From: Lachnospiraceae bacterium
GTDB lineage: Bacteria > Bacillota > Clostridia > Lachnospirales > Lachnospiraceae
Assembly: GCA_017396145.1 (NCBI GenBank)
Contig: JAFQMS010000018.1
Coordinates: 1-35,827 of the forward strand
Reading direction: 5' to 3'
DNA: 35,827 nt
How positions within the stretch are numbered: the first letter of the stretch is position 1; every line of letters begins with the position of its first letter. Of this stretch, positions 1 through 35,827 are shown piece after piece. The notes below the pieces were generated by a model. That model saw nothing but the letters and a program-made list of their open reading frames with translations. It had not been told where the DNA came from and did no database searches. A program made the position numbers and the translations under genes.

Positions 1-519
1 GGTTGGTTCAAGTGTTTTAACGGCACAAAAGCCACAATTCATGCCACATCCGCGTGTGCTATACATGAAATAAGCATTTTCGTAGGGATAGTGGTAATAA
101 CTTGCTATATCATCTAGGATTGTATAGTCAGGTGTAATAGAGTCAATTGTATCGTCACCTAGATAACTCAATTTGCCAGGTTCATTTAATAATCCGGTCA
201 CTGGCCGTATACCGGTTGCCTTTTCATATTCATCGGGCATCAATGTAGATGCAATTCCGCCAACAACAATTTTGCTGATTGGAGCGAGTGTTTTTGCATA
301 TTCAATCATTTCAATAGATCGTTTCCATTCGAAAGTGAATAAAGTTGTTACATATACCTTGTCCCATGTAGTTATATCTGTAAGTCCCTCTCGTATAGGT
401 CCTTTAGAAAAAAAGACTTTATCATGCAATACGTGTTTGTGAAAAGCAGCAATTTTCATTAATCCTAGAGGCGGATATTTGTTTTTGTATGCTGGCTCAA
501 GTAGTAATATGTTTGCCAT
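1..519 (-). CDS. B12-binding-type radical SAM protein, N-terminal part (truncated by window edge)
   Basis: The frame runs from an ATG at 517-519 to the window edge, giving 173 residues with no stop. A ribosome-binding site (AGGAGTGG on the minus strand) precedes the ATG. The N-terminus starts MANILLLEPAY with PPLGLMKIAAF shortly after, as in cobalamin-binding Rossmann domains of B12-dependent radical SAM proteins. A segment reading KIVVGGIA near residues 83-90 also fits that fold. The radical SAM cluster motif CGMNCGFC (C-x3-C-x2-C) lies at residues 158-165, shortly before the edge. The protein therefore probably has the order B12-binding domain then radical SAM domain. Substrate and reaction cannot be told from this part. 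A sigma-A-like promoter lies upstream at 549-577. It is divergent from the prenyltransferase gene across a 520-bp gap. Confidence 0.85.
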   Translation of the reverse strand, partial: MANILLLEPAYKNKYPPLGLMKIAAFHKHVLHDKVFFSKGPIREGLTDITTWDKVYVTTLFTFEWKRSIEMIEYAKTLAPISKIVVGGIASTLMPDEYEKATGIRPVTGLLNEPGKLSYLGDDTIDSITPDYTILDDIASYYHYPYENAYFMYSTRGCGMNCGFCAVKTLEPT

Positions 520-548
520 AAAGCCACTCCTTTCAGTGCTCTTTAAAG

Positions 549-577
549 ATTATATCATTAATAATTTTAAAAGTCGA
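549..577 (-). promoter_or_regulatory. Sigma-A-like promoter of the radical SAM gene
   Basis: On the minus strand TCGACT (572-577) and a perfect TATAAT (549-554) are separated by 17 bases. The -10 lies 29 bases upstream of the start codon at 519. Seen in sequence; promoter activity is inferred. Confidence 0.6.
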
Positions 578-599
578 TCCCCTGAAGAGAGAAAAGTTT

Positions 600-980
600 T
601 TGATTTATTCAGAAAGTGCAATGTTCCGGGGCCTAGGCCCTCCTAGTGCGCATCTCTCTGGGAGTGCGGTGTTTCTGCGCAAGTTGCCAATGCAACTATG
701 TGCGTATCCTGCTTCTGTTTATATTGTTGTGGCAGCTTTGACGACCAGTCGGTGGACAGTTTTGCGAAAGTCTCGCAAATCTTGATTTTACTGGATTTTT
801 GAGAACAGCGTCATTGAATATCTGCGGTAAGGTCATAACCGGAATAACCAGTGTAAACCAGCGCTGGTTTACAAAAACAATTACAATTGAACAAGTCTGC
901 GGGGTAAAACATGCATTAGATGGGGATTTGCGCGAGAAAATAGATGATTCTTTCAAAAAAACTGAGGTGACGAAGGATTA
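600..980. other. Gene-free hairpin-dense stretch, possibly structured RNA or decayed DNA
   Basis: No convincing gene was found between 520 and 1040. About 620-790 is visibly richer in GC than its surroundings. It holds a 12-bp palindrome GGGCCTAGGCCC (629-640), a hairpin with arms GTTGC/GCAAC, and a hairpin with arms TTTGCGA/TCGCAAA. A perfect 22-bp inverted repeat lies at 852-873. Short open frames exist on both strands (799-981 plus; 696-956 minus) but have no ribosome-binding site and match no family I know. It could be a structured RNA, a 5' leader of the prenyltransferase gene, or remnants of an old insertion. I cannot decide between these. Confidence 0.35.
852..873. promoter_or_regulatory. 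Perfect 22-bp palindrome, operator-like
   Basis: The half-site TGTAAACCAGC is followed directly by its reverse complement, giving 22 bases of dyad symmetry with no spacer. It lies about 170 bases upstream of the prenyltransferase start. Gapless dyads of this length are typical of dimeric repressor operators, but no regulator is encoded next to it and no promoter overlapping it was recognised. The role is inference. Confidence 0.35.
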
Positions 981-1040
981 ATAAGAGAGTAAATGTATAA
1001 GCAAAACTGTACTGGCAATACTCTAAATGAGGTGATGAGT

Positions 1041-1664
1041 ATGAGTAAACAAAAACCCAAGCATATTGGTGTCATTCCCGATGGAAATCGTCGTTGGGCA
1101 GTGGCAAAGGGATTGAGCAAGAAGGATGGTTATGAGTATGGTCTGAAACCAGGTTTGCAACTGTTGCAGATTGCAAAGGAATATGGCATTGAAGAAATCA
1201 CATATTATGGTTTTACGGTAGATAATTGCAAACGTCCTGCAGAGCAGTTTCAAGCATTTCAAAAGGCATGTGTAGATGCGGTGGAAATGCTCACAAAAGA
1301 AGGGGCGGATTTGCTTGTAATCGGTGACAGTAATTCCATATGCTTCCCCAAGGAATTGCTACAATATACAACACGCACACCTGTACATGGTGGTGGAATT
1401 CGCGTGAATTTTCTTGTAAACTATGGGTGGCAGTGGGATTTGTCCCGGTTAAAAGAAGAGGGAAAACCACATTCTGAGGATATTTCCAGAATTGATTTGA
1501 TTATTCGCTGGGGTGGTATGCGAAGGCTTTCAGGTTTCTTACCAATTCAGTCGGTGTATGCTGATTTCTATGTAGAAGAGCATTTGTGGCCGGATTACAC
1601 AGATGAGGACTTTAAAAATGCACTGGAATGGTATAGCAAGCAGGATGTAACCCTTGGTGGATGA
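1041..1664 (+). CDS. Short, divergent cis-prenyltransferase of the undecaprenyl diphosphate synthase family
   Basis: Family members condense isopentenyl diphosphate onto an allylic primer in cis configuration, usually making the C55 carrier lipid for cell-wall synthesis. The start at 1041 was chosen because GAGGTG (1029-1034) precedes it by 6 bases; it gives 207 residues, against roughly 240-250 in typical UppS. The catalytic aspartate motif PDGNRRWA is present near the N-terminus. FTVDNCKRP stands where FSTENWKRP is usual, and the C-terminal block reads RWGGMRRLSGFL, then SVYADFYVEEHLWPDY. The usual AELYF glutamate position is aspartate. The central region is shortened. The family is clear, but a paralogue with another chain length or substrate is as likely as the essential UppS. 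A promoter for the next gene overlaps its 3' end. Confidence 0.8.
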   Translation: MSKQKPKHIGVIPDGNRRWAVAKGLSKKDGYEYGLKPGLQLLQIAKEYGIEEITYYGFTVDNCKRPAEQFQAFQKACVDAVEMLTKEGADLLVIGDSNSICFPKELLQYTTRTPVHGGGIRVNFLVNYGWQWDLSRLKEEGKPHSEDISRIDLIIRWGGMRRLSGFLPIQSVYADFYVEEHLWPDYTDEDFKNALEWYSKQDVTLGG

Positions 1665-1682
1665 AACGAAAAATGATATAAT
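1654..1682 (+). promoter_or_regulatory. Sigma-A-like promoter before the HAD phosphatase gene
   Basis: TTGGTG (1654-1659) and TATAAT (1677-1682) are separated by exactly 17 bases. The -35 overlaps the last codons of the prenyltransferase gene and the -10 lies 47 bases before the HAD start codon. Confidence 0.65.
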
Positions 1683-1729
1683 GTTATAAGAAAATAATAG
1701 TGACGCTACATTAACGGAGGAAACACGCA

Positions 1730-2467
1730 ATGAGTATAAAAGCAGTGTTATTTGATTTGGATGGCACACTTCTTCCTATGGAGCAGGAAGTATTTATTAA
1801 AACATATTTTAAAGGACTTGGAGCAAAGCTTGCCATGCATGGATATGAGCCAAAAGAGTTGCTTGAAAATGTGTGGACTGGGACAATGAAAATGATAAAG
1901 AACGATGGAAGCAAAACCAATGATAAGGTGTTCTGGGATTACTTTGTTACAAAATACGGGGAAAAGGTGCTAGAGGATATAAGATTTTTTGATGAATTCT
2001 ATGAGAACAACTTTGACAGCGTTGCAAGTGTCTGTGGACACAATCTAGAAGCAGCAAAGACAGTGGATATATTAAAAGAAAAAGGACTTAGAATTGCCCT
2101 TGCAACCAATCCGGTTTTTCCGCCTATTGCAACTATAAAACGTATTGGATGGGCCAGGTTATCACCAGAGGATTTTGAGATAATTACTAACTATGAGAAT
2201 TCAAGATATTGCAAACCTAATCCTAACTATTATATGGATATTTTGAATCAAATGAATCTTGAGCCTGAGGAATGTCTGATGGTAGGTAATGATGTAAGTG
2301 AAGACATGGTTGCAGAGAAATTGGGAATGAAGGTGTTTTTGCTAACGGATTGTTTGATTAATAGTACTGACAGAGATATATCGGATTTCCCTAATGGAAG
2401 TTTTAAGGAACTTCTTGAGTATGTTGAGAAGAATATTAAATGTCGAACGAATTTTATTGACAAATAA
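1730..2467 (+). CDS. HAD-family phosphatase
   Basis: This 245-residue protein carries the haloacid dehalogenase motifs in order. Motif I is LFDLDGTLL near residue 10, with both aspartates. Motif II ends in the threonine of LATNP. Motif III/IV holds CKPNP, with the conserved lysine, and then MVGNDVSEDMVAEKLGMK with acidic residues for magnesium. Between motifs I and II lies an alpha-helical cap. HAD enzymes of this size hydrolyse small phosphate esters in the cytoplasm; the substrate is not evident. A GGAGGAAA ribosome-binding site precedes the ATG. The last codons contain the -35 box of the T-box operon promoter, so the next operon starts its own transcript. Confidence 0.9.
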   Translation: MSIKAVLFDLDGTLLPMEQEVFIKTYFKGLGAKLAMHGYEPKELLENVWTGTMKMIKNDGSKTNDKVFWDYFVTKYGEKVLEDIRFFDEFYENNFDSVASVCGHNLEAAKTVDILKEKGLRIALATNPVFPPIATIKRIGWARLSPEDFEIITNYENSRYCKPNPNYYMDILNQMNLEPEECLMVGNDVSEDMVAEKLGMKVFLLTDCLINSTDRDISDFPNGSFKELLEYVEKNIKCRTNFIDK

Positions 2468-2485
2468 AATACAGTTTGATATGAT
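2457..2485 (+). promoter_or_regulatory. Strong promoter of the T-box/aspS-gatC operon
   Basis: A consensus TTGACA (2457-2462) and TATGAT (2480-2485) are spaced by 17 bases. The -35 overlaps the stop region of the HAD gene. Transcription should begin near 2492, just before stem I of the T-box. Confidence 0.75.
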
Positions 2486-2489
2486 ACAC

Positions 2490-2736
2490 ACTGGAGACTC
2501 GGTTTTTGTGGAAAGTCTGTCAGGGAGAATGCGTCGTGGACTGAAAGCGCATTTGAGACGAGTAGTAAGCTTGGGAACACTCCGATATGAATTAGTTGAA
2601 TATTGAAAAGTGGATGCTTTAAGTGCTATATGTATTAACGATAGTGCTTGTGCTGGCATCAAAGCGGGTGGCACCGCGGGTTAATTATTTAGTTTACTCG
2701 TCCCGGGAATATAGCGATATATTCCCGGGATTTTTT
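2490..2736 (+). promoter_or_regulatory. T-box riboswitch, probably Asn-tRNA sensing
   Basis: T-box leaders read uncharged tRNA and switch between an antiterminator and a terminator. The diagnostic T-box GGGTGGCACCGCGGG lies at 2666-2680. Within it TGGC complements a tRNA 3' end with discriminator G, as in tRNA-Asn, -Asp and -Glu. The terminator is a 12-bp inverted repeat with arms TCCCGGGAATAT (2701-2712) and 2719-2730, followed by TTTTTT (2731-2736). In stem I, GGAG (2493-2496) pairs with CTCC (2580-2583). The probable specifier loop reads GGGAACA (2573-2579), giving AAC (Asn) followed by the expected purine and overlapped by GAA (Glu). The distal AGGGAGA and hairpin at 2522-2555 also fit stem I. 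T-box identity is certain; the codon choice is an inference. It controls aspS-gatC, the gatA-like gene and gatB. Confidence 0.92.
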
Positions 2737-2824
2737 AATTGCATGGGAAAGTTGAAGCACTTTTTGCAGCAATTAATAGCGCTCTATAAAAAGAACGCAA
2801 AAATAAAATTATAGGAGGCATACT

Positions 2825-4900
2825 ATGTACAGAACTCTATTTTGTAACGACATTTGTGATGAACATATTGGTCAGACTGTAGAACTTGCAGGATGGGTTG
2901 ATGTTGTTCGTGACCATGGTGGTGTTATTTTTATTGATTTGCGTGACTACACAGGAGTTACTCAGGTGGTTGTTCACAATGAAGAATTACTTAAGAATGT
3001 TAATCGTGAGACAGTTATTACTGTAAAGGGTGTAGTTGAAAAGCGTGACCCTGATACTGTTAATATGAAGATTGCAACAGGTTATGTTGAACTTGTAGCG
3101 GATACCTTAAAGGTGCTTGGCAAGAGCCGCAATATGCTACCTTTTGAAGTTAGAAGTTCTCATTTAAGCAAAGACGAACTTCGTCTTAAATATCGTTATC
3201 TTGACCTACGTAATCCAAAGAACCATGATAACATAGTTATGCGTTCAAAGATTATTCGTTATATGAGAAATAAGATGGAAGAAAAGAACTTCCTTGATAT
3301 GCAGACTCCTATTCTTACTGCATCATCTCCGGAAGGTGCAAGAGACTTCCTTGTGCCAAGCCGTAAGCATCCAGGTAAGTTCTATGCATTGCCACAGGCA
3401 CCACAGCAGTTTAAACAGCTTTTAATGGTGTCTGGCTTCGATAGATATTTTCAGATTGCACCTTGCTTTAGAGATGAGGATGCAAGAGCTGACCGTTCTC
3501 CTGGTGAATTCTATCAGCTTGACTTTGAGATGGCATTTGCAACTCAGGAAGAAGTTCTTGAAGTATGTGAAGATGTTATGTACAACACCTTCAAAGAGTT
3601 TTCAGATAAAAAGATTACAGATAGACCTTTTAGACGAATCACATATGCTGAGTCAATGATGAAATACGGTTCAGATAAGCCGGACCTTCGTAACCCGCTT
3701 ATCATCTGTGACCTTACAGACTTCTTTGCAGATGTGGATTTCCCAGCGTTTAAGGGTAAACCAGTTCGTGGTATTGTGGCTGACTGTGCAGGAAAATCTA
3801 AGAAGTTCTTCGAAGATTCTCTTAAGTTTGCTACATCAGCAGAGGTTGGTCTTGGTGGTCTTGGTTACATCACTCTTAAAGAGGGCGTGTTTGCAGGTCC
3901 TATCGCTAAATTCTTATCAGATGAGAAGAAGGCTGAGATTATAGAAATCACAGGGGTTAAAGAAGGAGAGACTTTATTCTTTATCTGTGATGATAAGAAG
4001 AACGATACAGAAAAGAAGGCTGGACACATTCGTTCATGGCTTGCAGGCAAAGACCAGCTTGATTTAATTAAAGATGATGCATTTGAATTCTGCTTTATCG
4101 TTGATTTCCCAATGTACGAAATCGATGAAGAGACAGGAGATACAATATTTACTCATAACCCATTCTCAATGCCTCAGGGCGGAATGGATGCTCTTTTAGG
4201 TGACGATCCTACTAAAGTTTTAGCTTACCAGTATGACCTTGTTTGTAATGGTATTGAGCTTGCTTCCGGTGCTGTTCGTAACCACGATATTGACATTATG
4301 AAGAAGGCATTTGAGATTGCCGGATATTCAGAGGAAGAACTTAAGACAAGATTCAATGCTCTTTATACTGCATTCCAGTATGGTGCTCCACCACATGCAG
4401 GTATGGCACCAGGTGTTGACCGTACTGTTATGCTCCTTACAGGGGAAGAGAAGATTCTTGAGGTTATTGCATTCCCACTTAATGGTAATGCACAGGATTT
4501 ACTTCTTGGCGCACCAAGTGAGGTTACTAACCAGCAGTTAGAGGATGTACATTTACTTGGAAATACAAGTGCTTTAGCGGGTCGTGGAGTGCCAAGTGGT
4601 GGTAATAAATCGCGTACAGAAAAACGTTCAACCTTCTCTAATGACCAGCAGCTTAATCAGTTGTCATTAACTGAAGCAGAGGATGGCGATATGCAGAGTA
4701 TCTTTGCAAGCATGAAGGAGCATGAAGCGGCTTTAACAAGAATTGATACTGAAAATGTTGAAGAAATGATTTACGTTATGCCTATGACCAACGTTCTTCG
4801 TGAAGACAAGAGAGTGCAGAATTTCTCAAGAGAAAGTCTCTTAGAGGGTGCTCCACAGCGTAGTGAAGACAGTTGGCAGGTGCCACGTCTTGTGAAATAG
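2825..4900 (+). CDS. aspS-gatC: Aspartyl-tRNA synthetase fused to GatC (probably non-discriminating)
   Basis: At 691 residues this is about 100 longer than bacterial AspRS. Residues 1-about 585 are a bacterial-type class II AspRS: an N-terminal OB-fold, motif 2 ([10 protein letters not shown]), a GAD-type insertion around residues 290-420, and motif 3 ([13 protein letters not shown]). The anticodon-binding domain has RDHGGVIF. Its histidine is the residue linked to non-discriminating AspRS, which charges both tRNA-Asp and tRNA-Asn; discriminating enzymes such as that of E. coli have leucine there. After a polar linker, residues about 604-691 are a complete GatC, with [23 protein letters not shown] and a VPRLVK end. 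GatC normally clamps GatA to GatB. The fusion would tether charging of Asp-tRNA-Asn to its amidation. AGGAGG precedes the ATG; the gatA-like gene follows 18 bases on. Confidence 0.92.
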
Positions 4901-4918
4901 TAAAGGAGGTGCGTTAGA

Positions 4919-6100
4919 ATGGAATTATATTCAGTAAAATTATCGGATAAAGGAACTGTAGCCGTTGACGACACTATCCTTGTTAAAGGTGTGGTTACAA
5001 GTGCAGGTTCACATATATTAGAAGGCTTCAAGCCATTATTTAGTGCAGAGGCAGTTAGCCGTCTTGAAAATGCAGGCTATGAAATCGCAGGAAAGACTCA
5101 TGTTGGCGAGTTTGGTCTTGATTTAGTTGGTGAGTTCTCATACTATGGCGAGAAAGATGAAGACCTTAAGGGTGCAGCAGCAACTTTAGTTGCAAATGGT
5201 GAAGTAAAAGCAGCCTTAGGTGTAGATATGAATGGAGCAACACGCCGTAGTGCAGCTTTGGCTGGAGTGGATTTCCTTAAGCCAACTTATGGAACTGTAT
5301 CTCGTTATGGAATTATCTCTTGTGCATCATCTGGTGAACAGATGGGTGTGTATGCTGCAAATGCAGATGAAATCAAAGAAGTAATGAGTGTAATTGCCGG
5401 ACATGATGAAAAGGATGGAACAAGCCTTAAGGAAGAATACGAGTTTAATGCAGATGAAGCGATAGCTGGAAAGAAAGTATGCATCGTTAAAGAATTACTT
5501 GAAAAGGCATCAGATGATGTTAAGGCAAATGTACTTGCCTATGCTGATAAACTTCGTGCTAATGGCGTAGTGGTTGAGGAAGTATCCTTTGATATTGTGG
5601 ATGCAGCCAATACAACATGGCAGATTCTTATGACCGCTGAGACCTGCAACAATGTGTCTCGCTATGACGGTGTTAAGTATGGTCATCGCGCAGCAGATTA
5701 TAAGAATATAGATGAATTATATGTAAACACAAGAACTGAAGGATTTAATTTCCTTACAAAAGCAGTTATTTTATATGGTTCAGATACTTTATCTAAGAAT
5801 CGTTATGAGTCTTGCTATGGTAAGGCACTTAAGGTTCGCCGTGTTGTTGCAGAAAGATTTGAAGACCTTATGAAGTCTTATGATGCAGTACTTACTCCAG
5901 TATGCAGCCAGAGTGCATATAAGGCATATGACATTAAGGATGCATTTATGAAAGTGTTTGAAGAAAGCGTATTTACATGCGTTCCAAACCTTATTGGAAC
6001 TCCTGCTTTAGTAAGTGGTGGAGTACAGCTTATGGGTGGACAGTTTGCAGAAAATACTCTTTTAAGTCTTGCAAAAAGCGTGGAAAGGGCAGGTGAATAG
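4919..6100 (+). CDS. GatA-like amidase homologue lacking the catalytic triad
   Basis: GatA normally hydrolyses glutamine and channels ammonia to GatB, using a Lys / cis-Ser / Ser triad. This protein has 393 residues against about 485, and the missing part is the N-terminal helical region. The rest aligns through KGVVTSAGSHILEG, AGYEIAGKTHVGEF, LKPTYGTVSRYG, IAGHDEKDGTS and the C-terminal YGKALKVRRVV. Where GatA has IAIKDN this protein has VAVDDT, so Lys becomes Asp17. The GGSSGGS loop is replaced by a segment ending LKGAAA. GSDTGGSIR, holding the nucleophile, reads GVDMNGATR. The frame is uninterrupted. GGAGG lies 9 bases before the ATG, so a missed upstream start is unlikely. I read it as a conserved-looking pseudo-amidase that may keep a structural role with GatC and GatB, rather than a decayed gene. 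Confidence 0.88.
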   Translation: MELYSVKLSDKGTVAVDDTILVKGVVTSAGSHILEGFKPLFSAEAVSRLENAGYEIAGKTHVGEFGLDLVGEFSYYGEKDEDLKGAAATLVANGEVKAALGVDMNGATRRSAALAGVDFLKPTYGTVSRYGIISCASSGEQMGVYAANADEIKEVMSVIAGHDEKDGTSLKEEYEFNADEAIAGKKVCIVKELLEKASDDVKANVLAYADKLRANGVVVEEVSFDIVDAANTTWQILMTAETCNNVSRYDGVKYGHRAADYKNIDELYVNTRTEGFNFLTKAVILYGSDTLSKNRYESCYGKALKVRRVVAERFEDLMKSYDAVLTPVCSQSAYKAYDIKDAFMKVFEESVFTCVPNLIGTPALVSGGVQLMGGQFAENTLLSLAKSVERAGE

Positions 6101-6102
6101 TT

Positions 6103-7524
6103 ATGAAATATGAGATAGTTATTGGACTTGAAACTCACGTAGAACTTAATACAGAATCAAAGATTTTCTGTTCATGCGGTGGACATTCATCGGCTAAAGA
6201 GCCTAATGACTGTGTATGCCCAGCTTGTAGTGGTATGCCGGGTATGCTTCCTGTAATGAATAAAAGAGTAGTTGAACTTGCAGTTACAGCAGGTCTTATG
6301 CTTAACTGTGATATTAGCAGATATACTACATTTGATAAGAAGAATTATTACTATCCGGACCTTCCATGTGCATATCAGATTACTCAGCTTAATCACCCAA
6401 TATGTACTAACGGATGTGTTACATTAAAGACATCAGAAGGTACTCGTGATATCCATATTAAGCAGATTCATATGGAAGAGGATGCTGGTAAATTAGTTCA
6501 CGTTGGAAAGGCTTCACTTGTTGACTTTAACCGTACCAGTGTGCCGCTTATTGAGATTGTTACTCAACCGGATTTTAGAAGTGCTGAAGAGGTGCTTGTA
6601 TATCTTAATAAACTAAAATCAATGTTTCGTTCAAGCGGTATTTCAGAGTGTGAAGAAGGCGCAATGCGTTGTGATGTTAACATTTCTGTCCGTCCGGAAG
6701 GAAGCGAGCAGTTTGGTGTTCGTACAGAGATTAAGAATATGGCTTCATTCGAGGCTATTGAGCGTGCTATTCGTTATGAAGCACAGCGTCATATTGATGC
6801 AATTGAGTTTGAAACAGAAGAACTCGTTCAGGAAACAAGAAGATTTGATGACGCTACAGGTAAGACCTTTGCAATGCGTAACAAAGAGACAGAAGCGGAT
6901 TATCGTTACTTCCCTGATGCTAATTTGATGCCAATCATTATTGATGATGCATGGTTAGAAGAGATTAAGGCTAATATGCCGGAAGCTGTTGATGCTAAGG
7001 CTGATGCTTACAGAGAAGCAGGAATTTCTGAGAAAGAGATTGATATGCTTATCCAGAACCATAAGGCAAACAAGCTTCTTGATGATGTGGTAGAGATGGG
7101 AACAACAGCTAAAAATGCAGCAGGCTGGATTCTTACAGACTGTGCAGGTGTACTTCGTAAGAACGGTAAACTTCTTGGAGACCTTGAGATTAGCGCAGAT
7201 GATTTATTTGCAATAATTAAGATGGTTGATGAGGGCGTAAGCAGACTTAATGGTAGAAAGATTCTTACAGCAGTTATGGAAGAGGGCGTAGACCCTGTTG
7301 CATATTGCAAGGACAATGGATTTGATGCTAAGGTTGATACATCTACTATTGAAGCTGTCGTTGACAGAGTACTTGCAAAAAATGCTCAGGCAGTTAACGA
7401 CTATAAGAATGGTAAAGAAAAAGCTAAGCAGGCATTGTTTGGCGCTTGTATGAGAGAACTTAAGAATACAGGAGATATTGCTTTAATTAGAGAACTTCTT
7501 GACAGTAAACTTGCTAATTTTTAG
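6103..7524 (+). CDS. gatB: Asp-tRNA(Asn)/Glu-tRNA(Gln) amidotransferase subunit B
   Basis: GatB phosphorylates the Asp or Glu esterified to tRNA and transfers ammonia to it. The 473 residues match the usual length. Near the N-terminus are VIGLETHVEL and the cysteine group CSC...CVCPAC of zinc-binding bacterial GatB, then MPGMLPVMN. The kinase core keeps KNYYYPDLP, HMEEDAGK, DFNRTSVPLIEIVT and MRCDVNIS, followed by QETRRFDD and DYRYFPD. The C-terminal helical and YqeY-like tail (about residues 330-473) includes VNDYKNGKEKAKQALFG. All landmarks I know are present, in contrast to the preceding gatA-like gene. The start codon lies 2 bases after the upstream stop, implying translational coupling. 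A hairpin at 7570-7599 ends the operon. Confidence 0.95.
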   Translation: MKYEIVIGLETHVELNTESKIFCSCGGHSSAKEPNDCVCPACSGMPGMLPVMNKRVVELAVTAGLMLNCDISRYTTFDKKNYYYPDLPCAYQITQLNHPICTNGCVTLKTSEGTRDIHIKQIHMEEDAGKLVHVGKASLVDFNRTSVPLIEIVTQPDFRSAEEVLVYLNKLKSMFRSSGISECEEGAMRCDVNISVRPEGSEQFGVRTEIKNMASFEAIERAIRYEAQRHIDAIEFETEELVQETRRFDDATGKTFAMRNKETEADYRYFPDANLMPIIIDDAWLEEIKANMPEAVDAKADAYREAGISEKEIDMLIQNHKANKLLDDVVEMGTTAKNAAGWILTDCAGVLRKNGKLLGDLEISADDLFAIIKMVDEGVSRLNGRKILTAVMEEGVDPVAYCKDNGFDAKVDTSTIEAVVDRVLAKNAQAVNDYKNGKEKAKQALFGACMRELKNTGDIALIRELLDSKLANF

Positions 7525-7569
7525 AAGTGATAAATATTCATTGAAAATAATAAAGCAATTATTGTACAC

Positions 7570-7604
7570 AAAACAGGAGAGATGTGCCTCTCCTGTTTTG
7601 TTGT
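7570..7604 (+). terminator. Terminator after gatB
   Basis: Arms AAAACAGGAGAG (7570-7581) and CTCTCCTGTTTT (7588-7599) pair perfectly with a 6-base loop. The T-run lies within the 3' arm and continues as GTTGTTT. It closes the aspS-gatC operon. Confidence 0.75.
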
Positions 7605-7720
7605 TTAGACTTCATTTTGTAAAGAGATTTTTGCTATACTTTGGTTAGAGAAAAAGTTATAATATATTATATGATTTATGTATCGATGGGCATTACTATA
7701 AGATAAAGGAATGATTTATC

Positions 7721-10700
7721 ATGAAGCAAAAAAAGATTAGAAGAATAATAGCATACCTAATGATAGTAGTTATAGGTATCCAGGCATTTTCATATGTTTC
7801 CCAAAATGGTGAAGCAAAGGCGGATAATGATAAAAGAGTGAATGGGTATTATGATATAGGCTACAAAGCCCCAGTGTTAATTGAAGACGAAGATGTTAAT
7901 TATAAAAGTCCTATATTAAAGGCGATAAGGATTCCTTCAAGTTATAATTCTAATGAGAAGGGACATGTTACTAGTGTTAAAAATCAGGGTATGCTAGGAA
8001 CATGTTGGGCATTTGCTGCAATTTCATCAATGGAGTCTTATGCTATAACTCATGGCTTGGTGGAGAGTGCTGCTGATATTGATTTGTCAGAGTATGCATT
8101 GGCAACTATGACTTATGAAGATAGTACATTTTCAGATGCAACAGGTACTACTACGGGGGATGTATCTTCAACAACAGATATATATAATGATTTGGTTAGT
8201 GGTGGAAATGATAATTATGTTTTCAAAACATTAACTAAATGGGCGGGAGTTTTCAATGAAAGCGATGCACCATATAATCATAGTGGAAATACCTGCGTAG
8301 TTTTTGATAAGTCAAAAGTAAGTTATATATTAACGGGACAATACTTTATTAATATGGCTAATGTGAATTATGTAAAAAGGGCTATTATGGAAAATGGAGG
8401 AGTGACATCTTATTACAATGCTGATTCTGAGTATTCAAATTCAGAAGCAAACCGAATAGAATACTATCACTATACTTATAAAGATACATATGTAAATCAT
8501 GCTATAACATTGGTAGGATGGGATGATAGTATTCCAAAAGAAAAGTTTTCTATTGTCGACAGTGAGGGAAATACTCATACGCCATCTTCAGATGGAGCAT
8601 GGTTAATAAAGAACAGTTGGGGAACTTATTATGGTGACAACGGTTATATGTGGATATCTTACGAAGATAAGACTATCTGTAATGCAACAGCATGCGTATA
8701 TGAGATTGCGCCAAAGTCAGATTACACACATAACTATCAACATGATGGGGCTAGCATTTTTGGCAACTTTGCAGCATTTAAAGCTAAGGATTATGCTAAT
8801 GTCTTTACTGTAAAGGGTAATAATTCCCAGTATATTAAAGCGGTGTCAATGGGTGTGGAAAGTCCAAATACTTCTTATAGTATTCAGATATACAAGAATC
8901 CTACCGAGGATATGCCAGAGAGTGGGACTGCTCTTCTTAGCGAAAGTTTAGAGGGAAAAACTACATTTCCGGGATACTATACAATACCTCTTGCTGAACC
9001 AGTAAAAGTAGATGTTGGAGATACATTTTCCGTGGTAATAAAATTTGATGAGATTACTAGTATGTCATCAGGAATAAATCAAAAGGTATATGTTGGTGGT
9101 GGTGGCACATCCTTTGCGGTAAATGATTGCGGGGAAAATGAAAGTTACGTTAAGATAGGTGATGCATATAAAGATGTATATGAATATGGTGAGTACTCTG
9201 TAAATCAGTCTAATTTGTGCATAAAGGCATTTACAGTAGATGAAAGCGAAACTGTTAAGTCAAGTAACATTACGTCCATTGCTTCCAACGGAAGTACTAA
9301 TATCAGTATTAGTTGGCAAAAAGTATTGGGTATATCAAGTTATGAACTTTTGAGAGCCACAGAATATAGCGGAGAATATGAAGTGATATATAGTGGTAGT
9401 GATACTTCTTATACGGATGAACAAGTAGAAAAGAATAAGTACTATTACTACAAGGTAAGGTTTTATGATGAAGAAGTGCTTTATGAGTCTAAGGTAAAAG
9501 TGGGAACATTAGAATTAAGAGGAACTGTTATTAGAAAAGCATCCCATGATAGAGGGGGAATTAAAATACAGTGGGATGAGGTTAGTGATATTGCGGGATA
9601 CAAGATATATAGGTCAGAGAATGGAGTGGATTTTGTTCACATTGGAACTGTAACCGGAGAAACTACATACTATGATGAAACGGTTTTATATGACAAGGTA
9701 TATCATTATAAAGTAAAGGTGTATCTAGATGAATTACAAGAGGAATCAGAGGATAGTAATGTTTACAGTCATTCTAAGATAGTTGATATTCCAACTAATT
9801 TTACAGCGGATAATACACAATACGGCAAGATTATGTTGAATTGGGATAGAAATGAAGATGTAGATGGGTACCTGATATATAGAACATATTACGATGCACA
9901 AGGGGTGCAACATGAAACAGAATTCTATAAAGAATTGGAGAAGGGGGCTTCAAGTTGCGTGGTAGATGTAGGTGATTTACCGCCGGGAAAAAATATATCA
10001 TTTTATATTAAAGCATATGTAAATGAAGGCGAAAAACAATACCTAAGTGAAACAAATATAGTAGTAAGTTCCATAGCTTTTCAACCGGTTTCTAATGTGA
10101 AATGGTATGCAAATAACAATATTATCTATGTGAAATGGGATGATTATGTGGTGGCAGGATACACTGTCACAGGTTATTCATTCTTTGCTTATGACAGTGA
10201 AACTGGAGGGAATGTAATAATTAGCAGAGTGCCTACAGATAATTACACATGGAGTTCAAATTTGAATTGTAGAAATGTCTACTATGTAACAGTTCAGGCT
10301 AAAAATGCTATGAATACGATTTTTACACCGGGTCAAACTCCAAGGATTAGAGTTGGTGGTGCTCTTAATGAATTTGCTGTAAATGATATTGAGGATGTAC
10401 AATGTAGTGTGCCTGGTAATGTGGTTCTAGAGGCAACTATGAAGGATGAACTTGTTAATTTTGATTATAAATACCAGTGGTACGAAACTTCAAGTAAAAC
10501 GACGGATGGTGTAGCAATAAATGGGGCGAATAATAAGACATATTCTGTAAATGTGTCAGAAGCAGGAACAAGATATTTTTATTGTGTGGTCACAGGTGAA
10601 TATAATGGGACTAAAAGTGCAACATCCAATGTAGTAACTGTAGTGGGGGTAGAGGATGTAGCGCCAACGAAGAGCCCGCAGCCAACCAAGACTGTAGCAC

Positions 10701-11164
10701 CGACAAAGAGTCCGCAGCCAACCAAGACTGTAGCGCCGACAAAGAGTCCGCAACCAACCAAGACTGTAGCGCCAACGAAGAGTCCGCAGCCAACTAAGAC
10801 TGTAGCGCCAACGAAGAGCCCGCAGCCAACCAAGACTGTAGCACCAACGAAGAGTCCGCAGCCAACCAAGACTGTAGCGCCGACAAAGAGTCCGCAGCCA
10901 ACCAAGACTGTAGTACCGACGAAGAGTCCGCAGCCAACCAAGACTGTAGTACCGACAAAGAGTCCGCAGCCGACGGTTGTTTCTGGAGATGTTAATGGAG
11001 ATGGGAGAGTTAATATTACAGATTTAATTTCGGTGAAGGCTCATATATTGAGAAAGAATAGTTTATCGGGACTTAAACTTACAAGGGGAGACACTAATGG
11101 TGATGGGAAAATCAACATAACAGATTTTATTAGGATAAAGGGATATATTTTAGGCAAGTATTAA
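7721..11164 (+). CDS. Secreted papain-like (C1) cysteine protease with Fn3-like domains and a C-terminal dockerin
   Basis: This 1147-residue exported protein begins with a basic start and a hydrophobic segment (residues 9-26). The C1 peptidase domain spans about 70-320: oxyanion Gln89, nucleophile Cys95 in GTCWAFAA, His260 in VNHAITLVGWDD and Asn298 in WLIKNSWGTYYGDNGY. After it comes a lectin-like beta domain (about 330-510) that follows bacterial C1 peptidases of this kind. Repeated fibronectin type III-like modules follow (about 510-880), then an Ig-like module with KYQWYETSS. A linker has eight full copies and one partial copy of VAPTKSPQPTKT. The C-terminal 64 residues form a type I dockerin with two calcium loops, DVNGDGRVNITD and DTNGDGKINITD. 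The next gene encodes a membrane-anchored cohesin, its probable partner. The substrate is unknown. Confidence 0.92.
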   Translation: MKQKKIRRIIAYLMIVVIGIQAFSYVSQNGEAKADNDKRVNGYYDIGYKAPVLIEDEDVNYKSPILKAIRIPSSYNSNEKGHVTSVKNQGMLGTCWAFAAISSMESYAITHGLVESAADIDLSEYALATMTYEDSTFSDATGTTTGDVSSTTDIYNDLVSGGNDNYVFKTLTKWAGVFNESDAPYNHSGNTCVVFDKSKVSYILTGQYFINMANVNYVKRAIMENGGVTSYYNADSEYSNSEANRIEYYHYTYKDTYVNHAITLVGWDDSIPKEKFSIVDSEGNTHTPSSDGAWLIKNSWGTYYGDNGYMWISYEDKTICNATACVYEIAPKSDYTHNYQHDGASIFGNFAAFKAKDYANVFTVKGNNSQYIKAVSMGVESPNTSYSIQIYKNPTEDMPESGTALLSESLEGKTTFPGYYTIPLAEPVKVDVGDTFSVVIKFDEITSMSSGINQKVYVGGGGTSFAVNDCGENESYVKIGDAYKDVYEYGEYSVNQSNLCIKAFTVDESETVKSSNITSIASNGSTNISISWQKVLGISSYELLRATEYSGEYEVIYSGSDTSYTDEQVEKNKYYYYKVRFYDEEVLYESKVKVGTLELRGTVIRKASHDRGGIKIQWDEVSDIAGYKIYRSENGVDFVHIGTVTGETTYYDETVLYDKVYHYKVKVYLDELQEESEDSNVYSHSKIVDIPTNFTADNTQYGKIMLNWDRNEDVDGYLIYRTYYDAQGVQHETEFYKELEKGASSCVVDVGDLPPGKNISFYIKAYVNEGEKQYLSETNIVVSSIAFQPVSNVKWYANNNIIYVKWDDYVVAGYTVTGYSFFAYDSETGGNVIISRVPTDNYTWSSNLNCRNVYYVTVQAKNAMNTIFTPGQTPRIRVGGALNEFAVNDIEDVQCSVPGNVVLEATMKDELVNFDYKYQWYETSSKTTDGVAINGANNKTYSVNVSEAGTRYFYCVVTGEYNGTKSATSNVVTVVGVEDVAPTKSPQPTKTVAPTKSPQPTKTVAPTKSPQPTKTVAPTKSPQPTKTVAPTKSPQPTKTVAPTKSPQPTKTVAPTKSPQPTKTVVPTKSPQPTKTVVPTKSPQPTVVSGDVNGDGRVNITDLISVKAHILRKNSLSGLKLTRGDTNGDGKINITDFIRIKGYILGKY
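10658..10975 (+). repeat. 36-bp in-frame tandem repeat coding for a Pro/Thr linker
   Basis: Eight full 36-bp units and one 30-bp partial unit each encode V(A/V)PTKSPQPTKT. Units differ mainly by synonymous changes such as CCAACG/CCGACA, with a late Ala to Val change. The repeats join the Ig-like module to the dockerin and probably form an extended, flexible spacer. Copy number is likely to vary between strains. Confidence 0.95.
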
Positions 11165-11195
11165 AAGAACAGAATTGGAAAGGTGGAATGGAACT

Positions 11196-12527
11196 GTGAG
11201 AATAAAGGCTAAATTATTATTTGTACTGGTTGTTATGATGATATGTTTTTATCAGATGAGTAGTGTTGCAATGGGAGCCGGGGCAACAATAGAAGGAACT
11301 AAAACAATAAGAGAGGGAGAAACATTTAAACTGGATATAATAATACCTGAGTCAGGGCAGTATGGTCTGGAGGGTACATTTGATTTTGATGCCAGTAAGG
11401 TTACACTTACAAAAGTTACATCATTAAGAAAAGGATGGAAGGTAGAAACTAATAATAGAGCAATAGTTGCTTATGATGACGCATTGAGCAATCCAACTGC
11501 AAAGAACACAAGGCTTATTTCGGCAACATTTAAAGTGAAAAGTGGTGTATCAGCAGGAGAGGTGATAAGTATTTCTCTTAATGGACTTACAGTGTCAGAT
11601 GGAGTTACTGAAAAACAATATGGGAGTATTAAACATTCTCTTACTGTTGCAAGACCACTTTCCACAGATAATTACATTAAGTCGCTGACAGTGTCAAATG
11701 GTGGAACAATATCGCCTAAATTTGACGGAAAGATTCTTAAGTACAGATTAACAGATGTGGAGTACGATGTTGCATCACTCAAGATTGAAGTTGTTCTCTC
11801 TGACGATAAAGCAAAATACAACATATCCGGCAATAAATTAGTGGTTGGAGAGAATAAGGTTAGTATAAATGTTGTTGCAGAGAACGGAAGTAAACGAACA
11901 TATACTATTTTGGTTAACAGAAAGCAAGATCCTAATTATGTACCATCATCTGAATGTAAACTTAAGGGCATAGATGTGAGTGGTGGACAGTTATCTCCAA
12001 CATTTAATGAAAACATAACAAACTATGTGGTATATATGCCGTTAGAGGAAAGCGGTAAATTATTTGAAATAAATGGAAGTGCAAAAGATAATAAAGCCAA
12101 AGGTGTAACTGGAGATAAAATTGTAAGTCTAAAAGAGGGAAGTAATACTTTAAAGGTTGTATGTACGGCGGAAGACGGTACAAAAAAAGAATACACAGTC
12201 ATTGCGTATGTTATGCCTAAATACAGTGGCAAGTTACCGATAATGGGTAATAACAGCGAAAATGAAGTGCCGGTTAGTACGCTTAAGCCAACAACTACAC
12301 CAGAGCCTGAAGAAACAAATTCGCCTGTAACAACGGATAAACCAGCACAAGAAGATGGAAAAGGAGAAAATAAGGAATATGAAACAGAAAAAAGTGACAA
12401 TAAAAGAGAAGAGATAAGGTTTTCGTTATGGGTAACAATCCTTTTTGTGATGCTAGGAATGGTGGCTGGAATACTAATTGGAGTGTTACTTGTTACAAAA
12501 AAATACAAAAACAAGTCACAAACATAA
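11196..12527 (+). CDS. Membrane-anchored cohesin protein with two cadherin-like beta-sandwich domains
   Basis: The GTG at 11196 was chosen because AGGTGG (11181-11186) precedes it by 9 bases; it gives 443 residues starting MRIKAKLLFVLVV, a signal peptide (about 1-28). Residues about 30-152 fit a cohesin: GETFKLDIIIP, YGLEGTFDFDASKVTL, LISATFKVK and AGEVISISL. Two cadherin-like beta-sandwich domains follow (about 158-242 and 253-338); each begins with a (S/G)I/L...S.G.LSP.F pattern and ends in G.KR/KEYTV. A Pro/Thr/Glu linker leads to a transmembrane helix (about 412-436) and a short basic tail. A cohesin binds a dockerin by calcium-dependent contacts. The dockerin protease ends 31 bases upstream, so this protein probably holds it at the membrane. 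Cohesin identity is by pattern and is less sure than the dockerin. Confidence 0.85.
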   Translation: MRIKAKLLFVLVVMMICFYQMSSVAMGAGATIEGTKTIREGETFKLDIIIPESGQYGLEGTFDFDASKVTLTKVTSLRKGWKVETNNRAIVAYDDALSNPTAKNTRLISATFKVKSGVSAGEVISISLNGLTVSDGVTEKQYGSIKHSLTVARPLSTDNYIKSLTVSNGGTISPKFDGKILKYRLTDVEYDVASLKIEVVLSDDKAKYNISGNKLVVGENKVSINVVAENGSKRTYTILVNRKQDPNYVPSSECKLKGIDVSGGQLSPTFNENITNYVVYMPLEESGKLFEINGSAKDNKAKGVTGDKIVSLKEGSNTLKVVCTAEDGTKKEYTVIAYVMPKYSGKLPIMGNNSENEVPVSTLKPTTTPEPEETNSPVTTDKPAQEDGKGENKEYETEKSDNKREEIRFSLWVTILFVMLGMVAGILIGVLLVTKKYKNKSQT

Positions 12528-12544
12528 AAAAGACTATATTTTTG

Positions 12545-12573
12545 TTGATATAGGACAAAAAAAATAGTATAAT
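12545..12573 (+). promoter_or_regulatory. Sigma-A promoter of the chemoreceptor gene
   Basis: TTGATA (12545-12550) and TATAAT (12568-12573) are separated by 17 A-rich bases. It lies 18 bases after the stop of the cohesin gene, so the chemoreceptor is transcribed independently. Confidence 0.8.
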
Positions 12574-12655
12574 CAATCTAAGCGTTATGAATTATGATGG
12601 TATTCTTCGATAGAGAATGTTATGTAATGCTATATGATGGAAAGGAATAAACAAG

Positions 12656-14371
12656 ATGATGAAAAGTTTATTTAATTTCAAAAACATGAAGATAGAAGCA
12701 AGACTTAGAAAAGCTTTTAACATGATTATTATCATTGCTTCTATTGGGGCGGTAATGGGTATTGTTTCATTAATAGTTGTAGTTTTTAACTTTGAAAAAG
12801 CAATGAAGAACTATGCGCTTCCACAGGGTGATATTGCCTTGTTTATGAATGAGTACGCGGAATGTCGTTCGAATACTCGTGGTATTATCGGATATGAAGA
12901 ACAAGAAGAAATCGATATAATGGTTGAAAAACATGATACTAGAGTTAAGAATACAAAGAAAAGATTCGCAGATATAGAAAAAACAATAGTTACAGATGCT
13001 GGTCGTGAGGCATATGATAAGATAAAGGTTGCCCTTGATAAATACTTCGAAAAAGAAGAAGAAATAATAAAAATAGGTGCAACAACAGATCAGGAACGTT
13101 GTGCTCAAGCGCAGAAAATGGCTATTGAAGAGTTAACACCATTATATGATAAATTGGATGCTGCGACACTTGAATTGATGGATATTAACATTGAAAAAGA
13201 AGAGCAGATGGAAGTAATCTGCGAAATTCTAGAGATTGGTGCCATAGTATTAATGGTTGTGCTTATAGTGGCAGCGGTTATTATCTCAAAAAAGATTGCG
13301 AAAAATATTTCAAAAGGAATTGCCAAACCATTAGCAAAACTTGAAGAGAGATTTGAATCATTTGCAGAAGGTGACATCCAATCAGAGTTTCCTACGTCTG
13401 ATTCTCAGGATGAGATAGCAGCGCTTATGAACTCTGCTAACAATATGGCAAAGCGTTTACAGACAATAATTGCTGACGTTGAGAGATTGTGCGGAGAAAT
13501 GAGCCATGGTAATTTCAATGTGGAATCAGAATGCGAGGAAGCATATTGCGGAGATTTAGAAGAGTTATTTGTAGCCATTAATAATATGAACCTCAATGTA
13601 AGTGCGGCATTAAAAGAAGTTGAAGAAGTTTCTAATCAGGTTAATCTTGGAGCAGATAATCTTGCAGAAGCAGCAGAAAGTCTTGCAGAAGGTGCAACAG
13701 ATCAGGCTGCGTCAGTAGAGGAGATGCTTGCCACAATGAACACAGTAGCAGAAGGTCTTAGAGATACTGTTTCTAGTGTTGACGAGGCATATCATCAGGC
13801 TCTTGAGTGTGCAAAAGATGCTCAAAACAGTCATAAAGAGATGGGCAACATGGTAGAATCTATGAATAGAATTAATGATACATCAAGAAAGATTGAGTAC
13901 ATTATTTCAGAGATTGAAAACATTGCAAGTCAGACCAATCTCCTTTCTTTGAATGCTTCTATTGAGGCTGCCAGAGCGGGAGATGCAGGAAAAGGATTTG
14001 CAGTTGTTGCAGATGAGATTCGTACATTGGCTGAGCAAAGTGCAAAGTCGGCTGACAATACAAGAGAACTTGTAAGTAATACATTACATGAGATTCAGGA
14101 AGGAAGCAAAATTGCCCATAGGACAGCAGATGTTCTTAATGGAGTGGTTGAAGCGATTCAAAAGATTGCAGAGACATCTAAGATGTTATCTGAGAATTCA
14201 CAGACACAGGCAGAATCAGTAGAACAGGCAGATCAGGGTATTGCTCGTATCTCAGAAGTAGTACAGTCTAACTCAGCGGCTGCTGAAGAATCATATGCAA
14301 CAAGTGAAGAGTTATCAGCACAGGCAGTTACAATGCATGAATTAGTTGCAAAATTCCAGTTGAAGGCTTAA
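12656..14371 (+). CDS. Methyl-accepting chemotaxis protein
   Basis: This 571-residue transmembrane receptor senses an external signal and controls CheA. Transmembrane helix 1 lies at about 21-44. The extracytoplasmic segment (about 45-195) is helical and charged, consistent with a four-helix-bundle sensor domain. Helix 2 is at about 192-212. A HAMP domain follows, with [18 protein letters not shown]. The cytoplasmic signalling domain has the strongly conserved hairpin tip: [20 protein letters not shown] followed by [17 protein letters not shown]. Glutamate/glutamine-rich methylation helices flank the tip. The ligand cannot be inferred. AAAGGA precedes the paired ATG codons (12656, 12659). The gene has its own promoter and a downstream hairpin, so it is probably monocistronic. 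It suggests a motile organism. Confidence 0.95.
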
Positions 14372-14393
14372 TTATTACATAATAAAAGACAAT

Positions 14394-14424
14394 ATTGGCG
14401 GATGGAGTAATTCCATCCGCCAAT
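14394..14424 (+). terminator. Hairpin after the chemoreceptor gene
   Basis: A perfect 13-bp stem has arms ATTGGCGGATGGA (14394-14406) and its complement at 14412-14424 with a 5-base loop. No U-run follows (CTGTTGTAGG), so intrinsic termination would be weak; it could also protect the mRNA 3' end. Confidence 0.55.
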
Positions 14425-14458
14425 CTGTTGTAGGTATACTAAAATAAATAAAAAAACA

Positions 14459-14487
14459 TTGACAGTAAAGGCTATTTATAATATTAT
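14459..14487 (+). promoter_or_regulatory. Promoter of the amino-acid ABC transporter operon
   Basis: A consensus TTGACA (14459-14464) and TATTAT (14482-14487) are spaced by 17 bases. The -10 lies 100 bases before the binding-protein start, leaving a leader of about 95 bases in which I recognise no riboswitch. Confidence 0.7.
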
Positions 14488-14587
14488 TTATCTTATCTGA
14501 CAAAGAAGTGTAACAAGAGATATTTCTTTGTTTATTTTGGTTTTTGGTATAAAGAATACGGAATAATACAAGAATGGAGAAGGTTTT

Positions 14588-15376
14588 ATGATGTTAAAGA
14601 AGAGACTGTGTTTACTTATGGTGTTAATCCTTTCGTTAGCTGTTATGACAGCATGTGGTAGTAAAGATGAAAAGAAAGATGACGAGAAGAAGGAATTAAA
14701 AGTAGGCATGGAGATTGGTTATCCACCTTTTGAGTATTATGATGAAGATGGAACTACACCAATTGGTATAGATGTAGAGATTGCATATGCAATAGGTGAA
14801 GAACTTGGTATGGATATTGAACTGGTTAATACAGAGTGGGATGGTATATTTGCGGGTCTTGCCAAGAATGATTATGATGTTGTTATTTCTGCATGTACTA
14901 TAACAGCAGATAGACTTTTAGATTTTGATTTTTCAACTCCATATATTGAGAATTGGCAGTGTATAGTAACGCTTAAAGATGCTGAATACAAACCAACTTC
15001 TGCAGATGAACTTGCAGGATATAAGATTTGCTATCAGGATGAAACAGCATCAGATACATTTATTACTGAGTATTATAAGGATAAGGATAAAAAGCCTGAG
15101 GAATATGGATATGTTGAAGTAATTGACTGTTTCAATGAACTTAAACTTGGAAGAGTTGATGCTGTAGTATGTGATTCTACAGTGGCTGATATATATGTTG
15201 CACAGGGTGAATTCGAGATTACATGGAATCAAAAGAACGAAGCGGGTGCTGAGGCAGAACAGTTTGGTGTATGCCTTAATAAGGGTGACAAAGAACTTCT
15301 TGATAAGATTAACAAAGCATTAGATAATATGAAGAAGAGTGGAAAACTCGACGAGATTCTTGATAAGTATTACTAA
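14588..15376 (+). CDS. Amino-acid ABC transporter substrate-binding lipoprotein
   Basis: The 262-residue protein has a lipoprotein signal peptide ending in AVMTAC (Cys at about 22), so it is anchored to the outer face of the membrane. The mature part has the family 3 solute-binding pattern: LKVGMEIGYPPFEYYDEDG, GIDVEIAYAIGEELG, the NTEWDGIFAGLAKNDYDVV segment and FSTPYI. A second-lobe segment contains KLGRVDAVVCDS. Such proteins bind polar amino acids; the exact ligand is unclear. Ornithine carbamoyltransferase at the end of the cluster makes arginine, ornithine or citrulline plausible, but this is inference. Two ATGs (14588, 14591) lie after GGAGAAGG; either could be used. A hairpin at 15414-15446 separates it from the permease and may keep the binding protein in excess over the membrane parts. 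Confidence 0.93.
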   Translation: MMLKKRLCLLMVLILSLAVMTACGSKDEKKDDEKKELKVGMEIGYPPFEYYDEDGTTPIGIDVEIAYAIGEELGMDIELVNTEWDGIFAGLAKNDYDVVISACTITADRLLDFDFSTPYIENWQCIVTLKDAEYKPTSADELAGYKICYQDETASDTFITEYYKDKDKKPEEYGYVEVIDCFNELKLGRVDAVVCDSTVADIYVAQGEFEITWNQKNEAGAEAEQFGVCLNKGDKELLDKINKALDNMKKSGKLDEILDKYY

Positions 15377-15413
15377 GATGAATGTAATGCATATAATTCA
15401 AAAAAGACGATTA

Positions 15414-15458
15414 GAATTGCGCATGGCTAAGGTCATGTGCAATTTCGGTTTTTGTTTT
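15414..15458 (+). terminator. Terminator/attenuator between binding protein and permease
   Basis: Arms near GAATTGCGCATGG (15414-15426) and CATGTGCAATTTC (15434-15446) pair, including G-U pairs, and are followed by TTTTTGTTTT. Partial termination here would make more binding protein than permease and ATPase, a common arrangement in such operons. Confidence 0.7.
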
Positions 15459-15489
15459 ATGTGATCTGGTTTAGGTGAATGGAGAGAAT

Positions 15490-16452
15490 ATGAAGAAAAA
15501 GATAATTGTAATAGTTTCTATTATAGCCATATTACTAATCATTGGGTTGCCGATGTATTTTATGAATCCGGACAAAGAACAGATGGAAGGAGCAGTTTCG
15601 GAGGAGTTTTATAAAGAAATAGAAGAAGTGACTGCTGCTACGGGAAAGGAATTAAGTCCTACCATTGTATATAAGGATTGTAAACTTTTATCAAGTTATA
15701 CAATTACTTGCAAACTGACAACTCTTAGAGCAGCAAGAGAAACCTATCTAGGAGTATTTGGGAAGGTTATTAAGGTTGATGACAATGGATTTGGAGAGTT
15801 TGTTGTTAATTGCACCAAGTGGGCAGAAGTTTTGTTTGAAGGAGCTACAATTACAATCTCTCTAACAGTTTTATCAGTTATATTTGGTATTATAATTGCT
15901 ATATTCTTGGCGCTTGGTAAGATAAGTAAGTTACCTGTAATAAGCCATTTTTGCAGGTTTTACATATTCTTCTTTAGAGGTACACCGTTACTAATGCAAT
16001 TGTTTTTTATATATTATGGTCTGCCTCTTATTAATCCGGCATTTACCATTAATGACAGATTTAGCGCAGCCCTTATTACATTTTCCTTAAATTCAGGAGC
16101 ATATTGTGCAGAGATAATTCGTGCCGGTATTGAATCTATTGATAAGGGACAGTTTGAGGCAGCAAAAGCCCTTGGATTTTCATATGGTAAAACAATGAGG
16201 AAGATTATTATTCCTCAGACATATAGAAGGCTTATTCCACCTATTGCCAATGAGTTTATTATGGTACTAAAGGATGCGTCACTTACATCAATAATAGCGC
16301 TTCAAGATTTATCTAAGGTTACTCAAACAATACTTACATCTACAAATGAAGTACTAGTTTATATACCTTCCATGTTTATGTATCTTATGATAACTTGGGT
16401 GTTTACAAAGATATTTGGCGTGCTTGAGAAGAAGTTCTCAATATATGAATAG
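15490..16452 (+). CDS. Amino-acid ABC transporter permease with an extra N-terminal extracytoplasmic domain
   Basis: The ATG at 15490 was chosen because GGAGAG (15481-15486) precedes it; it gives 320 residues, longer than the usual 215-240. The C-terminal part (about 115-320) is a typical polar amino-acid permease, with LFEGATITISLTV, FRGTPLLMQLFFIYYGLP and SGAYCAEIIRAGIESI. It also has the ATPase-coupling EAA loop, EAAKALGFSYGKTMRKIIIPQ. It would pair with itself and the ATPase encoded 11 bases downstream. The N-terminal 110 residues are unusual: a first transmembrane helix (about 5-24) and about 80 mostly polar residues with three cysteines, which should face outside. I do not recognise this part. 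It could be an added sensing or docking domain. Confidence 0.9.
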   Translation: MKKKIIVIVSIIAILLIIGLPMYFMNPDKEQMEGAVSEEFYKEIEEVTAATGKELSPTIVYKDCKLLSSYTITCKLTTLRAARETYLGVFGKVIKVDDNGFGEFVVNCTKWAEVLFEGATITISLTVLSVIFGIIIAIFLALGKISKLPVISHFCRFYIFFFRGTPLLMQLFFIYYGLPLINPAFTINDRFSAALITFSLNSGAYCAEIIRAGIESIDKGQFEAAKALGFSYGKTMRKIIIPQTYRRLIPPIANEFIMVLKDASLTSIIALQDLSKVTQTILTSTNEVLVYIPSMFMYLMITWVFTKIFGVLEKKFSIYE

Positions 16453-16463
16453 GAGGATAAGAT

Positions 16464-17222
16464 ATGCCGATTATTAAAGTTGAAAATTTGTGTAAAAGTT
16501 TTGGCAGTCTTAATGTGTTAAATAATTGCAGTCTCAGCGTTGAAGAAGGAGAAGTTATATGTATAGTTGGACCATCAGGTGGTGGTAAATCTACATTTCT
16601 CCGTTCCCTTAATCGTTTAGAACATATAGATTCCGGCAAGATTTGGATTGATGATGTTTTGCTAGATGACAGAGAACACCATGTTAATAAAGTAAAACTT
16701 CCTAAAAAGGAAGTGGATAAAGTTCTTTTAGAGGTGGGAATGTGCTTTCAAAGATTCAATCTTTTTCCGCATCTTACAGTACTGGAAAATGTTATGCTGG
16801 CTCCTGTGGAAATAAGAAAAATGCCAAAGGATAAAGCAAAGGAGCTGGCAAAAAGTCTTATTGCCAAAGTTGGATTGTCTCAGAAAGAAGATGCATATCC
16901 TTCAAAACTTTCAGGTGGACAACAACAGCGTGTGGCAATTGCTAGAGCATTGGCAATGCAACCGAAGATAATGCTTTTTGATGAACCTACCTCAGCGCTT
17001 GACCCTGAACTTGTTGGAGAGGTTTTGCAGGTAATGAAAGACCTTGCTAAAGAGGGCATGACAATGCTTGTTGTAACCCATGAGATAGGTTTCGCAAGAG
17101 AAGTTGCGGATAAGGTTGTGTTTATGTATGATGGAACAATCTTAGAAGTTAATACTCCGGATAAAATATTTACTAATCCGGATAATGAAAGAACAAAGCA
17201 GTTTTTGAATTCTGTGTTATAG
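16464..17222 (+). CDS. Amino-acid ABC transporter ATPase
   Basis: This 252-residue protein powers the transporter encoded upstream. Walker A is GPSGGGKST (residues about 36-44), the Q-loop region reads [17 protein letters not shown], the signature is [15 protein letters not shown], Walker B is [14 protein letters not shown], and the switch histidine is in VVTHEIGFA. These are the standard features of the polar amino-acid (GlnQ/HisP) class. AGGAGG precedes the ATG with good spacing. The gene follows the permease by 11 bases and precedes argF by 24, so one transcript is likely. Confidence 0.96.
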
Positions 17223-17246
17223 AAATTTAAGAAAGGATTTTGAATT

Positions 17247-18185
17247 ATGACATTAAAAGGACGTTCATTTTTAACATTAAAAGATTTTACAGCGCAAGAG
17301 ATTGGATACCTATTGGATCTTGCAGCAGATTTAAAGGCGAAGAAGAAAAAAGGTATTACAGGTAATAGCCTTAAAGGAAAAAATGTAGCGCTTATATTTG
17401 AAAAACCATCTACAAGAACTCGTTGTTCATTTACAATTGGATGTGTGGATGAGGGTGGTTATCCTGAATACCTAAGCCGTGATGATATCCAACTTGGATA
17501 CAAGGAAAGTGTGGAAGATACCGCAAGAGTTTTAGGAAGAATGTTTGACGGAATCGAGTTTCGTGGATTTAAGCAAGAGACTGTTGAAAAACTTGCTAAA
17601 TACAGTGGTGTTCCAGTATGGAATGGTCTTACAGACGAATATCATCCTACTCAGATTCTTGCAGACTTTTTAACTCTTAGAGAACAGTTTGGTGATTTAA
17701 AGGGGCTTAATCTTGTATTTGTGGGAGATGGAAGAAATAATATGTCTAATTCCTTGATGATAGGTTCTGCAAAGATGGGTGTAAACTTTACAATTCTTGC
17801 TCCAAAAGAATTATGGCCTGAAGATTCTTTGGTAGAACTTTGTAAGGAATATGCTAAAGAATCAGGATGCACAATAACCATATCTGAAGATATTAATGTG
17901 GTTAAGGGAGCGGATGCGCTATATACAGATGTTTGGTGTTCTATGGGAGAAGAAGACAAGGCTGCAGAACGTATTAAACTCCTTAGTCCTTACCAGGTGA
18001 ATGAAGATTTATTCAAACTTACAGATAACGATAAGGCAATCCTATTACATTGTCTTCCAGCGGTAAAAGGTAAAGAAGTGACAGAAGATGTGTTTGAAAA
18101 GAATGCAGATGTAATTTTTGATGAGGCAGAGAACCGTATGCATACTATAAAGGCGGTTATGGTGGCTACAATCGGTGAAATATAA
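17247..18185 (+). CDS. argF: Ornithine carbamoyltransferase
   Basis: The enzyme joins carbamoyl phosphate and ornithine to citrulline in arginine synthesis, or works in reverse in arginine breakdown. The 312 residues match the family. The carbamoyl-phosphate motif STRTR sits in [12 protein letters not shown], with [14 protein letters not shown] further on. The fold core reads [13 protein letters not shown]. The ornithine-binding motif is DVWCSMGEE (D-x3-SMG), which separates it from aspartate carbamoyltransferase. The catalytic cysteine lies in [13 protein letters not shown]. The place after the transporter suggests a link between uptake of an arginine-related amino acid and its use. No arginine deiminase or carbamate kinase gene is nearby, so the direction cannot be called. 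Catabolic arcB is the alternative name. Confidence 0.93.
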
Positions 18186-18370
18186 AAGACAGTTGAAGGG
18201 GATGATAGGTAATAGTTACAGATAATTCGACAATATGCACAAAAAAATATGCGATATTTTGTAATGTTTGTGAACACTTTAGGGAGAAAAGGTGATATAC
18301 TAATACTCGTAAACCCCAATACATTATATAGTTTTTGCTACACCCCATAAGTAACAAAAATACCTTCTCC
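18186..18370 (+). ncRNA. Untranslated region with C-rich motifs, possible small RNA or argF 3' UTR
   Basis: No gene was seen in 18186-18554. The part before the terminator has almost no G after 18310 and carries CCCC runs in similar contexts: AAACCCCAAT (about 18312), ACACCCCATA (about 18340) and, in the loop of the terminator, GCACCCCCAAT. A possible -10, TATACT (18296-18301), lies just upstream, but its -35 is poor. It may be a small RNA of about 105 nt with C-rich, single-stranded binding sites, or only the long 3' UTR of argF. Confidence 0.25.
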
Positions 18371-18411
18371 AAAGAGAACAGCACCCCCAATAGCTGTTCT
18401 CTTTATTTTTT
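18371..18411 (+). terminator. Strong intrinsic terminator after argF
   Basis: A perfect 12-bp stem AAAGAGAACAGC (18371-18382) pairs with 18393-18404, with a C-rich 10-base loop, and is followed by ATTTTTT. It ends the transporter-argF transcript or a short RNA starting near 18305. Confidence 0.85.
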
Positions 18412-18422
18412 CCGCATAAATG

Positions 18423-18451
18423 TTGACAAATGAGAAAATTATTAATAATTC
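18423..18451 (+). promoter_or_regulatory. Probable promoter of the GH13 gene
   Basis: A consensus TTGACA lies at 18423-18428. With a 17-base spacer the -10 would be TAATTC (18446-18451), with other AT-rich candidates close by. The region down to the gene is very AT-rich. Confidence 0.45.
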
Positions 18452-18554
18452 AATATTGTATATTTAAACATTTTATTATAGAATATATTGTGGTATGCTT
18501 TTTATAAATTTTTAATAAATAGAAACTAAACAGTGATAGAATATGGAGATAGAG

Positions 18555-20675
18555 ATGGATTTTGGAATTAGATTTTCTGGATTATCGAAAACTGAAAAAT
18601 TACAACTTTATATCGAAAATATGAGACCATTGCTTAATAAAAGAGCATTATTTTCAGATGGAACAAAGATGTTTAGAAATCCTACTGAGCCTATGCCAGG
18701 GGATGATGTTAAGATTAGATTCCGTACAGCTAAGGAGAATGTGGATAGCGTGTACATCGTCTATAACAACAAGAAAGAACAGATGACTAAAGGCGAATCT
18801 GATAAGAAGTTTGATTATTATGAGATAACAATTCCTGTTGGGGAAGAAAGAATAGATTATTATTTTGAAATTGTAAGTGGCGCTGTAGTGTGCTATTACA
18901 ACAAAAAAGGCGTTATGAAAGAAGTATTTGACTGGTTATCGTTTTCTATAATGCCAGGATACACAACTCCGGACTGGGCAAAGGGGGCGGTAATGTATCA
19001 GATATATGTGGACCGTTTCTGTAACGGAGACCCTACTAATGATGTTGTGGATAGCGAGTATTCGTACATAGGAGAGCCGGTAAGCCAAGTTAATGACTGG
19101 GGAAAATATCCGGCAGCCATGGGCGTTAGAGAGTTTTATGGTGGTGACCTTGCGGGAGTAATTAAGAAACTTGATTATCTTGCAGACCTTGGAGTAGAGG
19201 TTATTTATTTTAATCCGTTGTTTGTGTCTCCATCTAATCATAAATACGATATAGCTGATTATGATTATATTGACCCTCATTTTGGTCGCATTATAAATGA
19301 TGGTGGACAACCACTTGCACCAGGAGATTTGGACAATAAACATGCGTCAAAGTTTAAAAACAGGGTGGCAAATCTTGCTAACCTTGAGGCAAGTAATGAA
19401 TTGTTTGCTAAACTTGTTGAGAAAGCTCATGCTAAAGGAATGAAAGTTATACTTGACGGCGTATTCAACCACTGCGGCTCATTTAACAAATGGTTGGATA
19501 AAGAAAGAATCTATGAAGGTCAGCCTGGATTTGAAAATGGTGCATATATAGATGAAAACAGCCCATATCATACATTCTTTAGATTTCATAAAGATGATAA
19601 GAGTGAATGGCCATACAACAACAGTTATGATGGTTGGTGGGGGCATGATACTTTGCCAAAACTTAATTATGAAGATTCTCCAAAATTGGAAGAGTATATT
19701 TTGAAAATTGCAAGAAAATGGGTTTCACCACCATACAATGTTGATGGTTGGAGACTTGATGTTGCAGCAGACCTTGGACATTCGGGGGAATATAACCACA
19801 AATTCTGGAGAATGTTTAGAGATAATGTTAAAGAAGCTAATCCTAATGCTATAATTATAGCCGAGCATTATGGAGACCCAAGTATGTGGCTTAGTGGCGG
19901 CGAGTGGGATACGGTAATGAATTATGATGCGTTTATGGAACCACTTACATGGTTTTTAACAGGACTTGAAAAGCATAGTGATGAATTTAGAGGAGATTTG
20001 CTTGGTAATCATGATGCGTTCTTTGGTGCTATGAGTCATCATATGGCGAAGTTTAATACCCAATCACTACAGGTTGCTATGAACGAATTATCAAACCATG
20101 ACCATTCAAGGTTTTTAACAAGAACTAATAGGAGAGTTGGAAGGACAGCAACAGCCGGTCCGGAAGCAGCAAATGCAAATGTTAATAAAGGTGTGTTTAA
20201 GGAGGCGGTTGTTGTTCAAATGACATGGCCTGGAGCACCTACTCTTTATTATGGAGACGAAGCTGGTGTGTGTGGTTGGACAGATCCGGACAATAGAAGA
20301 ACATATCCATGGGGCAGAGAGGATAAAGAATTAATTAATGTTCATAGAGAATTAATAAAGATACATAAGAGTTATGATGCAATAAAGACGGGGTCTATAA
20401 TGTTTCTCGGTGGCGGACCTATGTATTTAAGTTATGCCAGATTTGATGAAACGGACAAAATAATAGTTGCTTTAAATAATCATTTTGACCAACTCACTAT
20501 GAAGATAAGTTTGTCAGAACTGGGAATTGATGATAGTGACAGGCTTGTAAGACTAATCCTTACTACAGAGCAGGGGCATGATTTAAGTGCACAGTTCTAT
20601 ACAACAGAGAATGGAGTGCTTACACTTACATTGCCTGCAGTTTCGGCAATTATATTAAAAAATGTTAACTTATAG
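18555..20675 (+). CDS. GH13 alpha-glycosidase (neopullulanase / maltogenic amylase-like)
   Basis: The enzyme should cleave alpha-glucosidic bonds in maltodextrins, pullulan or cyclodextrins. The ATG at 18555 was preferred over that at 18543 because GGAG (18545-18548) lies 6 bases before it; it gives 706 residues. An N-terminal beta-sandwich (about 45-135) precedes the catalytic barrel, as in the neopullulanase group. Barrel motifs are VMYQIYVDRFCNGDP, DGVFNHCG, DGWRLDVAAD with nucleophile Asp402, IIAEHYGD with acid Glu437, and LSNHDHSR with Asp515. GAPTLYYGDEAG and a C-terminal beta domain follow. No signal peptide is seen, so it is probably cytoplasmic and acts on imported oligosaccharides. 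It is preceded by its own promoter region and followed within 45 bases by the SGNH gene. Confidence 0.92.
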   Translation: MDFGIRFSGLSKTEKLQLYIENMRPLLNKRALFSDGTKMFRNPTEPMPGDDVKIRFRTAKENVDSVYIVYNNKKEQMTKGESDKKFDYYEITIPVGEERIDYYFEIVSGAVVCYYNKKGVMKEVFDWLSFSIMPGYTTPDWAKGAVMYQIYVDRFCNGDPTNDVVDSEYSYIGEPVSQVNDWGKYPAAMGVREFYGGDLAGVIKKLDYLADLGVEVIYFNPLFVSPSNHKYDIADYDYIDPHFGRIINDGGQPLAPGDLDNKHASKFKNRVANLANLEASNELFAKLVEKAHAKGMKVILDGVFNHCGSFNKWLDKERIYEGQPGFENGAYIDENSPYHTFFRFHKDDKSEWPYNNSYDGWWGHDTLPKLNYEDSPKLEEYILKIARKWVSPPYNVDGWRLDVAADLGHSGEYNHKFWRMFRDNVKEANPNAIIIAEHYGDPSMWLSGGEWDTVMNYDAFMEPLTWFLTGLEKHSDEFRGDLLGNHDAFFGAMSHHMAKFNTQSLQVAMNELSNHDHSRFLTRTNRRVGRTATAGPEAANANVNKGVFKEAVVVQMTWPGAPTLYYGDEAGVCGWTDPDNRRTYPWGREDKELINVHRELIKIHKSYDAIKTGSIMFLGGGPMYLSYARFDETDKIIVALNNHFDQLTMKISLSELGIDDSDRLVRLILTTEQGHDLSAQFYTTENGVLTLTLPAVSAIILKNVNL

Positions 20676-20719
20676 ATGGTATAGTTGTATACGCGCAAGA
20701 ATAAGAAAGAGTGAAGAAC

Positions 20720-21640
20720 ATGAGCAGAAAAGTATTAGCAGCAGTGCTTGGTGTAATTTTAGTAGTTATTGCAATTGTTTTATCGGTTATGATTTTCAAT
20801 GGACAGACAAGTGAAAGAGAGAATTCTAAACCATCTTCATCAAAAAGCAGTAAAGATAATGAAGAACCTAAAAAGGATGTTGGAGAGCCTAATGTAGACA
20901 AGGAAACCATTCCGCCATCTAAAACGCAAGAACCTAATAAAACAGATGAAGACAAAACGAAGGAGCCTGACAAAACCAAAGAACCTGAGAAGACAAAAGA
21001 ACCTGATAAAGGGGAAAACACAGATGGGGATAAGCCGGCATGCGTGGTTCCAGAAAGTGAAGCAGTGGGGGATGATTTCTTCAAAGGTGCATTGTTTATA
21101 GGTGATTCAAGAATTGAAGGATTTAGTATGCTTTCAGGCATAAAGAATGCCAAGTTCTATGCAGACAAAGGACTTAACATAGGACATATGGATAATAAGG
21201 AATTTGTTAAAATAGATGGTAAAAAATACACTGTATTCAAAGCTTTGGAGATGGAGAAATACGATAAAGTCTATATTAAGCTTGGTGTAAATGAACTTGG
21301 TTGGATGTATTATACTAAATACATTACTTATTATGAGGCGCTAATAGACCAGATAAAGGCTACTCAGCCAGATGCTCAAATATACGTTATGGAAGTAATT
21401 CAGGTTACTAAAGGAAAATCAGAAAGCAATGATATCTATACTAAGGCCAATGTGGACAAGATGAATGGAATGCTTATAGATATGGTTAGTAACAAGGGCG
21501 TTAATTATCTGAAAGTAAATGAAGTTCTTACAGATGAAGAGGGGTACCTTTTCTCAGATGCGGCTAACGATGGTGTTCACTTAAAACAGGAATACTGTAA
21601 AAAATGGTTAGAATATATAAAGACTCATACGGTATCATAA
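20720..21640 (+). CDS. Membrane-anchored SGNH/GDSL-family hydrolase
   Basis: The ATG at 20720 gives 306 residues; a GTG at 20711 in the same frame is possible and would add three. A single N-terminal transmembrane helix (about 5-27) is followed by a low-complexity linker (about 30-105) rich in Lys, Glu, Pro and Thr, with TKEPDKTKEPEK repeats. The SGNH domain (about 120-305) has block I GALFIGDSRIEG with the nucleophile serine, block III KLGVNELGW with asparagine, and block V AANDGVHLK with the Asp/His pair. The block II glycine lies less clearly. These enzymes remove acyl or acetyl groups from cell-wall polymers or glycans. The linker places the enzyme within or beyond the cell wall. The substrate is unknown. 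Confidence 0.87.
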   Translation: MSRKVLAAVLGVILVVIAIVLSVMIFNGQTSERENSKPSSSKSSKDNEEPKKDVGEPNVDKETIPPSKTQEPNKTDEDKTKEPDKTKEPEKTKEPDKGENTDGDKPACVVPESEAVGDDFFKGALFIGDSRIEGFSMLSGIKNAKFYADKGLNIGHMDNKEFVKIDGKKYTVFKALEMEKYDKVYIKLGVNELGWMYYTKYITYYEALIDQIKATQPDAQIYVMEVIQVTKGKSESNDIYTKANVDKMNGMLIDMVSNKGVNYLKVNEVLTDEEGYLFSDAANDGVHLKQEYCKKWLEYIKTHTVS

Positions 21641-21680
21641 ATTAATAGATTGGGATTATTAGTTACCAAGGAAAGAGAGG

Positions 21681-21823
21681 ATAGTGTTAAAATAAGTTCG
21701 ATAGCTTATTTTTCACACGGCTATTTGTGCAGCAGGCAGCATAAAGTAGCTCTTATCGCAGAACTGAATCTGAAATTTGGTTCGCGATTCCTTAGACATT
21801 AAAAAATGCCTGCGGAATGGAGA
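21681..21823 (+). ncRNA. Repeated structured leader element, copy 1 (before the DUF4358 lipoprotein)
   Basis: This 143-base stretch is about 90% identical to 33142-33284. Features in order are an AT-rich hairpin (about 21684-21716) ending in TTTTTCACAC; CACACGGCTATTTGTG; GCAGGCA (21732-21738), which complements TGCCTGC (21807-21813); and a hairpin GAACTGAAT (21761-21769) with ATTTGGTTC (21775-21783), extended by TCGC/GCGA. The end, GGAATGGAG, contains the ribosome-binding site of the next gene. ATTCC upstream can pair with GGAAT of that end, in competition with the long-range helix. No U-run follows, so control of translation is more likely than termination. I recognise no known riboswitch consensus. 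Confidence 0.7.
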
Positions 21824-21828
21824 TTAAA

Positions 21829-22329
21829 ATGAAAAAGATATTATTATTAGCATCTATGTTAGTACTTGTAATGGCACTGACAGCTTGTGGCAAGGAAGAA
21901 AGTGGCGAAAAAGAAGGTAGTAAAGATGACAAGAAGAGTATTGAAGGAACTGTAACAGATATTGCTAAAAAGATTGTAGACGATGGTAAGTTTATTGACG
22001 AAGTTGTAACTATAGACAACGAGATGATTAACCAGAAACTTGACATTGATAGTGCAAATGTAGAAGAAAGCGTATGCTATTATGGTACAGGTGACTCGGC
22101 TAATATAGTATATGTTGCTATTTTCAAGGAAGAGTCAAAGGCTAAAGACGCAAAAGAAAAACTTGAGGTATATCTTGATGAATTAAAGACAGCCAACGAA
22201 AGTTATGATCCTGAAGAGTTGGGAAAGATTGATGATGCTATTCTTGAGATAGACGGACAATATGCTATCATGGTTATTTCAGATGATAATGAAGCAGCAA
22301 AGAAGGCTATAGATAGTTTTAGAAAATAA
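21829..22329 (+). CDS. DUF4358-type lipoprotein
   Basis: The ATG at 21829 was chosen because GGAG (21819-21822) precedes it by 6 bases; it gives 166 residues. The start MKKILLLASMLVLVMALTAC is a lipoprotein signal peptide with its lipobox. After a charged linker, residues about 45-165 match the pattern I know as DUF4358 in Clostridia: a helical start, EMINQKLDID, VEESVCYYGTGDSANIVYVAIFK, then an AKEKLEVYLDELK helix and GQYAIMVISDD. Function is unknown for the family; the protein should sit on the outer face of the membrane. Its ribosome-binding site is the 3' end of repeated leader copy 1, which suggests post-transcriptional control. Confidence 0.8.
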   Translation: MKKILLLASMLVLVMALTACGKEESGEKEGSKDDKKSIEGTVTDIAKKIVDDGKFIDEVVTIDNEMINQKLDIDSANVEESVCYYGTGDSANIVYVAIFKEESKAKDAKEKLEVYLDELKTANESYDPEELGKIDDAILEIDGQYAIMVISDDNEAAKKAIDSFRK

Positions 22330-22346
22330 TTAAATAAATAACAATT

Positions 22347-22400
22347 GGACCAATAACTATTGTAACGGTATTTTTCGAGAGTTATTGGTCCGTTTTTTTA
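22347..22400 (+). terminator. Terminator after the DUF4358 gene
   Basis: Arms GGACCAATAACT (22347-22358) and AGTTATTGGTCC (22380-22391) pair perfectly over a 21-base loop and are followed by GTTTTTTTA. It also lies just beyond the 3' end of the convergent dapF-like gene, where it would be weaker because no clear U-run follows on that strand. Confidence 0.85.
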
Positions 22401-22409
22401 TATTGTAAA

Positions 22410-23267
22410 TTACGAAGGAGTAATAATGTTCAATTCTCCTATATAATTTACACTTCCACTCATATATATTTCATTTTTAGGAGTAATCTCAATATCAAGA
22501 CAACCACCGGGCATGTGAACCTTAACAGTTTCCTTAGTTAATCCAAGTCGATATGAACAATATGCGGCTGCACAACTACTGCTTCCGGAAGCTAAAGTAT
22601 AACCGGCACCCCGTTCATAGATTTCGATGGAAATGTTTTCTTCGTCAAGAACTTTCATTAATTGCATATTTATCTTATTAGGAAAATGAGGTGAGTTCAC
22701 TACATAGGGTCCAAGATTAAGGGCAAGGTCTTTGGAAATATTAACTAGAGGAAGGACACAATGTGGATTGCCAATATTAACGCAAGTAACATAATAAAGG
22801 CAGTTATTAAAGAATAAAGGCTTACTTACCATATCCATATCTAACAGATTTTTGCGGGTATCTAATATTGGGAAAGAAGTAGAATGAGTGTTAACTTTGC
22901 CCATAAACACTTTACATTCGTTACTTTTGTTATCTATGTAGGTGCAGTGTGAGGTGCCACCTACAGTATCTATTTCACAAAAATCTTCAAATACATACCC
23001 AAAGTCCTTTAGATAGGCAGCAAAAATTCTTAAACCGTTTCCGCTTTTTTCTGCCTGACTTCCGTCGGGATTGAAAATCTTTAGCCCAAATGCACTGGAA
23101 TTTTTGTCATTTTGAAGTGGTCCATATAGAATTCCGTCAGAGCCAGCACCATAATTTCTGTGGCACAGATATCTAATTGTATCTTTATCTAAAGAGGCAG
23201 AATTTTTGTGTGGGTCATATATGAGATAATCGTTTCCTAGTCCGTGATATTTATACAATAGAATCAT
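22410..23267 (-). CDS. Diaminopimelate epimerase-like protein with Ser in place of both catalytic Cys
   Basis: DapF interconverts LL- and meso-diaminopimelate using two cysteines as acid and base. The start at 23267 (GGGAG 10 bases upstream) gives 285 residues, the normal length, and begins with MILLYKYHGLGNDY. Family motifs include GAGSDGIL, FNPDGSQAE, NIGNPHCVLPL, YERGAGYTLA and MPGGCLDIE. At the first catalytic site, where E. coli has AQCGNGARCF, this protein has EKSGNGLRIF. At the second, ACGSGACAA is replaced by ASGSSSCAA. Both cysteines are therefore serine in the reading frame. The fold is kept and the gene is not broken. It may be a less active or divergent DapF, or an epimerase or isomerase for another substrate. 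Two tRNA genes lie upstream on the same strand. Confidence 0.85.
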   Translation of the reverse strand: MILLYKYHGLGNDYLIYDPHKNSASLDKDTIRYLCHRNYGAGSDGILYGPLQNDKNSSAFGLKIFNPDGSQAEKSGNGLRIFAAYLKDFGYVFEDFCEIDTVGGTSHCTYIDNKSNECKVFMGKVNTHSTSFPILDTRKNLLDMDMVSKPLFFNNCLYYVTCVNIGNPHCVLPLVNISKDLALNLGPYVVNSPHFPNKINMQLMKVLDEENISIEIYERGAGYTLASGSSSCAAAYCSYRLGLTKETVKVHMPGGCLDIEITPKNEIYMSGSVNYIGELNIITPS

Positions 23268-23335
23268 AATACATAATCTCCCGAAGGTAGATATAGTATA
23301 TACTATGGGAAATGCATAAAAATGTGCATAGAAAA

Positions 23336-23406
23336 AGCGGGTGATGGGAATCGAACCCACGTATCTAGCTTGGAAGGCTAGTGTTCTACCATTGAACTAC
23401 ACCCGC
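23336..23406 (-). tRNA. tRNA-Gly (anticodon TCC)
   Basis: The minus strand folds as a cloverleaf: acceptor GCGGGTG/CACCCGC, D-arm with GTTCAATGGTAGAAC, an anticodon loop CTTCCAA reading GGA codons, and a TTCGATTC T-loop. The 3' CCA is not encoded. It lies 5 bases after tRNA-Tyr. Confidence 0.95.
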
Positions 23407-23411
23407 AAAAG

Positions 23412-23493
23412 TGGATGGAGGTGGATTCGAACCACCGAAGCAATTTGCAGCAGATTTACAGTCTGTCCCCTTTGGCCACTCGGGAATCCATCC
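23412..23493 (-). tRNA. tRNA-Tyr (anticodon GTA)
   Basis: The minus strand gives an 82-base class II tRNA: acceptor GGATGGA/TCCATCC, D-arm with CCCGAGTGGCC, anticodon loop CTGTAAA, a long variable arm (GCAAATTGC...), and T-loop TTCGAATC. The 3' CCA is not encoded. Confidence 0.95.
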
Positions 23494-23537
23494 ATATGTT
23501 TATTAAACTGTGTTCTTAAATAATACTCGAATATGAT

Positions 23538-23565
23538 ATCATACTTCATAATGAAATTCAAGCAA
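23538..23565 (-). promoter_or_regulatory. Promoter of the tRNA-Tyr/tRNA-Gly/dapF-like unit
   Basis: On the minus strand TTGCTT (23560-23565) and TATGAT (23538-23543) are spaced by 16 bases. The -10 is 44 bases upstream of the mature tRNA-Tyr 5' end. Confidence 0.55.
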
Positions 23566-23644
23566 AAAATGTTTTTGAAAAGGAAAAAACATGATATACT
23601 GTGATAAAGGAATTGAGATGGTTTCAATAAAAGAGAGGATTATT

Positions 23645-24283
23645 ATGAATAAAAAAGAAAGAGCATTGGAAATAATAAAAATACTTGAAGAAGAATATGG
23701 AACGGATTATGTATGTTATCTCAACCATGAGAATGCATGGCAACTTTTGTTTGCAACCATACTCAGTGCTCAGTGTACGGATGCGAGAGTTAATATTGTT
23801 ACAGAGACATTATTTAAGAAATATCCTAGTGTTGAAGCATTTGCTAAGGCGGATATTAAAGAATTAGAACAGGACATAAAACCTACAGGTTTTTATCATA
23901 ATAAAGCAAAGAATCTAATTGAATGCGCTAAAGGGATAATAGAAAGGTTTAATGGTGAGGTCCCAAGTGAATTAGAAGACCTTATTTCCCTTGCTGGAGT
24001 AGGAAGAAAAACTGCTAATGTGATTCGGGGAAACATCTATCATGAACCAAGTATTGTAGTGGATACTCACGTAAAGAGAATATCTAAACATTTTGGATTA
24101 ACTAAAAGTAATGACCCTGAAAAGATAGAGTTTGAATTAATGAAAATTCTGCCAAAGGAACACTGGATTTTATATAATATTCACATTATTAGATTGGGTA
24201 GGAGTATATGTAAGGCTAGAAAACCTGAATGTGGCAAGTGTTTTTTATGTAATATATGCCCGATGGGAATAAAAAACACTTGA
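23645..24283 (+). CDS. nth: Endonuclease III
   Basis: This base-excision repair enzyme removes oxidised pyrimidines and cuts the abasic strand. The ATG at 23645 follows GAGAGGA and gives 212 residues, the normal length. The helix-hairpin-helix motif with catalytic lysine reads LAGVGRKTANV. The catalytic aspartate is in VVDTHVKRI. The C-terminal [4Fe-4S] motif C-x6-C-x2-C-x5-C is intact (CKARKPEC, then CFLCNIC). The early LLFATILSAQCTDARVN is typical. An upstream in-frame ATG at 23591 lies over the likely promoter and is not supported. A strong terminator follows at once. Confidence 0.96.
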   Translation: MNKKERALEIIKILEEEYGTDYVCYLNHENAWQLLFATILSAQCTDARVNIVTETLFKKYPSVEAFAKADIKELEQDIKPTGFYHNKAKNLIECAKGIIERFNGEVPSELEDLISLAGVGRKTANVIRGNIYHEPSIVVDTHVKRISKHFGLTKSNDPEKIEFELMKILPKEHWILYNIHIIRLGRSICKARKPECGKCFLCNICPMGIKNT

Positions 24284-24293
24284 ATGATTGAGA

Positions 24294-24339
24294 AAAATAT
24301 CATAGAATAGACTAATAGCCGTCTATTCTATGATATTTT
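24294..24339. terminator. Bidirectional terminator between nth and the convergent gene
   Basis: A perfect 19-bp stem (24294-24312 with 24321-24339) has an 8-base loop. T-rich sequence flanks both sides (TTTTGATTG on plus, TTTTTCTC on minus). The stem contains the stop codon (24328-24330) and the last codons of the convergent minus-strand gene. Confidence 0.85.
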
Positions 24340-24936
24340 GATTGTTTCACGAAGTTTGTTTGCGGTTAACTTTCCTGTAAGGGAATTGAGAGTTTCGCAT
24401 TTTTGGATGAGAGATTTGATTTTGTGAGATTGATTTTGTGAAATATATATATTAGCAAGATTGATATATATATTACCTATATCAACACCACAATCCACCG
24501 CAAATTCAAGAACGGTTAAGGCATCTTTTGTGCGGTTATGAGAGATTAGGTATTCGCTCCATTTATCCAGATATATGGCAAGATTGGTAAAGTTACCGTC
24601 GCATTCCGTAAGATAATCCAGATTAGGGAGTCCATAACGAAGTTTTAATTCGGTATTGGTTATCCCAGTTAGATTGATAATCTCCTTTTCTTTTAAAGAG
24701 TTTATTTTGGACATGATGGGAGCAAGTTCTTCATCACAATCAGTTTCATAAGGAAGAGAGTCATCAAGGACAATGCGAACAAGGTCATCGGTTGGCTGTT
24801 TGCGAACAAAATTACCATCTTGTTCTCTTTTCCAAAAGTCATCACTGGTAGCATTTTCTATTTTGCTATTGTGAGAAACTGCGTGAGAGATTGTAATACA
24901 AATAATTATAAATCCGACAAATAATAGCAGAGGCAT
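24328..24936 (-). CDS. Uncharacterised membrane-anchored protein, possibly TPR-like
   Basis: I do not recognise this 202-residue protein. It starts with a hydrophobic helix (about 2-20, PLLLFVGFIIICITI) that should anchor it, with the remainder outside or as a cytoplasmic tail. The middle is acidic. Residues about 130-200 form repeating amphipathic helices (LAIYLDKWSEYLISHNRTKDA, LTVLEFAVDCG, IYINLANIYISQNQ) that resemble tetratricopeptide repeats. AGGTGG precedes the ATG by 8 bases. Its last codons and stop codon form one arm of a bidirectional terminator. It is divergent from the 36-residue membrane peptide. Confidence 0.7.
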   Translation of the reverse strand: MPLLLFVGFIIICITISHAVSHNSKIENATSDDFWKREQDGNFVRKQPTDDLVRIVLDDSLPYETDCDEELAPIMSKINSLKEKEIINLTGITNTELKLRYGLPNLDYLTECDGNFTNLAIYLDKWSEYLISHNRTKDALTVLEFAVDCGVDIGNIYINLANIYISQNQSHKIKSLIQKCETLNSLTGKLTANKLRETIKIS

Positions 24937-25003
24937 GGTCTAGGCCACCTTTCTATATTTAATAAACAATAATCAGTGTTATACACTTAAAACGGAGGTT
25001 AAT

Positions 25004-25114
25004 ATGGCATTTAATATTTACACAAAAAAAGGTAGAAGAAAAATCACCATTATCATTGTAGTGGTATTAATACTTGCAATGATTGTGCCTGTAGTTGGAA
25101 GTTATTTAATCTAG
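25004..25114 (+). CDS. Small single-pass membrane protein, 36 residues
   Basis: The strong ribosome-binding site ACGGAGGTT lies directly before an ATG, followed by 36 codons and TAG. The peptide has a basic start (MAFNIYTKKGRRK) and one hydrophobic helix (ITIIIVVVLILAMIVPVVG). Positive charges before the helix predict the N-terminus inside the cell. Short proteins of this general design are often found in Firmicutes, but I cannot assign a family. An AT-rich hairpin (25116-25126 with 25140-25150) lies directly after the stop. Confidence 0.65.
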   Translation: MAFNIYTKKGRRKITIIIVVVLILAMIVPVVGSYLI

Positions 25115-25115
25115 T

Positions 25116-25150
25116 TACATTTTAATTATATTCTTTTTTATTAAAATGTA
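25116..25150 (+). terminator. AT-rich hairpin after the small membrane protein gene
   Basis: Arms TACATTTTAAT (25116-25126) and ATTAAAATGTA (25140-25150) pair perfectly. The loop has a T-run but none follows the stem, so it is at most a weak terminator. Confidence 0.4.
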
Positions 25151-25227
25151 CATAAAAATATATTAATAAAAGAGTAATGAATTAATGAAAATGTTGTTGT
25201 TGTAATTTGGAAATGAGGAAATGAATT

Positions 25228-26859
25228 ATGAAATTTAGTTCAAAACTATTGAGTATTGCAGTAGTTGCACTGGTAACTGTGTTTGTTTCTGGGGTCGACA
25301 TAACTTTGGCTGATGAAGAAGCCAAAGTTGTAAACGGTGTTTATGTAGACGGTATAAGCATAGGTGGAATGACATTTGAAGAGGCACACAATGCGCTAGA
25401 AGAGTACTCAAAAAAACGTGGAGAAGCAAAAATAACTATAAAGTGTGACGATAGTGTTGTAGAAACTACTATGGCACAGTTTGGTTATGTGATGAAGAAA
25501 AATGACTTTATTGAACACGGTATGAATGTGGGTACTAGTGGAAATGTAATTCAAAGATACAAAGAACTTAAGGACGTGGAAAATGGCGGGCTAAGGTTTG
25601 AAGCTGAATTTGAATTTGATGAGTCGTTGGTGGAAGCATTTATTGTGGATGAGTGCACAAAGAAAAATGTAAAAGCCAAAGAACCACAGATGGTTAAAAA
25701 GAATAAAGAATACATCAAAGGAACAAGTTGTGAAGGTCTGTTTAACTATAAGGAAGGTGAAACAGGAAGAGCCTTAGACACTGAGGATGCTTTGAATAAA
25801 CTTATGTCAAAACTGGAAAACTTTGATGGAAGCGATATAGAGGTTGTGGCTAATATGAATGATACACAGCCAAAGTATACAATTGCTCAGTTGAAAAAAT
25901 GTACTACACGTCTTGCTACATATAGTACAGACTTTAAAAAGTCTTCATCAGCAAGAAAGACTAATATAAAAAATGCGACTTCATTTATTAATGGCGTTGT
26001 AATATATCCTGGAGAAGAGTTTTCTACACTAAAACTTATAACTCCTTTCAATTCGAAAAATGGATATAAGAAGGCTGGTTCTTATGCCGGAGGAAAAGTT
26101 GTAGATACTTACGGCGGTGGAGTGTGTCAGGTTTCAACTACTTTATATAATGCAATTATGAGAGCTGAACTAGAGATTTCAGAACGTTCATGTCACTCGA
26201 TGTGTATTGATTATGTGCCGGTATCATATGATGCTGCTATTTCAGAATCATCTGGAAAAGACTTTAAATTTGTTAATAACACAAATGCTCCAATATATAT
26301 TGAAGGTTATGTCAGCAGTGATTACCAGTTGCATTTTAGTGTGTATGGTGAAGAAACAAGACCTTCTAACAGAGAAGTTAAGTTTAAGCAGGTAATTGTA
26401 AAGGTTATCGAGCCGGGAGCACCAGTTATTACTAAGGATTCTAGCAAGTATGAGGATTATAAAAAGGTAACTCAAAGCGCTCATACAGGATACAAAGCAG
26501 AGATATATAAACAGATATATGTTGATGGAGTAATGGTAGAAGAAACATTGTATAATAAGAGTTCTTATAAGTCATCTCCAAAATATATGATAGTAGGTAC
26601 GAAGAAAAGACAAGAAGGTTCTCAAGAGGTAGAAAAGCCAGAGACATCTCAAAAACCAGATGCATCAAATAAACCAGAGGTTACTCAAAAACCAGAGGCA
26701 CCAAATAAACCAGAGGTTACTCAAAAACCAGAGGTAACCAATAAACCAGAGGTTACTCAAAAACCAGAGGCAACCAATAAACCAGAGGTTACTCAAAAGC
26801 CAGAGACAACTAAAGAACCAGAGACTTCTAACAATGATGTTACATCTGAGGAAGTTTAA
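25228..26859 (+). CDS. Secreted VanW-family protein with repeat tail
   Basis: The 543-residue protein starts with a signal peptide (about 1-28). One or two domains of the peptidoglycan-binding type that usually precede VanW domains cover about 35-220 (GVYVDGISIGGMTFEEA is a typical start). The VanW domain (about 245-370) has INGVVIYPGEEFS, NGYKKAGSYAGGKVVDTYGGGVCQVSTTLYNA and the NNTNAPIYIEGYV segment. A short beta domain follows. The C-terminal about 75 residues are repeats of NKPEVTQKPEA type ending in EEV, suggesting a wall-spanning tail. VanW function is not established; the family occurs near glycopeptide-resistance and cell-wall genes. It is probably cell-wall-associated. Confidence 0.9.
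   Translation: MKFSSKLLSIAVVALVTVFVSGVDITLADEEAKVVNGVYVDGISIGGMTFEEAHNALEEYSKKRGEAKITIKCDDSVVETTMAQFGYVMKKNDFIEHGMNVGTSGNVIQRYKELKDVENGGLRFEAEFEFDESLVEAFIVDECTKKNVKAKEPQMVKKNKEYIKGTSCEGLFNYKEGETGRALDTEDALNKLMSKLENFDGSDIEVVANMNDTQPKYTIAQLKKCTTRLATYSTDFKKSSSARKTNIKNATSFINGVVIYPGEEFSTLKLITPFNSKNGYKKAGSYAGGKVVDTYGGGVCQVSTTLYNAIMRAELEISERSCHSMCIDYVPVSYDAAISESSGKDFKFVNNTNAPIYIEGYVSSDYQLHFSVYGEETRPSNREVKFKQVIVKVIEPGAPVITKDSSKYEDYKKVTQSAHTGYKAEIYKQIYVDGVMVEETLYNKSSYKSSPKYMIVGTKKRQEGSQEVEKPETSQKPDASNKPEVTQKPEAPNKPEVTQKPEVTNKPEVTQKPEATNKPEVTQKPETTKEPETSNNDVTSEEV
26638..26829 (+). repeat. 36-bp in-frame tandem repeat in the VanW tail
   Basis: Units begin with CCAGAGGTTACTCAAAA at 26674, 26710, 26746 and 26782, a strict 36-base period, with degenerate units on either side. 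Each encodes PEVTQKPE(A/V)xNK. The period equals that of the protease linker but the sequence is unrelated. Confidence 0.9.
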
Positions 26860-26886
26860 GACTTAATAATTTGGAAAGGCATGATA

Positions 26887-27870
26887 ATGAAGAAAGGTAA
26901 ATTATCAGAGGCTGTTTTAGATAGGGCAGTGTTTAAAATCATAAGACATAGAAGGAAAGAGGTTGTACTAAGACCAGGCATTGGACTAGATTGTGCGGGC
27001 CTGGTATTTGAACCGGATGAAGCCATAGTAATGTCTACAGATCCTATAACAGGAGCTGCTAAGGATATAGGAACGCTGGCTGTACATATTACTGCCAATG
27101 ATCTTGCAAGTAATGGAGCCGATCCGGTAGGTATAATGGTTACAGCATTACTTCCAGAAAGACTTAGTGAATCCAAATTTAAGGTTATTATGAAGGATAT
27201 TGAGGCTGTATGTGCCAAACTTGATATGGAAGTTATAGGAGGTCATACAGAGGTTACAGATGTGGTAAACAGTCCGGTAATATCAATAACAGGTGTTGGA
27301 AAAATAAAAAAAGACAAGATGCTATCACCTAAGAATATGAAGCCGGGATACGACATAGTTATGACTAAGTATGCGGGGTTAGAGGGCAGTGCTATTATCT
27401 CTGCATCAAAAGAAGAGGAACTAAAGGAAAGATATCCGTCATATATTATTGATAATGCAAAGTCATTTATTGAAGAGATAAGCGTTGTTGAAGATAGCCG
27501 TATAGCTATGAGTAATGGTGCCGTATTTATGCATGATGTAACAGAAGGGGGAATATTTGGAGCCCTTTGGGAAGTTGCAGGAGCAGCAAAAATGGGACTT
27601 AAGGTTGATTTGAAGAAAATACCAATACGACAGGAAACAGTAGAGATTTGTGAGTATTTTGATATTAATCCATATATGCTGATTTCTAGTGGCTCAATGC
27701 TTATTGTAACTGAAGATGGTTCGCATATGGTGGAAGCATTAATGTCAGCAGGAATTAATGCGGCGGTTGTGGGAAAACTTGTGGAAGGCAAGGATAGAAT
27801 AATAGTTAATGGAGAAGAAACAAGATATTTAGAATCTCCGTCTTGTGATGAATTATATAAAGTTAAATAG
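26887..27870 (+). CDS. AIR synthase-family protein (HypE-like)
   Basis: The ATG at 26887 lies 8 bases after GGAAAGG and gives 327 residues; an ATG at 26881 is too close to that site. The protein has the ATP-binding AIR synthase layout. The N-terminal domain has MSTDPITGAAKDIGTLAVHITANDLASNGADPVG in one block and GGHTEVTD, and the C-terminal domain has MHDVTEGGIFGALWEV and MLISSGSMLIV. This resembles hydrogenase maturation factor HypE and a group of uncharacterised clostridial relatives. The cysteine-ended tail that HypE uses to carry a thiocarboxamide is not obvious here; the end is SPSCDELYKVK. No hydrogenase genes are near. It probably phosphorylates an unknown small substrate. The next gene follows closely. 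Confidence 0.8.
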   Translation: MKKGKLSEAVLDRAVFKIIRHRRKEVVLRPGIGLDCAGLVFEPDEAIVMSTDPITGAAKDIGTLAVHITANDLASNGADPVGIMVTALLPERLSESKFKVIMKDIEAVCAKLDMEVIGGHTEVTDVVNSPVISITGVGKIKKDKMLSPKNMKPGYDIVMTKYAGLEGSAIISASKEEELKERYPSYIIDNAKSFIEEISVVEDSRIAMSNGAVFMHDVTEGGIFGALWEVAGAAKMGLKVDLKKIPIRQETVEICEYFDINPYMLISSGSMLIVTEDGSHMVEALMSAGINAAVVGKLVEGKDRIIVNGEETRYLESPSCDELYKVK

Positions 27871-27884
27871 GGATGTTTAAAACT

Positions 27885-28400
27885 ATGATTAACATTGTGT
27901 TGCATGAACCAGAGATACCGGCTAATACAGGTAATATAGGCAGAACTTGCGTTGCAGCAGGAGCAAGACTGCATCTTATCGAGCCTTTAGGCTTTAAATT
28001 AGATGAAAAAAGTGTTAAAAGAGCAGGTCTTGATTACTGGGACAAGTTAGATGTAAGAACATATATTAATTATCAGGATTTCTTAGAGAAGAATCCTAAT
28101 GCCAAAATATATATGGCAACTACAAAGGCACTTCATACATATGACGAAGTTGAGTATGAAGATGAGTGTTATATAATGTTTGGCAAGGAAAGTGCGGGTA
28201 TACCTGAAGAGATACTTTTAAATCATGAGGAAACCTGTGTCAGAATACCTATGATTAATGATATAAGGTCGTTAAACCTTTCCAATTCAGTTGCAATAGT
28301 GCTTTATGAGGCTTTAAGGCAGGTTGGGTTTGATACCATGGAAAATATGCAAAGAACAGGACAGTTACATAGATATTCATGGGAAGATGTAAAGAAATAG
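27885..28400 (+). CDS. trmL: tRNA (cytidine/uridine-34 2'-O-) methyltransferase, TrmL-like
   Basis: The SPOUT enzyme methylates the ribose of the wobble base of certain leucine tRNAs with S-adenosylmethionine. From the ATG at 27885 it is 171 residues, starting INIVLHEPEIPANTGNIGRTC as is usual; an in-frame ATG at 27873 would add four residues and has a poorly spaced ribosome-binding site. The SAM-binding knot has MFGKESAGIPEEIL, then CVRIPM and SLNLSNSVAIVLYEALRQ. The C-terminus reads LHRYSWEDVKK. It starts 14 bases after the HypE-like gene, so the two are probably co-transcribed. A hairpin follows. Confidence 0.94.
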   Translation: MINIVLHEPEIPANTGNIGRTCVAAGARLHLIEPLGFKLDEKSVKRAGLDYWDKLDVRTYINYQDFLEKNPNAKIYMATTKALHTYDEVEYEDECYIMFGKESAGIPEEILLNHEETCVRIPMINDIRSLNLSNSVAIVLYEALRQVGFDTMENMQRTGQLHRYSWEDVKK

Positions 28401-28415
28401 ATATATAATAAATAA

Positions 28416-28448
28416 GAAACCAGATAGTTTTTATCGCTATCTGGTTTC
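28416..28448. terminator. Hairpin between convergent trmL and histidine kinase genes
   Basis: Arms GAAACCAGATAG (28416-28427) and CTATCTGGTTTC (28437-28448) pair perfectly with a 9-base loop. On the minus strand TTCTTATTTATT follows the stem and on plus TGCTTAT, so it fits termination of the kinase operon better. Confidence 0.65.
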
Positions 28449-28451
28449 TGC

Positions 28452-29828
28452 TTATATGAGTTGTAAGTTATTCTTATCTTTATCCTTGTCTTTATCTTTT
28501 TCAACTTGCTTTTTTTGTACAGTAAAGATAAACTCTGTGCCTACACCTTCTGTACTGATTACATCGATGTTTTCGTTGTGGGATTGGATGATTTCCTTAG
28601 TTATGGCAAGGCCAAGTCCAGTGCCCTTTTTGTCCTTTCCACGAGACGGGTCGCTTTTATAGAAACGCTCCCATATTCTGTTGATACTATCTTTAGGTAT
28701 ACCTATCCCGCTATCTTTGATGGAAACGAAGACTTTTTCGCCTTTTTCATAAGTGCTAAGAATTATCTTAGAATACTGTGGGCTGAATTTTATTGCGTTA
28801 TCAATTAGGTTATTAAGAACCTGTTGTATCTTAGGTTGATCTGCATTAACAAATAATTCTTCTGTATCCATTTTAAATACAAACTCAATTTTCTTTTTTT
28901 CGCAGATTCCTTCATAAGTTTGTGCGGTTTTCTTTATTATATAATTTATATCAAAATTCTGCTTGTTTAATAGTTTTTTATTGTTATCAAAATTATATAA
29001 AGTTAGAAGATTAGTCATAAGACCGCTTAAACGCTCAGCCTCAAACTGAATAATTCCAAGGTATTTTTCCTGGTTTTCAGGAGGAATAGTACCATCTAAC
29101 ATTGCACCTACATATCCTAGAATAGAGGTGAGGGGAGAGCGAAAATCGTGGGATATGTTTCCTATGAATTTTCGTTGATAATCATCTAGGTTATTAAGTT
29201 CTCCTGCCATATACTTTATGGCATTTCCTAACTCCAAGTATTCGTCATTTTGTTTGATTTTTAAATCGTAAGCAAAATTGCCTTTGCTATATTCTTTTGC
29301 AGCTTGAGTTATCTTGTGCACAGGATGTATAGTTAGGAAGTAAACTAGTATAAATATTAATGCAACTATCACACATAAAGCACCAGTTATAAGATTGAAA
29401 AGAGTCATTATATTAGAATAAACATCTTCTATGCAATTCGTGGAGCGATACATACTTAAATGGTAGATAACATCCTTAGCATCCGTGAATTTCCCGTGAT
29501 ATGTTATGGAAGAATTATCGTAAGTGACATCATCACCAATCTGTATTTTGTAAGTACGGTCACTATTTGTAATGATGACTGTACAGTCAAAAGTTTTTGA
29601 TATTTGTTCGGCGATAGAATTTGTAGTAGCAGTATTTGCGACAGGATTAATTTTGAGTTTGGAGAGTGTGTCAACAATCTCTCCACCCGTTCTGCTAAGT
29701 TCAGCATTTCTAGATTCAATTATTTTGGACTTCACATAATAAGAACCAACAGAATTAACAAGTCCAAAGAAACCCGCAGAGCATATAAAAAAACATAGTA
29801 TAAGTTTGAATAAAAGACTTCGTTTCAT
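28452..29828 (-). CDS. Sensor histidine kinase
   Basis: The 458-residue membrane kinase has transmembrane helices at about 8-27 and 137-165 around an extracytoplasmic sensor region of about 110 residues. A HAMP domain follows (about 166-220). The H-box is FIGNISHDFRSPLTSILGYV with the phosphorylated histidine. The ATPase domain has N-box LNNLIDNAIKFSP, G1 KDSGIGIP, F-box IWERFYKSD and G2 GTGLGLAITKEI. The C-terminus ends in a KDKDKDKD tail from a 6-base DNA repeat (about 28475-28500). It follows the response regulator by 17 bases on the same strand, so the two form a two-component pair. The signal is unknown. Confidence 0.95.
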   Translation of the reverse strand: MKRSLLFKLILCFFICSAGFFGLVNSVGSYYVKSKIIESRNAELSRTGGEIVDTLSKLKINPVANTATTNSIAEQISKTFDCTVIITNSDRTYKIQIGDDVTYDNSSITYHGKFTDAKDVIYHLSMYRSTNCIEDVYSNIMTLFNLITGALCVIVALIFILVYFLTIHPVHKITQAAKEYSKGNFAYDLKIKQNDEYLELGNAIKYMAGELNNLDDYQRKFIGNISHDFRSPLTSILGYVGAMLDGTIPPENQEKYLGIIQFEAERLSGLMTNLLTLYNFDNNKKLLNKQNFDINYIIKKTAQTYEGICEKKKIEFVFKMDTEELFVNADQPKIQQVLNNLIDNAIKFSPQYSKIILSTYEKGEKVFVSIKDSGIGIPKDSINRIWERFYKSDPSRGKDKKGTGLGLAITKEIIQSHNENIDVISTEGVGTEFIFTVQKKQVEKDKDKDKDKNNLQLI

Positions 29829-29845
29829 TTAATAATCCTCATAAA

Positions 29846-30601
29846 TTAGTTGTTTTTTATAAGTTCAAATTTGTATCCTATTCCCCATACAGTACCAAGT
29901 TTCCATTGGGGATGATCTTTGATTTTTTCACGGAGACGTTTTATATGTACATCCACTGTTCTGGTATCACCGGCATATTCGTAGCCCCAAATGTGATCTA
30001 GGAGTTGTTCTCTTGTAAACACATGATTTGGGTGGGAGGCAAGGAAGTAGAAAAGTTCTAATTCTTTTGGTGGCATTTCCACTGGTTCTCCGTCGCAGGT
30101 TACAGAATAGTTGTCAAGGTTTACGATAAGTCCCGGATAACTTACGATATTACCTGTTTGGATACTTGGTGATAAAGGAGAAGAAGGGGTATTTGGCAAA
30201 GGAGTGGCAGTTGCTGACACACAAACAGGTGCACTTACTCTTCTTAAAATTGCTTTTACCCTTGCAATAACTTCTTTGGGATCAAAAGGTTTAATAATAT
30301 AGTCATCTGCACCAAGTTCTAGGCCCAAAACTTTATCAAAGACTTCTCCCTTTGCAGAAAGCATAATAATTGGTACATTAGAAGTTTTTCTTATCTCTTT
30401 GCATATTTCATACCCGTCAAGACCTGGGAGCATAAGGTCTAATAGTATTAGGTCAGGGGCAAAATTGTTGAATTCCTCTAATGCCTGATATCCATCCTCG
30501 ACGCACATAGTCTCAAAATGTTCCTTTATAAGATACAGGGAAACTAACTCGGATATATTAGTGTCATCATCTACTATAAGTATTTTAGGTTTTTTTATCA
30601 T
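29846..30601 (-). CDS. OmpR/PhoB-family response regulator
   Basis: The receiver domain (about 3-118) has the acidic pair DDDTN, the phosphorylated aspartate in LILLDLMLPGLDG, the threonine/serine position in MLSAKG, and the lysine in DYIIKPFDP. The winged-helix DNA-binding domain (about 155-250) has MPPKELELFYFLASHPN, REQLLDHIWGYE, RTVDVHIKRLREKI and VWGIGYKFE. Between them is a long linker (about 122-155) rich in Pro, Ser, Thr and Ala, longer than in most family members. GGAG lies 6 bases before the ATG. It is encoded 15 bases after mutS2 and before the histidine kinase, which should phosphorylate it. Confidence 0.96.
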   Translation of the reverse strand: MIKKPKILIVDDDTNISELVSLYLIKEHFETMCVEDGYQALEEFNNFAPDLILLDLMLPGLDGYEICKEIRKTSNVPIIMLSAKGEVFDKVLGLELGADDYIIKPFDPKEVIARVKAILRRVSAPVCVSATATPLPNTPSSPLSPSIQTGNIVSYPGLIVNLDNYSVTCDGEPVEMPPKELELFYFLASHPNHVFTREQLLDHIWGYEYAGDTRTVDVHIKRLREKIKDHPQWKLGTVWGIGYKFELIKNN

Positions 30602-30616
30602 AAATTACTCCATTCT

Positions 30617-32989
30617 TTAACTCTTAAATTCTACAACTGTTACACCGTATCCACCTTGGCCTGCATCTCCAAGGGTGTAGTGAGCAACATGCTTACATTT
30701 TTTTAAGTAATTGCTTACTGCATTTTTTAAAGCGCCTGTACCACGTCCGTGAATAATTGTTACCTTTGGTAAGTGGGCAAGATACGCATCATCAATGTAT
30801 TTGTCTAGAACCACTAAGGCTTCGTCTACAGTCATTCCTATAAGATTTACCTCTGAAGATATGGTCATTGATTTGGACATTTTAATCTTGCCGCTTCCTG
30901 TCTTGGTAAGTCCCGGTGCTGTAATGACATTTTCATCAATAAGTTCAAGATCGCTTATATGCACTTGTGAACGTAAAATTCCCATTTGGACAAATAATTC
31001 ACCTTTGGCATTAGGAAGGGAACTTATAGTTCCGGTAAGGTTAAGACTATACACCTTTACCCTGTCACCTAGTTTAAAATCAGATGCTTTGTGCTGCTTT
31101 TTAGGAGCAGAATTACTTAATGTTTGTTTTTTGTTAGCCTGCTCTTTTAGTTTGCTGTGCAAAGCGTTGCGCTCGTTTTCCATTTCCTTTTGAAAATCAG
31201 GGCTTTTAAGCCATCGGTTGTATTTTCGAATAGATTCATCTGCATATTCTTTGGCTTGAGACAGAATTTCGTAGGCTTCCTGTCTTGCATTTTCAAGGGT
31301 TTTTTCTTTAGAAGCATTAAGTTTATCGATATCATTTTGCAACTTTTCATTACGGGTTTTAAATTCGTTTTCCTTTACACTTAACTCTCTAATTCTTTCT
31401 TCAAGTTCTATTCGTTCTTTGTTAAGACTTGCAATTATATCTTCAAAATGTTTGTCGTTACTGTCAATTCTTTCACTGGCATCACTAATAATCTCATCTG
31501 AAAGACCTAGTCTTTTTGATATGGCGAAGGCATTACTTTTGCCGGGAATACCTGTTAAGAGGCGGTAAGTTGGACGCAAGGTTTCAACATCGAACTCACA
31601 GCACGCATTTTCAACACCTTCCGTCTCTAAAGCGTAAAGTTTGATTTCACTATAGTGGGTAGTTGCCATAGTTAGAATATTTCTATCTTTTAAGTGTGCA
31701 AGAATAGAAGTGGCAAGGGCCGCTCCTTCTACAGGGTCTGTACCAGCCCCAAGTTCATCAAAAAGTACCAAACTGTCAGAGGTAGCATTTTTAAGAATTG
31801 ATACGGTATTAACCATATGAGATGAAAAGGTACTAAGGCTTTGTTCAATGCTTTGTTCATCGCCAATATCTGCATATATTTCTTTGAATACTGTAAGTCT
31901 TGAGTTATCAAAGGCTGGAATAAATAGACCGGATTGTCCCATTGCAGTAAGAAGTCCCAAGGTCTTTAAGGCAACAGTTTTTCCACCAGTATTAGGACCG
32001 GTAATAACAAGGAGAGTGTATTTATCGCCTAGTGAAATGTCTATTGGCACTACTTGTTTTTGATTAATTAAATGGTGTCTTCCTTTCTTAATCTCGATGC
32101 ACTTATCAGTGCTAAATTCAGGATATGAGGCTTTCATTTCCTTGGCTAAAAGGGCTTTGGCAAATATGAAATCAAGGTTGCCAAGAATGATATCATTATT
32201 CTTTAAAGTATCTTTTTCCTTTGCACACATGTCTGAAAGAAGCGCCAGAATTCTCGCTATCTCTGCGGACTCGTCAAGTTCTAAACTGGCAAGGTCATTG
32301 TTAAGTTTAACTACAGCCATTGGTTCTATAAAAACAGTTGACCCCGTCTGAGACTGGTCGTGAAGCATTCCGGGAAATTTGCTCTGATGCTCCGCTTTAA
32401 CAGGAATACAATAACGGTTGTTTCTAGTGGTTACTAAGTTATCCTGCAAAATACCTTTACCTGCATTGGAAGTAATGATAGAGCCTAAGGTTTCTTGTAT
32501 ATTAGATTTAACTTGTTTCATACGCTTTCGGATGTTTTTAAGTTCTGGGGAAGCATCATCACTTATTGTGTCCTCAGAAATAATACATCTTTTTATCTCG
32601 TTGTTTAAACTTGTAAGGGGATTAAGTTCATCAAAGAAACCGCTTAGGCTGTCATAAACTTCTTCTTTTTTATTATACTCTTTTACTCGGCTAACAGCAC
32701 TAAGCATACTAGATACTGCTAAAAGTTCTGCAAGAGAAAGTTTTGAAGAAACTGCAAGAGCAGTAATAATCATTTTTAAATCTCCACCCCCGGCAAAGGA
32801 TACGCTTCCTTGCCTGAATATGCGGCAAAGAGCATCTTTGGTATAGGCAAGATTGGTTTTGATAACTTCAAGATTATCATAAGGAGTGAGCTTTGCACAC
32901 AGCATCTTTCCATCATAGGAAGTAGCATGAGATGAAAGCATATCTATTATTTTGTTATATTCTAAAACTTTAAGAGTTTTTTCGTTCAT
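30617..32989 (-). CDS. mutS2: MutS2 (ATPase with Smr domain)
   Basis: The ATG at 32989 was chosen because AAGGA precedes it by about 9 bases; the longer frame starts at a TTG without support. The 790-residue protein has the MutS-like lever and ATPase core. Walker A is ITGPNTGGKTVALKTLG, the signature region FSSHMV, and Walker B LVLFDELGAGTDPVEGAALA. A charged coiled coil (about 510-620) follows, then a KOW-like segment (GDRVKVYSLNLTGTI) and a C-terminal Smr domain with IIHGRGTGALKNAV and GGYGVTVVEF. MutS2 has been linked to suppression of recombination and to rescue of collided ribosomes. The Smr LDLRG motif reads VNLIGMTVDEA, without the usual Asp and Arg. It leads an operon with the two-component system. 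Confidence 0.95.
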   Translation of the reverse strand: MNEKTLKVLEYNKIIDMLSSHATSYDGKMLCAKLTPYDNLEVIKTNLAYTKDALCRIFRQGSVSFAGGGDLKMIITALAVSSKLSLAELLAVSSMLSAVSRVKEYNKKEEVYDSLSGFFDELNPLTSLNNEIKRCIISEDTISDDASPELKNIRKRMKQVKSNIQETLGSIITSNAGKGILQDNLVTTRNNRYCIPVKAEHQSKFPGMLHDQSQTGSTVFIEPMAVVKLNNDLASLELDESAEIARILALLSDMCAKEKDTLKNNDIILGNLDFIFAKALLAKEMKASYPEFSTDKCIEIKKGRHHLINQKQVVPIDISLGDKYTLLVITGPNTGGKTVALKTLGLLTAMGQSGLFIPAFDNSRLTVFKEIYADIGDEQSIEQSLSTFSSHMVNTVSILKNATSDSLVLFDELGAGTDPVEGAALATSILAHLKDRNILTMATTHYSEIKLYALETEGVENACCEFDVETLRPTYRLLTGIPGKSNAFAISKRLGLSDEIISDASERIDSNDKHFEDIIASLNKERIELEERIRELSVKENEFKTRNEKLQNDIDKLNASKEKTLENARQEAYEILSQAKEYADESIRKYNRWLKSPDFQKEMENERNALHSKLKEQANKKQTLSNSAPKKQHKASDFKLGDRVKVYSLNLTGTISSLPNAKGELFVQMGILRSQVHISDLELIDENVITAPGLTKTGSGKIKMSKSMTISSEVNLIGMTVDEALVVLDKYIDDAYLAHLPKVTIIHGRGTGALKNAVSNYLKKCKHVAHYTLGDAGQGGYGVTVVEFKS

Positions 32990-33069
32990 AGTCTTGTTCC
33001 TTATAGTCAATATATGTTTACATTCTACTATATTTATAGTGAAAATAAAAGTCTTATGTAACTCTTTTC

Positions 33070-33098
33070 TTGCATAGTAAAGGGTTTGTGGGTATACT
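33070..33098 (+). promoter_or_regulatory. Promoter of the yhaM-like gene
   Basis: TTGCAT (33070-33075) and TATACT (33093-33098) are spaced by 17 bases. A transcript starting near 33105 would carry a leader of about 185 bases that contains all of leader copy 2. Confidence 0.7.
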
Positions 33099-33141
33099 TA
33101 TAGAATGTAAGAGTTGTTATGAAGAAATTTCGGAATGGACA

Positions 33142-33284
33142 ATAGTGTGAAAAATAAGTTTGATAACTTATTTTTCACACGGCTATTTGTGCAGCAGGCA
33201 GCACAAAGTAGCTCTTATCGCAGAACTGAATCTGAAATTCAGTTCGCGATTCCTTTGGCATTAATAATGCCTGCGGAATGGAGA
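33142..33284 (+). ncRNA. Repeated structured leader element, copy 2 (before the yhaM-like gene)
   Basis: This copy matches 21681-21823 almost base for base. It starts with a near-perfect 15-bp hairpin (about 33146-33179) ending in TTTTTCACAC. GCAGGCA (33194-33200) complements TGCCTGC (33268-33274). GAACTGAAT (33223-33231) pairs fully with ATTCAGTTC (33237-33245), extended by TCGC (33218-33221) and GCGA (33246-33249). A competing hairpin uses ATTCC (33249-33253) with GGAAT (33275-33279) around GGCAT/ATGCC. The end GGAATGGAG is the ribosome-binding site of the next gene. CGGAATGGACAATA also occurs just before the element at 33131-33144. Confidence 0.7.
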
Positions 33285-33289
33285 ATATT

Positions 33290-34228
33290 ATGAAATATAT
33301 TAATGAACTTAGAGATGGCGAGCAGGTTAATGGTGTATATTTTTGCAAAGTTAAGAATGTTTTAAAAACAAAAGTAGGAAAAAGCTATTATGCCTTAACT
33401 CTTCAGGATAAAACAGGAGTTGTAGATGCAAAGATATGGGAACTTAACAATGGAATAGAACATTTTGAAGCAATGGATTACATTAACGTTATTGGCGCTG
33501 TTACTATGTATCAGGGGAATATTCAACTTAATGTTACTCGTGTAAGAAAAGCATCTGAAGGGGAATATGATGTAAAGGATTTCATGCCAACAAGTGGTAG
33601 GGATTTAAATGAAATGGAGAAGGAGTTAAAGGGATATATTGCTTCTGTAGAAAATAAACACTTAAATATGCTTTTGACTAAAATATTTATAGAAGATAAA
33701 GAGTTTTTAAAGAAGTTTACTATGCACTCCGCAGCGAAATCTATGCACCATGGATTTATAGGTGGCCTTATGGAACATACTTTGGCAGTAGCAGACACCT
33801 GTGATTTTCTTTCTAAAAAGTATCCTATGCTTAATAGAGATTTAGTTATTAGTGGAGCCCTACTTCATGATATTGGAAAGATAGATGAGTTATCCGCATT
33901 TCCAGCGAATGATTATACAGATGATGGACAACTTTTAGGACATATATATATGGGAACGGTAAAGGTAAATGATATAGCAAAAAATATACCTGGATTTTCT
34001 GATAAACTTTTGACAGAAGTTTGTCATTGTATACTTTCACATCATGGAAAACTTGAATATGGTTCACCAAAAAAACCATCTCTAGCAGAGGCTATTGCTA
34101 TTAATTTTGCAGATGATTGTGATGCAAAGTTAGAGGCTCTTAAAGAATTATTTGATTCAAACCCAACTATGCCGGCATACAGTAAGATGTTAGATAATGT
34201 GGTTAGAAGAACAGAAGGGATAAAGTAA
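33290..34228 (+). CDS. yhaM: YhaM-type 3'-5' exoribonuclease (OB-fold plus HD domain)
   Basis: The ATG at 33290 lies 6 bases after GGAG of leader copy 2 and gives 312 residues, close to Bacillus YhaM. The N-terminal OB-fold (about 10-95) has YYALTLQDKTGVVDAKIWE and YQGNIQLNV. The HD domain (about 150-300) has MHHGFIGGLMEHTL, the metal-binding ISGALLHDIGK, LGHIYMG and CILSHHGKLEYGSP. YhaM degrades RNA and single-stranded DNA from the 3' end with divalent metal, in the cytoplasm. The stop codon directly adjoins the rlmD start, so the two are coupled. The leader suggests that its translation is regulated. Confidence 0.92.
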   Translation: MKYINELRDGEQVNGVYFCKVKNVLKTKVGKSYYALTLQDKTGVVDAKIWELNNGIEHFEAMDYINVIGAVTMYQGNIQLNVTRVRKASEGEYDVKDFMPTSGRDLNEMEKELKGYIASVENKHLNMLLTKIFIEDKEFLKKFTMHSAAKSMHHGFIGGLMEHTLAVADTCDFLSKKYPMLNRDLVISGALLHDIGKIDELSAFPANDYTDDGQLLGHIYMGTVKVNDIAKNIPGFSDKLLTEVCHCILSHHGKLEYGSPKKPSLAEAIAINFADDCDAKLEALKELFDSNPTMPAYSKMLDNVVRRTEGIK

Positions 34229-35632
34229 ATGAGCACAACTCTTGTTAAGAATGATTTAATAGAACTGAGCATAGAAGACTATGGTAACGAAGGAGAAGGT
34301 GTGGCAAAACACGAAGGATTTCCTTTGTTTATTAATGGAGCCCTTAAAGGCGAAAAAATACTTGCGAAGGTTACTAAAACTGGAAAGAGTTATGGTTATG
34401 CCAGAGTTGAAAAAGTTCTAGAGGCTAGTCCCCACAGGGTAGAACCAAAGTGTCAATCATTTAAAAGATGTGGAGGTTGTAGTCTGTTACATATGGATTA
34501 TGAAACCCAGTTAGAGTATAAGCAAAGCAAAGTTGTTAACTGCCTTAAACGTATTGGTGGCGTGGAAAATGCCAAAGAGATTATGGAGCCAATCATAGGA
34601 ATGGAAGACCCATATTACTATAGAAACAAGGTCCAGCTTCCAGTAGGAAGAGATAAAAATGGAAGACTTATTGCGGGTTTTTTTGCCAGGAGAACACACG
34701 CCATAGTAGAGAGTAAAGAATGCGTTATTCAAAACAAGGTTAACGACATTATTATGGAAAAGGTTCTTGCATGGGTTGAGGCTAATGAAATAACTCTTTA
34801 TGATGAGAAGACTCTAAAAGGCATGCTTCGTTATGTAATGACTAGAACTGGTTATGTAACAGGACAGATTATGGTGGTTTTGGTTGTAAATGCTCAAGGA
34901 CTTACAAGGAAGGCTCAGGCTGATTTGGTGGAGAGGCTTTCTACTATAGAGAACATGGCAAGTATTAATGTGAGTTATAATAAGAAAAACACCAATGTTA
35001 TTATGGGAGATGTGGTAAAATGCATCTACGGAACACCATACATTGAAGATTATATTGGAGATGTTAAGTTTAAGATATCAGCCCAGTCATTTTATCAGGT
35101 AAATCCTGTACAGACAGTTAAGTTATATAATACAGCCCTAGAGTATGCAGGACTTGATAAAACCCAGACTGTGTGGGACCTTTACTGTGGAATAGGAACA
35201 ATATCCCTTTTCCTAGCCAAGAAGGCAAAGATGGTTTACGGTGTGGAGATTGTTAAAAGAGCAGTCAAGGATGCCCAGGAGAATGCTTTAATAAATGGTA
35301 TTGAAAATGCCCAGTTTTTTGCTGGGGCAGCGGAAAGCGTAGTACCAGCAAAGTACGAAGAAAGTAATGGTACTATGAAAGCAGATGTGGTAGTGGTTGA
35401 CCCGCCTAGAAAAGGCTGTGATGCAGTTCTTATTGATACAATCGCTAAGATGGAGCCACAAAAAGTTGTGTATGTAAGTTGTGACCCAGCTACTCTTGCA
35501 AGAGATATTGCGGTATTTAGTGAAAAGGGATATGAGTGCGTTAAGGTAAGATGCACGGATATGTTCCCAGGGGCATTCCATGTGGAGACGGTAGCATTAT
35601 TAAGTCGGCAAAAGGTAGATGAACATATCTAA
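34229..35632 (+). CDS. rlmD: 23S rRNA (uracil-5-)-methyltransferase, RlmD/RumA type
   Basis: The enzyme methylates C5 of a uracil in 23S rRNA; close relatives can modify tRNA, so the exact target is uncertain. The 467 residues begin with a TRAM domain (about 5-65; DYGNEGEGVAKHEGFPLFI). Four cysteines expected to hold a [4Fe-4S] cluster are Cys75, Cys81, Cys84 and Cys165. The SAM site is VWDLYCGIGTISLFLA. VVVDPPRKGCD and VYVSCDPATLARD follow, the latter with the catalytic cysteine. The protein ends FHVETVALLSRQKVDEHI. A decayed reading frame lies just after the stop and resembles the extra C-terminal module found on many clostridial homologues. Confidence 0.93.
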   Translation: MSTTLVKNDLIELSIEDYGNEGEGVAKHEGFPLFINGALKGEKILAKVTKTGKSYGYARVEKVLEASPHRVEPKCQSFKRCGGCSLLHMDYETQLEYKQSKVVNCLKRIGGVENAKEIMEPIIGMEDPYYYRNKVQLPVGRDKNGRLIAGFFARRTHAIVESKECVIQNKVNDIIMEKVLAWVEANEITLYDEKTLKGMLRYVMTRTGYVTGQIMVVLVVNAQGLTRKAQADLVERLSTIENMASINVSYNKKNTNVIMGDVVKCIYGTPYIEDYIGDVKFKISAQSFYQVNPVQTVKLYNTALEYAGLDKTQTVWDLYCGIGTISLFLAKKAKMVYGVEIVKRAVKDAQENALINGIENAQFFAGAAESVVPAKYEESNGTMKADVVVVDPPRKGCDAVLIDTIAKMEPQKVVYVSCDPATLARDIAVFSEKGYECVKVRCTDMFPGAFHVETVALLSRQKVDEHI

Positions 35633-35648
35633 TTTGATGTGAATGTTT

Positions 35649-35803
35649 AGGACCTACCCAAAACCGCCAGAACCACCGCAACCTATCCATAGATTAAAGC
35701 ATACGTCAAAGATAAATACGGTTTGAATGATACCTCTCTCAACATCGCACAGGTGAAAGAGAAAGCAATCGAAGATGCTTTTAAGCACTTTGGAATGCTC
35801 TAA
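35649..35803 (+). pseudogene. Frameshifted remnant of a C-terminal module, just after rlmD
   Basis: One frame from 35649 reads RTYPKPPEPPQPIHRLK. From 35693 another frame reads IKAYVKDKYGLNDTSLNIAQVK, running directly into EKAIEDAFKHFGML and a stop at 35801-35803. From memory, many clostridial RlmD homologues continue after VETV-LLS with a module of this kind: a Y..IK.YV..KYGL segment, then SLYIAQVK, then EKE.AI.DAL.HFGM. Here the first part is out of frame and the segment between AQVK and EKAI is missing. It has no start codon or ribosome-binding site. It is probably the broken end of an ancestral longer rlmD, or of a neighbouring copy. Confidence 0.6.
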
Positions 35804-35827
35804 ATTGGCTTATTTCTTTTTATAAAA

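Follow-up and report, generated by a model that had tools for sequence, protein, structure and literature searches.

A family of GatA-like proteins of gut Clostridia, here named psi-GatA, lacks the catalytic Lys and the glutamine-binding residues of canonical GatA and is maintained beside a GatB whose active-site motifs are intact. The best explanation, to which we give a probability slightly below 60%, is that the psi operon encodes a glutaminase-less Asp-tRNA(Asn) amidotransferase in which psi-GatA is kept structurally and ammonia comes from elsewhere, most probably as free ammonium. We hold more tentatively, if still as a serious possibility, that a whole amidotransferase lineage has moved off glutamine and onto free ammonia (or a GatD-like partner), with the dead GatA as a structural subunit, and that it is the sole supplier of both Asn-tRNA and Gln-tRNA in at least one genome.

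Catalytic residues of the GatA-like protein and its relatives

The window, that is, the whole stretch of 35,827 nucleotides analysed here, is an entire contig (G000:C5) of a 1.38 Mb draft genome that is 58.5% complete. A first-pass annotation made from the letters alone had read an AspRS-GatC / GatA / GatB operon in it, which our analysis recovered with gatC, a gatA-like gene and gatB together (Table 1). The psi-gatA frame is indeed open along its full length and is preceded by a good ribosome-binding site (AGGAGG at 4904). Alignment to the canonical GatA encoded elsewhere in this genome (K79, S154, S178) placed an Asp at Lys79 and an Ala at Ser178, and revealed deletion of the cis-Ser loop GGSSGGS, exactly the three losses that had been noticed before; the Ser-cisSer-Lys triad is absent from this protein. 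Only 16 residues precede the Lys column, versus 78 in 40 of 75 canonical rows, and about 60 N-terminal residues are missing. The first-pass annotation had put the truncation at about 65-90 residues. A hidden upstream N-terminus was rejected, since the psi-gatA start codon follows the aspS stop after just 18 bases and the truncation is common to the relatives. Profile scores place psi-GatA within the amidases (Pfam Amidase PF01425, 200 bits, cut-off 27) and below the curated GatA level (TIGR00132, 275 bits versus a cut-off of 481.1), which the canonical GatA of the window genome exceeds with 633 bits. The nearest solved structures are the bacterial GatA chains 3al0 and 2gi3 (1.1e-60).

Table 1. 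The psi operon of the window and its leader
Feature	Positions	Strand	Description
T-box leader	2493-2737	+	Stem I from 2493; AAC (putative Asn specifier) 2576-2578; antiterminator motif 2666-2679; terminator hairpin from 2702; T run to about 2737
aspS-gatC fusion	2825-4900	+	Bacterial-type AspRS; Pfam tRNA-synt_2, OB fold, GAD, GatC
psi-GatA	4919-6100	+	393 aa; Asp17 for catalytic Lys, no cis-Ser loop, Ala107 for nucleophile Ser
gatB of psi operon	6103-7524	+	Above the cut-off of three GatB families

Relatives were sought first in 120 genomes of the bacterial family and then by profile searches of 397 genomes of the family and 392 of the order, which yielded psi-GatA in at least 10 and at least 11 genomes, respectively, with two common to both sets and with G434 and G603 assigned by short frames and neighbours instead of score. 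A contig scan with the closer group gave at least 80 psi loci at 61-79% identity; the record titles of 80 scanned loci name a ruminant host in 56, SIG numbers in 16 and neither in 8. Their labels include Clostridia, Lachnospiraceae, Oscillospiraceae and Ruminococcus. Locus counts below refer to the 97 loci collected in all, without the presumed duplicates L215 (of L075) and L233 (of L076) and with L209 and L273, and residue counts to 97 psi proteins of at least 300 aa, with the two duplicates and without L209 (contig edge) and L273 (fragmented). By our own assignment, 85 of the 97 proteins are type I and 12 are type II; four aligned type II proteins are 31-39% identical to that of the window.

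PMC4027206 ascribes glutamine binding in GatA to an Arg and an Asp, and catalysis to the Lys-cisSer-Ser set; we transferred the yeast residue roles given there to GatA columns by offset. Across the family, Lys79 is found in 0/97 psi proteins against 73/75 canonical rows; two rows of the canonical set lack the Lys column. The cis-Ser (S154) persists in one psi protein versus all 75 canonical rows, a retention that is partly by construction because 67 of these rows were chosen by the motif GGS[SAT]GG. The canonical set also contains some genomes twice (68 distinct ends) and one probable other amidase, L041. The nucleophile Ser178, invariant in the canonical rows (75/75), is kept in 25 of the 97 psi proteins, all of type I, so that the earlier statement that all three residues are lost is exact for the window and does not extend to every member. 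Beyond what had been seen then, the glutamine site is gone: neither R358 (75/75 canonical rows) nor D425 (72/75) occurs in any of the 97 psi proteins, which leaves them without the glutamine-binding Arg and Asp, and the same holds for Y309 (74/75), which we take to be the glutamine contact Tyr309 of GatA. More broadly, of the 130 columns that canonical GatA conserves, psi proteins retain 50 at a frequency of at least 90% and 47 at one of at most 10%.

Type I proteins share innovations of their own, namely Asp at the Lys position (84/85), Trp in place of Y309 and Arg in place of Q181 (85/85 each). These newly conserved residues, along with the 25 proteins that retain Ser178, would fit an amidase that has gained other chemistry, with a different substrate or different catalytic residues. 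We regard this as very improbable, since the amidase-signature Lys and cis-Ser are gone and the replacements differ between types I and II.

Loss of the catalytic Lys is thus shared by the homologues found downstream of aspS-gatC fusions, as the first-pass annotation had proposed to check, and it comes with selective constraint. In 121 type I pairs, restricted to moderate dS and not independent because they share loci, the median dN/dS of psi-GatA was 0.167 (maximum 0.289), compared with 0.081 for GatB and 0.075 for AspRS-GatC. psi-GatA of type I is therefore under purifying selection, and evolves at roughly double the rate of its partners. This constraint led us to reject a single decayed copy, and with the 97 related proteins devoid of the catalytic Lys it upholds the earlier view that this is not ordinary decay; nor do the losses stem from chance or from an error in sequencing. 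A pseudogene, an assembly error or a mis-called start could be suspected in a draft only 58.5% complete; nevertheless, given purifying selection and a conserved family of 97 loci in which a single copy is fragmented (L273, at the edge of its contig), we consider this explanation already refuted.

Phylogenies of both subunits point in the same direction. A single branch (100/100) split 21 psi from 20 canonical sequences in the GatA tree, and 21 psi-operon GatBs were likewise separated from 19 canonical ones by one supported branch. Both trees are unrooted and built on 21 hand-chosen psi loci, L035 shifts between them, and the long psi branches of the GatA tree, which raised a program warning, limit inferences inside it. 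The shared split runs counter to repeated decay of canonical copies and supports, without proving, an old, co-inherited complex that would have a single origin.

Operon partners and the T-box leader

gatB adjoins psi-gatA in 94/97 loci, the remaining three ending at a contig edge, and an operon-type AspRS is present in 90, 78 of them fused to GatC. In the window fusion, Pfam delimits the GatC domain to residues 615-685 (4667-4879). Among the departures from this layout, aspS lies on the opposite strand in two type II loci (L036 and L079) and is not seen in L078, about 1.8 kb separate gatC from psi-gatA in L211, and contig ends hide parts of other loci. Downstream of the window operon, two proteins were named by eye. 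One would be a secreted papain-like peptidase (7721-11164) that carries a PTKSPQPTKTVA tandem repeat besides fibronectin-like repeats and ends in a dockerin-like segment at its C-terminus; the other, next to it, looks like a membrane-anchored cohesin-like protein with cadherin-like repeats (11175-12527), possibly the cell-surface partner of the dockerin-bearing peptidase.

The Mg and ATP residues E15, H17, E129, E130, E157, N201 and S203, matched by motif spacing to those of the yeast enzyme in PMC4027206, are each conserved in 95% or more of the 92 psi-operon GatBs. Six canonical GatBs share 191 invariant columns; the psi-operon proteins preserve 108 of these at a frequency of at least 95% and 24 at one of at most 10%, E125 for example being replaced by Q in 99%. 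In L220 the psi-operon GatB extends into an 834-aa frame (7188-9692) with 360 extra residues.

The operon AspRS carries the OB-fold motif RDHG in 86 of 88 frames, the other two lacking that region. We take the His of this motif to mark a non-discriminating AspRS. The window genome encodes both an operon enzyme with RDHGG and a second AspRS with RNKGG. Among the other AspRSs, the pattern matched 9 of 11 loci: seven have RNKGG (one of them from G120, which has no psi-GatA), one has RNLGS (G096), and the ninth has RDHGG (L118 of G097, a genome in which the psi locus begins right at the edge of a contig).

A T-box leader precedes the window operon. Rfam RF00230 scored it at 32 bits (E 2.2e-5), short of the gathering score of 93, and a search at the gathering threshold returned no T-box. 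The antiterminator motif occurs in 78/97 psi loci. In an alignment of the 75 leaders that contain an AGTAGTA or GAGTAG anchor (L038, L212 and L243 are among those left out for lack of it), AAC was invariant (75/75) and followed by A in 63 and G in 12. The triplet sits in an internal loop of the predicted stem I, flanked by predicted helices with changes on both sides, and we read it as the probable Asn specifier of the T-box. This anchored alignment replaced a noisy alignment-free search for the closing helix (CAC 27, AAC 22, others fewer; n=68). Upstream of 2511 in L038 of G013, the antiterminator was detected without the AAC-containing stem I pattern, as if the stem I half of this T-box had been lost or changed.

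The link to Asn is not peculiar to psi operons. Of 40 canonical gatCAB loci, hand-chosen for this bacterial family from the profile-search list, 23 have the T-box motif, 18 an AspRS2-like gene close by and 9 an operon-type AspRS. A 2008 survey (PMC2494555) reports that the amidotransferase genes of the genomes it covered were not preceded by a T-box.

Coexisting aminoacyl-tRNA routes and possible sources of ammonia

Combining these features, uncharged tRNA(Asn) would switch the psi operon on via the T-box, and AspRS, given its presumed specificity, would charge tRNA(Asn) with Asp. The fused GatC would tether this enzyme to GatB and the GatA-like subunit, and GatB, if active as its motifs suggest, would activate (phosphorylate) Asp-tRNA(Asn) with ATP and then amidate it. 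psi-GatA, probably unable to hydrolyse glutamine any longer, would hold GatC and GatB together as a putative scaffold and perhaps form the ammonia entrance. Ammonia would reach GatB from outside the former glutaminase site, most probably as free ammonium or else from a partner. Free ammonium is plentiful in the gut, and ammonia is high in the rumen and hindgut. For the related yeast enzyme, PMC4027206 records that ammonium chloride is usable as a donor and that truncating the domain encircling the glutaminase site raised the ammonium chloride-dependent activity.

The search for other routes in the window genome, proposed along with the original observation, uncovered all three enzymes sought: a second, canonical gatC-gatA-gatB on another contig, an AsnRS (636 bits) and a GlnRS (717 bits). 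The original interpretation consequently stands as regards a maintained, catalytically dead GatA next to a GatB with intact motifs, and has to be qualified in that the psi operon is an extra route in this bacterium. Canonical GatA is likewise found in 8/10 psi genomes, the window's included; in these genomes the set might have a regulatory role or no activity. AsnRS scored above the cut-off in 13 of 50 psi genomes (3/10 plus 10/40), many of them incomplete drafts; the count was made in psi genomes and, among those without psi-GatA, in G120. An AspRS2 is encoded in G013 (above the cut-off) and G324 (73% identical), and AspRS2-like matches of 200-255 bits appear in G735, G609, G603, G728, G732 and G733.

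Such coexistence could mean that the psi complex borrows ammonia or subunits, with canonical GatA joining AspRS-GatC and GatB and psi-GatA acting as a competitor or regulator. We consider this unlikely: psi-GatA is accompanied by a GatB lineage of its own, no canonical GatA was found in G096 or G087, and among the matches listed G418, G609, G512 and G636 gave a psi GatA only. G096 is the most telling of these genomes (99% complete, 1% contaminated, 30 contigs). Its only GatB is that of the psi operon, and no canonical GatA, AsnRS, AspRS2-like match or GlnRS above the cut-off was found in it. Besides psi-GatA it encodes one other amidase, in which inspection revealed a signal peptide and, at the C-terminus, a membrane segment, two traits that led us to reject it as a hidden GatA. 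With no other enzyme for Asn-tRNA or Gln-tRNA found in G096, the psi set must supply both there unless the assembly misses genes; ammonia from another source, the most economical reading in general, is nearly forced for this genome. No AsnRS above the cut-off was found in G418 (90% complete) or G636 (71%), one is present in G609 and G512, and G087 (96% complete) has the psi set only, yet both AsnRS and GlnRS.

Alternatively, the complex might not amidate at all, and bind or hold Asp-tRNA(Asn), or sense asparagine or ammonia. The dead glutaminase and glutamine site and the canonical routes coexisting in many genomes would agree with this, which we nonetheless judge quite unlikely in view of the retained active-site motifs of GatB, the strong constraint on this subunit and the lack of another Asn-tRNA or Gln-tRNA enzyme among those found in G096. 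An AlaX-like tRNA-editing gene, detected by tblastn in the flanks of 28/97 psi loci versus 0/40 canonical loci of similar span and unmatched lineages, with queries taken from psi loci (Fisher 3.1e-5), could also fit the handling of mischarged tRNA by such a complex. Under the amidotransferase reading, its product might instead clear Asp-tRNA(Asn) that escapes amidation. Clustering placed the gene downstream of the psi operon, in the same orientation, in 27 loci, and the family is named from a single copy, L220:9693-10850, with tRNA_SAD and DHHA1 domains.

The flanks also contain a candidate partner. A GatD-like gene of the asparaginase family occurs near 24/97 psi loci and 0/40 canonical loci (Fisher p 1.2e-4, under the same control with psi-locus queries and unmatched lineages), in four arrangements over 21 clustered loci (19 within 400 bases), which suggests repeated association. 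The G013 copy has the archaeal GatD 2d6f as its nearest solved protein (2e-12). A dedicated GatD-like protein could accordingly deliver ammonia in a GatB/GatD-like hybrid with psi-GatA as adaptor, an option that we consider unlikely. Hydrolysis by these proteins is doubtful because the catalytic Lys is gone in all 22 aligned nearby copies (Gln in 21, Pro in one), the column being Lys in four other asparaginases of G238 and G392, which weakened this neighbour as a certain ammonia source. Three tested copies fell under the NCBIfam cut-offs for asparaginase and GatD; that of G013 scored 80.7 and 78.2 bits against curated GatD values of 310 and 324. Furthermore, the gene was not found in the window or in the flanks of 73/97 loci, some of them cut by contig ends, and had no match at E 0.001 in G000 (58.5% complete), G087 (96%) or G386 (90%). 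The copies without Lys form a distinct GatD-like asparaginase subfamily (L038:7261-8355, L077:1749-2912, L223:2768-3877 and others), which keeps the Thr motifs GGT and HGTDT.

A glutaminase-less amidotransferase remains our preferred reading. Counted against it are the canonical GatA in eight of ten psi genomes, the T-box in 23 of 40 canonical loci, the AsnRS and GlnRS of G087, the proteins that retain Ser178 (25/97), the faster evolution of psi-GatA, the 24 of 191 GatB columns that changed and the incompleteness of the drafts.

Relation to known amidotransferases

GatCAB has been described as making its own ammonia from glutamine and channelling it to GatB. If our reading holds, an old and constrained family with a dead glutaminase half would represent the two halves of GatCAB uncoupled in nature, with translation of Asn codons, and perhaps that of Gln codons in G096, tied to the ammonia supply. 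It would also advise caution against annotating psi-gatA genes as ordinary gatA. We recognised no description of a GatA with these losses in the open-licence literature searched, which is weak evidence of absence.

The psi set resembles canonical GatCAB (solved GatA 3al0, 2gi3 and 2df4) in its GatC domain, its GatA-like protein and a GatB with motifs kept, and many canonical operons of the same bacterial family likewise have AspRS and a T-box nearby. It differs in lacking the Ser-cisSer-Lys triad, the glutamine-binding residues and about 60 N-terminal residues, in the fusion of GatC to a bacterial-type AspRS (78/97), and in the separate lineages of both GatA and GatB. An AspRS with a C-terminal GatC is shared with the bifunctional AspRS/GatC family NF009460, against which the window fusion scored 456 bits for a cut-off of 1379. 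Saad et al. reportedly described in 2012 a T-box controlled tRNA-dependent amidation operon of Clostridium acetobutylicum with a canonical GatA. A T-box precedes the amidation genes in both systems, but the psi operon has a dead GatA and a GatC that forms part of its AspRS. Archaeal GatDE offers a further parallel through the GatD-like gene near 24/97 psi loci and through GatE, a relative of GatB, but the psi set has GatB, not GatE, and its GatD-like copies are devoid of the catalytic Lys.
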